Assembly: GCA_947852905.1 (NCBI GenBank)
Contig: CANTVF010000007.1
Location: 1-64,000 of the forward strand
DNA from: an uncultured Tidjanibacter sp.
GTDB taxonomy: Bacteria > Bacteroidota > Bacteroidia > Bacteroidales > Rikenellaceae
DNA: 64,000 nt
Reading direction: 5' to 3'
The notes under the pieces were generated by a model. The model saw nothing but the letters and a program-made list of their open reading frames with translations. It made no database searches and was not told where the DNA came from. The position numbers were made by a program, and so were the translations under genes. Below are positions 1 through 64,000 of this stretch, piece by piece. The stretch's first letter is position 1. The number at the start of each line of letters is the position of its first letter.

Positions 1-35
1 AAACCATTAATCTTTTAAACATTAATTACCAAATC

Positions 36-1490
36 ATGAAAATTGACACCCTTTTCAGGACAGCTATGTCCGCAGCCGTATTGTTGGCAACGGCAACAGG
101 TTGTACGAAAACCGACGAGAAGTACGAATACATCCGTATTCAGGAGACGACATACTCCTTCGCCGGAGAAGGCAGCCAACCGCAAACAATAAGCATCGAG
201 GCATCGTCGCAATGGACGGCAGAACCGTCCACGTCATGGATCACGCTCAGCGACCAGACAGAAACTTCGCTTACTGTCAGCGTGACCGACAACGATCTCG
301 ACGAAGAAAGAACGGGTACCATAACCCTTACCGCCGGCAACGCATACGCGGAAATAACCGTCGTGCAACTCGCCCGTCCTAATGACATGCCCGTGTACAA
401 TTACTATGGCGCATACGACATGGGGGCAGCGATGTCGCCCAACGGACGCTACTGCGTAGGTACGCGCCACGTGCTAAACGAAGACAACACCTACTCCATG
501 TATCCCACGTTCTACGACCTCAGGACAGGAGATATCATAGAAGTTGGCCCGATGCTCAACGACCAGTACTCGCTCGAAAAACCCATAACGGTGACCGACC
601 AAGGGACGGCTTTCATATATACGTCGCAAAATTTCACTGCTGCGATAACCATAGATGGGGATGTATACATTCCCGAAGTTCCGGAAGGCGCCAACGGCAA
701 TACGGCCAACGTATCCGGTGTTTCCGAAGACGGCAGCATATGGGTTGGTTTCTACTATCCGCAAGCTATGCAATGCCGGCCACTGATATGGCGTAACGGC
801 GCACCCGAAGAGCTCGAAATGCCCGAATTGACCTATCGTCAGGACAAACCTGCCTCGTGGTGCATGGCACGCGGTTGCAATCTCGACGGTTCGATAATTT
901 ACGGTACCCAGTGGGAAGATCTTACGACGGGTATGGTATATTGGAAAGACGGGAAACTCGACTATGTAGGCAAGGATGTCTATAAAGTACACAAGGAAAT
1001 GGTGTCCGACGGACAAGGCGGTCTGATGGAAATGAATTGCGTGGACGGGATGCGTTGTACGGCAGAAGTATATAACATAAGCCCCAGCGGTAACTGGATA
1101 GCCGGCACATTCCATGAAGAGAAAGTAGACGAGCAGGGCAACATGTCTACTGCACAATATCCAGCATTCTACAATACCGAGACCCAAAAAACAACCATTT
1201 TCCGCGATAACGCAGGGTGTTCGGCCGCTACAGTCACCGACGACGGCATAGGCGTCATACTGAACGGTACAACTCAGCAGACGAGCGGATTTGTCGTGGA
1301 TATAGAAACCCAGACCAATTTGGGCGACTGCCTGTCGTACATCAAGGAAAAAATGGGTATAAACGTATCGGAAGGATACATAACGAAATTCTCTCCCGAC
1401 CAGAAAACCATTCTCGGCAATATGACGAAAGCCTCTGCATTGGGAACCGAATTCACCCAGTTCAGCGTATCTCCGCGTCCGGAAGAATAA
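36..1490 (+). CDS. BACON-domain lipoprotein with propeller-like repeats (locus 1, first gene)
   Basis: A 484-residue secreted lipoprotein. The signal peptide ends in a lipobox with the lipidated Cys at residue 23, so it is probably anchored in the outer membrane. Residues about 36-112 look like one BACON domain, an Ig-like fold common in Bacteroidota surface proteins and often thought to bind carbohydrate or mucin. The rest holds about six repeats of the form S-x-D/S/N-G-x-x-x-x-G, for example at MSPNGRYCVG, VSEDGSIWVG and ISPSGNWIAG, which suggests a beta-propeller. It is followed 129 bp later by a multi-BACON lipoprotein in the same direction. A close paralogue lies at 56769-58259 with the same downstream partner. 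Substrate and function are unknown. The genes upstream of the window are not visible. Confidence 0.85.
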   Translation: MKIDTLFRTAMSAAVLLATATGCTKTDEKYEYIRIQETTYSFAGEGSQPQTISIEASSQWTAEPSTSWITLSDQTETSLTVSVTDNDLDEERTGTITLTAGNAYAEITVVQLARPNDMPVYNYYGAYDMGAAMSPNGRYCVGTRHVLNEDNTYSMYPTFYDLRTGDIIEVGPMLNDQYSLEKPITVTDQGTAFIYTSQNFTAAITIDGDVYIPEVPEGANGNTANVSGVSEDGSIWVGFYYPQAMQCRPLIWRNGAPEELEMPELTYRQDKPASWCMARGCNLDGSIIYGTQWEDLTTGMVYWKDGKLDYVGKDVYKVHKEMVSDGQGGLMEMNCVDGMRCTAEVYNISPSGNWIAGTFHEEKVDEQGNMSTAQYPAFYNTETQKTTIFRDNAGCSAATVTDDGIGVILNGTTQQTSGFVVDIETQTNLGDCLSYIKEKMGINVSEGYITKFSPDQKTILGNMTKASALGTEFTQFSVSPRPEE

Positions 1491-1619
1491 CGGCTCTTAC
1501 GGTACGCCGGAGCCACGGGAAAGGTGCAATGAATCCGCAACCGGCGTACCGTTCTTCCGTTAAGGAAACCCAATACGAAAAACCGTAAACCATCAACTAC
1601 TTTTATATACCATAGAACC

Positions 1620-3104
1620 ATGAAAAAATCATTGATCCTGATCGCAACGGCGGCAATGTTATTGTCGTCGTGCGAAACCGACAAGAAAACTAATTACAGC
1701 CTTGCAGTCGGTACCGAAAGCCTGACATTCGCCGCGACCGGCGCACCGGCGCAAACCGTAAATGTAACGGTCGAAAATGTAGAGTGGACTTTCCAGATAC
1801 CGACCGAAGCCGCCGAATGGCTTAGCGCAGAAAAAGGCGACGGCATACTGACCGTGACGGTTAAGGACAATACGGAAGAAAAATCGCGTTCTGGCAGCAT
1901 AACAGTCAGTGCGACATCGCATACCGACGTGGCAAAATCGCGCACCATTACCGTAGTGCAGGAAGCAGCACTGCCGACGGGGGCCGAATACACCCTTACG
2001 GTAGACAAAACAGAACTGTCTTTTAAGGAAAGCGACAATGCCGCGCAGGAGATAACCGTGACAGCCGAGGGCGACGGCCTCTCGTGGGAAGCTATAGTCG
2101 ATGTAGGTGCCAAAGCCTGGTTGACCGCCGAGAAGAGCGGCGATAAGCTCATCGTCAATGCAGCCGACTCTGATGTCTACGAAACGCGCACCGGACGAAT
2201 AACGATAAAACCAAGCATCGAAGACGTGGAGAGGATTACCATAACCGTTACTCAGGACGAATGCACCAAGCAACCGTATCTCACCTTGAATCCGACCGAA
2301 CTAACGTTCAAAGCTATAGACAAGGAGGTAAAAACCGTTGAAATAGATAAGTTCGGAGTTTCATACGACGTATCCATAAACAACGGCGAAATAGCGGAAC
2401 AATGGTTCACGGCGACTGTAGACAAAGAAGCCGAAACAATTACCGTCAGCGTCCTCAGGAATACGCGCAAAGCCTCAAGAACAGCAACTGTAACATTAAC
2501 CCCCGACAAAGACACCGTCGAGCCGGCCGTTCTTACCATCACCCAGGAAGCGAGCGATTCCGACGCAACGAGTACCCTAACGCAGAATGTGGTATTGACA
2601 GATGAAAATTTCGGCGTAAGCCAGTTGCGTACCGAAGCTAACGTAGCCGACGACTATCCATACACCATGTGGTTCATCACCTTGTATGATGAAACAGTAC
2701 AAAGAAATCCACAATCCGGCTATATGGAAGGTACGGGAAAATATCTGAAATTGCAGTTGGTGACAGACCGCGTAACGGACTATACTTTCATTCCCGACGG
2801 GGAATATACGGTTAAAAAACCGACTTCTAATCCGGAAACGGGCGATTATATCTATGAAACACCTATGATTCAAGCAGGAGATTACACACGTCCCGGTTTT
2901 TACGGAAGCTCATGCTATCAACGCTTCGAAAATAACGTGGAAATGGAGGCCACTCCTATATACGGAGGAAGCATCAAAATTTCACACGAAGGCGAAGGTC
3001 CCCAAGCCGTATATACGATAGAGTTCAACCTCACGGACGATGCAGAAAATACCATTACCGGCACATTCCACCAAGCGTTCGACGAATACGAAATCCAAAA
3101 GTGA
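1620..3104 (+). CDS. Multi-BACON lipoprotein (locus 1, second gene)
   Basis: A 494-residue lipoprotein with signal peptide and lipobox LLSSC (Cys18). Three BACON-like domains follow in tandem, at about residues 28-114, 124-216 and 220-312. Each has the LSF/LTF start, the W-(L/F)-T/S-A core and the ITVTQ-type final strand. The C-terminal 170 residues form a separate beta-rich domain of unknown family that contains DYPYTMWF and ends with a GTFHQAF strand. This tail is also found in the paralogue at 55236-56732 (DYPYTYWD, GSFEGTF). The gene ends at a strong terminator, so it is probably the last gene of a two-gene operon with the propeller/BACON protein. A surface-exposed binding role is inferred, not shown. 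Confidence 0.85.
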   Translation: MKKSLILIATAAMLLSSCETDKKTNYSLAVGTESLTFAATGAPAQTVNVTVENVEWTFQIPTEAAEWLSAEKGDGILTVTVKDNTEEKSRSGSITVSATSHTDVAKSRTITVVQEAALPTGAEYTLTVDKTELSFKESDNAAQEITVTAEGDGLSWEAIVDVGAKAWLTAEKSGDKLIVNAADSDVYETRTGRITIKPSIEDVERITITVTQDECTKQPYLTLNPTELTFKAIDKEVKTVEIDKFGVSYDVSINNGEIAEQWFTATVDKEAETITVSVLRNTRKASRTATVTLTPDKDTVEPAVLTITQEASDSDATSTLTQNVVLTDENFGVSQLRTEANVADDYPYTMWFITLYDETVQRNPQSGYMEGTGKYLKLQLVTDRVTDYTFIPDGEYTVKKPTSNPETGDYIYETPMIQAGDYTRPGFYGSSCYQRFENNVEMEATPIYGGSIKISHEGEGPQAVYTIEFNLTDDAENTITGTFHQAFDEYEIQK

Positions 3105-3127
3105 TGTCATCAATCCTTTAAACAACT

Positions 3128-3160
3128 CAGGGCAGACCGAAAAGTCTGCCCTGTATTTTT
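3128..3160 (+). terminator. Terminator after the BACON pair
   Basis: A perfect 10-bp stem (3128-3137 with 3144-3153), a 6-nt loop and a following TATTTTT tract form a canonical intrinsic terminator for the plus-strand lipoprotein operon. Confidence 0.85.
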
Positions 3161-3282
3161 AATTACTACACCTGACGACGACAAGATAATCTCCAGTATT
3201 CTACGAGACTTCTCTTGTCAAAATCAGACGAATCCGCACCCGCTCCCCATTTTCATCACATACGGCACCGCAACGCCGGCAG

Positions 3283-3969
3283 TCACTCTATTTCGGCATA
3301 AACGAAACGACTGGCCGCACCGTCTTCACCTACAGGCGGATAATCTCTGAAACCGTATCCGGTAATCCTGAAGTCGACCTGGCGGTTGAAAACGGGTCCG
3401 TCGAAAACGAAACTGTGATACCAGCCGCTCTCCCCGCAAATATCCGCACCACACGGAACATTATGGATAAAATCGGCGTCTATAATTTTTCCGACCAAAC
3501 TTCTATCCGCTACGGCCGTATCCACACACGTTATAACCGCCTTGAAACCCGCCGATACGAATGCCCTCAACAGTTCCTCCTCCGGAATCCCCCACAAAGG
3601 AAACACCGTCTTCAAACCCGCACGAAGGCACTTCTCCTCACGGACTTCCCGCACCGGAGCAAGATTTATATCACCGAACACGGCCGTCGATATCCCCTGT
3701 TCCTTAAAGGAATCTACAGTTTCCCGCATAGCATCCTCGTAACCGTGTGTATCGGGGCCGATCCGCAACAGTGTCAACGGCAAACCGATAGCGGCCGCCT
3801 GCCGTTCCAGCAAACCAGTCCCCACCTCATGCATCGGGATACGCTCCGTCACCTCATCTACCACAGTAAACAACGAAACAACCTCAGGCTGTCCCGTCCG
3901 AACGGTTTCATACAAAGCCATGGCTGAATCTTTGCCGCTGCTCCAGTTCATATACGCCCTTTCACACAT
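3283..3969 (-). CDS. Dph6-like ATP pyrophosphatase (diphthine-ammonia ligase family)
   Basis: A 228-residue PP-loop ATPase. The P-loop SSGKDS is at residues 10-15, and the family's later motifs are present: GDI near residue 100, EKC-x-x-AGL followed by FPLWG, and the C-terminal CGESGWYHSFVFDGP. In archaea and eukaryotes this fold amidates diphthine on elongation factor 2. Bacteria lack diphthamide, so the bacterial substrate is unknown and the eukaryotic name should not be transferred. The first Met places the P-loop at the usual distance from the N terminus. It is a single gene, with a lipoprotein gene upstream on the same strand that ends in its own terminator. Confidence 0.88.
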   Translation of the reverse strand: MCERAYMNWSSGKDSAMALYETVRTGQPEVVSLFTVVDEVTERIPMHEVGTGLLERQAAAIGLPLTLLRIGPDTHGYEDAMRETVDSFKEQGISTAVFGDINLAPVREVREEKCLRAGLKTVFPLWGIPEEELLRAFVSAGFKAVITCVDTAVADRSLVGKIIDADFIHNVPCGADICGESGWYHSFVFDGPVFNRQVDFRITGYGFRDYPPVGEDGAASRFVYAEIE

Positions 3970-4013
3970 AACCGTCTATTATTCTAAAATTAAAGCATCT
4001 AACGCAATGCCAC

Positions 4014-4052
4014 AAAAAAGTATCGCAGTTCCGATTAAGGAGACTGCGATAC
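4014..4052 (-). terminator. Terminator of the 4104-5318 lipoprotein gene
   Basis: Read on the minus strand, a 10-bp stem (4043-4052 with 4020-4029) is followed by a run of six T (the A run at 4014-4019). It lies just after the stop of the minus-strand lipoprotein gene. Confidence 0.85.
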
Positions 4053-4103
4053 CTAATTATGAAGTCCTATAGTGACCACAAACGGACTCGAATGCTGATT
4101 TTT

Positions 4104-5318
4104 CTATTTCTGCAACACGATATTGTCTATACAGAAGAACATCGGTACGTTAACACCCCATTCGCCCTTGTCGTTTGAATCCATTGCGAATGTCACCTTG
4201 TCAGTCAGACCGAGCGACGAAAGATCTACCGTCGTCCAGTCGGCGATTACCACACCGTTCTCATCCGCCAGATCTACCGTAACACTACCCGTTTCGGTCT
4301 GGCCGTTATATCCGGTAATCGTCAGCTTAGCCCATATCGCTTCACTGTTACCCTCTTCGTCCTCGATAGTCTTGCCGTTGCAATAGTGGTAGGTCTTGTT
4401 GGCATTGGCTATGTCGGCGGATACTATCTTGGCGGGACTTGCCAATTCTATCACAGGGTTGGCATAATCGCCGCCGTAATCGCCGAAAATGTACCCTATG
4501 GCAAACTTGTCGGTCTGCGGAGCATACACGCTGAACTGATTGGAGTAATCCATACCGAGATCTTCGAGATTATTGTTGGAAGATATGGCGAAACCTCCCC
4601 ACATTTCATACTCCGTCCGGGAATAGTAACTTCCGAACGACGCTATGTCAGACGTGTAGAGTATTCCGTCGAACTCTACGCCACCCTCTATTTCGGCAGC
4701 TTTTTCCAGTCCCCACAATATATTGGAATACGAACCCGACTCTGCCGCCAATTCCGCATCTTCGAAGTCGATTTCATAATCGGTGGGTTCAGGTTCTACT
4801 GTCGAAAAAGACAATTTCCCGTAGAACGAGAACTCGAGAGTATTGTTCAACACGTCCCTTACCTCACCCTCGATATTGTAAGTATCTTTGAAAGACGTTA
4901 TCGTCACACGACCGGAATCCAGACGATATGACTGACCGCCGTAATTTTCGGGCGTAGCGATATACAACGTGCTGTTCTCCGAATCAGCGATAGTATTGAT
5001 CGCAGCGGCTCCGGAAGAAAAAGTATATTCACCGGATACTATCTCGTTTTCCGTCGAAGGTTTGGCAGTTATAAGTTCCATAGACAACGAAACGTCAACT
5101 TCGCTGAAATCATCACCGGCCGTAGCACTGTTTTTGTTGGTAAACAATTCGACGACATAACGCTGAGCTTCAGATTCTTCTACCGGCCCGACATACTTCG
5201 CCGTACCGTACGTCAACTTTTTAACCGTATCAACGACCGGCTCCGGAGTTTTCTGGCAACCTAACATCACCAATGCAGTTGCCAACGAAATCAATAACGA
5301 TAATTTTCCTCTTTTCAT
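4104..5318 (-). CDS. DUF4465-like secreted lipoprotein
   Basis: A 404-residue lipoprotein (signal peptide, Cys21 in LVMLGC). The N-terminal half is beta-rich with no family I can name. The C-terminal half from about residue 190 resembles DUF4465, found in Bacteroidota surface proteins: WGGFAISS, the following NQFSVYAP, an acidic region, and a final strand FCIDNIVLQK. It has its own promoter and terminator, so it is monocistronic. Its position beside the BACON pair suggests a group of surface lipoproteins. Function unknown; the DUF4465 match is from memory of the pattern and should be checked by a profile search. Confidence 0.75.
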   Translation of the reverse strand: MKRGKLSLLISLATALVMLGCQKTPEPVVDTVKKLTYGTAKYVGPVEESEAQRYVVELFTNKNSATAGDDFSEVDVSLSMELITAKPSTENEIVSGEYTFSSGAAAINTIADSENSTLYIATPENYGGQSYRLDSGRVTITSFKDTYNIEGEVRDVLNNTLEFSFYGKLSFSTVEPEPTDYEIDFEDAELAAESGSYSNILWGLEKAAEIEGGVEFDGILYTSDIASFGSYYSRTEYEMWGGFAISSNNNLEDLGMDYSNQFSVYAPQTDKFAIGYIFGDYGGDYANPVIELASPAKIVSADIANANKTYHYCNGKTIEDEEGNSEAIWAKLTITGYNGQTETGSVTVDLADENGVVIADWTTVDLSSLGLTDKVTFAMDSNDKGEWGVNVPMFFCIDNIVLQK

Positions 5319-5446
5319 AAATTTACGTATTACCTTATTTACCCTGATATCTTAAATATTATACCGGAACGTCCCGCTTCAGAATCGCCTTGCAAAACCT
5401 TGACGTATTTGCACACGATCACACGCTTCACGAAACGACCGGAACG

Positions 5447-5477
5447 CAAATGTACGATAATTACTTCCGACTGCAAA
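5447..5477 (-). promoter_or_regulatory. Bacteroidota-type promoter for the DUF4465-like gene
   Basis: On the minus strand, TTTG (5477-5474), a 19-nt spacer and TACATTTG (5454-5447) match the -33 TTTG and -7 TAnnTTTG consensus. This implies a leader of about 125 nt before the ATG at 5318. Confidence 0.75.
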
Positions 5478-5586
5478 ACAGGCCGGCGAACATTCTACAG
5501 TATATCGTTCTCCATAACAGCACCCCTAATATAACCGACAGCACGGTCAAATACAATGAAAACGACTTGACCGAAAGCCGGAAACT

Positions 5587-5621
5587 GAGAGGCGGCAGAC
5601 TGTAACAGTCTGCCGCCTCTC
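5587..5621 (-). terminator. Long hairpin, probable terminator of the antiporter/SLOG operon
   Basis: A perfect 16-bp GC-rich stem with a 3-nt loop lies 110 bp past the stop of the SLOG gene. The T tract on the minus strand is short (GTTTCC), so termination is likely but not certain. Confidence 0.6.
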
Positions 5622-5730
5622 ACCGAAACGCCGCAATAAGACGTTTCGCAAATTTTTCCATAATCAGTATTTTCAGTTACTATACGTTTAAGCAATATCC
5701 ATGCCATTAAACGCTCCGCAACCGCCGGTA

Positions 5731-6297
5731 TCAGTACCGTCGGAACAATGGCAACTCCCGATCGCACAAATTCACTACCGACAAACGTTCCCTCACGGCT
5801 CGCCTTACCGTGTAACGCGTTCCGCCGGGCAACCCGTCATAATAACATATCAATACGGCAGCATTATCGACGAGCCAGTCGTTACGACGCAAAAAACAAT
5901 CCTTGTAATATCGTTCGGACAACACCGCTACACGGCTCGCCGCCTCAAGCATCTCTTCGTACAATTTGCCGAACACGGGGGAATATCCCGCCGCCTGCCC
6001 TCTATACGGCACTACAGCCACCAATCCGGCAGCCGGGCATACGCCTTCACGCACGAGCCGCACCACCTCGCGCGCAGCCCAAAGGTCGAAACCTTCGGCC
6101 ATGCCGCTCAAAAACATTCTGGCACCGTTTTCATACCGAAATATCACTTCATCGCGAATAGCGGCGCATACGGAGGATTCGTCGCCACCCCTGCGGAACG
6201 AACGTTCCATTTTTTCCGGACGATAACCGGAAAACGCCACGCACTCACCGCGCGCGACATCCATAAGCCCCGTCACAGCATCGACTTCATGTACCAT
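5731..6297 (-). CDS. SLOG-family protein (DUF1273/YspA-like)
   Basis: A 188-residue Rossmann-like protein. It shows the family's FSGYRPEKM start (residues about 21-30), the SGMAEGFDLWAA loop (about residues 65-76), VPYRGQ, and the RNDWLVDNA region followed by YYDGLPGGT near the C terminus. SLOG proteins of this kind are thought to bind nucleotide-derived ligands; no enzymatic role is established for this subfamily. The start lies 3 bp after the stop of the cation antiporter, so the two are probably translated from one mRNA. A Met at residue 12 is an alternative start. Function unknown; a link to antiporter control is only suggested by the coupling. Confidence 0.8.
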   Translation of the reverse strand: MVHEVDAVTGLMDVARGECVAFSGYRPEKMERSFRRGGDESSVCAAIRDEVIFRYENGARMFLSGMAEGFDLWAAREVVRLVREGVCPAAGLVAVVPYRGQAAGYSPVFGKLYEEMLEAASRVAVLSERYYKDCFLRRNDWLVDNAAVLICYYDGLPGGTRYTVRRAVRERLSVVNLCDRELPLFRRY

Positions 6298-6300
6298 ACG

Positions 6301-8013
6301 TCACTCGCCCTCACGCCCGCGGCGTACATCGTTTTCATCTTCCATTATTTCCGAATCGAAGCGATAACCGGTACGCAACTCATCGTCTACGCCTATATCG
6401 AAATCGGATGCCCCCGATCCAGTCTCCTCATCGTCGGCACTCACAGCATCGACACGTTTGACCGAAGACTTCCTGTCCACGAGCTGAGCCAACCACTTGC
6501 CGTCGGCCAGACGACGCGCCTTCTGCATGAAACGTTCCCGCCGAGTCACCGTATAATCTTCCGGCAGTTCGCTGGCCCCGCCGGAAATACACAACAGCTT
6601 GTCCCCTACCATAAGTTCCGTATCGCCCTTCGGGACTATATATTCGTCCTCCCCGCGTCTTATCATCATGACCAGAGTATTGCTGTCGAGACGTACATTT
6701 TTCAGTTTGTTGCCGTGCGCCAATAATTCCGGTCTGACTTCCGTTTCGGTAAGTTCTGCACTGATTTCGTCCGGAATGTCTATCCCGAAACTGTCTCCTT
6801 TCAACTCGGTCGACAGTCCCAGCAGATTAGCCATGGAACTGACCGTAGTGCCCTGAACGAGCAGCGATACGATAGTGATGAAGAATACGATATTGAAGAT
6901 TTCACCGGCATGTTCAGCACCGGCAACGAGAGGATAGGTCGCGAAAATAATCGGCACCGCCCCTCGCAATCCGACCCACGACACGTAAAGTTTCCCTTTC
7001 GTAGTTATCTTCCTGAAAGGCGCGAGACACAGGAAAACCGAAACCGGTCTGGCGAAAATTATCATGAACACCCCGACGAGCAACCCGATCTCGACCACAT
7101 CGAGCAACTCGTGCGGATTAACGAGCAGACCGAGCGTTATGAACATCACTATCTGAAACAGCCATGTAAACCCGTCGAAAAAGGTCGTCAGACTCTTCTG
7201 GAAAACGATCTTATGGTTCCCGACCACCAGACCGGCCAGATAAACGGCCAGATAACCGTTGCCGCCGATAAGGTCGGTAAACGAAAATATGAGGTACACG
7301 AGCGAGAGCAAAAGTACCGAATAGAGGGACTTGTTATTTAAGTTTATGTGATTTATCACATAAACCGTCAACCGACCGAGAAGATAACCAGCCACGGCAC
7401 CTACCGACATCTGTATGACGAACGTCAGTGCCGACTGCCACACATCTATCCCTCCCTGCGTCACGGCCTGCACGAGAATAATGGTAAGTATATATGCCAT
7501 AGGGTCGTTACTACCGCTCTCCAGCTCCAGCAACGGTCTGAGATTCTGTTTAAGTCCCTGTTTCTTGGATCTGAGAATGGAAAAAACCGACGCCGAATCA
7601 GTCGACGACATGACCGAAGCGAGCAGAAAAGACTCGGTCAACGTCAGCCCTACATGAAAGGTTCCGCTTATCAGAAAAATGAAGAATCCCGTCAGCATGG
7701 CCGTCATGAACACTCCTACAGTGGCAAGGACGATCCCCTCTGCCGCCACCGGCTTGATCTCGCCGTATTTGGTATCCATACCGCCGGAGAACAGTATGAC
7801 GCTCAACGCGAGCATACCGATAACCTGCGCCGTATTCGAACTGTTGAACTGGATTCCGAGGCCGTCGCTGCCGAAAAGCATGCCGACCATAAGGAACAAC
7901 AGCAAGGCAGGAGTTCCGAAACGCGAACTCGATCTGACCACCAATATAGCGACCAACAATATTATGGAACCCAGAAGAAGCAGGTGTCCGCTGCTCAACA
8001 AATTTTCAACCAC
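6301..8013 (-). CDS. CPA1-family K+(Na+)/H+ antiporter with TrkA-C domain
   Basis: A 570-residue inner-membrane antiporter resembling NhaP2/CvrA. Residues 1-390 form about 12 membrane segments and contain the ion-binding signatures SSTDSASVF and LELESGSNDPMA. Residues about 400-485 are a TrkA-C-like cytoplasmic domain (NKLKNVRL, VPKGDTELMVGDKLL), which in relatives binds nucleotides and gates transport. A further 80 residues form a basic stretch and then an acidic tail. It probably exchanges K+ or Na+ for protons; the ion cannot be decided from sequence. The SLOG gene follows directly. The first Met gives the usual N terminus before the first helix. Confidence 0.92.
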   Translation of the reverse strand: MVENLLSSGHLLLLGSIILLVAILVVRSSSRFGTPALLLFLMVGMLFGSDGLGIQFNSSNTAQVIGMLALSVILFSGGMDTKYGEIKPVAAEGIVLATVGVFMTAMLTGFFIFLISGTFHVGLTLTESFLLASVMSSTDSASVFSILRSKKQGLKQNLRPLLELESGSNDPMAYILTIILVQAVTQGGIDVWQSALTFVIQMSVGAVAGYLLGRLTVYVINHINLNNKSLYSVLLLSLVYLIFSFTDLIGGNGYLAVYLAGLVVGNHKIVFQKSLTTFFDGFTWLFQIVMFITLGLLVNPHELLDVVEIGLLVGVFMIIFARPVSVFLCLAPFRKITTKGKLYVSWVGLRGAVPIIFATYPLVAGAEHAGEIFNIVFFITIVSLLVQGTTVSSMANLLGLSTELKGDSFGIDIPDEISAELTETEVRPELLAHGNKLKNVRLDSNTLVMMIRRGEDEYIVPKGDTELMVGDKLLCISGGASELPEDYTVTRRERFMQKARRLADGKWLAQLVDRKSSVKRVDAVSADDEETGSGASDFDIGVDDELRTGYRFDSEIMEDENDVRRGREGE

Positions 8014-8272
8014 TTGACAGAAGAGTATTTATTAAAATACAACACAACGAGAACGCCTGAAAACACCGCTCATCTAATCCGGCAGCGAAACGCCCCCAAC
8101 CACCGGGCCCCTCTATGATGTGCCTCACCCGCACCGTTTCATCGTTTGCCGGCAACGTCACCGCCGCGTCACGGTTTACAAATATAACGATTTACCGCAA
8201 ACGCACCAACCCTCCCCATACAGCCACCTCCATTTTCAGACACTCACGCGACCGACCAACAGTTATATCGGA

Positions 8273-9112
8273 TCACTGGGCGACGAAAATATACGTGATG
8301 GTTCCCGAATGGCGTGAAGGAGCCGAAGAGTTAACGCTGAATCGAGAACGCATGGCCATTTCCATGGCCGCTTCGACCATACAATTATCGTTTACCGAAC
8401 GCGACTTGTCCACACTGGCGGAGATAACGTCCCCGTTACGGCTAACTACTATATCTATCACCACACGTCCACCGCCGGCACATTTATAGGAAGGTACGGG
8501 CAATCTCACCGAATTACGTACCGGATTCGCCAAAGAGAACGAAACCGTAACGGAGGATTTCATCTTGACGTCGTGCCCAACCTCTTGCTCCCGCGACTCG
8601 ATACGCCCTGTTTCAAGATCAGCGAGCATCCGATCGTACACCTCGCTGTTTTGCTCCATCTGCTGAAGCACCTCTTCCGATCTGTCGAAAATCTCCCGCG
8701 TCTCTTCGCTCATCTCTTCGGCGTTCTCGTTCGATACGGCATTCTGCACCGAACCATAATCGCCGACTGATTCATTCAGCAGTCTGTTCATCTCCTGTGC
8801 GCGCCTGAGTTCTTCCTCAAGACTCTGCAAACGCTCCGCATCACTGAAATCGACGGCTATCACACTATCAGTTTCCCGCGGTTGCAATACTATCCTCGAC
8901 GTCAGAAAACCTATGGCGAGCAATAAATACACTATAACGGTAATACAAATGGTATCGCGATTGTCATATATCCACTCGCCTATTTCGCTGCGGCGTTTTT
9001 TGTCGAACGGCAATTTTATCTCAGGAGGCGTTTCAGGTAATCCCCATTCACGCTCCGCGCCGTCATCTACTTCTGATTTTTTATTTTTATCTTCGGCCAT
9101 TACCGGTCTCAT
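8273..9112 (-). CDS. TonB-like energy transducer protein
   Basis: A 279-residue protein with one membrane segment at about residues 55-73, a cytoplasmic acidic N terminus, a periplasmic coiled coil (about residues 92-160) and a C-terminal TonB-like fold from about residue 205. The last part has the GRVVIDIVVSRNGDV strand pair, a conserved C-x-x-E-A region and a final GTITYIFV strand. TonB proteins pass energy from ExbB/ExbD to outer-membrane receptors. There is no ExbB/ExbD beside it, and the proline-rich linker of classical TonB is replaced by a coiled coil, so the exact partner is unknown. The Met at 9100 is an alternative start. A run of eight C lies 19 bp upstream. Confidence 0.75.
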   Translation of the reverse strand: MRPVMAEDKNKKSEVDDGAEREWGLPETPPEIKLPFDKKRRSEIGEWIYDNRDTICITVIVYLLLAIGFLTSRIVLQPRETDSVIAVDFSDAERLQSLEEELRRAQEMNRLLNESVGDYGSVQNAVSNENAEEMSEETREIFDRSEEVLQQMEQNSEVYDRMLADLETGRIESREQEVGHDVKMKSSVTVSFSLANPVRNSVRLPVPSYKCAGGGRVVIDIVVSRNGDVISASVDKSRSVNDNCMVEAAMEMAMRSRFSVNSSAPSRHSGTITYIFVAQ

Positions 9113-9130
9113 CCATAAACAAATTCAACA

Positions 9131-9138
9131 CCCCCCCC
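9131..9138. repeat. Homopolymer run of 8 C
   Basis: Eight C in a row just upstream of the minus-strand TonB-like gene. Such tracts are prone to slippage, and its place in the leader could affect expression. No other sign of phase variation was seen. Confidence 0.5.
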
Positions 9139-9392
9139 GCGTCTTCCCGCAATCCGCCTACAGTTCCGGCACCAACAAACAATCGACAGTCGCCAGCACC
9201 AAACAACTGTAAAACATCACATTACACCAACAAACCATTTCATCGGCCATAAAACCGTCATAACAGCGCATTACATATACGCCGACAAAACAACTTTCTG
9301 CGTTACAAGCACTTGCGCAAAGGCCACCCAACTAAATCAGGGTTATTCGCAGCGGTTTGATTGCAAAAGTACGGATTCTTTCAAAAAATTAA

Positions 9393-9400
9393 TACCTTTG
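9393..9400 (+). promoter_or_regulatory. -7 box for lpxC-fabZ
   Basis: TACCTTTG matches the Bacteroidota -7 consensus TAnnTTTG, 31 bp before the ATG. No clear TTTG was found at the expected -33 position. Confidence 0.5.
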
Positions 9401-9431
9401 TATTCAAAAATTAACCGTATACCCAATACTT

Positions 9432-10823
9432 ATGGCGGATAATCAAAATACACTAAAATCATCTGTCACATTTACAGGCAAAGGCCTTCACACAGGCGTC
9501 ACAACGACCATGACGGTCAATCCGGCACCCGCCGGACACGGAATAGTTTTCCGCAGAACAGACCTCGAAGGCACGCCCCAAGTTCCCGCTCTGTCGGATT
9601 ATGTAACCGACACTTCGCGCGGAACGACGATAGAAAACGGCGCAGCCAAAATATGCACCATAGAACACATCATGTCGGCGCTCTGGACGCTCGGCATCGA
9701 TAACGCCCTCATAGACATAGACGGTCCGGAAGTGCCGATTCTCGACGGCTCGGCCAAAGACTATGCAGCGGCTGTAACCGAAGCCGGTCTCGAGACTCAG
9801 AATGCCGAACGAAATTATTACACGGTCCGCGAAAAACAGGAATTCCGTTTTCCGGACAAAAACTCGTCGATAGTCATCTATCCGGACGACACTTTCAGCG
9901 TATCGGTACACGTGGACTACGATTCAAAAGTCGTCGGTAACCAATATGCCACATTCGGCGAAGGCGAAGACTATGCATCCCAGATAGCCCCGTGCCGAAC
10001 ATTCGTGTTCCTGTCGGAAATAGAACCGCTGCTTGCGGCCAACCTCATCAAAGGCGGCGATCTGGACAACGCTATAGTAGTGTGCGAGAATGCCGTATCG
10101 GACAACGAAATAGAACGTCTGTCCAAGGTGTTCGGCAAAAAGGACGTAACAGTCACCAACGGATATATAAACAACCTGCAACTGCGTTTCAACAACGAAA
10201 TAGCACGCCATAAATTACTCGACGTATTGGGCGACCTGTCGCTTCTGGGCGTAAGGATCAGAGGCAGGATTCTCGCTACCCGTCCGGGCCATTTCATAAA
10301 CACCGAAACAGTCAAGGAACTCAAGAAACTGCTCAAACGAGACGCATCCCGCCCGTCGTTCGTATATAACCCCAACGCCGAGCCTATATACGATATAAAC
10401 AGAATCAGACAGACTTTGCCTCATCGTCCGCCGTTCCTGCTGGTCGACAGAATTTTCCACATCGACAAACAGAGCGTGGCCGGCATCAAGAACGTCACGA
10501 TGAACGAGCCGTTCTTCGTAGGACACTTTCCCGAAGAACCGGTCATGCCGGGAGTACTCATCATCGAGGCCATGGCTCAATGCGGCGGCATACTCGCCCT
10601 GCACGGCATAGAAGATCCGGAGAACTATTCCACTTATTTCCTCAAAATAGACAACGTCCGTTTCAAGAACAAGGTCGTGCCGGGAGACACGCTGCAATTC
10701 GAACTGAAACTGACCGAGCCGATCAGACGCGGTATAGTCATGATGGAAGCTAAGGCATACGTCGGAGGCAAACTATGCACCGAAGCGTCGCTCATGGCGC
10801 AGGTGGCAAAAAACAAAGGCTGA
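9432..10823 (+). CDS. lpxC-fabZ: Bifunctional LpxC deacetylase / FabZ dehydratase
   Basis: A 463-residue fusion typical of Bacteroidota. The N-terminal 300 residues are UDP-3-O-acyl-GlcNAc deacetylase, the committed step of lipid A synthesis. Zinc ligands are visible as H79 (in [10 protein letters not shown]), H260 and D264 (in HKLLDVLGD). The C-terminal part from about residue 325 is 3-hydroxyacyl-ACP dehydratase of fatty acid synthesis, with [13 protein letters not shown] and the active-site regions [11 protein letters not shown] and EAMAQCGG. Both domains appear complete. lpxA follows 138 bp later in the same direction, although a GC-rich hairpin lies between them. Fusion links hydroxyacyl-ACP metabolism with lipid A synthesis. 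Confidence 0.97.
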
Positions 10824-10837
10824 AAACGACAGTTTGC

Positions 10838-10872
10838 AAACGCCGCCCCCGTATCCATGCGGGGCGGCGTTT
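10838..10872 (+). terminator. Hairpin after lpxC-fabZ
   Basis: A 12-bp GC-rich stem (10838-10849 with 10861-10872) follows the stop by 14 bp. Only TT follows the stem, so it may slow rather than end transcription, leaving some read-through to lpxA. Confidence 0.55.
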
Positions 10873-10961
10873 ACAGCGTAAAACATATGCGTATTATCAT
10901 TCCTCGGAAAACACAATACGATAATAAAGAATAAAACAAATAATAAAAACATCTTTACACC

Positions 10962-11762
10962 ATGATAAGCAATCTGGCCTATGTCCACCCTGACGCAAAG
11001 CTCGGCAAAGACGTTACAGTAGAACCTTTCGCATATATTGCCGGCGATGTCGTCATAGGAGACGGTACGTGGATCGGCCCCAATGCGGTAGTCCTCGACG
11101 GTGTCCGCATGGGAAAGAACTGTAAGATACATCCGACCGCAGTAGTCGGTGGTACGCCGCAAGACCTCAAGTTCAAAGGCGAATATACGACCGTCGAAAT
11201 GGGCGACAACAATACGGTTCGCGAATCGGCGACCATACATCGCGGTACGGCAGCCAAAGGCAAGACCGTAATAGGCAACAACAACCTGATCATGGCATGC
11301 GCGCATGTAGCGCACGACTGTATAGTGGGCAGCAACTGCGTGCTGGCAAATAACGTACTCCTCGCCGGCGAAGTGGAAGTGGGCGACTGGGTAGTAGTAG
11401 GCGGAGCCTCTGCCGTACATCAGTTCACCCGTATCGGCAGCCACGCCATGATTAGCGGAGGATCGCTCGTCGCAAAAGACATACCGCCGTTCGTAAAGGC
11501 GGCACGTTTCCCCATAACTTTCGTAGGCGCGAACTTCATCGGCCTCCGCCGTCGCGGATTCACACCGCAACAAATCAGCGAAATACAGGACATATTCAGA
11601 ATAATCTTTCAGGACGGCCACAACTACAGCCGTGCATGCGACATCGTAGTGGCGCAATTCCCGCAGAGCGAACTGCGCGATCAGATAGTCAATTTCATAC
11701 GTTCGTCCAAACGCGGTATACTCAAGCCGTATAACGCCACGATAGCAGCCGAAGAGGAGTAA
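10962..11762 (+). CDS. lpxA: UDP-GlcNAc O-acyltransferase LpxA
   Basis: A 266-residue left-handed beta-helix enzyme of the usual length. Hexapeptide repeats run over residues 1-190, and the catalytic His lies in the AHVAHDCIVGSN segment. A helical C-terminal domain (from FIGLRRRGF) completes the fold. It catalyses the first step of lipid A synthesis, acylation of UDP-GlcNAc by hydroxyacyl-ACP. It lies directly after lpxC-fabZ, so successive lipid A enzymes are encoded together. Confidence 0.97.
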   Translation: MISNLAYVHPDAKLGKDVTVEPFAYIAGDVVIGDGTWIGPNAVVLDGVRMGKNCKIHPTAVVGGTPQDLKFKGEYTTVEMGDNNTVRESATIHRGTAAKGKTVIGNNNLIMACAHVAHDCIVGSNCVLANNVLLAGEVEVGDWVVVGGASAVHQFTRIGSHAMISGGSLVAKDIPPFVKAARFPITFVGANFIGLRRRGFTPQQISEIQDIFRIIFQDGHNYSRACDIVVAQFPQSELRDQIVNFIRSSKRGILKPYNATIAAEEE

Positions 11763-11878
11763 CGACATCCGAGCCTGACGAGCCGTACAGTACCAAATTC
11801 AATGACGGCTCCGAATATGGCAGAAATCGACTCGAACGTTTTTTGAGACGAAGATTAGGAATTTACGATAACATGCAT

Positions 11879-11886
11879 TATATTTG
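11879..11886 (+). promoter_or_regulatory. -7 box for the rimP-nusA-infB operon
   Basis: TATATTTG matches the TAnnTTTG consensus exactly. No good TTTG is seen at -33. Transcription from here gives a leader of about 205 nt before rimP. Confidence 0.55.
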
Positions 11887-11907
11887 CAGCCGTTACGGGC
11901 TAACAAA

Positions 11908-11939
11908 CACGATTTGGGGACGAGAGTCCCCAAATTTCG
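11908..11939 (+). promoter_or_regulatory. Leader hairpin upstream of rimP
   Basis: A 10-bp perfect stem (11912-11921 with 11926-11935) is capped by a GAGA tetraloop of the GNRA type and extended at its base by ACGA/TCGT with a two-nucleotide bulge. It starts about 25 nt after the predicted transcription start. The lack of a T run argues against a simple terminator. It could be an RNA control element, or just a stable leader. Confidence 0.5.
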
Positions 11940-12097
11940 TAATTGGGGGCGACCGACAGCAGGCGAATATGAACGCCGGCAGGGCACACACCGGACATTC
12001 CGAAACAATATGCTTGTCAACGAAGTCTCATGTAAACCCAAACCGTTTACTTCAGCCGACGATTTGCAGGCAGACATTTACACAAAGAATTACTACC

Positions 12098-12565
12098 ATG
12101 ATTGATATCGACAAGATCAAAGAGATAGCCGAATCGCAATTGGAGGGTACTCCCCTGTTTCTGGTGGATATAACGGCCACTCCGGGCAACGAAATAGAAG
12201 TCGTTATTGACAGCGACGGCTCTGTGGACATAGACGATTGCGTTGCCCTCAGCCGGGCTATAGAAGAACGCTTCGACCGCGAGGAAGAGGACTTTGAACT
12301 GACGGTAACGTCGGCCGGCATAGGCCAACCGCTGAAACTTCCGCGTCAATACCGCAAGCTTATCGGAGGATCGGTAGAAGTACTGCTATCCAACGGCACC
12401 AAAATAATCGCCCAGCTACGTGACGCCACAGACGACTCGATAACGCTCGCATATACCGAAATGCGTGCGGTGGAAGGCAAAAAACGCAAGCAGGCTTTCG
12501 ATGTGGTAAACACATATCCTTTGAGCGAAGTCAAAAGCACCAAAGAATACCTCGATTTCAAATAA
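12098..12565 (+). CDS. rimP: Ribosome maturation factor RimP
   Basis: 155 residues from the ATG at 12098, the normal length for RimP. The N-terminal domain has the DIDDCVALSRAIEERFD segment typical of the family (VDIDDCxxxSR), followed by the SAGIGQPLK loop and a C-terminal SH3-like domain. RimP assists 30S subunit assembly. I chose this start because upstream in-frame codons precede the likely promoter and add non-conserved residues. nusA follows 48 bp later and infB after that, an order conserved across bacteria. Confidence 0.93.
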   Translation: MIDIDKIKEIAESQLEGTPLFLVDITATPGNEIEVVIDSDGSVDIDDCVALSRAIEERFDREEEDFELTVTSAGIGQPLKLPRQYRKLIGGSVEVLLSNGTKIIAQLRDATDDSITLAYTEMRAVEGKKRKQAFDVVNTYPLSEVKSTKEYLDFK

Positions 12566-12613
12566 AAACGTATAAGTCAAAGCAAAAGAAAATATATAAA
12601 GTAAACGAAAACC

Positions 12614-13843
12614 ATGGACAATCTCAATCTGATAAGCAACTTTGCCGAATTCAAAGAGCTTAAAAATATCGACAAAAGCACCATGATAGGCGTGCTGGAA
12701 GATGTTTTCCGTCACTTATTGATAAAGACTTACGACACAGATGAGAATTTCGACATAATCATCAACGCCGACAAGGGCGACCTCGAAATATGGCGCAACA
12801 GGATTATCGTGGAAGACGGTCAGGTTGAAAATCCCAATCAGCAGATTTCCATATCGGACGCCAAGAAACTCGATCCGACATACGAAGTGGGCGAAGAAGT
12901 GGCCGACGAAATAAAGCTCGACTCGTTCGGACGCCGTTCGGTACTTTCGCTCCGTCAGAATCTCGCATCGCGAATACTCGATCTGGAAAAAGCCAGCCTT
13001 TTCGAGAAATACAGCGAACGTGTCGGAGAGATCATAACGGGCGAAGTCTATCAGGTCTGGAAAAAGGAGATTCTCGTACTCGACGACGAAGACAACGAAC
13101 TCATATTGCCGAAAAGCGAACAGATACCGAGCGACTTCTTCCGCAAGGGAGACACAATACGAGCAATCGTCACCAAAGTGGAGATGCGCAACAACAGCCC
13201 GGTCATCATACTCTCACGCACGGCGCCAGAGTTCCTCGAAAAACTTTTCGAACAGGAAGTGCCTGAAATCTACGACGGTCTGATAACCATTAAGAAAATC
13301 GTGCGCATACCCGGCGAAAGAGCCAAAGTGGCCGTAGAATCGTATGACGAACGCATAGACCCTGTAGGCGCCTGCGTCGGCATGAAAGGCTCGCGCATAT
13401 ATTCGATAGTGAAAGAGCTGCGCAACGAAAATATAGACGTAGTGAACTGGACGGCCAATACGCAACTTCTCATACAGAGGGCGCTCAATCCGGCCAAGAT
13501 ATCGTCCATATCCATAGACGAAGATAAGAAGACTGCTTCGGTATACCTCAAACCGAGCGAAGTGTCGCTCGCAATCGGTAAGGGAGGACTCAACATACGT
13601 CTGGCGAGCATGTTGACCGGTTACGATATAGACGTATACAGAGATGTCGAAGAAGAGGACGTCGATCTTCAGGAATTCTCCGACGAGATAGACCAGTGGA
13701 TCATCGACGCACTTAAGGCAATCGGTTGCGACACGGCCAAAAGCGTACTGGAAATTTCACCCGACGACCTCGCACGCCGCACAGACCTCGAAGAAGATAC
13801 CGTCAAAGAGGTAATCAATATCCTTAAGTCCGAGTTCGAATAA
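12614..13843 (+). CDS. nusA: Transcription termination/antitermination factor NusA
   Basis: A 409-residue NusA. Visible parts are the RNA polymerase-binding N-terminal domain (residues 1-125), the S1 domain (about residues 135-200, GEIITGEVYQVWKKE), and two KH domains (GACVGMKGSRI and the later IGKGGLNIRLA). After the KH domains a single helix-hairpin-helix-like segment (about residues 355-409) remains, so the tandem acidic repeats of E. coli NusA are absent, as is usual in this phylum. It binds elongating RNA polymerase and affects pausing, termination and antitermination. Second gene of the rimP operon. Confidence 0.97.
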   Translation: MDNLNLISNFAEFKELKNIDKSTMIGVLEDVFRHLLIKTYDTDENFDIIINADKGDLEIWRNRIIVEDGQVENPNQQISISDAKKLDPTYEVGEEVADEIKLDSFGRRSVLSLRQNLASRILDLEKASLFEKYSERVGEIITGEVYQVWKKEILVLDDEDNELILPKSEQIPSDFFRKGDTIRAIVTKVEMRNNSPVIILSRTAPEFLEKLFEQEVPEIYDGLITIKKIVRIPGERAKVAVESYDERIDPVGACVGMKGSRIYSIVKELRNENIDVVNWTANTQLLIQRALNPAKISSISIDEDKKTASVYLKPSEVSLAIGKGGLNIRLASMLTGYDIDVYRDVEEEDVDLQEFSDEIDQWIIDALKAIGCDTAKSVLEISPDDLARRTDLEEDTVKEVINILKSEFE

Positions 13844-13993
13844 ACGGCTCGGAGATCAGACATTCGCCCCGCGTGGCCGCAATGCCTGCCCGCAAACGCA
13901 GCCGAATAACGGCCGCAAAACCCCGGTGACAAGAAATGTGTCCCGGAACATTGAGAAATAAAACGAAACATAACGCCGAAAAGAGAGAAACAT

Positions 13994-16867
13994 ATGTCAA
14001 ATGAAAGAAAACTGAGGCTCCTACAGGTTGCAAAGGAGTTCAAGGTAGGCATTGCCACCATAACCGACTTTTTGGAAAAGAAGGACATCCATATAGAAAG
14101 CTCGCCCAATACACAGGTAGAGCCGGATGTGTATGCCGTTCTTGAAAAAGAGTTTGGCGGCAACCGCACCTCTAACGACCGGGCCAACGTCCGCGAAAGA
14201 ATGCATCTCAAACCCGAAAGCGTGTCACTGCACGACAAGAAGGACCCGGCACGCCAACAGGAACCAGATCAAGAAGACGAAGTGATAATCAAAAGCGGCG
14301 TTATCAGCGTTAAGGACGAAACGAAAACAGGACCCAAGATATTGGGCAAAATAGACCTGGACGGCGGGAACAGAAAACCTGCGGCTACGCAACCGGCCGC
14401 AGAAAAGCCTGCAACACACTCAGCCGAAAAACGCGAACAGGCGCCTGCGGCAAAGATACATGAAGAGACTCCGGTACGCGAAACGCAGAAACACGTACCT
14501 CCGGTACAGAAACCCATGCAGCACAGCGAGCGTAAGGAGGAGAAAACCGGCCAACAGACAAAGGCGGCAACTCAACCCGAACGCCGTGCGGCTACAGTAC
14601 AGGAGCCGACTGCAAAACCGCAACCGGCACCGATCATCATACAGGAAAAGACCTATGACCAGCGTATGGCCGAAAACCGCGACGACGTGTTCCGTCCCGA
14701 CGACGGCACAAGACTGACCGGTCCAAAGGTGCTCGGCAAGATGGACGTACAGAATCTCGGTCCCGCAGGAGGCCGACGCGAGAAACGCAAACGCATCGGC
14801 AAGGACAAGGTAGACGTCACCAAACAGCAGCCGACACAAGGTGGCGGCCGCAACGGCGGCGGACAGTCCGGTCCCGGCAGAAACAATGCCGGGCAGAACG
14901 CTCCTATTTCCAAAAAAGACAAGAAGAAAAAGAATGCGCCAAAACCAGTAATACGCCCCGAAGTTAGCGACGAGGAGGTATCGAAACAGATCAAGGACAC
15001 CCTCGCACGTCTCACCTCTAAAGGCGGCAAAAACAAGGGTGCGCAGTACCGCAAGGAAAAACGTATGGATGCCCGCGCCAGAATGGACGAAGCCATGGAA
15101 AAGGCGCACATGGAAGAATCCATACTCAAAGTCACCGAATTCGTAACGGTCAGCGAACTTGCTACCATGATGGACGTTCCGGTCACTGAGGTCATCACGG
15201 CCTGCATGAATCTCGGCCTCATGGTTTCCATAAACCAGCGTCTCGACGCGGAAGCGCTGGTAATAGTAGCCGAAGAGTTCGGTTTCAAGGTGGAATTCGT
15301 CACTGTAGATATACAAGAATCCATAGACAATACCGTAGACAACGAAGAGGATCTCGTCGAAAGACCGCCTATCGTAACCGTCATGGGACACGTAGACCAC
15401 GGTAAGACATCGCTGTTGGACAATATCCGCAAGACCAACGTCATCGAAGGCGAAGCGGGCGGTATCACACAGCATATCGGTGCCTACAGCGTCGATCTGA
15501 ACGGCAAGAAGATCACCTTCCTCGATACGCCGGGACACGAAGCGTTCACTGCAATGCGTGCACGTGGCGCCAAACTGACCGACGTGGCTATAATCATCGT
15601 GGCCGCGGACGACAACGTGATGCCCCAGACCATAGAAGCTATCAACCACGCGACGGCTGCCGGAGTTCCCATGGTGTTCGCCATAAACAAGATAGACAAG
15701 CCGAACGCCAATCCCGACCATATCAAGGAACAGCTCGCCAACATGAACTATCTCGTCGAAGATTGGGGTGGCAAATACCAATCGCAGGAAATATCTGCCA
15801 AACAGGGTATCAATCTCGACAAACTGCTCGAAAAGGTTTTGCTCGAAGCCGAACTTCTCGAACTGAAAGCCAACCCCAACCGCAAGGCTATGGGTACCAT
15901 AATAGAATCGACGCTCGACCGCGGTCGCGGATACGTGGCTACTGTACTCGTACAGAACGGTACGCTGCACATAGGAGATCCGATAGTAGCCGGCATACAT
16001 TCCGGTAAGATCAAAGCCATGTTCAACGAACGCGGCCAAAAGGTAGAAGCGGCTCCGCCCGCAACACCGGTACTCATTCTCGGTCTCAACGGCGCACCTC
16101 AGGCAGGCGATACGTTCAATGTCATGGACGACGAACGCAGCGCGAGAGAGATAGCCAACAAACGCGAACAGTTGCAGCGCATACAGGGACTTAAAACCCA
16201 GAAACACGTCACTCTCGACGAGATCGGACGCCGCATAGCCATAGGCAACTTCAAGGAGCTCAACATTATAGTGAAAGGCGACGTGGACGGCTCCATCGAG
16301 GCCATGACCGACTCGCTCATCAAGCTCTCGACCGAAGAAGTACAGGTAAACGTTATACACAAGGCCGTCGGACAGATTTCCGAATCGGACGTCATGCTCG
16401 CCATGGCATCGAATGCGATCATAGTCGGCTTCCAAGTACGTCCCAGCAGCGGTGCGAGAAAAATGGCCGAGAACGAAGAAATAGAAATAAGGCTCTACTC
16501 GATCATCTACGACGCTATAAACGATATAAAGGACGCTATCGAAGGTATGCTCGAACCCGTCAAGAAGGAAGAGATCGTATGCTCGGTGGAGGTCATGGAA
16601 ACGTTCAAGATATCGAAAGTCGGCATGGTGGCAGGCTGTATCGTAAGGGAAGGCAAGATCACCCGCAATACCCCGATACGCGTCATACGCGACGGTATCG
16701 TGATACACACAGGTCGCCTCGGATCGCTCAAACGTTTCAAGGACGATGTCAAGGAAGTTTCGTCAGGTATGGAATGCGGCCTTAACGTAGAAAACTATAA
16801 CGATATACGTGTAGGCGACTTCATAGAAGGTTATGAAATAACGGAAGAAAAGAGGAAACTGCAATAA
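13994..16867 (+). CDS. infB: Translation initiation factor IF-2
   Basis: A 957-residue IF-2. The N terminus carries the short IF2_N helix motif, then a long low-complexity Q/A/P/K-rich region (about residues 75-330). The GTPase domain starts near residue 460 with G1 [11 protein letters not shown]3 DTPGHEAF and G4 NKID. Domains II to IV follow, and the C terminus has the initiator tRNA-binding barrel ([19 protein letters not shown]). It delivers initiator tRNA to the 30S subunit. The ATG is 150 bp after nusA. A long stem (16889-16924) follows and ends the operon. Confidence 0.97.
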
Positions 16868-16888
16868 CGCGTTGTATCTACGCATTTT

Positions 16889-16924
16889 GCATAATGGGCG
16901 TCCCTAAAGGGACGCCCATTATGC
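16889..16924 (+). terminator. Hairpin ending the rimP-nusA-infB operon
   Basis: A perfect 16-bp stem (16889-16904 with 16909-16924) with a TAAA loop, 22 bp after the infB stop. The following bases are A/T rich but without a T run. Confidence 0.65.
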
Positions 16925-17012
16925 ATATAAACCACCCCCGGCAATGCATAGTATAAATAGATAAAATATGCCTCAGATATGCGTAGAATGGCATTATAGT
17001 CTAAAAAAATAC

Positions 17013-17020
17013 TATTTTTG
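17013..17020 (+). promoter_or_regulatory. -7 box immediately before the ThrE-like gene
   Basis: TATTTTTG matches TAnnTTTG and ends only 8 bp before the ATG at 17029. If used, the transcript would start within a few bases of the start codon. Confidence 0.5.
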
Positions 17021-17028
17021 CTCCCTCT

Positions 17029-17796
17029 ATGAAAAGCAAACAAGAGCTGACCGAAATACTCGATTTTATCACGGAATACGCGACATATCTGTTGGGCTCA
17101 GGGGTGCATACCTCACGCGTAATACGCAACTCTCAGCGTATAGGCGTATCGCAGGGAGTGGATATCCAACTGTCGAGTTTCCAGAAAAGCATCATAATAA
17201 CGGCTCACGACGAACACAGCCGTGAAGCTATCACTCGGGTTGTGGCGATCCCTGCCCTGCCGATCAGTTTCGAACGCAACTCCGACCTCAGCGCACTGAG
17301 CTGGGATGCTTTGGACGAACGACTGCCGCTTGATGAAATCAGGCGACGCTATGAAAAACTGATAGCTAAACCGCGCATAGACCCGATCTTCGTATTGATT
17401 ACCGTCGGACTGGCAAACGCGTCGTTCTGCCGTCTTTTCGGCGGCGACTGGACAGCCATGGGAATAGTATTCACCTCCACGCTCGTCGGATTCTCGGCAA
17501 GACAGCAAATGCAGGCGCGCGGCGTAAACCATTTTCTCGTCTTCATAATCTCCGCATTTCTGGCTTCCTTATGCGCGTCGTCGGCATTGTTCTTCGACTG
17601 CACTGCTGAAACGGCTTTAGCCACGAGCGTCCTGTTTCTGGTACCCGGAGTACCGTTGATAAACGGCGTCATAGACATAGTCGACGGACATATACTCATA
17701 GGTGTCAGCCGCCTGATAAATGCCATGCTGCTAATAATCTGCATCGCCATAGGCCTGTCGGCCACATTATTGATGATAAAGGACAGCCTGTTATGA
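17029..17796 (+). CDS. Threonine/serine exporter ThrE-type, large subunit
   Basis: A 255-residue protein of the ThrE (DUF1212) family. Residues 1-110 form the soluble N-terminal domain (LLGSGVHTSRVIRN, then a strand-rich part). Residues about 120-255 contain five predicted membrane segments with FCRLFGGDW and the VPGVPLINGV-D motif. The split type pairs this subunit with a small membrane subunit (DUF3815), which here follows with a 4-bp overlap (ATGA at 17793-17796). Together they are predicted to export threonine/serine or a similar small organic acid. No in-frame Met suits the family better than the first. Confidence 0.88.
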   Translation: MKSKQELTEILDFITEYATYLLGSGVHTSRVIRNSQRIGVSQGVDIQLSSFQKSIIITAHDEHSREAITRVVAIPALPISFERNSDLSALSWDALDERLPLDEIRRRYEKLIAKPRIDPIFVLITVGLANASFCRLFGGDWTAMGIVFTSTLVGFSARQQMQARGVNHFLVFIISAFLASLCASSALFFDCTAETALATSVLFLVPGVPLINGVIDIVDGHILIGVSRLINAMLLIICIAIGLSATLLMIKDSLL

Positions 17797-18293
17797 TAGC
17801 CGTAGACATACTTCTGGACGGCGTCTTCGCCGCAATAGCCGCCATCGGTTTCGGTGCTATTTCCGATCCGCCCATGCGGGCTTTCCCGCGCATAGCCTTA
17901 TTGGCAGCCGTGGGACATGCGTTGCGCTTCTGTCTGATGAGCTACGCATCGGTAGACATCGCTACGGCGTCTCTATGCGCGGCAGTAGTAATAGGACTCG
18001 GCAGTCTGTGGCTCGGACGAGGGGTACGCTGCCCCATGACAGTGCTGTATATTCCCGCCCTACTGCCCATGATACCCGGAATCTACGCCTATAAAACCGT
18101 ATTTTCGCTCATCATGTTCCTGCAATCGCTCAACGTACCGGGCGAAGGCGTACAATACATGCAGCAATTTTTCCTGAACGCGACGGTATCGGTGAGCGTC
18201 ATAATAATGCTCGCAGCCGGCGCAACGCTTCCAATATTCATATTTAGCCGACGAGCCTTTTCGCTCACAAGACGCCGGAAACAGAATCAATAA
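17793..18293 (+). CDS. Threonine/serine exporter ThrE-type, small subunit (DUF3815)
   Basis: A 166-residue, very hydrophobic protein with about five membrane segments. It shows the features of the ThrE_2 family: FAAIAAIGFGAISDPP near the N terminus, the central IGLGSLWLGRG, and the ALLPMIPGIYAYKT loop. It overlaps the large subunit by 4 bp, so the two are translationally coupled and probably form one transporter. The DUF6064-like gene starts 10 bp later and may share the transcript. Confidence 0.88.
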   Translation: MIAVDILLDGVFAAIAAIGFGAISDPPMRAFPRIALLAAVGHALRFCLMSYASVDIATASLCAAVVIGLGSLWLGRGVRCPMTVLYIPALLPMIPGIYAYKTVFSLIMFLQSLNVPGEGVQYMQQFFLNATVSVSVIIMLAAGATLPIFIFSRRAFSLTRRRKQNQ

Positions 18294-18302
18294 ATAACGC
18301 AC

Positions 18303-19028
18303 ATGGAAACATTCTGGAATACTATCGCCGACTACAACTCAGGCACATGGCCGCTACAGATCGCCATAGTCGTCATAGGTCTGATACTTACACTTCTGCT
18401 CTATTTCCGTCCGTCGCGCACAGTACGGATCGCCATGAAACTGTTCATGATATTCCTGAACTTCTGGATAGCCGCGGTCTATTATCTAATCTATTGCGCT
18501 CCGCGTGAGTACAACGGTCTCATGGCTCTGTTCTGGGCGATAATGGGCGGACTGTGGATTTACGATCTGGCCGTGAAACACGCATCTCTGGAACTGACCG
18601 GTAAACACCAGAGTTTCGCCGTAGTACTCCTCGTGATGCCGATAGTATACCCTTTATTGTCGCTCGCACTGGGACGCACATTTCCCATGATGACATCGCC
18701 CGTCATGCCGTGTTCGGTAGCCGTATTCACCATAGGACTCATGCTGGCGTTTTCCGAACGTGTCAATATCATACTCGCCATGTTTCTCGCCCATTGGGCT
18801 TTGCTCGGATTCTCGAAAATATACTTTTTCGGAATCATAGAGGATTACCTGCTGGTATTCAGCCTCGTGCCCGCACTGTACATATTCTTCCGAGAATACG
18901 TCATGGCACATGCATCCGGCAAGTCCAAACCTTCGGCTGCCGTACTCAATACCCTGCTGATACTCCTTTGCATCATCGTTTGCATATTTTTCACCATAAC
19001 ACTGCTCCACCAGATAAAAACCGCATAA
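18303..19028 (+). CDS. DUF6064-like integral membrane protein
   Basis: A 241-residue protein with about seven predicted membrane helices spread over its length. Features such as FWNTIADYNSGTWP at the N terminus and the AREYNGLMALFWAIMG-like region resemble the DUF6064 family, whose function is unknown. It starts 10 bp after the ThrE small subunit, so it is probably in the same operon. A run of nine G lies 6 bp past its stop codon. Confidence 0.75.
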   Translation: METFWNTIADYNSGTWPLQIAIVVIGLILTLLLYFRPSRTVRIAMKLFMIFLNFWIAAVYYLIYCAPREYNGLMALFWAIMGGLWIYDLAVKHASLELTGKHQSFAVVLLVMPIVYPLLSLALGRTFPMMTSPVMPCSVAVFTIGLMLAFSERVNIILAMFLAHWALLGFSKIYFFGIIEDYLLVFSLVPALYIFFREYVMAHASGKSKPSAAVLNTLLILLCIIVCIFFTITLLHQIKTA

Positions 19029-19033
19029 AATCC

Positions 19034-19042
19034 GGGGGGGGG
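19034..19042. repeat. Homopolymer run of 9 G
   Basis: Nine G in a row in the gap between the DUF6064-like gene and ogt. It is one of four long G/C runs in the window, all between genes. Confidence 0.5.
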
Positions 19043-19225
19043 CGCAACAAATGTAATACTCCTAATCGTATACTGGAGGAATGACCCGCGACACCGCACC
19101 GCACAAATATTCGACCGCTCGAACCATTTTGAAAATTACAGAAACATCGCACTCACCTATACGTTAGATCCGCGGACACAGGCGCCGGAAGATTCCGATT
19201 CGTCTGTCAATAAAAGCTCATAACC

Positions 19226-19759
19226 ATGCAATACACCTGCAAATACGTCTCTCCGCTCGGAAGCATCACGATAGCCGGCGACGAATACGGTCTTACGGGA
19301 CTATGGTTCGATGGACAGAAATATTTCGCAGCCACGCTGCCTGCGGAACACGAAGAAAAAATGTTGCCGATATTCAAGGAGACATCGGAGTGGCTGGACT
19401 GTTATTTCAACGGCCGCGATCCCGGTTTCACTCCGACGTTACGGCCGACCGGTACGCCATTCAGACTCGAAGTGTGGAAGATACTGTGCAGGATACCTTA
19501 CGGGGAAACCGTGACATACAAAGATATAGCCGAAGAAGTTGCGCACGCCCGCGGAACGGGAAGCATGTCGGCTCAAGCCGTAGGAGGTGCGGTAGGCCAC
19601 AACCCGATAAGTATCATAATACCATGTCACCGGGTCGTAGGCTGCGACGGAAGCCTTACAGGCTATGCCGGAGGCATAACGAGAAAAACACGACTGCTTG
19701 CGCTCGAACATGCCGATATGACAGGCCTGTTCGTTCCGTCGAAAGGCACGGCATTATAA
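19226..19759 (+). CDS. ogt: Methylated-DNA-protein-cysteine methyltransferase
   Basis: A 177-residue O6-alkylguanine-DNA alkyltransferase of the Ogt type. The catalytic motif IPCHRV is at residues 132-137 with acceptor Cys134. The helix-turn-helix region (VTYKDIAEEVA) and the arginine-finger segment before it are intact, and the GYAGG element after the active site is present. It removes alkyl groups from guanine in a suicide reaction. The N-terminal domain is short but complete. It stands alone, followed by a 0.9-kb gene-free stretch. Confidence 0.95.
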   Translation: MQYTCKYVSPLGSITIAGDEYGLTGLWFDGQKYFAATLPAEHEEKMLPIFKETSEWLDCYFNGRDPGFTPTLRPTGTPFRLEVWKILCRIPYGETVTYKDIAEEVAHARGTGSMSAQAVGGAVGHNPISIIIPCHRVVGCDGSLTGYAGGITRKTRLLALEHADMTGLFVPSKGTAL

Positions 19760-20658
19760 AGCATGCCGGACATCGAATAATCGTATTGCGTAACCGGTAA
19801 AAGAAATCGGGCATCTGAAAAAGACTGCCCAACATACGGCGCTGCCATAGACAAGACAGGTATGGTGCAGTGTCTGTAACATTCTATACGTCCACAACCC
19901 TTGTCAACTCGACAGTCGGAACGACAAATCTCTACCAATACTCAGAATAACTATTACGAAAACACCTCTGGAGCGAGGCGCCGTCACCAACCACCGGTCG
20001 CATGAAAAGCTACAGAATTCTGCATCACATTCCGTAACGCGGCCATAACGAATCGGCTGCACGGAAACACATCCTCGATGTAATATACGACCTCCAAGCG
20101 GTAAAGACCAACCAGAAAAAGAGACTCCGCAACCAAGCATAATTTGCCGGACACCGGCTCATTTAATGCCGAAATGCCGACTCCGTTTACCTAACAATAT
20201 CCCGATAATACAGTAGCAAGTACCCTGCGAAAAAGATTGAACGCATTGTTCCGACAAGAGACGATCGACACTAAGAGATTTGAATGACACCAGGAACATT
20301 GAGCCATGCATAAAAATAAAAAAACGTGCTAACTCGCGGTTCAATCGCCACAACAACTATTAGCTCCCATTATTCGCCATACCTATCACCGGTCTCTCTC
20401 TGTCTGTAGGAATTACCTGCGATAAATACGGCCTTATAATACACAGCAAATAAAGAAACGACACAAGACCTCTCGGACGACAACCGCAGCTAACTTACCG
20501 TTGCGACCGCAATTTCTACTATCAAATCACCCTACTCGCAACATACAATCAAAACGATCCGGAGAAAGGATATACTTTTCCCCGGACCGTTATCGTTTCG
20601 TACGCACTGCCATATAGGCAAGCCTATCCGAAAGCCAAAACGTCAACGTTAATATCTG
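19760..20658. other. Gene-free region, 899 bp
   Basis: The longest stretch without a recognisable gene. Short open frames on the minus strand (for example 19904-20140 and 20159-20356) lack any family motif and show no coding-like pattern. The composition is close to that of the flanks. At its right end is a probable terminator of fmt (20551-20589). It may be decayed coding DNA or hold an RNA gene I cannot recognise. Confidence 0.5.
20551..20589 (-). terminator. Probable terminator of fmt
   Basis: On the minus strand a 10-bp stem with two G-T pairs (20589-20580 with 20564-20555) is followed by TTTTG. It lies 70 bp after the fmt stop. Confidence 0.6.
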
Positions 20659-21642
20659 CTACCGGAAGCGCAGGCACTCCTTGTGTTTAAGGCCGTTAAG
20701 GTATTCCCTGACGCCCAAACGCTGTTTACCGGCAGGCTGTACCGTGTCCGGCAATACATAACCGTCCCGGCAGGCTATGCGCAAAACACCGTCCGACACG
20801 AACCCGTCGCCGCAACGCACCGCAGAAGTATCGGCCGGCTCGAAACGGGCGGCGTATATTTTCATCTGACTTTCCCGAACAGTCTCCACTCCGACACACT
20901 CCTTCATGGACACCCATGCGCCCGGATACGGCGACAATCCGCGGATAAGATTGATTATATCCCTGCCGCTATTCTCGAAATCAAGATGACATGTTTCCTT
21001 GAATATCTTCGGAGCCGGTCTCAGTTCCGAAGCCGCGACGGCGGGTTGAGGCTGCGGAACGAACCCTTCCGAGACAATCTTTCCGACGCTTTCTGTCACG
21101 AGACCAGCCCCCGTTACCATTAGCTTGTCATGCAACGTACCTACATTGTCGTCACCGTCGATAGATACGACACGGCGGTCTATTACGGCACCTTCGTCCA
21201 TTCGCGGATTGAGCATGAACGTCGTAACTCCCGTTTCCGTCTCACCGTTGATTATCGCCCAGTTTATAGGCGCCGCACCGCGATACTGGGGCAACAACGA
21301 AGCATGGAGATTGAAAGTACCATAACGCGGCAAGCTGAACACCGTCTCAGGCAACATTTTGAATGCCACTACTATACCGAGATCGGGATCCAGCTCACGC
21401 AAAGCTGCGACAAATTCCTCCGATTTCAGCTTTTCAGGCTGCATAACCGGCAATCCCACCTCCTTGGCGTATCGTTTCACGGCACTCTCCTGCATTTTCA
21501 GTCCGCGACCGGCAGGTTTATCCGGCATCGTAACAACCGTTACGACATTGTATCCCCCCTCTACCAACGCACGCAAAGGCGCCACGGCGAAATCGGGCGT
21601 TCCCATATAGACAATTCTCAAAGATTTGGGATCGGTATGCAT
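20659..21642 (-). CDS. fmt: Methionyl-tRNA formyltransferase
   Basis: A 327-residue enzyme of standard length that formylates initiator Met-tRNA using 10-formyl-tetrahydrofolate. The N-terminal Rossmann domain begins with IVYMGTPDFAV, and the catalytic segment LHASLLPQYRGAAPINWAI includes the conserved N-x-H and S-L-L-P region. The C-terminal OB-like domain (from about residue 212) carries the RGLSPYPGAW motif. It lies 180 bp after ribBA on the same strand and may be independently transcribed. Confidence 0.96.
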   Translation of the reverse strand: MHTDPKSLRIVYMGTPDFAVAPLRALVEGGYNVVTVVTMPDKPAGRGLKMQESAVKRYAKEVGLPVMQPEKLKSEEFVAALRELDPDLGIVVAFKMLPETVFSLPRYGTFNLHASLLPQYRGAAPINWAIINGETETGVTTFMLNPRMDEGAVIDRRVVSIDGDDNVGTLHDKLMVTGAGLVTESVGKIVSEGFVPQPQPAVAASELRPAPKIFKETCHLDFENSGRDIINLIRGLSPYPGAWVSMKECVGVETVRESQMKIYAARFEPADTSAVRCGDGFVSDGVLRIACRDGYVLPDTVQPAGKQRLGVREYLNGLKHKECLRFR

Positions 21643-21822
21643 TTACGAATCGTATTAAAAAAAGACAACACGCATCACGACACGCACCGTCGCATGATAT
21701 ACAGGCCTATCTATTACAGCTCGTTACATATCCGCACGTTATCGCGCTGCCATAAAATATCGCAAAACGACAGCCCGCACACGATACTCCGTAATGCAGA
21801 CTGTCGCTTTATGTCAAATCGC

Positions 21823-23061
21823 TCAATTTTTCTTATCTCCGAACAAGCCCAAAGTATGCCCCATGCGCATCTCTTTGGTTTCAAGATACTTCGCATTATA
21901 CTCCGTAGGAGTTACCACGATAGGCACGATCTCTTCTATCGAAAGACCGTACCCTTCGAGTCCGGCGCGTTTCAAAGGATTGTTGGTCATGAGACGCATT
22001 TTGGTGATGCCCAATTCGTGCAGTATGCTCGCACCTACGCCGTAATCCCTCTCATCAACGCCGAAACCGAGTTTCAGATTGGCTTCCGCAGTATCGAGAC
22101 CGTTTTCATCCTGCAACTTATAAGCCCGTATCTTGTTGCACAGACCTATGCCTCGTCCCTCCTGCATGAGATATACGATAGCGCCTTTGCCCTCTTTCTC
22201 GATCATGCGTATGGATTCCTCGAGCTGCGCACCGCAATCGCACCTGACAGACCCGAAAATATCGCCCGTAGCGCACGACGAATGCACACGCACCAGAACA
22301 GGCTCGCCCGGTTTCCATTCGCCCTTTATCAATGCCATATGCTCCAGACCGTTGCTCTTCTGGCGGAACGGTATGAATCGGAAATTGCCCCAACGGGTAG
22401 GCATTGCCACCTCTTCGCCTTTTTCCACGATACTCTCGTTGCGGAGCCTGTAAGCGATAATGTCGGCTATCGAAATTATTTTCAGACCGAATTTGTCAGC
22501 TATCTCGAAAAGCTGGGGCAGACGCGCCATGGAACCGTCCTCGTTCATGATCTCTATCAACGCGCCGCCCGGCTTAAGACCTGCCATGCGCGCCAGATCG
22601 ACGGCGGCTTCCGTATGTCCCGGACGACGCAGCACGCCTTTATTGCGTGCCCGCAATGGATTGATATGACCGGGACGTCCGAGGTCTTCCGGTTTGGTCG
22701 CAGGATCCACGAGCGCACGTATGGTCGCGGCACGGTCGTGAATCGAAACACCCGTCGTACACCCGTCGTGCAGATAGTCAACAGTCACTGTAAAAGGCGT
22801 TCCGAGCAGCGAGGTATTGTCGCCGACCATCATATCCAGTTCGAGTTCATGGCAACGCTCTTCGGTAATCGGAGCACAAAGCACTCCTCTGCCGTTGTGA
22901 AGCATGAAATTGACTATCTCCGGCGTGATCTTCTCGGCCGCGACGATAAAATCGCCTTCGTTCTCCCTGTCTTCGTCGTCGACGACGATCACTATCTTAC
23001 CTTCTCGGAAATCGTCGAGGACCTCCTCCACGGTATTCAGTTTTCTGTTTGCTGTGCTCAT
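21823..23061 (-). CDS. ribBA: Bifunctional DHBP synthase / GTP cyclohydrolase II
   Basis: A 412-residue riboflavin enzyme. Residues 1-205 are 3,4-dihydroxy-2-butanone 4-phosphate synthase with DREN-EGDF (residues 31-38) and GHTEAAVDL (148-156). Residues 210-412 are GTP cyclohydrolase II with the zinc cysteines C263, C274 and C276 and [10 protein letters not shown]. Both active sites look intact. It follows the LptF/G permease by 18 bp, so it is probably co-transcribed with it, and there is no room for an FMN riboswitch directly upstream. Confidence 0.97.
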
Positions 23062-23079
23062 AATATATATTCGATTTAT

Positions 23080-24540
23080 CTATTTTTTATTTTCGCGTTT
23101 CAAGGTTTTGAATTTCGTCTTGAGTTTGTCGAACTGTATCCTGTACCAGTCCATATTGAACAAGTTGGAGTCGTTGGTGGACTTGTATATCAGATATATG
23201 GCTATGGGCAAAAGTATGAATACCGCCAGCCACGTTCCCTCGAAAGCAGTACGTATACCGTCGCGAGCCATCTTCTCGCCGGACATGTTTATAACATAGT
23301 ATACGACGAAAAACAACACGGAAACGACTACCGGCATCCCCAGCCCACCCTTACGTATGATAGCTCCGAGCGGGGCGCCTATAAGGAAAAATATGATTAT
23401 GGAAACCGGTAGCACCACTTTCTTGTGCCACTCTATCTGGTACTTGTAAAGCTCGCTCAGACTATTCTTAACCGACGACTCCTCGTAGTTTATCATCGTA
23501 CCGGAATTTTTCGCCCTTTGCACCGCCCTGCTGTATACATCCTTTTTTTGCACGAGGCCGAGATTTTCCACCTCCGAGAAAATGTCTAACGGACGCCGAT
23601 ACGAATAATCGGTCGCCACACTGTCGGCCATACCCATGATGAACGGATCATACTGCAAAAGACTGTTACGCAACAACGGCTCGTACGAAAGCGCCATATC
23701 CCTGTTGACTATCACGTCCAGCGAATCTATATCCCGGCTCAGACGGCTTATGGGCTTTGTCTGGCTGTTATTGAAAAGTTCGCTGTTGCTTCGCTCGAAA
23801 TCGAAACCCTCCATCTCTATCACGGCATCCTGACGGCCGAAAGACTGATGCGTAAGCTGGTTTTCGTTATACCAGTCGTAGGTTCGTGAAGTCTCGTACC
23901 TCTCGCCGTTAAATAGTGTAACGAGCAGGAACTTCTTGTCGTCCGAAAGACGTATGTATCCCGAATCGGCTATGGTAGTGGACATTGTACCGTCCTTCTT
24001 GCTCGTATCGTAAATCAAGACTTCGTGCAACAGTCCCGTCTCCTTGTCCTGATGCGTCACGCGGATACTCATATCCTCTATACCGTTGAAAAACACGCCG
24101 TCGCGGAACTCTATGGTCTGTTTTTGGTTACGGATATCATATAATATGGAGTACATCTTTTTCCACGCGTAAGGCACAAGATTGTTAGATGCGAAGAAAC
24201 TGCCTATCGCAACGAAAAAGACCACAACGATCAAGGGGAGCATGATTCTCGGAAGCGAAATTCCCGAAGCCTTCATGGCCAACAATTCATTGTTCTCGCC
24301 GAGGTTACCCATAGTCATGATGGCTGCGAAAAGCGTTGCCAAAGGCAATGCCATGGGAATAGTGGTAGCCACTGCATACCACATCAGCTCCAACAAGACG
24401 CCTACCGAAAGCCCCTTGCCGACCAGGTCGTCTATATACCTCCAGAGGAAGTTCATCAGAAAGATGAACGACACGATGAGGAACGTCAGTATCATCGGCC
24501 CGAGATATGACCTGAAAAGGAATTTATCGAGGGTTTTCAC
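23080..24540 (-). CDS. LptF/LptG-family permease (YjgP/YjgQ)
   Basis: A 486-residue inner-membrane protein with three predicted N-terminal helices (about residues 13-35, 55-80 and 95-118), a large periplasmic beta-rich domain, and three helices near the C terminus. This is the topology of LptF/LptG, the permease pair of the lipopolysaccharide export ABC transporter. The N-terminal [13 protein letters not shown] and the [13 protein letters not shown] region fit the family. A second permease is not adjacent. It overlaps the metal permease gene by 17 bp and is followed at 18 bp by ribBA. Whether it is LptF or LptG cannot be decided here. Confidence 0.9.
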
Positions 24541-25366
24541 TACGGCACAACTTTTTTCGGCTACACAAAGGTAGTAGTTTTATAATTACAAGCGCCAGCG
24601 CCAGCAGAAATATTGTGGCCGCCCCCGCAGGAATATCGAGCACGTAACTTATATAAAGCCCTATCACATTACCGATGACGGCCACTATTACCGCCCACAC
24701 GGTAATCCGGCCGAACGACCGGGTAAGCGAATTCACTATAACGGCCGGCACGGTCAGTAGCGATATCAAAAGTATGATCCCCACGCTTCTTATACAGAAC
24801 ACGACAGCCAGAGCTATGAATACCGCCATGATATATGAAACCGCCCCCACAGGCACCCCGCGGCTACGGGCGAAATCGCCGTCGAAAGCGACATACATGA
24901 TTTGCCGCCACCATACCGTCGCAACTAACGTCAATACAACAGCCAGCACCGCGAGCGCCCATATGTCGCGCACAGTAACCGTCAGAATATTGCCGAACAG
25001 AAAACTCATCAGATTGGGAGCATAACCGGGCGTAAGATAGACGAATATTATTCCGACGGCCATGCCGACGCTCCATACTATGCCCACGACCGAATCTTCC
25101 CTGATCTTACCTCTGCCGGCACCCCACTCTATGCCGAGCGATGACAGGATTGCGAATATCAACGCGCCCCAGACCGGATCGTAACCAAGATAATAGGCTA
25201 TGCCTATCCCGCCGAAAGAAGCATGCGTTATCCCGCCGCTGAGGAACACCATGCGACGCGCCACTATATAAGTGCCGACTATACCACAAACCACTCCGGA
25301 CAGCACAGCCGCCCAAAGCGCATTACGCAAAAAGCCGTATTCCAGAATAGCGTTGAAGAAATCCAT
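24524..25366 (-). CDS. Metal ABC transporter permease (ZnuB/MntB-like)
   Basis: About 280 residues with eight or nine membrane helices of the ABC-3 permease family, which imports zinc, manganese or iron. It shows GTYIVARRMVFLSGGITHASFGG near the N terminus, as in ZnuB, and FDGDFARSRGVPVG in the middle. I chose the ATG at 25366 because it gives MDFFNAILEYGFLRNAL, a normal N terminus, whereas the longer frame from 25438 adds an Arg-rich stretch without similarity. The ATPase and solute-binding subunits are not next to it, so they must be elsewhere. It overlaps the LptF/G gene by 17 bp. Confidence 0.88.
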   Translation of the reverse strand: MDFFNAILEYGFLRNALWAAVLSGVVCGIVGTYIVARRMVFLSGGITHASFGGIGIAYYLGYDPVWGALIFAILSSLGIEWGAGRGKIREDSVVGIVWSVGMAVGIIFVYLTPGYAPNLMSFLFGNILTVTVRDIWALAVLAVVLTLVATVWWRQIMYVAFDGDFARSRGVPVGAVSYIMAVFIALAVVFCIRSVGIILLISLLTVPAVIVNSLTRSFGRITVWAVIVAVIGNVIGLYISYVLDIPAGAATIFLLALALVIIKLLPLCSRKKLCRSENPR

Positions 25367-25721
25367 CGATACAATCCCCCTATACGCATGACATCCGCCC
25401 CGATTCCGACGCCGCATGCCACACATATCGAAGTGCAAATCTACTCAAAATTCCGCAGGTTTCCGCCTCGGCGATGACATAATAACCTTTAGTCCTACAC
25501 TCCGACTTTACTGCTGCACACAATCATCGCATAACTTCCGCCGGTAACTCCCGACCTTATTATCCGCACTGCAACATTTAGCCCGTCATTTCCAAGCAGC
25601 CGCTCCCCGGAAATGCGCCTGTATACCGGGGAATCGCGATCGCCTCGACAGCAATATGACAAGTACGATCTGACCTTTCGCCTCTTTTTTTGTATTTTCG
25701 CACGATAAAAATCTCCGCAAA
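25367..25721. other. Divergent intergenic region, 355 bp
   Basis: Separates the metal permease (minus) and mtaB (plus). A weak -7-like TATTTTCG at 25693-25700 may serve mtaB. No metal-regulator box (for example a Fur or Zur palindrome) was recognised, and no gene is seen. Confidence 0.45.
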
Positions 25722-27026
25722 ATGCAATCGCCCAAAAAAGTCAGTTTCCACACGCTCGGCTGCAAGCTGAACTTCTCGGAAACATCCACCATAGCGCGCC
25801 AGTTCGCCTCCGGCGGATACGTCCGCACTCAGAATGTTGCCGAAGCCGACGTATGCGTCATAAACACATGTTCGGTTACCGAACACGCCGACAAGAAATG
25901 CCGCAACCTGATACGCAAGATTCACCGCGACAACCCTTCGGCCATAATAGCCGTAACGGGATGTTACGCCCAACTCAAACCGGACGAAATAGCCGCCATA
26001 GAGGGTGTAGACCTCGTACTCGGCAACCGCGACAAAGGCGATCTGTTCCGACGGGTAGCCGCGCTCGGCGGAAAGGAGGGTGCGCACGTCTACTCGTGCG
26101 GCACCAACGAACTGACCAACTTTTTCGCTGCGTTCTCCTCAGGCGACCGCACGCGAGCTTTCCTGAAAGTACAGGACGGTTGCGACTACAAATGTTCCTA
26201 TTGTACGATACATTATGCACGCGGTGGCAGCCGTAACATGCCTATAGCCGACATAGTGGCGGAAGCTCGGCAGATCGCCGCCGCAGGCCAGAAAGAGATA
26301 GTCATTACGGGCGTCAACACAGGCGACTTCGGCAAAAGTACGGGAGAAACTTTCGCAGGACTGCTTTCGGCGCTGAACGGCGTGGAAGGAATCGAACGTT
26401 ACAGAATCTCGTCGATAGAGCCCAACCTGTTGACCGACGAGGTCATAGGCATCTGCGCCGCCTCGGACAAATTCCAACCGCATTTCCATATACCGCTACA
26501 GTGCGGATCCGACAGAATACTGCGTCTCATGGGACGCCGTTACGACTCGGCCGTATTCCGCGACAGAATCGCCGCCGTGCGCAGCGCAATGCCAGATTCG
26601 TTCATCGGCATAGACATCATAGTAGGATTTCCCGGCGAAACCGAAGAGGATTTCATGCAGACCTACGATCTACTCGCGGAACTCGCTCCGGCCTACCTGC
26701 ACATATTTCCGTTCTCGGAAAGAGCAGGAACTCCGGCCGTCTCCATGCCCGGCAAGGTTTCCCCTGCCGTAAAGACGGAACGGGCGGAACGTCTCAACGG
26801 ACTTTGCGTAAGGCTGCACCGCCAATTTTACGAACGTCACGAAGGCACCCGCTCGAAAGCGCTTTTCGAATACCGCGGCAACAACGGCATGATGTACGGC
26901 TACACGGGAAACTACATACGCTGCAAAGCCCCCTACGATCCGGCTCTTGTAAACGGAATATGCGATGTAAGACTCGAAAAAACCGATTCGGACGGCATAA
27001 TGAAAACATCCGTAACCGAAAAATAA
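25722..27026 (+). CDS. mtaB: tRNA t6A37 methylthiotransferase MtaB
   Basis: A 434-residue radical SAM methylthiotransferase. The N-terminal cluster cysteines are C14, C50 and C81, and the radical SAM motif CDYKCSYC is at residues 154-161 (C154, C158, C161). A TRAM-like C-terminal domain follows from about residue 370. The start VSFHTLGCKLNFSET is typical of MtaB rather than MiaB or RimO. It adds a methylthio group to N6-threonylcarbamoyladenosine at position 37 of tRNAs decoding ANN codons. It ends in its own terminator. Confidence 0.95.
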   Translation: MQSPKKVSFHTLGCKLNFSETSTIARQFASGGYVRTQNVAEADVCVINTCSVTEHADKKCRNLIRKIHRDNPSAIIAVTGCYAQLKPDEIAAIEGVDLVLGNRDKGDLFRRVAALGGKEGAHVYSCGTNELTNFFAAFSSGDRTRAFLKVQDGCDYKCSYCTIHYARGGSRNMPIADIVAEARQIAAAGQKEIVITGVNTGDFGKSTGETFAGLLSALNGVEGIERYRISSIEPNLLTDEVIGICAASDKFQPHFHIPLQCGSDRILRLMGRRYDSAVFRDRIAAVRSAMPDSFIGIDIIVGFPGETEEDFMQTYDLLAELAPAYLHIFPFSERAGTPAVSMPGKVSPAVKTERAERLNGLCVRLHRQFYERHEGTRSKALFEYRGNNGMMYGYTGNYIRCKAPYDPALVNGICDVRLEKTDSDGIMKTSVTEK

Positions 27027-27036
27027 CAGCAACAGG

Positions 27037-27070
27037 CTCTCCGGAATACATATTCCGGAGAGTTAATTTA
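27037..27070 (+). terminator. Terminator of mtaB
   Basis: A stem of at least 10 bp (27037-27046 with 27053-27062) with a short loop, followed by TTAATTTATT. Confidence 0.75.
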
Positions 27071-27071
27071 T

Positions 27072-27079
27072 TATATTTG
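27072..27079 (+). promoter_or_regulatory. -7 box for the sensor-trkH operon
   Basis: TATATTTG matches TAnnTTTG directly after the mtaB terminator, 104 bp before the next ATG. No clear -33 element is seen. Confidence 0.5.
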
Positions 27080-27182
27080 CTGATCGAACGGCTGCGGGCT
27101 GCGAGTGCAGACAGACGCCCGTCACCGCCACGACATACCGGCAACCGCCGCATAAAAACTACACTCCAAACAAGTCCGAAAT

Positions 27183-27923
27183 ATGCGCAAGAAAATATCC
27201 ATAGGGTTCATAAGCCTGGCATTCATACTGTTATTCGCAGGTGGAATATCCATGTACGAACTCAACAGGCTGCAACGACAAACCCGCGAAGTACTCGAGA
27301 CGAGCGACCGCAACGTCCGTCTTGCCGACAAGATGTTCGCAGCCCTGCGCAAGCAAAACAGCTCCATACTCAGAATGACCCTTTCCGGCGGCGCGACACC
27401 GGACGACAATTACACGACGGGTAAAAACGATTTCGACAAAGCGCTCGCAGACGCCTCAGCATCGACTACCGAACGGAAAGACCTGACAGAAATATACGAA
27501 GCCAACACCCACTACCGATTCATAATATCGGGATACACGCAAGCCGTCGAAAACGGCGAAGCGACAGAATGGTTTTCGTCGACATACCTTAACGCCTATT
27601 ACCAGCTCGACGAAGCCATAATGAATTACGTGACCTCGCCGGCCACATCCAACACGGCACGTATCTCCATGCTCGAGGACAGTGTCTACAAGACCATAAC
27701 ACCGAGCATTCTGACACTTATAATAGCTATCATCATAGTCTTGATGTTCTACTTTTTCGTGGACAGTTTCTATGTCCGTCCGATCACACGCATATACCAG
27801 TCCCTGCGCAATTATGTCAAACACCGCATACCGTTCGCACCCAAATTCGAAAGCAACGACGACGAAATAATCGGAATCAAGGAAACTATCGAGGAACTCA
27901 TCGAACAACGCAAATCGAAATGA
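27183..27923 (+). CDS. Four-helix-bundle sensor-like membrane protein with HAMP segment
   Basis: A 246-residue protein with the layout of a chemoreceptor or kinase input module but no output domain. There is one membrane helix at about residues 6-24, a helical periplasmic region of about 145 residues (4HB_MCP-like), a second helix at about 172-194, and then a HAMP-like segment (VRPITRIYQSLRNYV) that ends in a coiled coil. It has no kinase, cyclase or receiver domain. Its stop overlaps the trkH start by 4 bp, so the two are translationally coupled. It may report an outside signal to TrkH, but this is inference. Confidence 0.75.
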   Translation: MRKKISIGFISLAFILLFAGGISMYELNRLQRQTREVLETSDRNVRLADKMFAALRKQNSSILRMTLSGGATPDDNYTTGKNDFDKALADASASTTERKDLTEIYEANTHYRFIISGYTQAVENGEATEWFSSTYLNAYYQLDEAIMNYVTSPATSNTARISMLEDSVYKTITPSILTLIIAIIIVLMFYFFVDSFYVRPITRIYQSLRNYVKHRIPFAPKFESNDDEIIGIKETIEELIEQRKSK

Positions 27924-29365
27924 GGACAGGCTTGGTATTCAAATACATAGGCGCGGTACTGCTGCTCGATTCGATATTCATGCTAATATCGGCAGTCATA
28001 TCGTGGTTCAACGGAATGGACAGCGGCTTCACGCCTCTCATGCTATCTTTTTTCCTAACGGCCATACTCGGAATATTTCCCCTGATCTTCGTAAGGCGCA
28101 AGGAACAGATCAATGCCAAGGAGGGGTATTGCATAGTCACCGGAGCCTGGCTGATGTCCTGTCTGGTAGGGACATTCCCCTATCTGCTTTGGGGAGGTGA
28201 ATTCGACATGGTAAACGCATGGTTCGAAAGCGTCTCCGGATTCACCACTACCGGCTCTACGATACTTACCGACGTCGAGGCGTTGCCGCGAAGCTTGTTG
28301 TTCTGGCGTGCATCCACGCATTGGATCGGGGGCGTCGGCATAGTAATGTTCGCACTGGCCATATTGCCTGCACTGGGCAAAACACGCATGACGCTCTACC
28401 GCGTGGAACTGTCCACGCTGGCCAAGGACAACTACCGTTTTCAGACCCAGAAAATAATCCGGATACTGCTTTTCGTCTACGTCGGCCTCACGTTCGCCGA
28501 AATATCGTTGCTGCGCATAGCCGGCATGGAGTGGTTCGATGCCATAACTCACTCCTTCTCCACTATGGCGACAGGCGGTTTCAGTACCAAGAATGCCAGC
28601 ATAGCGGCGTTCGACAACGTATGGGTAGAAATCATCATATCGGTATTCTCTTTTATAAGCGGTCTGCATTTTGGTCTGATATTCACGACGCTCATAGGAG
28701 GTCACAACAACGTATTCCGTTCCGAAGTGGCACGCTACTATTTCATATTCACCGTAACGGGAATACTTATAATGGCTCTGAACCTGTGGACCACCAACAC
28801 CTATACCACATTTCCCGAAGCACTGCGCTACAGCGCGTTCCAAGGCGTCACGATAATATCGACCACAGGTTTCGCCACAGCCAATACGAATGTATGGCCG
28901 CCGCTTTCGATAGCCATACTGTTCATGTTCATGATACAATGCGCATGTGCAGGCTCTACGGCGGGAGGTCTGAAATGCGACCGTGTATTGCTCGCGGCCA
29001 AGGTATTCAAAAACAAAATCCGCCAGCAACAGCACCCCAATGCGGTGCTACGCATCAAGCTGGACGGCGTCACCCAAGACGACTCTACAGTAAATTTCGC
29101 CATGTTGTACATTGTAGTCTATCTACTTTTTATTATTTTAGGGACATTAATATGTACGGCATGCGGCGTAGACTTCATATCCTCGCTCAGCGCATCGGCG
29201 ACTTCCATGAGCAACGTCGGGCCGGGCTTCGGAATCGTAGGTTCCATGGACAACTTTTCGGCAATGCCCGACATAGGAAAACTGACCTCCTCGCTGCTCA
29301 TGCTTTTCGGTCGTCTGGAAATATTCGGCCTACTGCAACTGTTCATGATCAAATGGTGGGTATAG
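27920..29365 (+). CDS. trkH: TrkH-family potassium uptake protein
   Basis: A 481-residue K+ channel-like transporter with four membrane-P-loop-membrane repeats. The filter regions are visible as TTTGSTIL, MATGGFST, STTGFATAN and SNVGPGFG. The conserved Arg in the late helix is present near the C terminus. It imports K+ together with a cytoplasmic TrkA-type subunit, which is not in this window. The start overlaps the upstream sensor-like gene by 4 bp, and a secreted coiled-coil protein follows 61 bp later. Confidence 0.94.
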   Translation: MRTGLVFKYIGAVLLLDSIFMLISAVISWFNGMDSGFTPLMLSFFLTAILGIFPLIFVRRKEQINAKEGYCIVTGAWLMSCLVGTFPYLLWGGEFDMVNAWFESVSGFTTTGSTILTDVEALPRSLLFWRASTHWIGGVGIVMFALAILPALGKTRMTLYRVELSTLAKDNYRFQTQKIIRILLFVYVGLTFAEISLLRIAGMEWFDAITHSFSTMATGGFSTKNASIAAFDNVWVEIIISVFSFISGLHFGLIFTTLIGGHNNVFRSEVARYYFIFTVTGILIMALNLWTTNTYTTFPEALRYSAFQGVTIISTTGFATANTNVWPPLSIAILFMFMIQCACAGSTAGGLKCDRVLLAAKVFKNKIRQQQHPNAVLRIKLDGVTQDDSTVNFAMLYIVVYLLFIILGTLICTACGVDFISSLSASATSMSNVGPGFGIVGSMDNFSAMPDIGKLTSSLLMLFGRLEIFGLLQLFMIKWWV

Positions 29366-29426
29366 GACTGCCTATATGTAACCGGCTATATTCCGACGAC
29401 ACGCAAGCCATTAAAAACGATTTGTT

Positions 29427-30977
29427 ATGAAACGCCTGTCAATACTTCTCATCACGATATGCCTGTTACTGCCTGAGGCGGTTTCGGCGCAAAGACCCCA
29501 AAGGGACAAGAAACGAGACAAGACCGAAATCGTCCGGCCGCAACCGACCTACGAAGAGATGCTCGAAAAACTCTCCGAGTTGAAACATTCTGAAACTACA
29601 ATTGAAAAGCAACTCTCCGAAGCACGGGAATTGTTTTCCGCAGGCGGTCCCGGCAAGGAAAACCTCGGTACCCGGATCATGGAACTGGAAAAACAGCTGT
29701 TCTCGCTGCGAGAAGAACTCGACGCACTGTCGGCACGGATAAACGCCATGGAACAGGAGCAAGGCTACAGCCGCCCGGCAACTATGCCTGTAACTACAGA
29801 CCGCACGCCTAAAAAAGCCATGCTTACCGCCAATACCTATTTCCGCGACAACATGCCTGCCGACGACTACGAACTGCTTGCGAAAGCCCAGTCTCAGGAA
29901 ACCGCCGCGGCAGCCACGGCCGCAGAGATCAAGAGCAACTACGACCGTATGGCCATACTGCTCTCCACCTACTATATAGTGGACAAGGGGCCACAGGCCG
30001 ACAGTATATACAATATAATAGTTTCGCTCGCAGACGCCAATGAGACTTTGGCCGCTTCGCTCGCAAACGTATGGAACAGCATCTTCGAGACCAAAATTTA
30101 TTCCTATAACTATATTCTCGACAAGAACGGCGAACGCGTATTGCTCGAAGATCAAGAGAGACAGATGAACAACCTGCGACTGCTCGAAAGCGAAATCAAC
30201 GGCGAATACATGTATAGTTCACTGGCCAGATACGCTCTCGAAAAACTTCTGATAACCGGCTACGAAACTCGTATAGCAGACATGGCCGGACTGTCGGAAG
30301 CGGTAGATTCGCTTGGATCGCTCGTTCCGCCGACGCAACATATAGATGACTTTTTCCTGAAAAAACTCGATACGCGGGAGAGAATGTTCTACGACCTGTC
30401 GGACGTGGAACTCGTCAAACCGGCAAAATATGCCAACACTAACCGTATTCCGCAAGTCGAGATATTCCCGCGCGGCAGCATATACCGCATACTGTTGGGT
30501 GCATATTCTCGTCCCCAACCGATATCAATATTCAAAGGAGCATATCCGATGTCGCAGGAAACCAAAGCCGACAAAAAACACTATTATTACGCCGGAGGAT
30601 ACGCGACTCTCGAGGAAGCCTCCGCAGCGGCTGCCCGGCTAAAAAAACAAGGATTCCGCAATCCTCAGGTCGTCGCATGGCACGACGGCGTTTACGACGG
30701 GGCCGCTTCGGGACAATCTAAAAATCTCGCGACGACGGGTACCGTAAAATACCGTATAGAGATAACCGGTGCCGGAGACAGTCTCAGCCGCATGGTACGC
30801 GACGCTATAACCAATCAGGCTGCCGGCAAGGAGATATCGCGACTGGTAAATGCCGAAAACGGCGAGACCATGTTCATCGTCGGATCGTTCAATACCAAAG
30901 CTCTGGCCGACACTCTCGCAGCGGACATTACGGCTGCCGACCCTTCGCTCAACATAAAGGTAGTACCGATACAATAA
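29427..30977 (+). CDS. Secreted coiled-coil protein with two SPOR-like C-terminal domains
   Basis: A 516-residue protein with a signal peptide (cleavage likely after AVSA, residues 18-21). A coiled coil covers about residues 42-112, and a helical region runs to about residue 340. Two SPOR-like units follow. The first is at about residues 362-425 (IYRILLGAYSR with YYYAGGYATLEEASAAAARLKKQG), and the second is from about 436 to the end (KYRIEITGAG with MFIVGSFNTKALADTL). SPOR domains bind denuded peptidoglycan at division sites. The N-terminal family is not known to me. It lies 61 bp after trkH and 62 bp before nfeD. Confidence 0.7.
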   Translation: MKRLSILLITICLLLPEAVSAQRPQRDKKRDKTEIVRPQPTYEEMLEKLSELKHSETTIEKQLSEARELFSAGGPGKENLGTRIMELEKQLFSLREELDALSARINAMEQEQGYSRPATMPVTTDRTPKKAMLTANTYFRDNMPADDYELLAKAQSQETAAAATAAEIKSNYDRMAILLSTYYIVDKGPQADSIYNIIVSLADANETLAASLANVWNSIFETKIYSYNYILDKNGERVLLEDQERQMNNLRLLESEINGEYMYSSLARYALEKLLITGYETRIADMAGLSEAVDSLGSLVPPTQHIDDFFLKKLDTRERMFYDLSDVELVKPAKYANTNRIPQVEIFPRGSIYRILLGAYSRPQPISIFKGAYPMSQETKADKKHYYYAGGYATLEEASAAAARLKKQGFRNPQVVAWHDGVYDGAASGQSKNLATTGTVKYRIEITGAGDSLSRMVRDAITNQAAGKEISRLVNAENGETMFIVGSFNTKALADTLAADITAADPSLNIKVVPIQ

Positions 30978-31039
30978 TACGCACGACGACGCCAGACGCA
31001 CACGAATACGAATACTCATATAATTAACCATAATACGAC

Positions 31040-31522
31040 ATGACCGTAATCATCATCCTCATACTGCTCGGAATATTCCTTCTGGGAGTAGAACTCTTCC
31101 TTTTGCCGGGCATATCGGTAGCCGGCATAGGCGCTTTGGGCGCATGCGGATTCGCCGTCTACAAGGCATTCGCCGACTACGGCAATACGGGCGGCCTTCT
31201 GGCTCTCGCGGCCGTCATAGTCCTCTCCGTCATACTTATTATCGTCGGTATGAGGGCTAAAACATGGAACAGACTGTCGCTCAAAAACAAAATAGACAGT
31301 TCGTCGCAACCTAATCCGGAAAACGAAAACATAAAACCCGGCGACCGCGGAACGACGATCACGCGTCTCGCCCCCGTAGGCAAGGTACAGATCGGCGACC
31401 GCACATTCGAAGCCAAATCCATAGACGTCTACATAGATCCCCGCAAAACGGTCGAGGTCACCGGATTCGACAATTTTTCGATACTAGTCCGCGAAGCCGA
31501 GGATACGACGCATAACGCATGA
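31040..31522 (+). CDS. NfeD-like membrane protein
   Basis: A 160-residue short NfeD protein: two or three N-terminal membrane helices (residues 1-75), a linker, then a C-terminal OB-fold domain from about residue 95 (GDRGTTITRLAPVGKVQIGDRTFEA). The protease domain of long NfeD is absent. Short NfeD proteins are encoded next to flotillin-like FloA and are thought to act with it in membrane microdomains. floA follows 128 bp later, which supports this assignment. Confidence 0.92.
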   Translation: MTVIIILILLGIFLLGVELFLLPGISVAGIGALGACGFAVYKAFADYGNTGGLLALAAVIVLSVILIIVGMRAKTWNRLSLKNKIDSSSQPNPENENIKPGDRGTTITRLAPVGKVQIGDRTFEAKSIDVYIDPRKTVEVTGFDNFSILVREAEDTTHNA

Positions 31523-31650
31523 CCGCCGCCCTGCCCGGAATCGCAACAGGTATGAAACCTACATGACATAACCCCAAACCGGAAGGCGACCTTACTGCAC
31601 GACGACACATCAAGATTAAACTTAAATAAAATCAAATACACTCAAAACCA

Positions 31651-32619
31651 ATGGAAAATATCGGACTTATAATCGTATCGGCCATAGTGATAATAGTGCT
31701 GCTGTGGCTGTTGTTCTATTTTATCCCTGTAGGCCTGTGGTTCAAGGCCATGCTTTCGGGCGTGCGGGTATCTATGCTCCAGCTCATACTGATGCGCTGG
31801 AGAAAAGTGCCGGCCACTCTTATCGTGAACGAAATGATTACCGGGACCAAAGCCGGACTGACGCTCAATCCGAACGATCTGGAAGCGCACTATCTCGCCA
31901 AAGGCAATGTACCCAACGTGATTCAAGCCCTCGTATCGGCGCAAAAAGCCAATATAAACCTCGATTTCAAAATGGCTTCGGCAATAGACTTGGCCGGCCG
32001 CAACGTATTCGAGGCGGTACAGATGTCCGTAAACCCGAAAGTCATCAACACTCCCCCCGTATCGGCCGTCGCCAAAAACGGTATCCAGCTGATAGCTAAA
32101 GCCCGTGTCACCGTCCGCGCCAATATCAAGCAACTGGTCGGCGGCGCCGGCGAAGAAACCGTACTCGCCCGCGTAGGCGAAGGCATCGTCTCGTCGATAG
32201 GCTCGGCCGAGTCGCATACGGTAGTGCTCGAGAACCCGGACAACATATCGCGCGTAGTGCTCGAAAAAGGACTCGATGCGGGAACTGCGTTCGAGATACT
32301 CTCCATAGACATCGCCGATATAGACGTGGGTAAAAACATCGGTGCAGAACTCCAGATAGATCAGGCCAATGCCGACAAAAACATAGCGCAGGCCAAAGCC
32401 GAAGAAAAACGCGCCATGGCAGTGGCATGGGAACAGGAGAACAAGGCGAAAGCGCAGGAGGCACGCGCACAAGTGATATTGGCCGAAGCCGAGATACCTC
32501 GCGCCATAGCCGAAGCTTTCCGCAACGGCAATCTCGGCATCATGGACTACTACCGTCTACAGAATGTACAGGCCGACACGCAGATGCGCGAAAGTCTCGC
32601 CAAACCCGACAAAAAGTAA
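31651..32619 (+). CDS. floA: Flotillin-like protein FloA
   Basis: A 322-residue SPFH/flotillin-like protein of the YqfA/FloA type. It has an N-terminal membrane helix (about residues 5-25), the PHB/SPFH domain, and a C-terminal Ala/Glu-rich coiled coil (from about residue 225, [16 protein letters not shown]). The conserved stretch [16 protein letters not shown] is present. It scaffolds membrane microdomains in other bacteria. It is the last gene of the run; a palindrome at 32721-32761 lies downstream. Confidence 0.95.
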
Positions 32620-32720
32620 CACTCGTAACCATCCGACCTACACGGAGCGGACGATCCGGACGACCTTACCTAACGTCGTCACGGCAGAGAATCATCTACA
32701 TCGCACCGGCTCCATTTACG

Positions 32721-32761
32721 ACGGGGTTGTGCCAAAACTTAGTGTTTTGGCACAACCCCGT
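32721..32761. repeat. 18-bp inverted repeat (possible fused mobile-element ends)
   Basis: A perfect inverted repeat, 32721-32738 with 32744-32761, 5-nt loop. The right arm and following bases (GTTTTGGCACAACC) recur as GTTTTGACACAACC near 43916. It may act as a terminator for floA, but no T run follows it. It looks like two terminal inverted repeats placed head to head. Confidence 0.6.
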
Positions 32762-32895
32762 TCAAGTGTGTTAGAACGGGTAAAAAAAGGGCTGTGAGTA
32801 AGGACAACAGGAGCTTACGGAATGTAAATGACTTAAACCGATTCACTATAAAACCGCAGCAGATTCCCAGTTATGACATACCGTCTTGCTTTTCA
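32739..32895 (+). pseudogene. Degenerate element remnant, copy A
   Basis: Pairs with copy B at 43911-44063. From a GTG at 32794 an open frame runs to 32934 and encodes VNDLNRFTIKPQQIPSYDIPS-type sequence; copy B encodes VNDLARIKIKTQQIIRYDIPS, 15 of 21 identical. The DNA also matches before the frame. This looks like the 5' end of a lost gene, perhaps a transposase, but I cannot name the family. Confidence 0.5.
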
Positions 32896-33015
32896 CCTAC
32901 TCCCTCCTACGAACGCATTCCCTCATATCGGTAACCAAACGTCCCCGTGCGCAACCGTCGACGGCGACAAACAGTCAGCAGAAACATGCCCGGATACGCT
33001 GTTGGCAGACAGAAC

Positions 33016-33068
33016 TGACAGCCGACAGTGCCATAATGTCATTTTCTGGGTGCTGGCATACTGTTTGC
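33016..33068 (+). promoter_or_regulatory. Sigma-54-like promoter and upstream repeats of htpG
   Basis: TGGCATACTGTTTGC at 33054-33068 fits the -24/-12 consensus TGGCAYR-N4-TTGC with the required GG-N10-GC spacing. Upstream are TGACA at 33016-33020 and its inverse TGTCA at 33037-33041, plus GACAG at 33008, 33017 and 33024. The start site would be near 33080, 40 bp before the ATG. A variant -7 box (TACTGTTTG) overlaps, so a housekeeping promoter is the alternative. Confidence 0.55.
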
Positions 33069-33119
33069 GCTGCGGGTGAATGTCTATTTACATTCGCAAT
33101 CATATAAACATAAACACAT

Positions 33120-35180
33120 ATGCAGAACGGCAAGATAGGGGTAACGACAGAAAACATATTCCCCATTATCAAAAAATTCCTTTATTCCGACCATGAGATA
33201 TTCCTGCGTGAACTCGTTTCCAATGCGGTAGATGCAACGCAGAAACTCAAGACGCTCTCTTCAATGGGCGAATGGAACGGCCAAACGGGCGACCTTACCA
33301 TACACGTCGAAGCGGACAAGGATAAACGCACGCTCACCATTTCCGATGCAGGCATAGGCATGACCATGGAAGAAGTCGACAAATACATCAACCAGATCGC
33401 ATTTTCCGGCGCCGAAGAATTCATGGCCAAATACAAGAACCAGACGATCATAGGCCACTTCGGTTTGGGATTCTACTCGGCATTCATGGTAGCCGACAAG
33501 GTCGAGATCATAACCCAATCGTATAGGGAAGATGCTCCGACTATAGTATGGTCGTGCGACGGTACCCCCGAATTTACCATGGAGGAACGCGCCGAAAAAA
33601 GGTCGCGCGGTACGGACATCGTGCTTCACCTCAGCGAAGATTGCGCAGAATTCGCCGACGAAACGCGTATCCGCGGCATGTTGCGTAAATATTGCCGCTA
33701 CCTGCCCATACCCATAGCCTGCGGCAAGGAACAGGAATGGAAAGACGGCAAATATGTAGATACCGACAAGGACTACATAGTCAACGATACCGACCCGCTG
33801 TGGACGCATGCTCCAGCCGATGTAACCGACGAACAGTACCGCAATTTCTATCGTGACATGTACCCCGGCAGCGAAGACCCGCTGTTCTGGATACACCTCA
33901 ACATAGACTATCCGTTCAACCTCACCGGCATACTCTATTTCCCGAAAATACACAACAACTTCGAGATACAGAAAAACAAGATACAGCTCTACAGCAATCA
34001 AGTGTACGTCACCGATTCCGTGGAAGGAATAGTACCGGAATTCCTGACGCTGCTGCACGGAGTCATCGACTCGCCGGACATACCGCTTAACGTATCGCGA
34101 AGCTATTTGCAGAGCGACGGCAACGTCCGCAAGATTTCGGGCTATATCACTCGTAAAGTAGCCGACAAACTGCAGGAGTTGTTCCGCGACAAACGCGAAG
34201 AATACGAAGGCAAGTGGGACGACCTGAAAATATTCATAGAATACGGCATAGTCACCGACGAGAAATTCTCGGAAAGGGCTTCCGAATTCATGTTGCTCAA
34301 AAATACCGACGGCAAATACTTCACCATAGACCAGTACAAGGAACTGATCGGTGCAGCCCAGACCGACAAGAACGGCACGCTCATATACCTTTATGCCGAA
34401 GATACCGTAGGCAAACACAGCTTCATCGAGGGCGCCAAGGCAAAAGGTTACGACGTGCTGCTCATGGACGGCCAACTCGACAACCACTTCATAAGCTGGT
34501 TCGAAAACAAGTACAAGGATTGTCGTTTCGTCCGTGTCGATTCCGACATTACCGACAAACTTATAGAAAAGGACGACAACCGTACCATGTCGCTCAGCAG
34601 CGAGCAGCAGGACATCATGCGACCGGTATTCGAAAGCCAGCTTCCGACTGGAGACAAGATATTCTACAACGTCGAGTTCGAAGCCATGTCGCCGACAGAT
34701 ATGCCTGTCACTATCGTACAGGACGAATACATGAGGCGTATGAAGGAAATGGCCGCTATGGGCGGAGGAGGCATGATGCAGTTCTACGGCCAGATGCCCG
34801 ACAACTACACCCTCGCAGTGAATGGCAATCATCCGCTCGTAATCGACGTACTCGAAGATGTACAGAAGGAATACGGCGATAAGCTCAAGGAACTGAACAA
34901 GAAAATCGGCGAGGCCGAGAAACAGCAGAACAGTCTTACGGAACTTATCAAAGACAAGAAAGAAGCCGATCTTACGTCCGAAGAAAAGGAACAAAAGGCA
35001 GCTTTCGAGAAACAGTTGTCGGAACTGCGCGAAGAACGCACGAAAGAACTCCGTGAAGCGGGATCGAAAAACAGGATCGTCAAACAGCTCGTCGATCTGG
35101 CTTTGCTGGCAGGCGGAATGTTGCGCGGCAGCCAGCTCACCGACTTCATCAAACGGAGCGTCGATATGATAGAAAAATAA
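33120..35180 (+). CDS. htpG: Molecular chaperone HtpG (Hsp90)
   Basis: A 686-residue bacterial Hsp90. The GHKL ATPase domain shows the ELVSNAVDA N-box, DAGIGM and GHFGLGFYSAFMV. The middle domain has the catalytic loop region VSRSYLQSD. The C-terminal dimerisation domain is preceded by a charged helical stretch (LKELNKKIGEAEKQQNS), which is longer than in E. coli HtpG and normal for this phylum. It is an ATP-dependent chaperone. The gene stands alone, with its own promoter region and a double hairpin after the stop. Confidence 0.97.
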   Translation: MQNGKIGVTTENIFPIIKKFLYSDHEIFLRELVSNAVDATQKLKTLSSMGEWNGQTGDLTIHVEADKDKRTLTISDAGIGMTMEEVDKYINQIAFSGAEEFMAKYKNQTIIGHFGLGFYSAFMVADKVEIITQSYREDAPTIVWSCDGTPEFTMEERAEKRSRGTDIVLHLSEDCAEFADETRIRGMLRKYCRYLPIPIACGKEQEWKDGKYVDTDKDYIVNDTDPLWTHAPADVTDEQYRNFYRDMYPGSEDPLFWIHLNIDYPFNLTGILYFPKIHNNFEIQKNKIQLYSNQVYVTDSVEGIVPEFLTLLHGVIDSPDIPLNVSRSYLQSDGNVRKISGYITRKVADKLQELFRDKREEYEGKWDDLKIFIEYGIVTDEKFSERASEFMLLKNTDGKYFTIDQYKELIGAAQTDKNGTLIYLYAEDTVGKHSFIEGAKAKGYDVLLMDGQLDNHFISWFENKYKDCRFVRVDSDITDKLIEKDDNRTMSLSSEQQDIMRPVFESQLPTGDKIFYNVEFEAMSPTDMPVTIVQDEYMRRMKEMAAMGGGGMMQFYGQMPDNYTLAVNGNHPLVIDVLEDVQKEYGDKLKELNKKIGEAEKQQNSLTELIKDKKEADLTSEEKEQKAAFEKQLSELREERTKELREAGSKNRIVKQLVDLALLAGGMLRGSQLTDFIKRSVDMIEK

Positions 35181-35186
35181 TGCCCA

Positions 35187-35207
35187 ATACGGCAAGCGTT
35201 GCCGTAT
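35187..35207 (+). terminator. First hairpin after htpG
   Basis: A 9-bp stem with a 3-nt loop immediately after the stop. No T run; it probably protects the mRNA end or assists the next hairpin. Confidence 0.45.
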
Positions 35208-35224
35208 CCGATAATCGACAAGCG

Positions 35225-35255
35225 CGGCGGGACAGTTGCTGTCCCGCCGTTTTCG
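35225..35255 (+). terminator. Terminator of htpG
   Basis: A 10-bp GC-rich stem (35225-35234 with 35240-35249) with a 5-nt loop, followed by TTTTCGT. Confidence 0.8.
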
Positions 35256-35565
35256 TATTCCGCGACAGCTCCCGCCCCCCCTACTATGCATGCAGACACA
35301 GCCATACGCACCCGCGTTATAAATGCCGGTCGATATCTCAACCTGATAAACGCCGACACGGCGTCCAGACTCCGCGTTTCAATCTATAACTGTACACTCA
35401 ATATAAAAACTTCTATCATGCGTATCGGCGCGACTTCGGCCGAATACACTTTCGATAGCCGCAATCTTACGGAAAATAACAAAGCTGTCATTCCGCAATT
35501 CGGGTATAACCGCTATCGGGAACATTGAACGCCAGCGACGGTCACATTGTACATATCCGGCTGTC

Positions 35566-35611
35566 CAAAAATAACAAGCGTCAGGCTTCTTCGAGAAGCC
35601 TGACGCTTGTT
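35566..35611 (-). terminator. Terminator of panB
   Basis: On the minus strand an 18-bp perfect stem (35611-35594 with 35590-35573) with a 3-nt loop is followed by ATTTTTGG. Confidence 0.85.
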
Positions 35612-35632
35612 TCAATATACGCATACGGACGG

Positions 35633-36448
35633 TCAGTATTGTTCGTCCTCGTTGGGAAAACCGCCGCTCTTTACATCGCTTACATACTCCCCGAAAGCGT
35701 TGGCCATGACCTCGCCTATATTCGCGTAACGACGCAGGAAACGAGGCGAGAAATCGTTGGTTATTCCGAGCATGTCGTGTGCGACGAGCACCTGCCCGTC
35801 CACATAACGCCCCGCACCTATACCTATTACCGGTATGCTCAATTCTTTAGCCACACGTCCGGCCAACTGTGCCGGTATCTTTTCAAGCACGAGACCGAAA
35901 CAACCGGCCTCTTCCAGAAGATGCGCGTCTCGGACGAGTTTCTCGGCTTCGGCTTCCTCCCTCGCGCGGACGGCATAAGTTCCGTAACGATGTATCGACT
36001 GCGGCGTAAGCCCCAGATGCCCCATGACAGGAATCCCGGCACTGAGTATCCTGTCCACGGATTCCATGATCTCCTTTCCGCCCTCTATCTTCACAGCTCC
36101 GGCCTCGGTCTCCTTCATTATCCGTATCGCCGAACAAAGCGCCTCTTTGGAATTGCCCTGATACGTTCCGAAAGGCATATCGACGACTACCAAAGCACGC
36201 TTCACGGCACGGGTTACGGACTGCGCATGATATATCATCTTGTCGAGAGTCATCGGAACCGTCGTTTCGTATCCGGCTATCACATTGGCTGCGGAATCGC
36301 CTACGAGTATCACGTCTATTCCGGCACGGTCGAGAATACAGGCCATCGAATAGTCGTAACTCGTAAGCATAGCTATTTTTTCGCCGCGTTTCTTCATCTC
36401 CGACAAACGGAGCGTAGTAACGGGCCTAAGTGTTCCTTCTGTTGACAT
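35633..36448 (-). CDS. panB: 3-methyl-2-oxobutanoate hydroxymethyltransferase
   Basis: A 271-residue TIM-barrel enzyme of pantothenate synthesis. It shows the usual [14 protein letters not shown], the metal-binding VGDSAANV segment, the [29 protein letters not shown] stretch, and the [16 protein letters not shown] motif near the C terminus. It transfers a hydroxymethyl group from 5,10-methylenetetrahydrofolate to 3-methyl-2-oxobutanoate. panC and panD are not adjacent. Length is normal and the gene has its own terminator. Confidence 0.96.
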
Positions 36449-36589
36449 CGTTAAATTATATTATAGGCGGACAAAGTTATAAGACTTTTCCGATAAACGG
36501 GACAATTACTTTACGAAAGTAACTGCATGAAAAATCGAACACGGCTCTGACTGACTGTTACTCCGGCAATACCTATACGACCAAAGGAA

Positions 36590-37129
36590 CTAAAGAAGCT
36601 CGCGTCGGTAGTGACCGAACATATGCCATAACACCGCACCCGCGGATACCGCCACATTAAGCGAATGTTTAGTTCCTGCCTGCGGAATTTCGATTCCACC
36701 GTCGCACATGTCGGCCACGGACTGCGAAACGCCGTCCACCTCGTTGCCGAATACCAGCGCGTACTCCACACCCGCCTCCGGCACGAATTCATCGAGCATC
36801 ACCGCACCCTCTACCTGTTCCACGGCAATCACGCGGTATCCATTCCCCTTCATGGCGGTCACGGCCTCCGCCGTCTCGCCGTAATAACTCCACGGCACGG
36901 TATTCTCGGCACCCAACGCCGTCTTGTGCAGTTCGCGCGAAGGAGGAGTTCCCGTTATGCCGCACAGCAACAGACGCTTCACGGCAAAAGCGTCGCACGT
37001 GCGGAAAAACGAGCCCACATTATTGGCGCTGCGCACATTATCGAGTATCACCGTTACCGGAATACGCGCAGCATGCGCGAACTCTTCTACGCTCGGCCGT
37101 TGAAGTTCCTCGTTACTTATCTTTCTCAT
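36590..37129 (-). CDS. TrmH-family RNA 2'-O-methyltransferase
   Basis: A 179-residue SPOUT methyltransferase. The three family motifs are present: VILDNVRSANNVGSFFRTCDA (motif 1), the ALVFGNEVDGVS region (motif 2), and IEIPQAGTKHSLNVAVSAGAVLW (motif 3), which form the knotted SAM site. It methylates the 2'-OH of a tRNA or rRNA nucleotide; the exact target cannot be read from sequence. It lacks the N-terminal substrate-binding domain of RlmB and is a minimal form. It is divergent from hppA. Confidence 0.93.
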   Translation of the reverse strand: MRKISNEELQRPSVEEFAHAARIPVTVILDNVRSANNVGSFFRTCDAFAVKRLLLCGITGTPPSRELHKTALGAENTVPWSYYGETAEAVTAMKGNGYRVIAVEQVEGAVMLDEFVPEAGVEYALVFGNEVDGVSQSVADMCDGGIEIPQAGTKHSLNVAVSAGAVLWHMFGHYRRELL

Positions 37130-37183
37130 CGGTTATTCTGTTTTAGGCGCGAAGTGTTTTTTACGCATAATGCACCTCCGACC

Positions 37184-37214
37184 TTTGTACAGTTAAAAAA
37201 AATTTATACATTTA
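37184..37214 (+). promoter_or_regulatory. Promoter of hppA
   Basis: TTTG (37184-37187), a 19-nt spacer and TACATTTA (37207-37214) match the Bacteroidota -33/-7 pattern with one mismatch in the last base. The leader is about 70 nt and holds a small hairpin. Confidence 0.65.
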
Positions 37215-37290
37215 TGGTTTGAAGAATCGAGACCTTCGCGGTCAAAATTATCAATTATTTATTTAAAAACCGCTTAAACACATTTCGCTT

Positions 37291-39504
37291 ATGGGGAACA
37301 CTCCGACAATTTTCTGGTTGATACCCGCGGCGTCGCTTATCGCACTTGTGTTTGCCTGGATATTTTTCAGGCAAATGAAAAGGCAGAGCGAAGGAACACC
37401 GCGAATGAAAGAGATAGCTCAGTACGTGCGCGAGGGCGCAATGGCATATCTGAGACAACAGTATAAGATCGTAATAATAGTATTCGTCGTATTGGCGCTC
37501 TTCTTCGCATGGCTCGCATTCGGCCTCGGAGTACAGAACAAATGGGTGCCGTTCGCTTTCCTCACCGGCGGTTTCTTCTCAGGTCTGGCCGGATACATCG
37601 GTATGAGGACGGCTACATACGCCTCCTCCAGAACGGCGCACGCCGCCAGCCAGTCGCTCAACCGCGGTCTACAGGTAGCATTCCGCAGCGGTGCAGTCAT
37701 GGGACTCGTGGTAGTAGGACTCGGACTTTTCGATATTTCATTGTGGTACATAATACTCAACCATTTCGTCGATATCGACGGTCCGCAGAAGATGGTGGTA
37801 ATGACCACTACCATGCTTACATTCGGAATGGGGGCTTCCACGCAGGCACTCTTCGCCCGTGTCGGCGGAGGCATATACACCAAAGCAGCCGACGTAGGCG
37901 CGGACCTCGTCGGCAAGGTCGAAGCCGGAATACCGGAAGACGATCCGCGCAACCCGGCGACTATAGCCGACAATGTAGGAGACAATGTAGGAGACGTGGC
38001 CGGCATGGGCGCAGACCTTTACGAAAGCTATTGCGGCTCCATACTGGCAACCGCAGCCCTCGGTGCGGCGGCATTCATATTCGATCCGGCCATACAGATG
38101 AAAGCCGTACTCGCCCCCATGCTTATCGCCTCGGTAGGTATCATTCTTTCCGTAATAGGCATCTTCACGGTGCGCACCCGCGAAGGCGCCTCCATGAAAC
38201 AGCTGCTCGGCTCGCTCGGCTTCGGCGTGAATCTCAGTTCCATACTGATAGCCATAGCTTCGTTCGCCATTCTCTATCTGCTCGAAATGCCCAACTGGGC
38301 GTGGATAGCCGGTTCGGTAGTCATCGGCCTCGTGGCAGGCGTCATCATAGGACAGGCTACGGAATACTACACATCGCACTCATTCAAACCGACCCGCAAG
38401 ATAGCCAGCAGCGCCGAAACCGGACCGGCCACCGTGATCATCTCCGGCATCGGAATGGGCATGATTTCGACCGCGATACCAGTAATAACGATTTGCATAG
38501 CAATCATCATGTCGTTCCTGTGCGCAATAAGATTCGACGTGGCAAACATGTTGACGGCACAGAATCTCCAGATCGGTCTCTACGGTATAGCCATAGCCGC
38601 AGTTGGCATGCTCTCGACACTCGGCATCACCCTCGCGACAGACGCATACGGCCCGATAGCCGACAACGCCGGAGGCAACGCACAAATGGCAGGTCTCGGC
38701 GAGGAAGTACGCAAACGCACCGACGCACTCGACGCACTCGGCAATACGACGGCAGCCACCGGAAAAGGATTCGCGATAGGATCGGCCGCACTCACCGCAC
38801 TGGCACTGCTCGCATCGTACATAGAAGAAATAAAGATCGGCTTCGGACACCTCGGCGAGAAGACGCTGGAACTTTCGGGCGGCAGAACCGTAGAAGTAGC
38901 CAATGCTACGATACTCGACTTTATGGATTACTACCAGATAACGCTCATGAATCCTAAAGTGCTCATAGGAATATTCATGGGAGCCATGATGTCGTTCCTC
39001 TTCTGCGGCCTTACCATGAATGCCGTAGGCCGTGCCGCCCAGAGCATGGTCAACGAAGTACGCCGTCAGTTCCGCGAGATAAAAGGCATACTTACCGGTA
39101 ACGCTACGCCCGACTACGCCCGTTGCGTAGCCATATCGACCAAAGGCGCCCAGAGGGAAATGCTGATGCCGTCCCTCATAGCCATACTCGTACCGATACT
39201 TATGGGTGTCGTATTCGGTGTTTCGGGTGTTATCGGTCTGCTTGTCGGCGCCCTCGGCGCAGGATTCGTACTCGCCATTTTCATGGCCAACTCAGGCGGC
39301 GCATGGGACAATGCGAAAAAATATGTCGAAGACGGCAATTTCGGAGGTAAAGGCTCCGAAAGTCATAAGGCTACCGTCGTAGGCGACACCGTAGGCGATC
39401 CGTTCAAGGATACTTCGGGTCCTTCGCTCAACATCCTCATCAAACTCATGAGCATGGTAGCTATCGTAATGGCAGGTCTCACGGTAGGCTTCAGTCTGTT
39501 CTGA
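37291..39504 (+). CDS. hppA: Membrane-bound ion-pumping pyrophosphatase
   Basis: A 737-residue, 16-helix pump that couples pyrophosphate hydrolysis to Na+ or H+ export. The substrate site motif [20 protein letters not shown] and the following DNVGDNVGD are intact, as is the late [14 protein letters not shown] with the [15 protein letters not shown] segment. The segment [10 protein letters not shown] has Ala where K+-independent enzymes have Lys, so it should be K+-dependent. The pumped ion cannot be decided safely. Its 3' end and terminator are duplicated 3 kb downstream beyond the restriction-modification island. Confidence 0.96.
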
Positions 39505-39564
39505 TACCGACCTGCCGACTGTACAAACGCCGCAGCCCATAAACGGAGCTGCGGCGTTTGAATA
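39491..39564 (+). repeat. 74-bp direct repeat, left copy (hppA 3' end and terminator)
   Basis: Matches 42498-42571 at 71 of 74 positions. It covers the last four hppA codons, the stop and the whole terminator hairpin, and is taken as the original copy because it belongs to intact hppA. The differences are three transitions. Confidence 0.95.
39524..39560 (+). terminator. Terminator of hppA
   Basis: A 13-bp perfect stem (39524-39536 with 39548-39560) with an 11-nt loop, followed by an A/T-rich stretch. It is duplicated at 42531-42567. Confidence 0.75.
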
Positions 39565-39669
39565 AATATAAATTTAATAAGTCTGTTATTCTCAAATAAC
39601 TCTATTACAAACACCAATCATTTCAGTCATTATAAAAGCGAAAACACATAAAAAATACTAACTAAAACA

Positions 39670-40689
39670 TTATCCCAAACAGCCATTCCCTAATAACGAC
39701 AGTCGTCTGGTATTGTAACTTCCATCCGGTTTAAAAATAGCCTGATTCAATATTCTTATCTGCGATTCATTTCGGATTTCAGAAATCCGATCTATAATTT
39801 CAAGTTCTGAATAAAGGAACCAACGTTCCAATAACTCTTTATAGTTCCCCGCATCTTCTGGCCTAATATTTTGTACGTATCCAAAATATTCCATGAACTG
39901 CGGAGTTGCTATAGTATTAATAATATGAAGAATTTCATCCATAGCATTTTCACTTCCTGACAAATATGTCCACAATTCATTCGCGATCAAAATCTCTTCT
40001 GGAGCACAGAACTTCTCAGCTTCAATCAAATAATTAAGGAAACGCTCTTTATCATATCCCGTATTACTATCAGATGTTGGATCAAATGGAAATCCGAAAA
40101 AATATTTTACCTGTTTATTCGGATATAATAATTTAAGAACGGCTTTCGATTGAAGTATCTTTTGTTTTTCACTACGCATTTCCCCTGAATTCGGTCTAAC
40201 AGATTTCAACTCGATCGCAATAACTTCCTGTCCAGTTATAAACATACAATCTACCGTAAATTTTGAAGCATCTTGCATCTCACCGAATGCATTCTCTGCA
40301 AGCAATTGATCTTCAATCGAAACACATGGTGTCCTATTGCCATTTTTAAGATCAATCATTATATTAGAAATCACATTACTTTGATATTCATAAATAGTTT
40401 TACCTGAAAATGTTCTCTTTTCACCATCACACAAAATATGTGCGACTGATTCAAAAAAAGATAGTCCCAATGCAGTATTCAATCCATGCATCCAACTGCT
40501 CAGACTGATAAAATCATATATATTGCCAACTCGTCCGGACAGTTTATTTGCAAATGCATTTAAAAAAGCTATATGAAACGGAGCATTCCGATTAATACCT
40601 GACTTCTCAGGAAATGAAGCAAATCTGGAACACAAAACCTTTATAACCGCATGGGCAATCCGCTCCTTTTTATCATTAGATAACGACAT
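39670..40689 (-). CDS. TdeIII-like type II restriction endonuclease
   Basis: A 339-residue protein that resembles the TdeIII family of type II endonucleases, with the SGRVGNIYDFISLSSWMHGLNT-type N-terminal region. A PD-(D/E)XK nuclease site is visible as D147 and E160-x-K162 in the VDCMFITGQEVIAIELKS region. It starts 2 bp after the stop of the methyltransferase, so the modification enzyme is translated first, as expected for safe establishment. The gene is intact and AT-rich compared with the rest of the window. The recognition sequence cannot be read from the protein. Confidence 0.82.
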   Translation of the reverse strand: MSLSNDKKERIAHAVIKVLCSRFASFPEKSGINRNAPFHIAFLNAFANKLSGRVGNIYDFISLSSWMHGLNTALGLSFFESVAHILCDGEKRTFSGKTIYEYQSNVISNIMIDLKNGNRTPCVSIEDQLLAENAFGEMQDASKFTVDCMFITGQEVIAIELKSVRPNSGEMRSEKQKILQSKAVLKLLYPNKQVKYFFGFPFDPTSDSNTGYDKERFLNYLIEAEKFCAPEEILIANELWTYLSGSENAMDEILHIINTIATPQFMEYFGYVQNIRPEDAGNYKELLERWFLYSELEIIDRISEIRNESQIRILNQAIFKPDGSYNTRRLSLLGNGCLG

Positions 40690-40691
40690 GG

Positions 40692-42284
40692 TTATTTATT
40701 TTTAATATGGAAAATTATTTCAGCATAAGCACCTTTATCTTTTTCCGTTCTATTTAAAACCGGTCGTTTATAACGTTTAACGATACGCATATCCGCACGC
40801 TCTGCAATAGAAGGATACAAATCATACTTATCATTCGCAATCAAGAAAATATCATAATCATCTACCAAATATTTTTTTGCATTAAGCAAAACCTCAGATA
40901 TTCCGACAACATAACTGTCAAGCGCACTTTTTCCTTGACCTTTATATAGAGGTCCAATTTCCAAATCATCATGACGCTCAAACCCGAATAAATCATATGC
41001 ATAAGCATGTTGTTCATGATAATCGATCATACCTACATATGGAGGACTTGAAAATATTCCTTGTATTTTTTGTCCACTAACAATACTCCATAAATCAGGA
41101 CATTGTTCATTTAAAGCTTGTACCAAATCAATAGATCTGCTATCACCGGCCAAACAATATTGATGTGTATCTGTTTTTATTTTGGAAAATTCGGCTAATC
41201 TTACAATTGTATCTTTACTATAGGTTTTCCACCATTTTAATATTGAAAACAAAGGCTTGCAAATTTTCCCGTGTTTTCTACAATAATATGTGGTTGTTAC
41301 AGGATCTTTTAATGTAGCCAAATCTGCATGTGTCGTAGCACGACAAGAACGCATCGTGCGGCTCAATATCACATACAAAACATTTTTTATTTTCGTATCC
41401 TGCACCTGCTTAATCAGATCATACACAAAATCTAATTCACGTCTAATATGATCGGTATACCACTTTTCGATAAAATTATTGGAGTTATCCTGTAGCAACC
41501 GTATATCATATTTTTGAATTAACCTCATATATATCGGCAAAAATTCGCCAGCCTTTTCTTGACCATATACACTGTCATCCAATTGTTTCAACTGCACTTT
41601 TCTTTTGAATTCCGGTACCGGGAACCACACGTCATTAAATTTTTTCAACTCAGACAATAACTCTTCTTCGAATTCCGTAGTGCGGCTGCCTTTAATAAAA
41701 GAATTTAAAGACGACGTAATATGCTCAATCTCTTCTTTTAACCGTACAAAATCGACATATGATATTTTTACATTAGAAATCAAAGCGTTAAATGCAGAAA
41801 TATCTATACCTACAGCATGTAGCCCCAATTCGTTAGCTTGTACTAAAGTTGTTCCGCTACCACAAAATGGATCCAAAATTACATCTCCGGGCTTGAAACA
41901 TACCGAAGTCTTGAAATCGTCAACATGTTGATCCAAAAAATACTCAGCCAGTTGAGGTATAAATTTACCTTTATAAGGATGTAACCTATGTACATGCTTA
42001 GTTGTTTCTGTTTCCTTTAAATTGTCAAATGATAATCCCCAATTTAAATCCTCTCCAAGTTTTTCTTTCCATTTTTTTTCTCGTGGGCCATTCAGAGAAC
42101 TATAATAGTCAATAAGTTCTTTTTTGGATACTAATACAATCCCGTTCTCGATAAATCTATTTATTTTTCCATAATTGATAAGGTAGGCAATATTTGAACT
42201 CGTTACATTTTTGCCCAAATATTCCGAAGCCCACGCACTGGCTGCTTTTATATTAAACACATCATCCATCATTATCGCTGTCAA
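40692..42284 (-). CDS. DNA methyltransferase of the restriction-modification module
   Basis: A 530-residue SAM-dependent DNA methyltransferase, probably N4-cytosine or N6-adenine. The SAM motif DPFCGSGTT is at residues 138-146 and the catalytic SSPPY at 412-416, so motif I precedes motif IV. About 250 residues separate them, which likely hold the target-recognition region. Residues 10-60 resemble a helix-turn-helix (NVTSSNIAYLINYGKI, then VSKKELIDYY), which may bind DNA or control the operon. Alternative starts are the Met codons at residues 5 and 6. The gene is AT-rich and appears intact. Confidence 0.85.
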   Translation of the reverse strand: MTAIMMDDVFNIKAASAWASEYLGKNVTSSNIAYLINYGKINRFIENGIVLVSKKELIDYYSSLNGPREKKWKEKLGEDLNWGLSFDNLKETETTKHVHRLHPYKGKFIPQLAEYFLDQHVDDFKTSVCFKPGDVILDPFCGSGTTLVQANELGLHAVGIDISAFNALISNVKISYVDFVRLKEEIEHITSSLNSFIKGSRTTEFEEELLSELKKFNDVWFPVPEFKRKVQLKQLDDSVYGQEKAGEFLPIYMRLIQKYDIRLLQDNSNNFIEKWYTDHIRRELDFVYDLIKQVQDTKIKNVLYVILSRTMRSCRATTHADLATLKDPVTTTYYCRKHGKICKPLFSILKWWKTYSKDTIVRLAEFSKIKTDTHQYCLAGDSRSIDLVQALNEQCPDLWSIVSGQKIQGIFSSPPYVGMIDYHEQHAYAYDLFGFERHDDLEIGPLYKGQGKSALDSYVVGISEVLLNAKKYLVDDYDIFLIANDKYDLYPSIAERADMRIVKRYKRPVLNRTEKDKGAYAEIIFHIKNK

Positions 42285-42497
42285 TCAATATTTGCCTACG
42301 ATCAATATAAAAACTGAGTTGCTAAAATACCTTTTTGAATGAACATCTTGTTATCCGGAAAATTTAAAATCTTCGTGATTAGCAAATCATACAAATGATA
42401 TTTACTAAAAACTCAATATATGCTAACAAAGATACGCATTCATTTACTCATACACAAAACCACTAACATTCCACGCATTATAATTACCATGTGGCAC

Positions 42498-42571
42498 TCA
42501 GCCTGTTCTGATACCGACCCGCCAACTGTACAAACGCCGCAGCCCATAAACGGAGCTGCGGCGTTTGAATA
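42498..42571 (+). repeat. 74-bp direct repeat, right copy
   Basis: Carries the last hppA codons, its stop and the 13-bp terminator stem (42531-42543 with 42555-42567), but no hppA gene is attached. Differs from the left copy at three positions. Confidence 0.95.
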
Positions 42572-42606
42572 TGAGGCTACAGCAAACATTCACCGAGGCA
42601 GATACT

Positions 42607-42637
42607 ATTGAAATAGCGTTTTATTTTAATACTTTTG
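42607..42637 (+). promoter_or_regulatory. Promoter of the barrel-protein gene
   Basis: ATTG (42607-42610), a 19-nt spacer and TACTTTTG (42630-42637) fit the -33/-7 pattern well. It lies 36 bp outside the right repeat. The leader is about 65 nt. Confidence 0.75.
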
Positions 42638-42706
42638 CAGTATATGTAAAAAGCACGCCGCCAACCGTTACCGCGGCGCGGTAAATTTCACTCTACATAT
42701 ACTGAC

Positions 42707-43810
42707 ATGAAATATTTTACAAGACTCGCCATACTATCCGCCATGCTCTCGGTGTCTTGCCTTGCATCGCATGCCCAGAAATTCGTTTGGGACGCCGATT
42801 TCGACTACAAGTTCGACAACAGGGAATACGCCTCCATGAAGAATCCGTATACGTCGGCTACATATTTCAGTGTCAGACTTACTCCGGAAATAGGTTTGGA
42901 ATGGGGTAAAGGAATGAAACGCCACCGTATTATGGCAGGTGCCGACGTAATCATAGATTTCGGCACCAATTCGCAACGCATACCGGAAATGGTCCTTTAT
43001 TACAACTATATACGACGAGGCGACGCCACGACATTCGGCGTATGGGCAGGACGTTTCCCGCGCACAAACATGATCGGCACATATTCCAACGCTTTCTTCA
43101 GCGAATACGTGACCTATTACGACAGCAATCTGGACGGTCTGTTGATAAACTATGCAGGTCACAACGGATACGTGGAACTCGTCTGCGACTGGAACAGCAT
43201 GTATGCGGCCGATCGACGGGAAAAATTCATGATTTTCTCATCCGGTCTGCTGAATCGCGGCAGACTGTACGGCGGATACAACTTCAGCATGTTCCATCAT
43301 TCGGTAAGCGGTACGGAAAAGGGCGTCGTAGATAACCTGCTCATATATCCTTACATCGGCTTCGACATGTCATACTGGCCTACGTTATTCCCGACATTAT
43401 ACATACAGGCCGGTTGGCTACAGGCTTTTCAGAACGACCGAGTATACGTCGGCAAATACGTCACGCCCGGCGGCTTTCAGCTCGAAGCCCGCGCCGAGAC
43501 ACGCTGGGGATTCGGAGTGTACGAAACGTTGTACCTCGGCGGCAACCTGATGCCGTATTATTACAGCACCCTTCCCGACCAACCGGTATACGGAGACGGG
43601 CTCTACTTCGGAGAACCGTTTTACCGTACCGAAGACGGAATATACAATCGTCTGGAAATATACTGGAAACGTAACTTCACTTCCGACATATCGCTGAAAA
43701 TATCGTCGGTACATCACTACGACGGCAATTCATGGGGGTGGCAACAGCTTCTGGAACTGCAAGTCAAAATATCCGACCGAATGTTCAAACACCGCCGACC
43801 GCGAGAATAA
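42707..43810 (+). CDS. Predicted outer-membrane beta-barrel protein, family unknown
   Basis: A 367-residue protein with a signal peptide (cleavage near SHA, residue 23). The mature part is made of alternating aromatic-rich strands (ATYFSVRLTPEIGLEW, DLLIYPYIGFDMSYW-like, ISLKISSVHHY) and short turns, typical of outer-membrane barrels. I do not recognise the family. There is no TonB box or plug domain, so it is not a TonB-dependent receptor. It has its own promoter. The final strand does not end in Phe; a short basic tail follows it. Confidence 0.65.
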   Translation: MKYFTRLAILSAMLSVSCLASHAQKFVWDADFDYKFDNREYASMKNPYTSATYFSVRLTPEIGLEWGKGMKRHRIMAGADVIIDFGTNSQRIPEMVLYYNYIRRGDATTFGVWAGRFPRTNMIGTYSNAFFSEYVTYYDSNLDGLLINYAGHNGYVELVCDWNSMYAADRREKFMIFSSGLLNRGRLYGGYNFSMFHHSVSGTEKGVVDNLLIYPYIGFDMSYWPTLFPTLYIQAGWLQAFQNDRVYVGKYVTPGGFQLEARAETRWGFGVYETLYLGGNLMPYYYSTLPDQPVYGDGLYFGEPFYRTEDGIYNRLEIYWKRNFTSDISLKISSVHHYDGNSWGWQQLLELQVKISDRMFKHRRPRE

Positions 43811-43892
43811 CAGCAACGAACATATGCGGCTATACAATGCGCGGATCACGTTATTCACGGGAAGAGATTGCCAAGCGGTACATACAAAACAA

Positions 43893-43901
43893 GGGGGGGG
43901 G
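43893..43901. repeat. Homopolymer run of 9 G
   Basis: Nine G in a row, about 10 bp before copy B of the element remnant. Confidence 0.5.
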
Positions 43902-43910
43902 TATGAGAAC

Positions 43911-44063
43911 GCTAAGTTTTGACACAACCATTTTAAGGCGGTGAGAACGGATACAATGCAATGACGTGATTGCAATGGCTACATGAGAGTTTACCGAGGT
44001 AAATGACTTAGCCCGCATCAAAATAAAAACGCAGCAGATTATCCGTTATGACATACCCTCGTT
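43911..44063 (+). pseudogene. Degenerate element remnant, copy B
   Basis: Aligns to copy A (32739-32895) over about 150 bp at roughly two-thirds identity by eye. The frame from 43999 encodes VNDLARIKIKTQQIIRYDIPS and stops at 44074-44076. An upstream stop (TGA at 43984-43986) breaks the frame, so this copy is inactive. Confidence 0.5.
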
Positions 44064-44155
44064 TATCGTAATAGCATAGCGGTTACACTACGTCAGATCT
44101 CCGTAATTACCGAATCCTCCGCTCACACTTTTACAGCACTCGGGCGCGTTCCGCG

Positions 44156-44557
44156 TCAGAAACCGAACAGTTCCAAAAACCATTTCGGCGCGCGTATGGG
44201 TCGACGTGTGGCGGCATCTACGAATACGAGAACCACACGACCGGTATTGATCTTATCGCCAGCCTCGTTATATATTTCGTGGTCGAAAGTCAACTTGACG
44301 CCGGGTTTCTCGGCGACACGTATCTTTACCGTCAACAGATCGTCGTAATACGCCGGAGCTATATAATTCATGGATACCTCGCGAACGGGCAACATGACGC
44401 CCATGGCCTCCATTTCACGATAGGAAATGCCGCGCGAACGCATCATCTCCGTGCGGGCTACCTCGTAATAATTTACGTAATTGGAGTGATGCACCACTCC
44501 CATATTGTCGGTCTCCTTGTAACGTACCCTTATCTTAACTTCATATTCCGTCATCAT
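44156..44557 (-). CDS. YbgC/FadM-family acyl-CoA thioesterase
   Basis: A 133-residue hot-dog fold thioesterase. The family motif VRYKETDNMGVVHHSNYVNYYEVAR includes the catalytic Asp region near residue 16, and the beta strands that follow are complete. It hydrolyses acyl-CoA or acyl-ACP; E. coli YbgC acts near the Tol-Pal system, but no tol genes are seen here. It is the last gene of the minus-strand run that begins at dnaN, with a 102-bp gap after the ribF-like gene. The second Met is an equally possible start. Confidence 0.9.
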   Translation of the reverse strand: MMTEYEVKIRVRYKETDNMGVVHHSNYVNYYEVARTEMMRSRGISYREMEAMGVMLPVREVSMNYIAPAYYDDLLTVKIRVAEKPGVKLTFDHEIYNEAGDKINTGRVVLVFVDAATRRPIRAPKWFLELFGF

Positions 44558-44659
44558 AGCGTCTATAATCCGTTATTCACGCAACGTAATTCCTTTCTGA
44601 ATTCCATGTACGGCAAGTCTGAACGCTCCGCCACAAAGTAACGACAGCAACCCGTCGTT

Positions 44660-45424
44660 CTACTCGAAAGTCATCATCACATCTTTCATCTCGCCTGACA
44701 ACTCCGATGACAACCGCAAGGTTCCGTCCCCACCGACATACAATATGCCCGGCACGGAATTCCCGTGGGCAGACACCTTCACGGCATACTCCCCTGCTGC
44801 AGGCAACAATTTCGCCTTGTCTTCGATAATCACTCTGCCGTCGCCGCACAAATCCCCGATAACTATGTAACCGCGCGTGAGCATTTCGTGCGCCAGCTCC
44901 ATATTTCCTTCCGCAATAACGTTACGCACTACGGTAGAACTTACCTTTTCGTTTCCCACATCCCTGCGCGATACGCGCTCGGACACGAAACCGTACTTGG
45001 GCTGTAAATCGAGCATGGAGAAAAAATCGCCGTGATCGCTTCCGAGATGATGATTGTAACCGACAACGAAGTATTTCATCCCTATACGCCCGACGAGTAT
45101 TTCGCCTACGAATTCCGCTGCCGTCATGGCAGCCAGCTTTGCATCGAAAGGCAACACTACGCATACATCTATTCCTATCTCTTCCAACAGGAAAAGTTTC
45201 TCCTTCAGCGTATTGAGCAATTTAACATCGCCGCCGCGCGCCAACACCTGACGCGGGTGAGGCCAGAAAGTGACCACTACGCTCTGTCCGTCGATCTCCA
45301 CCGCACGCGAACGTACCACATCGAGCAAGGCGCGATGTCCGTAGTGCAGGCCGTCGTAAGATCCGACCGTAACAACGGCATTATCCGACTTGACTATATC
45401 TTCCGTTGTATAATAAACTTTCAT
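44660..45424 (-). CDS. RibF-like FAD synthetase with degenerate riboflavin kinase domain
   Basis: A 254-residue protein. Residues 1-185 form a complete FMN adenylyltransferase domain: nucleotide-binding GSYDGLHYGH (residues 22-31), the YNHHLGSDHGD loop, and the VSSTVVRNVIAEG motif. The C-terminal part is only about 65 residues and lacks the PTAN motif and the conserved catalytic Glu region of riboflavin kinase, so it should not phosphorylate riboflavin. Full RibF is about 310 residues. It may make FAD only, beside another complete RibF elsewhere. It follows rex by 18 bp. Confidence 0.85.
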   Translation of the reverse strand: MKVYYTTEDIVKSDNAVVTVGSYDGLHYGHRALLDVVRSRAVEIDGQSVVVTFWPHPRQVLARGGDVKLLNTLKEKLFLLEEIGIDVCVVLPFDAKLAAMTAAEFVGEILVGRIGMKYFVVGYNHHLGSDHGDFFSMLDLQPKYGFVSERVSRRDVGNEKVSSTVVRNVIAEGNMELAHEMLTRGYIVIGDLCGDGRVIIEDKAKLLPAAGEYAVKVSAHGNSVPGILYVGGDGTLRLSSELSGEMKDVMMTFE

Positions 45425-45442
45425 CGCTCTCCGATTTCAAGA

Positions 45443-46084
45443 TCACATGTCGTTGTTCTCCTCGTTTTCCTTTACGAAATACGCCACCTTTTCGAGCAGT
45501 GTGGTAATATCGTAATTCTCCACCACTATGCCGAGCGGGAAATTGAGCGGTTTGGAAGTAAAGTTAAGCACACCCTTGATACCGGCATTGACAATCGGCA
45601 CTACCAGATCGGCAGCCACCCTCGACGGACACGAAAGCACGGCTATGTTTATATCCATAGAAGCCACGTCGGCTTCGAAATCGTCCATGCTGTAGCAGGG
45701 AATATCGTCTATGGTGGTGCCTACCTTGGCCGGATCCACGTCGAATGCGGCCACGATTTTCAGATTCAACCCCTTGCCGTTGAAATAACGGGTGATAGCC
45801 TGCCCCAGATGTCCCATGCCTATTACGGCTATATTGACCGGATTGGGACTGTCGAGTATGTTGTTGATGAACTCGATAAGCACCTCCACATCGTATCCTT
45901 TCTTCGTATCGCTCGAAAATCCTATGAGCATCAGATCGCGGCGCACCTGTACCGCGGTAATGCCGTGTATGCCGGCCAGTACGTGGGAAAAGATATGGGA
46001 AATTCCCTGCTGGTGAAGGTTCATCAGAGTCCGGCGATATTCGCTCAGACGTTCTATTGTCTTTTCGGGAATATTGTTAGGCAT
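45443..46084 (-). CDS. rex: Redox-sensing transcriptional repressor Rex
   Basis: A 213-residue Rex. Residues 1-80 form the winged helix (LSEYRRTLMNLHQQGISHIFSHVLA, then GITAVQVRRDLMLIG). Residues 85-213 form the NAD(H)-binding Rossmann domain with VIGMGHLGQAI and the C-terminal swapped helix. Rex senses the NADH/NAD+ ratio and represses fermentation and respiration genes when NADH is low. No clear Rex palindrome (TTGTGAA...) was spotted nearby. It lies 12 bp after the LysM gene and 18 bp before the ribF-like gene. Confidence 0.96.
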   Translation of the reverse strand: MPNNIPEKTIERLSEYRRTLMNLHQQGISHIFSHVLAGIHGITAVQVRRDLMLIGFSSDTKKGYDVEVLIEFINNILDSPNPVNIAVIGMGHLGQAITRYFNGKGLNLKIVAAFDVDPAKVGTTIDDIPCYSMDDFEADVASMDINIAVLSCPSRVAADLVVPIVNAGIKGVLNFTSKPLNFPLGIVVENYDITTLLEKVAYFVKENEENNDM

Positions 46085-46096
46085 ATGTCGGTTTGT

Positions 46097-47893
46097 TTAT
46101 CTCACGTTTATTGTATAGTCGCCGGAATATGTGACCAACGCCCACTGGGTATTGCATATGTCTCCCGCATCCGTCATTTCGAATCCGTAAGGAGTCTGCA
46201 ACGGCGCCACCGGATCGCCCGAAAGCATTCCGCCCGCACCCTGTCCGCCGCAGAAAAGCATCACGGCATCGTACCCCCTGTAAGAATACAACGTAGGTAT
46301 ACGCCCGAAAGCCTCTATATAACGGCTGTCGAAATTCTGTACACGTTCATTCCCCCTGTCGGCATGGTATGACGTCACGAACGAAACGTTCAGTTTGAAG
46401 AACAGGTTGCGGTCCAGATTACGGTAACGCATCCATTTGGAATTCCCGATTACCGACATGCGTCCGGTACGTATCGAACGGGCGAGACGACTGTTCTGCA
46501 CCGAACTGAGCGCAGCGAGAATCAGATCCACACCGGTTTCGTCGCCGGCCAGAACGACGAATACGTTCTCCGTACCGCTCTTCATCAAAAGGTCGTCTAT
46601 CTGCTCCGAAGGCGTCCCCTTACGGTATACTATACGCTGGTAATGCCTGTTTCCGACCACCTCCTTCATTCTGCGTTCGAATTCCGCATCGTTCACGTCC
46701 GACGTAATGAATATTATATTCTTGTCCCCGTCCAGCAGCGATGCGAGTTTTTCGTAATGGCAATCCCGCTCCGGATAAAGTCTGAATACGGTATTACCAT
46801 ACCCCATAGGCACATCGGCAAGCGGCGACACCACAGGAATGCCATTGGCTCTCGAATAGCCGACCACGGCACCGAGCGTCTCCTCGTACACAGGTCCTAT
46901 TATCAGATCGGTATCGTCCAGCGCGCCTTTATCGATCAAGGCGGCCACTTTCTGCGGCGAACGTTCCGTATCGTACAAATCTATATTGAGAATTTTCCCT
47001 CCGGCAGCCAGTTCACACGCAGCGAGCAAAGCCCCTTGATAAAACTCCATGAAAACGGGTTTTACCGCCCCCTTTTCCGTAAGCGGCAACATAAAGGCCA
47101 CATTCGTAACGCCTCCGGGCAGATACTTCATATCCACCATGTCCCCCGCAACGCCTCCGACCGGCGGCAGCGACATACCGTTTTCCATAGTATCGGAACC
47201 ATTGCCGGCAAGTGTCTCGCATGGTACAGGTATCTTCAAAAGCACCCCCGCCTTCAGTCCTTCTTTCACATTGTTTTCCGCCTCTATGGCCTCCACCGAC
47301 ACTCCGTATCGACGGCTAAGCGCATAAAGCGTCTCGCCCATTTCGACGAGATGGTACACATACTCATCCGACACGGCCGTAAGAGTCTCTGCGAAATCGT
47401 CCATTTGTGACAAAATCGTCTGCGGCGAGGTCTTGTCCATTTCAGACTTTCGTATAAGCAACTCGTCACCAGCCCGAAGATGCGCCGGATCGAGTCCCGG
47501 ATTGTCCTGTATGAGAGTATTTATAGAAAGCGAATACTTTTTAGCTATGGAATAGGTCGTTTCGCCCGGTTGTATGGTGTGACGCGAAAACGTTCGCTGC
47601 AACTTTCGGCGCGTCATCTTTATTTCCGGCCGGTCGGTACACAGTATCCTTATCGTCTGTCCGGCTTTCAGACCGTCCGTTTTCACCGCAGGATTGTCAT
47701 CGTAAAGTCGTGCCTCGTCAACACCGTAAAGCCGCGAAAGCGAATAGACCGTCTCTCCCGGAAGGACGGTATGCAGATAATAATCGGCTCCGTCCATGCG
47801 CACCACTTCGGACGCCCTGTCCGAAGGTTCCTGCGCAATACATATGCTTCCGGCAAGCACGACAGCCGCCACCAAGACCAGAAATCTTCTCAT
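46097..47893 (-). CDS. LysM-repeat protein with periplasmic-binding-protein-like domain
   Basis: About 598 residues from the ATG at 47893, chosen because it gives a clean signal peptide (MRRFLVLVAAVVLAGSICIA). Three LysM repeats follow, at about residues 30-80, 95-140 and 175-220 (TVLPGETVYSLSRLYGV, TIQPGETTYSIAKKYSL, MGETLYALSRRYGV). From about residue 260 a type-1 periplasmic-binding-like domain (ABC substrate-binding/LpoA fold) extends to the end. LysM binds peptidoglycan. This architecture is common in Bacteroidota; its ligand is unknown, and a role in wall synthesis control is plausible. It lies between the exonuclease gene and rex. Confidence 0.85.
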   Translation of the reverse strand: MRRFLVLVAAVVLAGSICIAQEPSDRASEVVRMDGADYYLHTVLPGETVYSLSRLYGVDEARLYDDNPAVKTDGLKAGQTIRILCTDRPEIKMTRRKLQRTFSRHTIQPGETTYSIAKKYSLSINTLIQDNPGLDPAHLRAGDELLIRKSEMDKTSPQTILSQMDDFAETLTAVSDEYVYHLVEMGETLYALSRRYGVSVEAIEAENNVKEGLKAGVLLKIPVPCETLAGNGSDTMENGMSLPPVGGVAGDMVDMKYLPGGVTNVAFMLPLTEKGAVKPVFMEFYQGALLAACELAAGGKILNIDLYDTERSPQKVAALIDKGALDDTDLIIGPVYEETLGAVVGYSRANGIPVVSPLADVPMGYGNTVFRLYPERDCHYEKLASLLDGDKNIIFITSDVNDAEFERRMKEVVGNRHYQRIVYRKGTPSEQIDDLLMKSGTENVFVVLAGDETGVDLILAALSSVQNSRLARSIRTGRMSVIGNSKWMRYRNLDRNLFFKLNVSFVTSYHADRGNERVQNFDSRYIEAFGRIPTLYSYRGYDAVMLFCGGQGAGGMLSGDPVAPLQTPYGFEMTDAGDICNTQWALVTYSGDYTINVR

Positions 47894-48004
47894 ATCCACA
47901 ATACAACTCAAATTTAAAGATCGGCAGCACTTGACAGCACTCCGCAATTTCACGTCACCGTGTCTACCGCACAGCATCGCGACAAAACGGAGACATGCGA
48001 CCTA

Positions 48005-48781
48005 TCACTTTCTGTTCACGGCGGCGTCCCTTAACCTGATCTCGGTAATCACCTTTTTCGTATATTGGGGGAAATCGCCGTTCATCATCCACGTATAATA
48101 ACTCGGCTCCTCACGGAACACCTCCGCCACCGGTCGCCCCTTGTATTTTCCGAATCCGAACACTTCTACACCGTCCTTGTCGTACAGAATACGTCCGGCA
48201 TAATCCGCCGGCCGGTTCTGCTCGGTAAACTTGGCGAGAAACTCCACATCGTTCTCCAGCTGAGGATAGCGGTCCAGCTGCGCCTTCAGCACTTCGTATG
48301 TGGCCAAAGTATCGGCCTCGGCCGAATGCGCGGCTTCGAGTTCCTTGTCGCAGTAGAACTTGTAAGCGGCCACGAGAGTGCGCTGCTCCATTTTATGGAA
48401 TATGTTCTGAACGTCTATGAATCTGCGTTTCTTGAGATCCACATCCACGCCGGCACGCAGAAACTCTTCGGCCAGCACCGGAATATCGAACTTGTTGGAG
48501 TTGTATCCCGCCAGATCGCAACCGTCTATGTAGGCGGCAAGCGATTTGGCCAGCTGTTCGAAACGCGGTTCGTCCTTAACATCGTCATCCGTTATGCCGT
48601 GTACGGCGGTAGATTCCGGAGGTATGGGCATACCGGGATTTATCCGCCTCGTCTTGATCTCTTCGTCTCCATTGGGCAAAACCTTGACGAGCGAAATCTC
48701 CACTATCCTGTCCTTGGCCGGATCGACACCAGTAGTTTCCAGATCGAGAAATACTATCGGCCTTGAGAGTTTCAATTTCAT
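48005..48781 (-). CDS. DnaQ-family 3'-5' exonuclease
   Basis: A 258-residue DEDDh exonuclease. Exo I is FLDLETTG (residues 11-18), Exo II is in LAGYNSNKFDIPVL, and Exo III is HSAEADTLATYEV. A C-terminal segment (GRILYDKDGVEVFGFGKYKGRPVAEV) resembles the short domain seen in Bacteroidota relatives. It may proofread for DNA polymerase III or act in DNA or RNA repair. It starts only 5 bp after dnaN, the sliding clamp, which supports a replication role. Confidence 0.92.
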   Translation of the reverse strand: MKLKLSRPIVFLDLETTGVDPAKDRIVEISLVKVLPNGDEEIKTRRINPGMPIPPESTAVHGITDDDVKDEPRFEQLAKSLAAYIDGCDLAGYNSNKFDIPVLAEEFLRAGVDVDLKKRRFIDVQNIFHKMEQRTLVAAYKFYCDKELEAAHSAEADTLATYEVLKAQLDRYPQLENDVEFLAKFTEQNRPADYAGRILYDKDGVEVFGFGKYKGRPVAEVFREEPSYYTWMMNGDFPQYTKKVITEIRLRDAAVNRK

Positions 48782-48786
48782 AACCG

Positions 48787-49914
48787 CTATGCGTTAATGA
48801 GCATAGGCATGAGTATCATGAGCGTCTCGCTCGGCTGCACATCGTCGTACAACGGTTTGAAAACGCCCGACCGCGTCGAATCGGCCAACTCTATCGTTAC
48901 GCTCGGAGTTTCGAGATTAGACAATATTTCAACCAGAAGCGTCGACTTGAATCCGATGACCACCGGGGTGCCTTCGTAGCTGCATGCCAGACTCTCGTTA
49001 GCCGAATAAGAAAAGTCGAGATCCTGTGCCGTAAGGTTTATGACGTTGTCGGCTATGTCCAGCTTGATGAGGTTGGTCGCCTGATCGGAACATACGGCCA
49101 CACGCTTGATGGCGTTCAGCAAGCCGGCCCTATCGACGATCAGCCTGTTGGGGTTATTGGCGGGTATCACGCCGTTATAGTTGGGATATGTCCCTTCTAT
49201 CAGCCGACACATGAGAGTACTGTTACTCAAGGTGAACTTCACGTTCTTGTTGTCGAAAGCAACTTTCACGGCATCGTCCTCCTTGAGAAGTATGGTACGC
49301 AACAGATTGGCGGGTTTCTTAGGCAATATGAACGATGCGCTGACTTTGTTTCCCTCGTCTTCTACGGTATACTTCACGAGCTTGTGCGCGTCGGTAGCCA
49401 CGAATATGCACCGGCCGGGAGTGAGGTCGATGAATATACCGTTCATCACGGGACGCAACTCATCGTCGGCAGTAGCGAAAATAGCCTTGTTTATACCGCC
49501 CAGAAGTACGTCCACATCGAACACCGTCTCCTGAGCGTCGTCACCCAGAGGCAAAGCCGCCGGATAGCTGACACCGGAGGTTCCCGGCAACGTTATCGCT
49601 CCGGTCGCCCAGCTGATCTTTATTTCGCACGAAGATTCGTCCACGTCGAAGGTAAGCGGTTGTTCGGAAAATTCCTTCAACATGTCGATCAACAGTTTCA
49701 CCGGCGCGGCTATCACACCTTCCGATTCTATCGAATCCGGAGTTATGGTCGAAGTTATGGTCGTCTCCAGATCGGAAGCCGTTACCTTCAGACCGCCATC
49801 CCTGACCTCGAACAGGAAATAATCGAGTATGGGGAGCGTATTTTTACTGCTTATCACCTTAGATGCGGTCGAGAGGCACGACAACAGCGACGAACTTGAT
49901 ATGACGAATTTCAT
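48787..49914 (-). CDS. dnaN: DNA polymerase III sliding clamp (beta subunit)
   Basis: A 375-residue beta clamp of normal length, built from three similar domains of about 120 residues each. The start MKFVISSSSLLSCLSTASKVI and the end SETLMILMPMLINA fit the family (cf. P-M-R-L ending). It forms the ring that holds DNA polymerase on DNA. It has a strong promoter and is the first gene of a minus-strand run with the exonuclease, LysM protein, rex, ribF-like and ybgC. dnaA is not nearby, so this is not the usual origin-linked arrangement. Confidence 0.97.
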   Translation of the reverse strand: MKFVISSSSLLSCLSTASKVISSKNTLPILDYFLFEVRDGGLKVTASDLETTITSTITPDSIESEGVIAAPVKLLIDMLKEFSEQPLTFDVDESSCEIKISWATGAITLPGTSGVSYPAALPLGDDAQETVFDVDVLLGGINKAIFATADDELRPVMNGIFIDLTPGRCIFVATDAHKLVKYTVEDEGNKVSASFILPKKPANLLRTILLKEDDAVKVAFDNKNVKFTLSNSTLMCRLIEGTYPNYNGVIPANNPNRLIVDRAGLLNAIKRVAVCSDQATNLIKLDIADNVINLTAQDLDFSYSANESLACSYEGTPVVIGFKSTLLVEILSNLETPSVTIELADSTRSGVFKPLYDDVQPSETLMILMPMLINA

Positions 49915-50316
49915 GGTCTGTATGGATTTAGATTATTATACTTGCATATTAATTTTCAAAAGTAATGTTTTTACCCGATTTCGCCAAAACAAATCTTCCC
50001 GACGGGCACTCTTTCCGGCTATAGCAACATAGCCGTCCAAACCGCCGCAACAACTCCCCTATACCTAACTCCGAGCCCTTGTCATAACACTCCGTACCCA
50101 CCAATGAAACTATTCGTCGTTACCGGCATGCAAACTCATTGTCATGAAAAAGTTTAAACCTCATGCCGGCCATTCGGCAAAACCGAGTCGACATTCACAT
50201 ATCGCAACGACGGATAAAAAAAACGAAAGTCACAGGATTACAGTTCAACACTTATTCATTAAATTTACGACCGTTACATCAGAATACGGATTCAGACCAA
50301 ATTTCCAATATCTATC
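49915..50316. other. Divergent intergenic region, 402 bp
   Basis: Contains the dnaN promoter (49957-49988). The remainder up to the thioredoxin lipoprotein shows no gene, and no DnaA-box cluster was seen. Confidence 0.6.
49957..49988 (-). promoter_or_regulatory. Promoter of dnaN
   Basis: On the minus strand TTTG (49988-49985), a 20-nt spacer and TACTTTTG (49964-49957) match the consensus. The leader is about 40 nt. Confidence 0.75.
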
Positions 50317-50874
50317 ATGAAAATCACAGTAATAACGGCAGTATTGCTGCTCGGCATCGCAGCGACTACAGAAGGCTGCATACGCGAACCGGCCGAACGA
50401 CCGGCCGAAGAATGCGTACAGCAGGGAGATGAGGTACCCGCATTCGACGTAACCACGCAATACGGCGATACGTTCCGCACACCGGACGATTGCATCGGAC
50501 ATATCACGACAGTAGTGTTCTTCGCCACATGGTGTCCCAACTGCCAAGCGGAACTGCCGGAGTTGGAACGGCTGTACAGAAAAATCGAAGACGACGACCG
50601 ATATCGCCTCATAACCATAGCCCGCGGCGGAAAAGGCGATTACGCCCAGACGGAAACCATAGTGGGCGAATATTGGGATACCCGCAACTACACGATGCCT
50701 TATGCCCTCGATCCGGACCGCAAGATTTTCGAAAAGTTCGCGAGCGCCAATATTCCGCGCGTCTACATGATAGACTGCGAAGGCATAGTGTTCCGCAGGG
50801 AAGTCGCGCCGCAGATGACTGCCGAGGAGTATATCGGCATAATGGAACAGGCTTACTCGGCAGCAAAACATTGA
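50317..50874 (+). CDS. Thioredoxin-like (TlpA/ResA-type) lipoprotein
   Basis: A 185-residue periplasmic thioredoxin-fold protein. The signal peptide ends near Cys21 (TTEGC), a weak lipobox, so it may be lipid-anchored. The redox motif WCPNC is at residues 72-76 (C73 and C76). The later cis-Pro loop is visible as NIPRVYMI. Such proteins reduce disulfides in the periplasm, often for cytochrome maturation, but no partners are nearby. It stands alone and is followed by a hairpin. Confidence 0.9.
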   Translation: MKITVITAVLLLGIAATTEGCIREPAERPAEECVQQGDEVPAFDVTTQYGDTFRTPDDCIGHITTVVFFATWCPNCQAELPELERLYRKIEDDDRYRLITIARGGKGDYAQTETIVGEYWDTRNYTMPYALDPDRKIFEKFASANIPRVYMIDCEGIVFRREVAPQMTAEEYIGIMEQAYSAAKH

Positions 50875-50942
50875 TCCGTCCACTGCACGGCATGCAGGTG
50901 TACGCAGCTCGCACAAATTTACCGATACATGACAGAAAAAAG

Positions 50943-50971
50943 ACAGGCTGCTGGAATATTCAGCAGCCTGT
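50943..50971 (+). terminator. Terminator of the thioredoxin lipoprotein gene
   Basis: An 11-bp perfect stem (50943-50953 with 50961-50971) with a 7-nt loop. Only a few T follow. Since a minus-strand gene ends to the right, it may work in both directions. Confidence 0.6.
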
Positions 50972-50986
50972 TGTCATAATGCATAT

Positions 50987-51012
50987 GCGCATTGCGGCGC
51001 GCCGCAATGCGC
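50987..51012. repeat. 26-bp perfect palindrome
   Basis: A GC-rich 26-bp sequence identical to its own reverse complement, between convergent genes. It lies 15 bp after a terminator stem and may form a cruciform or bind a dimeric protein. Its role is unknown. Confidence 0.6.
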
Positions 51013-51150
51013 CAAACTGTAAATCCGTATCCGGAACTTTAACACAGGAGCTAACCGAAAAATACGTTTCGTAGACACTCCGCCGACGCAGACTCCACTA
51101 CGTCGACCCTCCGGATATCCGCAAACCATGTCTTTCCGGACGACTTTCCA

Positions 51151-52518
51151 CTATTTACCAGTCTCCGCAAAATATTTGTAGAACAGGGTTATGGTTTCGA
51201 TTCCTCGATAAAAATTCTCGAGCCCGTAGCTTTCGTTAGGCGAATGAATGGCATCGCGGTCGAGACCGAATCCCATGAGTATGGACTTGATTCCGAGTAT
51301 AGACTCGAAACCGCTTATTATCGGGATACTGCCTCCCGAATAGAACGGCAGAGGCTTCTTGCCGAACGTCTCTTCCATAGCCTTTTCGGCGGCATGGTAG
51401 GCAGGCAGATCGGTAGGAGAAACATAAGGCTGACCGCCGTGCAGGGCTTTAACCTCCACGCGCACGCTTTCGGGAGCTATGCTGCGGAAATGTTTCTCGA
51501 ACAACTCAGCTATCTTGCGGTAATCCTGATGAGGCACCAGACGCATGGATATCTTGGCCGACGCTTTGGACGGAATGATGGTTTTCGTTCCCTCGTCTAT
51601 GTAACCGCCCCAGATGCCGTTGACATCGAGCGACGGACGCACGCCGGTACGCTCCATTGTGGTGTAGCCCTTCTCGCCCTGTACCGCCGGTATATCTATA
51701 AGTTTCTTGTAATTCTCCACATCGAACGGAGCCTTGTTGAGGGCCTCTCTTTCGGCCTCGGACAATTCGCGCACATCGTCATAAAATCCCGGTATCGTTA
51801 TATGTCCGTTTTCGTCTATCAGCGACGATATCATGCCAGCAAGCACGTTTGCCGGATTGGCCACCGCTCCGCCGAAAAGTCCCGAATGCAGATCCCTGTC
51901 CGGTCCCGTAACCTCTACCTGCATGTAGCACAGGCCGCGCAAACCGCAGGTTATCGACGGTGTATCCCATGCTATAAGGCTCGTATCCGACACGAGAATT
52001 ATGTCGGCGCGCACTAACTCCTTATGATCCTCGCACCATTTGTAAAGGCTCTGCGATCCGATCTCCTCCTCTCCTTCGAGCATAAACTTAACGTTGCAGC
52101 GCAACTGCCCTGTGGCCACCAATGTCTCGAAAGCTTTGGCGTGCATGTAAAGCTGCCCCTTGTCATCATCGGCGCCGCGTCCCCATATGCGGCCGTCCTT
52201 TATAACCGGCTCGAAAGGCTCTGTCAACCATTCGTCTACCGGATCTTCGGGCATCACGTCGTAATGACCGTAAACCAGAACGGTCGGATACGACTGTTCG
52301 AGAATCTTCTCGGCATAAACCACAGGATTGCCGGCAGTGGGCATCACCTCGGCCTTGTCGGCGCCGGATTTGAGCAACGCATCGCGCAACCATTCCGCAG
52401 CACGCACCATATCGCCCTTATGGGCACTCTGCGCGCTTACCGACGGAATACGCAACAACTCGAACAATTCCTCGACAAACCTGTCGCGATTCTGCTCTAT
52501 ATACTTCTTTACTTCCAT
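51151..52518 (-). CDS. M20-family dipeptidase
   Basis: A 455-residue zinc peptidase. The metal and catalytic residues are visible in VYGHYDVMP (His and Asp), GRGADDDKGQ (bridging Asp), EGEEEIGS (catalytic Glu and metal Glu) and a late His. An insert domain for dimerisation lies between. It cleaves dipeptides or similar substrates, with no signal peptide, so it is cytoplasmic. It follows glmM by 61 bp on the same strand and is probably co-transcribed. Confidence 0.93.
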   Translation of the reverse strand: MEVKKYIEQNRDRFVEELFELLRIPSVSAQSAHKGDMVRAAEWLRDALLKSGADKAEVMPTAGNPVVYAEKILEQSYPTVLVYGHYDVMPEDPVDEWLTEPFEPVIKDGRIWGRGADDDKGQLYMHAKAFETLVATGQLRCNVKFMLEGEEEIGSQSLYKWCEDHKELVRADIILVSDTSLIAWDTPSITCGLRGLCYMQVEVTGPDRDLHSGLFGGAVANPANVLAGMISSLIDENGHITIPGFYDDVRELSEAEREALNKAPFDVENYKKLIDIPAVQGEKGYTTMERTGVRPSLDVNGIWGGYIDEGTKTIIPSKASAKISMRLVPHQDYRKIAELFEKHFRSIAPESVRVEVKALHGGQPYVSPTDLPAYHAAEKAMEETFGKKPLPFYSGGSIPIISGFESILGIKSILMGFGLDRDAIHSPNESYGLENFYRGIETITLFYKYFAETGK

Positions 52519-52579
52519 AACAATTATTTATATGACAAACAATTAATAACATTAATCAAAACTCATGCTTTATATCATG

Positions 52580-53968
52580 TCACGCATGTGCAGCCTCCTC
52601 TATTTTCGCGATGAACCGACGATTCAGTTCCTCGGCGGCAGCCTTGTCATGCGCTTCGCTGTAAACGCGAATGATAGGCTCCGTATTGGAACTGCGCATA
52701 TGCACCCAACTGTCTGCAAAATCTATCTTGACACCGTCTATATCGGTAACCTTCTCGCCGGCATATTCTTCTTTTACACGCGCAAGTATCTCCTTGACAT
52801 TCATACCAGGACGCAAGGTTATCTTACCTTTCGCCATATGATATTCCGGATAGCTCCTGCGCAGCTCGGTCATGCTCGCTCCGCTATGCGCGAGATGCGT
52901 CAGAAACAATGCCACGCCTACCAGAGCGTCTCTTCCGTAATGCAACTCCGGATATATGACTCCACCGTTACCCTCGCCGCCTATCACTGCGCCGACCTCT
53001 TTCATCTTGGCCACTACATTGACCTCACCGACAGCCGAGGCAAAATACTTTCCGCCATGACGTTCCGTAACATCCCTTAAAGCTCTTGTAGAACTGAGGT
53101 TGGACACCGTATCGCCCGGCGTACACGAAAGCACGTAATCGGCTACCGCAACCAGCGTATACTCCTCTCCGAACAGCTCGCCGTTCTCGCAAACGAATGC
53201 CAGACGGTCTACATCCGGATCGACGACGATACCCATATCGGCATCGCCTTTGCGCACAGCCTCCATGATCTGTGTCAGATTTTCGGCAATAGGTTCCGGA
53301 TTGTGGGTGAAATCTCCGGTAGGCTCGCAGTTAAGGCGCACCACCTCGACACCCAAACGCTCCAGAAGACGCGGTATAACGATACCTCCGACAGAATTCA
53401 CGGCGTCCACTATCACCCTGAATTTCTTGGCCCCAACAGCGTCTACATCCACCAAAGGCAGAGCCAAGACACGGTCGATATGCTCATCGTCGAAAGAGGC
53501 CCTCTCTATCACTACGCCCAGTTCGTCCACTCCGGGAAATTCCGCCATTCCCCTCTCGGCCATATCGAGAACTTCGTGCCCGTCGGCATCGCTCAGAAAC
53601 TCACCCCTCTCATTGAGCAGTTTCAATGCGTTCCACTGCCGGGGATTATGGCTCGCGGTGATTATGATACCTCCGTCCGCCTTCCTCGCGGTAACGGCCA
53701 TTTCCACACCCGGAGTGGTACACAACCCTACGTCCACGACATCTATGCCGCATCCCATGAGTGCTCCGTGGACGAGATTGCAAACCATTTCACCCGAAAT
53801 ACGAGCATCGCGCCCGACGACCACAGAAAGTCTGCGTTCAGGATTGCGCTCACGGAGCCACCTCGAATATCCTATCGTGAATTTGACTATATCGGAAGGG
53901 GTAAGGTTGTCGCCCTGCGATCCTCCTATAGTACCCCTGATTCCTGAAATAGATTTGATAAGTGTCAT
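52580..53968 (-). CDS. glmM: Phosphoglucosamine mutase (GlmM-type phosphohexomutase)
   Basis: A 462-residue alpha-D-phosphohexomutase. The phosphoserine loop TASHNP has S106, the metal site DPDVDRLAF lies near residue 249, the sugar-binding loop GEGNGGV near residue 326, and the phosphate-binding RSSNTEP near the C terminus. It makes glucosamine-1-phosphate for peptidoglycan and lipid A. The sequence is also close to other phosphomutases, so the sugar specificity is inferred. Confidence 0.88.
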   Translation of the reverse strand: MTLIKSISGIRGTIGGSQGDNLTPSDIVKFTIGYSRWLRERNPERRLSVVVGRDARISGEMVCNLVHGALMGCGIDVVDVGLCTTPGVEMAVTARKADGGIIITASHNPRQWNALKLLNERGEFLSDADGHEVLDMAERGMAEFPGVDELGVVIERASFDDEHIDRVLALPLVDVDAVGAKKFRVIVDAVNSVGGIVIPRLLERLGVEVVRLNCEPTGDFTHNPEPIAENLTQIMEAVRKGDADMGIVVDPDVDRLAFVCENGELFGEEYTLVAVADYVLSCTPGDTVSNLSSTRALRDVTERHGGKYFASAVGEVNVVAKMKEVGAVIGGEGNGGVIYPELHYGRDALVGVALFLTHLAHSGASMTELRRSYPEYHMAKGKITLRPGMNVKEILARVKEEYAGEKVTDIDGVKIDFADSWVHMRSSNTEPIIRVYSEAHDKAAAEELNRRFIAKIEEAAHA

Positions 53969-54054
53969 ATCGTAACTTAAAAACAGTTAATAATTTTCAT
54001 AATCTTACGAAAATAGCTATTTTTATCTCAACATAAAAGCACAAACCGATTTTT

Positions 54055-54933
54055 ATGAGAACTATCCCCGCTTCCGAACTGATAATCAATAAAGACGGCT
54101 CGGTATTTCATCTTCATCTAAAGCCGGACCAACTGGCCGAAACGGTAATATTGGTAGGCGACCCGGCACGTGTAGAAACGATAGCCTCCTATTTCGACAC
54201 CCGAGAAACGGAAGCCGCCAATCGGGAATTCCGCACCGTGACGGGAACATTCAGAGGCAAACGCATGTCGGTCATATCTACCGGAATAGGCACCGACAAC
54301 ATCGACATAGTGATGACTGAAATAGACGCGCTCGCCAACATAGACTTCACGACACGGACAGAGAAACCCGACAAACGGCGTCTTACCATATTGCGGCTGG
54401 GAACTTCCGGCGCATTGCAACCCGATCTGCCGCTCGGCTCGCTCGTCTTCGCCCGCACTTCCGCCGGATTCGACGGCCTGCTGAACTTCTACGCCGGCCG
54501 CGACGAAGTATGCGATACGCAACTCGAAAGGGCCTTCTGCGAACATGTGCGTTGGCCGGATACATGGACCGCGCCTTATTTCATAAATGCAGACGAGAGT
54601 CTGTACGACCTGTTCCGCAATGTCACGACACCGGGAATCACCGTATCGGCTCCGGGATTCTACGCGCCGCAGGGACGTTGGGTACGCCTGCAACCGGCAT
54701 TTCCAGACATGAACGCCCGCATAGAGTCGTTCCGCTACGGCAACCGCGTAATAACCAACTACGAAATGGAGAGTTCCGCAATAGCTGGTTTGGCCGCACT
54801 AATGGGACATCGCGCAGGTACGATATGCACCATAATAGCACAACGCATAGCACAGGAATCCGATACGGATTACTCGCCATACGTGACAAGGATGATCGAA
54901 ACGGCGCTCGACAGACTATCTTCGACTGATTGA
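54055..54933 (+). CDS. udp: Nucleoside phosphorylase (uridine phosphorylase-like)
   Basis: A 292-residue PNP/UDP family enzyme. The phosphate-binding region VGDPARVE (residues 37-44) and VISTGIGTDNIDIVMTE are present, as are LRLGTSGALQ and the late NYEMESSAIAGLA motif with the substrate Glu. It splits a nucleoside, probably uridine, into base and ribose-1-phosphate. It starts 86 bp from glmM, divergently, and ends in a 12-bp stem terminator. Confidence 0.9.
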   Translation: MRTIPASELIINKDGSVFHLHLKPDQLAETVILVGDPARVETIASYFDTRETEAANREFRTVTGTFRGKRMSVISTGIGTDNIDIVMTEIDALANIDFTTRTEKPDKRRLTILRLGTSGALQPDLPLGSLVFARTSAGFDGLLNFYAGRDEVCDTQLERAFCEHVRWPDTWTAPYFINADESLYDLFRNVTTPGITVSAPGFYAPQGRWVRLQPAFPDMNARIESFRYGNRVITNYEMESSAIAGLAALMGHRAGTICTIIAQRIAQESDTDYSPYVTRMIETALDRLSSTD

Positions 54934-54964
54934 CATACACCGATCGACAGGCATGAAACAAACG

Positions 54965-54995
54965 ACTCACCGCGCCGGGTTTCGGCGCGGTGAGT
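54965..54995 (+). terminator. Terminator of udp
   Basis: A perfect 12-bp stem (54965-54976 with 54984-54995) with a 7-nt loop, 31 bp after the stop. The T tract is poor. Confidence 0.7.
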
Positions 54996-55181
54996 TCACA
55001 TAAAACACCCCTGCATTACTTCAAAGTTCCGAATGCCACGCGTACAGACCACAGGCAAAACATACCCAACACGAAACCCGGTTTTATTCAAGAAGCCGAC
55101 GACAAAATGCGGCGAACGAAAATACATTGAATTATATCCGTAAATCGGCTCTCTCTGCGGAACACACAACCTGCCTAAATC

Positions 55182-55210
55182 AAAAAGAGCCGGCTTTTGC
55201 GTGCCGGCCC
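55182..55210 (-). terminator. Terminator of lipoprotein locus 2
   Basis: On the minus strand an 8-bp GC-rich stem (55210-55203 with 55194-55187, one G-T pair) is followed by TTTTTGA. Confidence 0.8.
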
Positions 55211-55235
55211 AATGTCCACATGAAATATCGCACCG

Positions 55236-56732
55236 CTATTGTACGTACAAATCGAACGTTCCTTCGAAAGACCCGGTAACCTTATATCCGGCATCGCTGA
55301 TAAAATCAAATGTCAGAGTATAAACATCGCCGCTACGTGACACTGTCATAGTACCTCCTGTCAGACATACCCTGTCGGTATATTCGTCATCCAGCAATAT
55401 CTGATACCAGCATCCATTCGGATACGTAGGATTAGAATAATCCGCTCCGCCGCTGATAACCCACGGTTCAGGTTCCACGCCGTACTCGAAATAAGCGCCT
55501 ACATCGTAAACGCCGTCAGGTAGATACATCTCATCGCTGTCGGCTTGAAGAGGAGTAGATGCAAGATAAATACACAGCTTTTCGCCGGACCCGACATAAC
55601 GGTCGAATTTGTTGAGCGATATATCTTCAGTCCAGAACCTCATATCCCAATATGTATAAGGATAGTCTCTGTAATCATTGTTGGGAGAAACTATAACTTT
55701 GTTGTTTACAAAAGTACCCAGTTCGACATCTTCGATCAATGTACTGAGAAATTCCGGCATTCCATCTTGAGTAACCGGAATTTCCAACGGGCCGATTCCT
55801 TCCGTTTCCGTAGTGACGATAATTTTACCCGTACGGCTCTCCGGCGAAAGATTCTTGGCAACCGTAAAAGTAATCATATTGACCTCTTCACCCTTATACT
55901 GATTTATCGTAATCCAATCTGTTGTTTCGGAATCGTAAGACACTGTCGCGGACCATTCGACATTTACGGCCTGAACCGTAATTTTACTCTGCGTACCGTC
56001 CGTTCCTTTATAATCGTAAGCGTAACCTTTATCCGGTTCGGCTCCGTTGTCGAGAGTAACGGACATGGAAGGCGGCAACACTTTAGCCTCCTGAACTACC
56101 CGAACAGTCTGGGGCGAAACGGATTCTTTGTCAGACGTAATTACAATATCGGCCTTACGCTCTTTCGTATCGGGATTGTCGGCTACTGTGACAGTAAGCG
56201 CAGTTTCACCTTCAATACCCTCCATTGCTGAAACGGTAATCCATTTCTGCCCGGATTCTTCCACCGCAACACTCCATGTAATTCCCTTGCCGACAGCGGT
56301 CACCGTCGCTACCTGGGCTTCGACATGCTCCGATGCAAAAGAAAGCAATGCCGGCTCTACGGTCAACGAATAAACCTCCGGCGTATCGGCTCCCTTCTGG
56401 GTTACGATCACATTCTTTTCCGGAATATTTTCATTATCCGCAGCAACGACAACGGTTGCGACACGTGGTTCTTCCGTAATATTTTCGGCCACCGAAACAA
56501 TTAACTTATCTGCCTCCTCCACTATCGTAATCCAGTCGGCTGTCGGGGAAACGCTATAACCCCACTCCAATCCTTCTGAAGCGTTTACACTAATCTCCTG
56601 CGGATTCGCATCATCTGCGGAAAATACGAGAGACAAGGGAGATACGTCGAGCGAAACATCCATGCCGTCGTCTTCGGGAGTACAAGCCATGGAGAACAGG
56701 AATACTGATATTATTATAAAAAACCGTTTCAT
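55236..56732 (-). CDS. Multi-BACON lipoprotein (locus 2, second gene)
   Basis: A 498-residue lipoprotein with a signal peptide (MKRFFIIISVFLFSMACTPE, Cys17). BACON-like domains occur at about residues 28-113, 118-218 and 222-333, followed by a C-terminal beta-rich domain (from about residue 335, VELGTFVNNKV). The order of domains and the C-terminal tail match the protein at 1620-3104, so the two are paralogues. It starts 36 bp after the propeller/BACON gene and ends at a terminator. A surface-binding function is likely but unproven. Confidence 0.85.
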   Translation of the reverse strand: MKRFFIIISVFLFSMACTPEDDGMDVSLDVSPLSLVFSADDANPQEISVNASEGLEWGYSVSPTADWITIVEEADKLIVSVAENITEEPRVATVVVAADNENIPEKNVIVTQKGADTPEVYSLTVEPALLSFASEHVEAQVATVTAVGKGITWSVAVEESGQKWITVSAMEGIEGETALTVTVADNPDTKERKADIVITSDKESVSPQTVRVVQEAKVLPPSMSVTLDNGAEPDKGYAYDYKGTDGTQSKITVQAVNVEWSATVSYDSETTDWITINQYKGEEVNMITFTVAKNLSPESRTGKIIVTTETEGIGPLEIPVTQDGMPEFLSTLIEDVELGTFVNNKVIVSPNNDYRDYPYTYWDMRFWTEDISLNKFDRYVGSGEKLCIYLASTPLQADSDEMYLPDGVYDVGAYFEYGVEPEPWVISGGADYSNPTYPNGCWYQILLDDEYTDRVCLTGGTMTVSRSGDVYTLTFDFISDAGYKVTGSFEGTFDLYVQ

Positions 56733-56768
56733 GATTCTACAAATTATCGATTTATAATTAATTACAGA

Positions 56769-58259
56769 CTATTCCCCGACAGGCGACGCAATGTACCAAT
56801 GCGTAGAGTTACGACCTCCGGCACCCGACGAAGCTGTAACGCCGAGCACGGCATTACCGTCAGGCGCAACATATGTAATATACCCGGTAGGAATTGTTAT
56901 ACCGTATCGTTCATATACCCAGTCCGCGACGTCGCCCAAGTCTGTCCTCGTATTCAGATCGTAAACTTTACCGACAGATACGCCGAAAGTGCCCAACGTA
57001 ATAAACGCAATGCCGTCATCGGTCACGAATTTGCCCCCCGACTCACCGTAATCTCTGACGATGACGGTCGTTTCGGTTTCCGTATTGTAAAATGCCGCAT
57101 ATTCAGGTTCGTCCACTTCCTGTTCGGTAGCAGAGTCGAACTCCTGACGGTAACGGCCGGCTATCCAAGTTCCGGAAGGACTGATCTGCGTATTCCATGC
57201 CTGACATATTATACCGTTTACACAAGTATAGTCATACTCAGTACCGTCCATTCTTTGCCTTTTCACAGTACATACTTCCCGGACGTCTTCACCTACCCAG
57301 TGGGGTTTCGCTGTATTCTCTCCGTTGTTTTCCCAATACAACATTCCGAAGTCGTAATTCTCCCACGAAGTACCGTAAATAATGGAGCCGTTTGCCGAAA
57401 TGCCACGAGCTATCACACCGGTTCGAAACTCGGCGTCACGGAAATTCTTATCCGGGAACGGCAGTTCGACAGGATTCCCGTCAATCCACAGCAAGGGTCG
57501 ATAAAGCCCTCCGGCACTGGATTTTTTATCCATTGCAGCACCTACCCAATATTTACCGTCCGCCGATGTCCCCTCTATTTCCGGCAGGAACTGATATCCG
57601 GCCGGAGCTTCTGGAATTGTGACATCTCCAGTCAGATCTACGGCTATCTGTCCTCCGTTGAGTCCGTCATTAATGAATAACACCCCCTGATCGGAGATCG
57701 CCATTACTTGAGTCAGATTGTGCAACGACGAATGAAACGGACCAAACGATTTCTCCTCCCCTGTTTCGAGGTCGATGATTACCGGAGCACGCACATACAG
57801 ATCGTCCTCTCCTATAGTGGCCACATAACCTCCCACATAACGGCCGCTGGGAGACATTACGGCAAGCCCTTGCGAAAAAGCGCCTGTATAGCGGAACCGG
57901 GCGAGCATATTGTCTTTGGGAAGTTGAATAACGACGATCTCTTCGGAAGCCAGTCCGGCCGTGACGGAAATTATAGATTCCCGCTCGTTTTCCGTATCAT
58001 TGTCTTCGACCGTGACGGTAATGGTCCTACCGTCCTCGCTCTTGTCGGCATGCAGCCAAGAAGCACCGGGCGTGATTTCGTAAACCGACGGCGAAGCCTC
58101 GACTTCAATAACGAGCGGCGTATTTCCGGAGCCAAGAAAAGTACATGCTATCTGACTGAGATTCACGTACTGATACTCCTCGTTGTCGGTAGTACATCCT
58201 GTCAGAAACAATCCCGCTAAAAATAACGCGACCGCACCGTTCCATAAAATGTGTTTCAT
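56769..58259 (-). CDS. BACON-domain lipoprotein with propeller-like repeats (locus 2, first gene)
   Basis: A 496-residue lipoprotein (lipobox LTGC, Cys22), a paralogue of the protein at 36-1490. Shared segments include GSIIYGT-WE, ISPSG-WIAG, AFYNTET, VTDDGI and GYIT near the C terminus. It begins with one BACON domain (about residues 30-113) and then the repeated S-x-x-G-x-x-x-x-G blades. With the downstream multi-BACON gene it forms an operon of the same order as locus 1, but inverted. Function unknown. Confidence 0.85.
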   Translation of the reverse strand: MKHILWNGAVALFLAGLFLTGCTTDNEEYQYVNLSQIACTFLGSGNTPLVIEVEASPSVYEITPGASWLHADKSEDGRTITVTVEDNDTENERESIISVTAGLASEEIVVIQLPKDNMLARFRYTGAFSQGLAVMSPSGRYVGGYVATIGEDDLYVRAPVIIDLETGEEKSFGPFHSSLHNLTQVMAISDQGVLFINDGLNGGQIAVDLTGDVTIPEAPAGYQFLPEIEGTSADGKYWVGAAMDKKSSAGGLYRPLLWIDGNPVELPFPDKNFRDAEFRTGVIARGISANGSIIYGTSWENYDFGMLYWENNGENTAKPHWVGEDVREVCTVKRQRMDGTEYDYTCVNGIICQAWNTQISPSGTWIAGRYRQEFDSATEQEVDEPEYAAFYNTETETTVIVRDYGESGGKFVTDDGIAFITLGTFGVSVGKVYDLNTRTDLGDVADWVYERYGITIPTGYITYVAPDGNAVLGVTASSGAGGRNSTHWYIASPVGE

Positions 58260-58322
58260 AGGTAAATAGTTTTGTATTAGAAAGTGGATAAAGTATTAAA
58301 CTCCGCTTGCAAAGCGTTATAA

Positions 58323-58330
58323 CAAAAGTA
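58323..58330 (-). promoter_or_regulatory. -7 box of lipoprotein locus 2
   Basis: TACTTTTG on the minus strand, 64 bp before the ATG at 58259. No clear -33 element was found. Confidence 0.5.
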
Positions 58331-58513
58331 ACTACAAAACTCAGCCTAAATATTCCCCGACACATTTACACAGTTGTTTAATTTCGTTTTTTAAACAAAC
58401 ACAAAAAAACCAAATACTAAAAATATTAATACACCACTACAGCCGCAATTACCGTTTTATTATCAACTATCTATAAATATTCTTATCCAAAACATAAAAA
58501 ATACGAATAACGA

Positions 58514-58547
58514 AAAGGGAGAGAAATAATAATACTTCTCTCCCTTT
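58514..58547 (-). terminator. Terminator of the C1 peptidase gene
   Basis: A perfect 12-bp stem (58547-58536 with 58525-58514) with a 10-nt loop; the minus strand beyond is T-rich. Confidence 0.7.
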
Positions 58548-58591
58548 CTCATTAATAAGAGTCGATATCTCTTACGGCATAACTATACGGA

Positions 58592-59791
58592 CTATTTAAT
58601 GCCCAATTTCTTGCGAATATCTTTCGGTATGGAGTTCTTATTTACGAAAATATTCATCGTCTTGTAGGCAACGAACGGGTAGGAAGCGTAGAAATAGCCG
58701 TCGTAAATATTGTCGGTATTCCACGAGTTCTTGACCTTATAGAACTTGTTGCCTTTCTGATCCTTGAAAATACCGGTGATGAGCATGCCGTGGTCGTCGG
58801 TCGTTTCGTAGTTGTCGAACGCCTCCTGACGCATCTCCTGAGTTACGGTAACTTCCGCTATAGGCTCGGTAGCCTGAGCGATCATGGAACTGCGGGCATA
58901 TGACGACATGTTTTCCCACTTGGCCCATTCCGTTCCGGCCATGCTTTCGTCTACGGCATTCGGAATGATAGCGAAACCTTTGGAGTACTGGAAGCCGGGC
59001 TCGCTGACGTCGGCACCCCAGTTAACCGTATAGCCGTTGCTGAGAGCATTGTCCACCACAGCCATCATTTCGTCTATCGGAAGATTGTAGGAGTATCCCC
59101 AAGCCCAGTTATCGGGCACCTCGATAGCGAACTGTGTATAGAACGGGTGATGAGTGAACGAAGTGATCGACACGTAATCGTTCCAGTCGATACCGAGCGA
59201 TTCGGCGAACGACTGGGGAGTATACTCCTTACCGTTATAAGTGAACTTCTCGGGCATCGGGCCGAAATATGCGTCCAGAATACCGTTCAGACCGTCGATC
59301 CATGCGGTAGACAATTTGCCGTTTCCGTTTTTGAGAACGCCGTCCATGTAACCTTTCAGCACGGCTTCCAGTTCATAATGGCTGTGATTGTCGGTACCGT
59401 ACTGCAAACCGCTGTATACCTCTTCGGGAACGATGCCGTATTTTTCGATCATATTGAACACGTCGTGCGTAGCGCCACCCTGCGAGAACTCTATCTTGCC
59501 GTGCATACGGGCATATTTGATAGCCTTTTCGAGATAGGCGTTACGTGCGATCCACATTTCCGAAAGATCGTATTCGCCCTTACCCTCGCGGAGCAGTTCG
59601 CTTTCTATGAAGCCGATGCCTGCGAAACTCCAGCACGTGCCGCTGCGGAACTGGTCTTTAACCGGCGTTGCGGGCACATCGTAAACTACGGTAAATTCAT
59701 AAGGATTGGCAGGCTGCGCCGGTTTTTCGTCCTGCGCCGTCAGCGTAAACGCCATAACTACGGCCGACGCTGTCAAAAGAATCTTTTTCAT
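58592..59791 (-). CDS. C1-family aminopeptidase (PepC/bleomycin hydrolase type), secreted
   Basis: A 399-residue cysteine peptidase. A signal peptide (cleavage near residue 19) shows export, unlike cytoplasmic PepC. The catalytic triad is visible as C53 (in SGTCWSFAG), H334 (in DDHGML) and N355 (in KNSWNT), and the oxyanion Gln at DQF (residues 46-48). It trims peptides from the N terminus. It starts 43 bp after pepT on the same strand, and both lie after an OPT peptide transporter, so the three form a peptide-use cluster. Confidence 0.92.
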   Translation of the reverse strand: MKKILLTASAVVMAFTLTAQDEKPAQPANPYEFTVVYDVPATPVKDQFRSGTCWSFAGIGFIESELLREGKGEYDLSEMWIARNAYLEKAIKYARMHGKIEFSQGGATHDVFNMIEKYGIVPEEVYSGLQYGTDNHSHYELEAVLKGYMDGVLKNGNGKLSTAWIDGLNGILDAYFGPMPEKFTYNGKEYTPQSFAESLGIDWNDYVSITSFTHHPFYTQFAIEVPDNWAWGYSYNLPIDEMMAVVDNALSNGYTVNWGADVSEPGFQYSKGFAIIPNAVDESMAGTEWAKWENMSSYARSSMIAQATEPIAEVTVTQEMRQEAFDNYETTDDHGMLITGIFKDQKGNKFYKVKNSWNTDNIYDGYFYASYPFVAYKTMNIFVNKNSIPKDIRKKLGIK

Positions 59792-59834
59792 TTCGTTAAC
59801 TTAAAAAATTTTATGGTTGTATAAAATACGTTTT

Positions 59835-61052
59835 CTATTCGGCCCAAAGCCCTGCGAGATTGATTATCGTCTGCATGGCCTTTTTCATGGTATCCAGCGA
59901 CGCGTACTCATATTTACCGTGGAAATTCATGCCGCCGGTGAAAAGATTCGGACACGGCAGGCCCATATAAGAAAGACGCGAACCGTCCGTTCCGCCGCGT
60001 ATGGGCTTTATGAGCGGCTCGACACCGGCCATTCGCATTGCCTTTTCCGCTTTGCCTATCACCTCCGGATGCGGCTCTACCATCTCGCGCATGTTGTAAT
60101 ACTGGTCTTTCAGCGTAAGCGTTACGGTACCTTCGCCGTACTTGCGATTCAGGAAATCGGCGACCTCCTGTGCGAACTCTTTCTTGCGGATGAACTTCGC
60201 ACGGTCGTGGTCGCGTATTATATAGCTCGACTCGGCCTTCTCCACCCCGCCGCCTATTCCGACCAGATGATAGAAGCCTTCATAACCCTCGGTATGCTCC
60301 GGACGCTGGACGGGCGGGAGCATGGAGTTTATCTCGCAGACTACCTGAAGCGCGTTCAACATCTTGTCTTTGGCCGAGCCGGGATGTATGTTCTTGCCCT
60401 GCACCTCGAATTTGGCACCAGCAGCATTGAAATTCTCGTATTCGAGTTCACCCTCGAAACCGCCGTCCATAGTATAGCCGTATTTGGCTCCGAAACGCTT
60501 CACATCGAAATAGTCCACCCCGCGCCCTATCTCCTCGTCGGGAGTAAATCCGATCCTTATCTTTCCGTGCTTCACTTCAGGGTGCGACATGAGATATTCC
60601 GCAGCCGTCATTATCTCGGCCACACCGGCCTTGTCGTCGGCGCCGAGCAACGTAGTACCGTCGGTGGTTATGAGCGTATGCCCTTTGAAAAACGACAGTT
60701 CGGGGAAATCCGCCACCGTCATAGTAACCGAATCGTTAAGGCGTATATCGCCTCCGTCATAATTCTCGATTATCTGCGGCTTTACGTCCTTGCCGCTCAT
60801 GTCGGGACTCGTATCGACATGAGAAATGAATCCTATCACCGGCTTGTCCTCGTATCCGGGCGTAGCCGGTACGGTACCCATCACATATCCGTAAGAGTCC
60901 ATCTCTATATCGACCATTCCCAACGACTTCATCTCCTCGGCCAGATAAGAAAGCAGGACTTTCTGTTTATCGGTCGAAGGGAACGTCGTACTGTTCTCAT
61001 CGCTCTGGGTATCGAAGCCGACATACTTCAAAAACCTATCGAGTAATTCCAT
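59835..61052 (-). CDS. pepT: Peptidase T (tripeptide aminopeptidase)
   Basis: 405 residues from the ATG at 61052, matching the normal PepT length. An in-frame extension up to 61238 adds an Arg-rich tail without similarity and is not used. Zinc ligands and catalytic residues are seen in ISHVDTSPDM, LGADDKAGVAEI, PDEEIGRG and the later His/Asp sites, and the RGGTDGSRL motif is intact. It removes the first residue from tripeptides in the cytoplasm. OPT transporter gene upstream (gap 193 bp), C1 peptidase downstream. Confidence 0.95.
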   Translation of the reverse strand: MELLDRFLKYVGFDTQSDENSTTFPSTDKQKVLLSYLAEEMKSLGMVDIEMDSYGYVMGTVPATPGYEDKPVIGFISHVDTSPDMSGKDVKPQIIENYDGGDIRLNDSVTMTVADFPELSFFKGHTLITTDGTTLLGADDKAGVAEIMTAAEYLMSHPEVKHGKIRIGFTPDEEIGRGVDYFDVKRFGAKYGYTMDGGFEGELEYENFNAAGAKFEVQGKNIHPGSAKDKMLNALQVVCEINSMLPPVQRPEHTEGYEGFYHLVGIGGGVEKAESSYIIRDHDRAKFIRKKEFAQEVADFLNRKYGEGTVTLTLKDQYYNMREMVEPHPEVIGKAEKAMRMAGVEPLIKPIRGGTDGSRLSYMGLPCPNLFTGGMNFHGKYEYASLDTMKKAMQTIINLAGLWAE

Positions 61053-61245
61053 AACATTAATGTTTACGGAGTTCGGCAAAATTATTGTCATTTCAGTGAA
61101 AGCATTCCCACAGACGGTCTGCCGAACTCGTTCCGCCCCTTTCGGGACCGACCGTCTGCGAAAATCTCCCCTCCGCCATGCGGCGGACATATCTTGTATC
61201 GGTATACATACGGCATGGCCTACAGACAGCCGTCGCAACCCTCTT

Positions 61246-63222
61246 TTACATCAATTCCTTCTTGGCACGTTTGGAGTCCCAGATAACATATACTATCAAC
61301 GCGATATAAACGCACAGGCCGGTAACCTCCGCACCGGTCGTTCCGAGCCACCCGGTAGTCATCCAATCCACTTCGAGATATTTCAATATGGCGCTCACTA
61401 CGCCCATGAGGGCACCGCCGGCTATAAGACCGGAAGCGATCAGCGTTCCGCGATCCTTGCGTGCCTTATTGAGCGCATCGTCTTTGCTGCGCGTCGAGAC
61501 GAACCAGCTTATTATACCGCCGATGAGCAACGGAGTATTCAGATCAAGCGGTATGAACATACCCAGAGCGAAAGCCAGAGCCGGAACACCTATCATGGTC
61601 AGAATCAGTGCGAACACAGCTCCCGCGAAATAGAGTATCCACGGAGTGGCGCCGCCTTCCATCAAAGGACGTATGACGGCTGCCATGGCATTGGCCTGCG
61701 GAGCCACCAACTGGCTGTCGGGGCCGAAACCGTAAGTCTTGTTGAGAAGCATCATGACACCTGCGACGGTAGCCGCGGAAACGGCCGCCCCGAGGAATTT
61801 CCATTTCTCCTGTTTGGCCGGAGTAACGCCTATCCAGTAACCTATCTTGAGGTCGGTGATGAAGCCGCCGGCCATCGATAGAGCCGTACATACCACACCG
61901 CCTATTATCATCGCGGCGGTCATGCCGCTCGTACCGCTGAGACCTGCACTGACGAGAACGAGCGAAGTGAGTATGAGCGTCATGAGCGTCATACCCGAAA
62001 CGGGGTTGCTGCCGACTATGGCAATGGCGTTGGCAGCCACCGTCGTAAACAGGAACGATATGACGAATACGAGCAGTACGGCGAGAACGGTATGGAACCA
62101 GTTGTTCAGCACACCGAACTGGAAGAATATGAACATGGTGATAAGGACGGCTATCAATATCGAAAGTATCGTCTTCATAGTGATATCTTTCTGCGTCCTT
62201 TCGGCTTTCTCGACGCCTTTTTTGCCGGTAAGCTCCTTGACGGCGAGGCCGAGTGCCTGACGGATTATCTTGGAGGATTTGACGATACCTATGATACCGG
62301 CCATGGCTATACCGCCTATGCCGAGCGGCCGGCCGTAATGGAAGAACAGATCCTCAGGCGACATGGCGCCGACGGTAGCGGCTACTCCCTCTCCGACCGG
62401 AATCGTCATGCCCGGTGCGAAATAGTTTATCAGAGGAAGCAGAACGAACCATACGGTAAACGATCCGGCACAGATGAACGCCGCATATTTAAGGCCTATT
62501 ATATAACCCAGACCGAGCACTGCCGCCCCGGTATTGACCTTGAACACGACCTTGAACTGATCGGCTATCATCGTACCCCAATGGGCTATACGGGTTGATA
62601 TAGTATCAGCCCACAGGCCGAACGTACTGGCTATGAAATCGTACAGACCGCCCACGAGACCGCTGACGGCAAGCACTTTGGCCTGATTGCCTTTCTTCTC
62701 GCCGGACACGAGCACTTCGGTGGTCGCCGTTGCCTCCGGGAACGGAAGTTTGCCGTGCATGTCCTTGACGAAATATTTACGGAACGGAATTATGAGCAAT
62801 ATGCCGAGCAGTCCGCCGAGCAACGACGACAGGAACACCTGATAGAATTGTGCCTCCAGACCGAGAATATAAAGGGCCGGAAGTGTGAATATCGCTCCGG
62901 CCACGATAACGCCCGAACTGGCGCCTATGGACTGGATAATGGTGTTCTGCCCCAGCATGTTTTTCTTGCCGGTGATCGTACCTACGCCCACGGCTATAAT
63001 GGCGATAGGTATAGCCGCCTCGAAAACCTGCCCAACCTTCAGACCGAGATATGCGGCCGCGGCCGAGAAAATAACGGCCATGACTATACCCATAGTCACC
63101 GAATAGGCCGTCACCTCCTTCGGTTTGCTCGACGCGGGCATGATAGGTTTATACTCCTCCCCCGGCGCAAGTTCGCGGTAAGCGTTCTCCGGCAGAGAGT
63201 TGTTCTGTAAATTTTCCTCCAT
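61246..63222 (-). CDS. OPT-family oligopeptide transporter
   Basis: A 658-residue membrane transporter with about 15 or 16 helices of the OPT family. Recognisable segments are KPKEVTAYSVTMG near the N terminus, the GASSGVIVAGAIFTLPALYILG helix region, PFRKYFV-x-x-HGKLPFPEATATTEVL, and KIGYWIGVTPAKQEKWKFLG. It imports oligopeptides or peptide-like metal chelates using a cation gradient. The downstream pepT and C1 peptidase genes on the same strand suggest peptide supply as its role. Confidence 0.94.
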   Translation of the reverse strand: MEENLQNNSLPENAYRELAPGEEYKPIMPASSKPKEVTAYSVTMGIVMAVIFSAAAAYLGLKVGQVFEAAIPIAIIAVGVGTITGKKNMLGQNTIIQSIGASSGVIVAGAIFTLPALYILGLEAQFYQVFLSSLLGGLLGILLIIPFRKYFVKDMHGKLPFPEATATTEVLVSGEKKGNQAKVLAVSGLVGGLYDFIASTFGLWADTISTRIAHWGTMIADQFKVVFKVNTGAAVLGLGYIIGLKYAAFICAGSFTVWFVLLPLINYFAPGMTIPVGEGVAATVGAMSPEDLFFHYGRPLGIGGIAMAGIIGIVKSSKIIRQALGLAVKELTGKKGVEKAERTQKDITMKTILSILIAVLITMFIFFQFGVLNNWFHTVLAVLLVFVISFLFTTVAANAIAIVGSNPVSGMTLMTLILTSLVLVSAGLSGTSGMTAAMIIGGVVCTALSMAGGFITDLKIGYWIGVTPAKQEKWKFLGAAVSAATVAGVMMLLNKTYGFGPDSQLVAPQANAMAAVIRPLMEGGATPWILYFAGAVFALILTMIGVPALAFALGMFIPLDLNTPLLIGGIISWFVSTRSKDDALNKARKDRGTLIASGLIAGGALMGVVSAILKYLEVDWMTTGWLGTTGAEVTGLCVYIALIVYVIWDSKRAKKELM

Positions 63223-63284
63223 AAATAAGACTGTTATTTAGATTCAAAGATATTTCGCACGGACTACCGTTTCCCGAAACAGAG

Positions 63285-63292
63285 CAAATATA
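63285..63292 (-). promoter_or_regulatory. -7 box for the OPT transporter gene
   Basis: On the minus strand TATATTTG, 63 bp before the ATG at 63222. No clear -33 element. Confidence 0.55.
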
Positions 63293-63305
63293 GTTCTTTT
63301 TTCCT

Positions 63306-63313
63306 TACTTTTG
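63306..63313 (+). promoter_or_regulatory. -7 box for the glycerate kinase gene
   Basis: TACTTTTG, 45 bp before the ATG at 63358. It lies back to back with the OPT box, so the two genes share a divergent promoter region. Confidence 0.55.
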
Positions 63314-63357
63314 ATAACCGAAACGCAATACACCGACAAACAACCCGTTACCACGTT

Positions 63358-64000
63358 ATGAAAATAGTAGTCTGTCCGGACAAATTCAAAGGCTCGCTGT
63401 CGTCTGCGGAGGCCTCTGCGGCCATATCGCGAGGGATACGTTCCGCTATCGCAGCCCGCGACGGTCAAATGCCTGAAATACTTTCCGTTCCGATGGCCGA
63501 CGGCGGCGAAGGGACACTCTCCGCAATCATAGGCGATACAGGCCGAATAGTCGGCTTACAGGCCTACGACGCACTGATACGCGCCATAGAAGCGCATTAC
63601 GGAATAAAAAACGCGGACGGAACCGAAACAGCCGTCATAGAGTCGTCGGATACCATAGGCCTGTTCCGACTTTCGGAGCGTGAACGGAATCCGGAACTGA
63701 CCACATCTTACGGATTGGGCACCGTCGTCGCCGACGCCATTGCCCGTGGGTGTCGGCACATAATACTGACCGTCGGAGGCAGCGCCACGAGCGACTGCGG
63801 CGCCGGCATGCTCGCCGCTCTCGGCTATGTTTTCAAAGACACGGACGGAAACGTCATCGACACGCCGCGAGGAAAGGACACAATCCGCATAGCCGACATA
63901 ATCTTGCCGCCGACCGACTCTCCGGTACGGTCGTGCCGCTTCACTGTCTTATGCGACGTGGACAATCCCCTTTTGGGCACGGAAGGAGCCGCAGCCGTAT
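63358..64000 (+). CDS. Glycerate kinase (partial, cut by window end)
   Basis: The first 214 codons of a glycerate 2-kinase of the GlxK/GarK type; the rest is beyond the window. The start MKIVVCPDKFKGSLSSAEA is the family signature. PMADGGEGTL, the TTSYGLGTVVADA region and GGSATSDCGAGML are all present. It phosphorylates D-glycerate with ATP. It is divergent from the OPT gene. No defects are seen in the visible part. Confidence 0.93.
   Translation, partial: MKIVVCPDKFKGSLSSAEASAAISRGIRSAIAARDGQMPEILSVPMADGGEGTLSAIIGDTGRIVGLQAYDALIRAIEAHYGIKNADGTETAVIESSDTIGLFRLSERERNPELTTSYGLGTVVADAIARGCRHIILTVGGSATSDCGAGMLAALGYVFKDTDGNVIDTPRGKDTIRIADIILPPTDSPVRSCRFTVLCDVDNPLLGTEGAAAV

Follow-up and report, generated by a model that had tools for sequence, protein, structure and literature searches.

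Restriction-modification (RM) systems are described as inserting with long and variable target duplications, on the order of 100 bp, in PMC3874152, and PMC3031569 and PMC1643837 state similarly; each of these papers refers to Nobusato et al. 2000. The cases set out there come from Helicobacter pylori, where long direct repeats of about 100 bp are reported to surround the RM module and, of two genomes compared, just one has the duplication (PMC3031569, PMC3874152, PMC1643837). The locus analyzed here, which lies in a window of 64,000 nucleotides (the whole stretch of DNA that was analyzed), resembles the H. pylori insertions in the first respect and, it would seem, in the second. It differs from them in its Bacteroidales host, in its enzymes, which belong to the TdeIII family, in a repeat that consists of a gene end plus a terminator, and in its empty site, which here is seen in other species only.

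Insertion with long target duplication is also characterized by the absence of a transposase or integrase. Islands moved by tyrosine integrases into the 3' ends of genes likewise are flanked by direct repeats, which restore the 3' end of the gene. Our locus shares such 3'-end-restoring repeats with these islands and differs from them in that neither an integrase nor a shared core was seen. As for TdeIII-type RM systems (PF09520), the restriction endonuclease (REase) in the window spans nearly the whole profile, and its methyltransferase (MTase) partner recurs beside such a gene in many species; a literature search on TdeIII found nothing. This manner of insertion is one already described for RM modules and is probably seen here with another enzyme family.

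Anatomy of the module and its flanking repeats

The features of the locus are collected in Table 1. An earlier note on this DNA had placed a low-GC pair of MTase and TdeIII-family REase genes between two 74-bp direct repeats, and our alignment confirms this arrangement: the copies align without gaps at 96% identity, and the three mismatches are all transitions (39495 T/42502 C, 39513 T/42520 C, and 39517 G/42524 A). It had further held that the repeat covers the end of hppA, its stop codon, and its terminator, which is what the sequence contains, namely the final three hppA sense codons with part of the preceding codon, the TGA stop (39502-39504), and, further on, a hairpin (39524-39560 in copy 1 and 42531-42567 in copy 2). 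In each hairpin, an 11-base loop closes a perfect stem of 13 bp, and the structure folds well on either strand. No Rfam family matched between positions 37000 and 45000 of the window at the gathering score, and no exact match to the hairpin sequence occurred among the viral contigs. A search of the genome (2.24 Mb, E <= 0.001) gave no third place for the 74-bp repeat, and comparing 123 kb of the contig with itself by blastn, with 15-base words, gave no other direct repeat of at least 30 bp and at least 80% identity within 20 kb.

Table 1. Features of the hppA locus and of the RM module in the window
Feature	Coordinates	Strand	Basis
hppA, membrane pyrophosphatase; 3' end is the putative target	37291..39504	plus	PF03030 E 3.5e-273, NF001954
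Repeat copy 1: last hppA codons, stop, and terminator-like hairpin	39491..39564	plus	alignment; fold z -6.6 on the plus strand
Inserted DNA between the repeats, 2933 bp, GC 0.32-0.35	39565..42497		composition; not in empty-order relatives
Restriction endonuclease, TdeIII family, 339 aa	39670..40689	minus	PF09520 RE_TdeIII E 5.9e-50
DNA methyltransferase, N6/N4 type, 530 aa	40692..42284	minus	PF01555 E 1.9e-13
Candidate module promoter, Bacteroidota type, TTTG-N20-TANNTTTG	42427..42458	minus	pattern match to the consensus
Repeat copy 2, 71/74 identical to copy 1	42498..42571	plus	alignment, genome search, folding
Outer-membrane-like gene ("barrel gene" in the earlier note); next after hppA in empty-order relatives	42707..43810	plus	

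The DNA between the repeats stands out in composition, with a GC content of 0.32-0.35 compared with 0.54-0.57 in hppA (37500-39499) and 0.47-0.51 from 42500 onward. Its REase aligns to positions 2-241 of the 242 positions of PF09520 with a score of 170.6 bits (curated cut-off, 27.2), and the PF01555 MTase adjoins it, so that these features of a TdeIII type II RM system are present. The two genes are arranged in tandem. The MTase gene starts with TTG, with an in-frame ATG further on at 42272, and its product is 66% identical to the homologue in G056, which belongs to the same order as the host and is the Barnesiella contig of locus L127. The pattern of the candidate promoter, derived from what we take to be the Bacteroidota consensus, has four matches in the window against a mean of 1.2 expected, and at least four were obtained in 1 of 100 shuffles. 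Apart from the two genes, the only open reading frames of at least 60 codons are one of 108 codons antisense to the MTase gene and two that cross the edges of the insert. The module is probably self-contained, with MTase and REase driven from one promoter inside the insert. No transposase or integrase was found among the open reading frames of at least 60 codons or by Pfam analysis of the two genes, in agreement with what had been noted before.

The surroundings are of housekeeping character, with genes of the ketopantoate hydroxymethyltransferase and SpoU methylase families on one side and genes for a thioesterase, an FAD synthetase, and a protein that we presume to be Rex-like on the other; there is no integrase among the nine genes identified from 35633 to 46084. 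A Pfam search with the product of the outer-membrane-like gene downstream of the insert gave no match.

Empty gene order in relatives and possible traces of age

The earlier note had proposed to look for an empty site with one copy of the 74-bp sequence, and the empty gene order was found in relatives. A match to the downstream gene was present in 43 of them, and the loci fetched for this gene, 29 in all, include 10 in which hppA lies within the 1.5-kb flank and in which the module is absent. Two of these, G010 and G003, are of the same genus as the host and give the best matches of the downstream gene; the distance from the hppA stop to the downstream-gene match is 184 bp in the former and 193 bp in the latter, compared with 195 bp in the window after removal of the insert and one repeat. 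The remaining eight have gaps of 115-238 bp in six cases and of 419 and 707 bp in two. Some of the downstream-gene matches do not start at the first residue of the protein but between a few and 22 residues further in. The 19 remaining loci of the 29, some of them of the same genus, do not have hppA beside the downstream gene; in several species the two are on different contigs (G002, G006, G014, and G015), and in G030 they are about 27 kb apart.

Under a strict stem test, the ten relatives selected for having both genes together show one hairpin in seven cases, none in two, and two in one, and the rejoined window shows the 13-bp stem plus a 7-bp one. The 74-bp repeat itself was not found in the relatives, and the matches stop in or soon after the end of hppA; from these alignments we judge that the sequence is too diverged for detection. 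In a set of 100 genomes including that of the host, the TdeIII REase was found only in the host genome, in G056, and weakly in G085, and long MTase matches were confined to the same three; G093 gave a fragment, and the matches in further genomes were short, weak ones to other methyltransferases. None of the genomes searched had two repeat copies without the island, and none had the island at this position between different flanks. Because the closest relatives, which lack the module, keep a near-equal distance between hppA and the downstream gene, and because the composition of the insert differs, the comparison of these genomes makes an insertion between the two genes well supported.

The host DNA bears a further mark. 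In 123 kb of it, taking in the window and its contig up to 123000, GGNCC, which we take to be the TdeIII recognition site, occurs 107 times where 273.5 occurrences are expected under a Markov model, and this ratio of 0.39 is the lowest of 16 sites of the same form, with all four middle bases depleted. The ratio is 0.54-0.81 in six relatives without the module (40-80 kb each). Since GGNCC is also the lowest of the 16 in G003 and G010, and since GGWCC is more depleted than GGSCC in G003, G010, and G030, part of the depletion may be shared with relatives or have another cause. If the site is as we assume, the module has probably long been active in its host. The depletion and the three transitions between the repeat copies suggest some age, without dating the event.

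TdeIII-type modules in other genomes

A pattern-based scan of species genomes yielded 53 loci with relatives of the MTase. According to the record titles, their hosts include Bacteroidales, Clostridia, Treponema, Planctomycetaceae, Desulfamplus, and others, which we presume to represent several phyla. A TdeIII-related gene and the MTase occur together in 48 of 58 sources (the 53 loci, the window, and four stretches), a count that includes the window and in which one contig is counted twice. Across L097-L149 the MTase family pairs with REases of near 340 aa or near 260 aa, as seen at their C-termini, and L131 carries both types. Carriage on mobile replicons was considered and set aside, as 19 plasmid records match only partly, none covering 80% of the protein, and the MTase is without a match in the phage collection; a scan of viral contigs that relied on just two peptide patterns, derived from the sequences of the window and of G056, likewise gave no relative.

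Left and right flanks of up to 1.5 kb were compared in 42 modules including that of the window, after L114, L139, L143, L145, and L147 (short flanks) and L127 (same contig as L085) had been left out of the 48; the damaged modules L087, L088, and L133 were retained, and where a contig ended within 1.5 kb, the shorter flank was taken as it stood. The flank-repeat score is 65 for the window and 23 for L133, and the best of 1,722 mismatched flank pairs reaches 16. At shifted places in the same loci, 3 of 986 score at least 23, one of which (L146) equals the window's 65, and 7 of 304 have a repeat of at least 34 bits, among them L119, whose 189 bits exceed the 121 of the window; overlapping shifted places are not independent of each other. 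By both measures, local repeats are less rare in other genomes than in that of our host. With the window counted, tight repeats flank 2 of 42 modules compared with 3 of 986 shifted places (p 0.015). The window, however, is the case that prompted the family test, and without it the proportion is 1 of 41, which is no significant excess (p 0.15). Under the looser criterion of at least 34 bits, the comparison is 3 of 42 against 7 of 304 (p 0.11), or 2 of 41 with the window left out (p 0.29), and 39 of the 41 other modules have no such repeat in their flanks. The best of the shorter duplications, one of 14 bp at L102, is expected by chance among 42 tests. Support for the window's case comes from the anatomy of the locus and from the empty gene order rather than from a habit of the whole family.

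At L133, the module is bounded by an exact 23-bp repeat that covers the 3' end of murD; the repeat starts with the final codon of the left-hand gene and includes the terminal 13 bp of murD, which lies convergently on the right, and the murD of a relative (G105) has the same terminal codons as that of L133. An empty site was not found, in that murD is conserved in relatives and the tRNA side too in G106, but the intervening piece differs, and the locus is a variable one. L133 is likely a second insertion event with target duplication. The insertion point (L133:9893-9931) holds inverted arms, CCGCGAGCTT and AAGCTCGCGG, in the coding ends of the two convergent genes, and by our reading of these arms the target may, here too, be a terminator. 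In the same module, the frame of the TdeIII-like REase (L133:11515-12602) is broken into two overlapping frames, and the MTase frame is whole.

Repeats of 133-142 bp also lie on both sides of the module at L138. There, a tRNA-Ser(GGA) gene is followed by tandem 142-bp units of tRNA tail plus terminator (L138:9095-9592), and one more such unit lies beyond the RM module (L138:12745-12886). We did not count L138 as a further duplication case because its repeats belong to a tandem family, built from tRNA-Ser tails and terminators, that has matches in other genomes.

Mode of entry and alternative explanations

We consider it probable that the RM module came to lie between hppA and the downstream gene through an insertion that duplicated a long target (74 bp). 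Before this event, the site would have held a single copy of the hppA end and terminator, and the 74-bp segment would have been copied as the module went in, perhaps through staggered breaks or replication-linked repair. Such a site would be tolerated because hppA would still end in its own stop and terminator and the downstream gene would still have its promoter, and the module, judging from its position, may be insulated by the two terminators. The earlier note had seen in the locus the signature of insertion with long target duplication; of this claim, the insertion itself stands, on the empty gene order and the GC step, and the locus fits the published kind, but the copying step is one that we only infer. 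An unlikely, though not negligible, alternative is import by recombination, in which a donor strain or species carried the module behind its hppA and the module, together with one unit of hppA end and terminator, was integrated by homologous crossing-over into the one copy of the host, so that one of the present copies would be partly of donor origin. All three mismatches fall at the left end of the repeat, within the first 27 of its 74 positions (chance about 0.05), and the hppA frame continues to the left of copy 2 for two codons, Val-Ala, where the hppA of the host has Val-Gly; of the 20 hppA ends from relatives, 15 have Ala at this position and none has Gly. The probability of Val-Ala given the local base composition is about 0.0006, for a pattern spotted after the fact. 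These codons hint at an origin of copy 2, in whole or in part, from another hppA, and since they do so, import stays alive as a model; a length of 74 bp is, moreover, known to suffice for recombination. Yet only 3 of the 7 bases to the left of the repeat match between the copies, which is near chance, none of the 100 genomes searched, that of the host included, offers a donor with the module at hppA, and import merely shifts the origin of the first duplication further back.

We hold it very improbable that an integrase acting in trans placed the module by site-specific integration with the 3' end of hppA as attachment site, even though the repeat spans a gene 3' end and the L138 module is located among tRNA-Ser tail and terminator repeats. 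No integrase is encoded in the insert or among its identified neighbors, the repeats of the window and L133 have different lengths (74 and 23 bp) and, by eye, no common core, and the repeat at L138 is part of a separate tandem family that other genomes also match. That the repeat pair arose by a later, unrelated duplication of the terminator beside an older insertion, or by chance, would be in keeping with the 39 other modules that have no flanking repeats and with the local repeats of similar score at shifted places in other genomes; we nevertheless deem this quite improbable, given that the pair is unique in the genome, that it bounds the insert on both sides, and that one copy is the own end of hppA.

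Taking duplication upon insertion as the preferred reading for the window, and L133 as the likely second event, one may speculate that TdeIII-type modules are transposase-free units that preferentially insert at terminator hairpins just past the 3' ends of genes and duplicate about 20-80 bp of the target, both neighbors keeping working ends. We give this generalization little credence, and the preference for terminators is an idea drawn from two cases only. How RM modules that lack a recombinase move between genomes is an old question, to which this locus contributes a clean Bacteroidales example, together with a likely second case in the same enzyme family, and its defined repeats allow tests of excision or amplification of the module.
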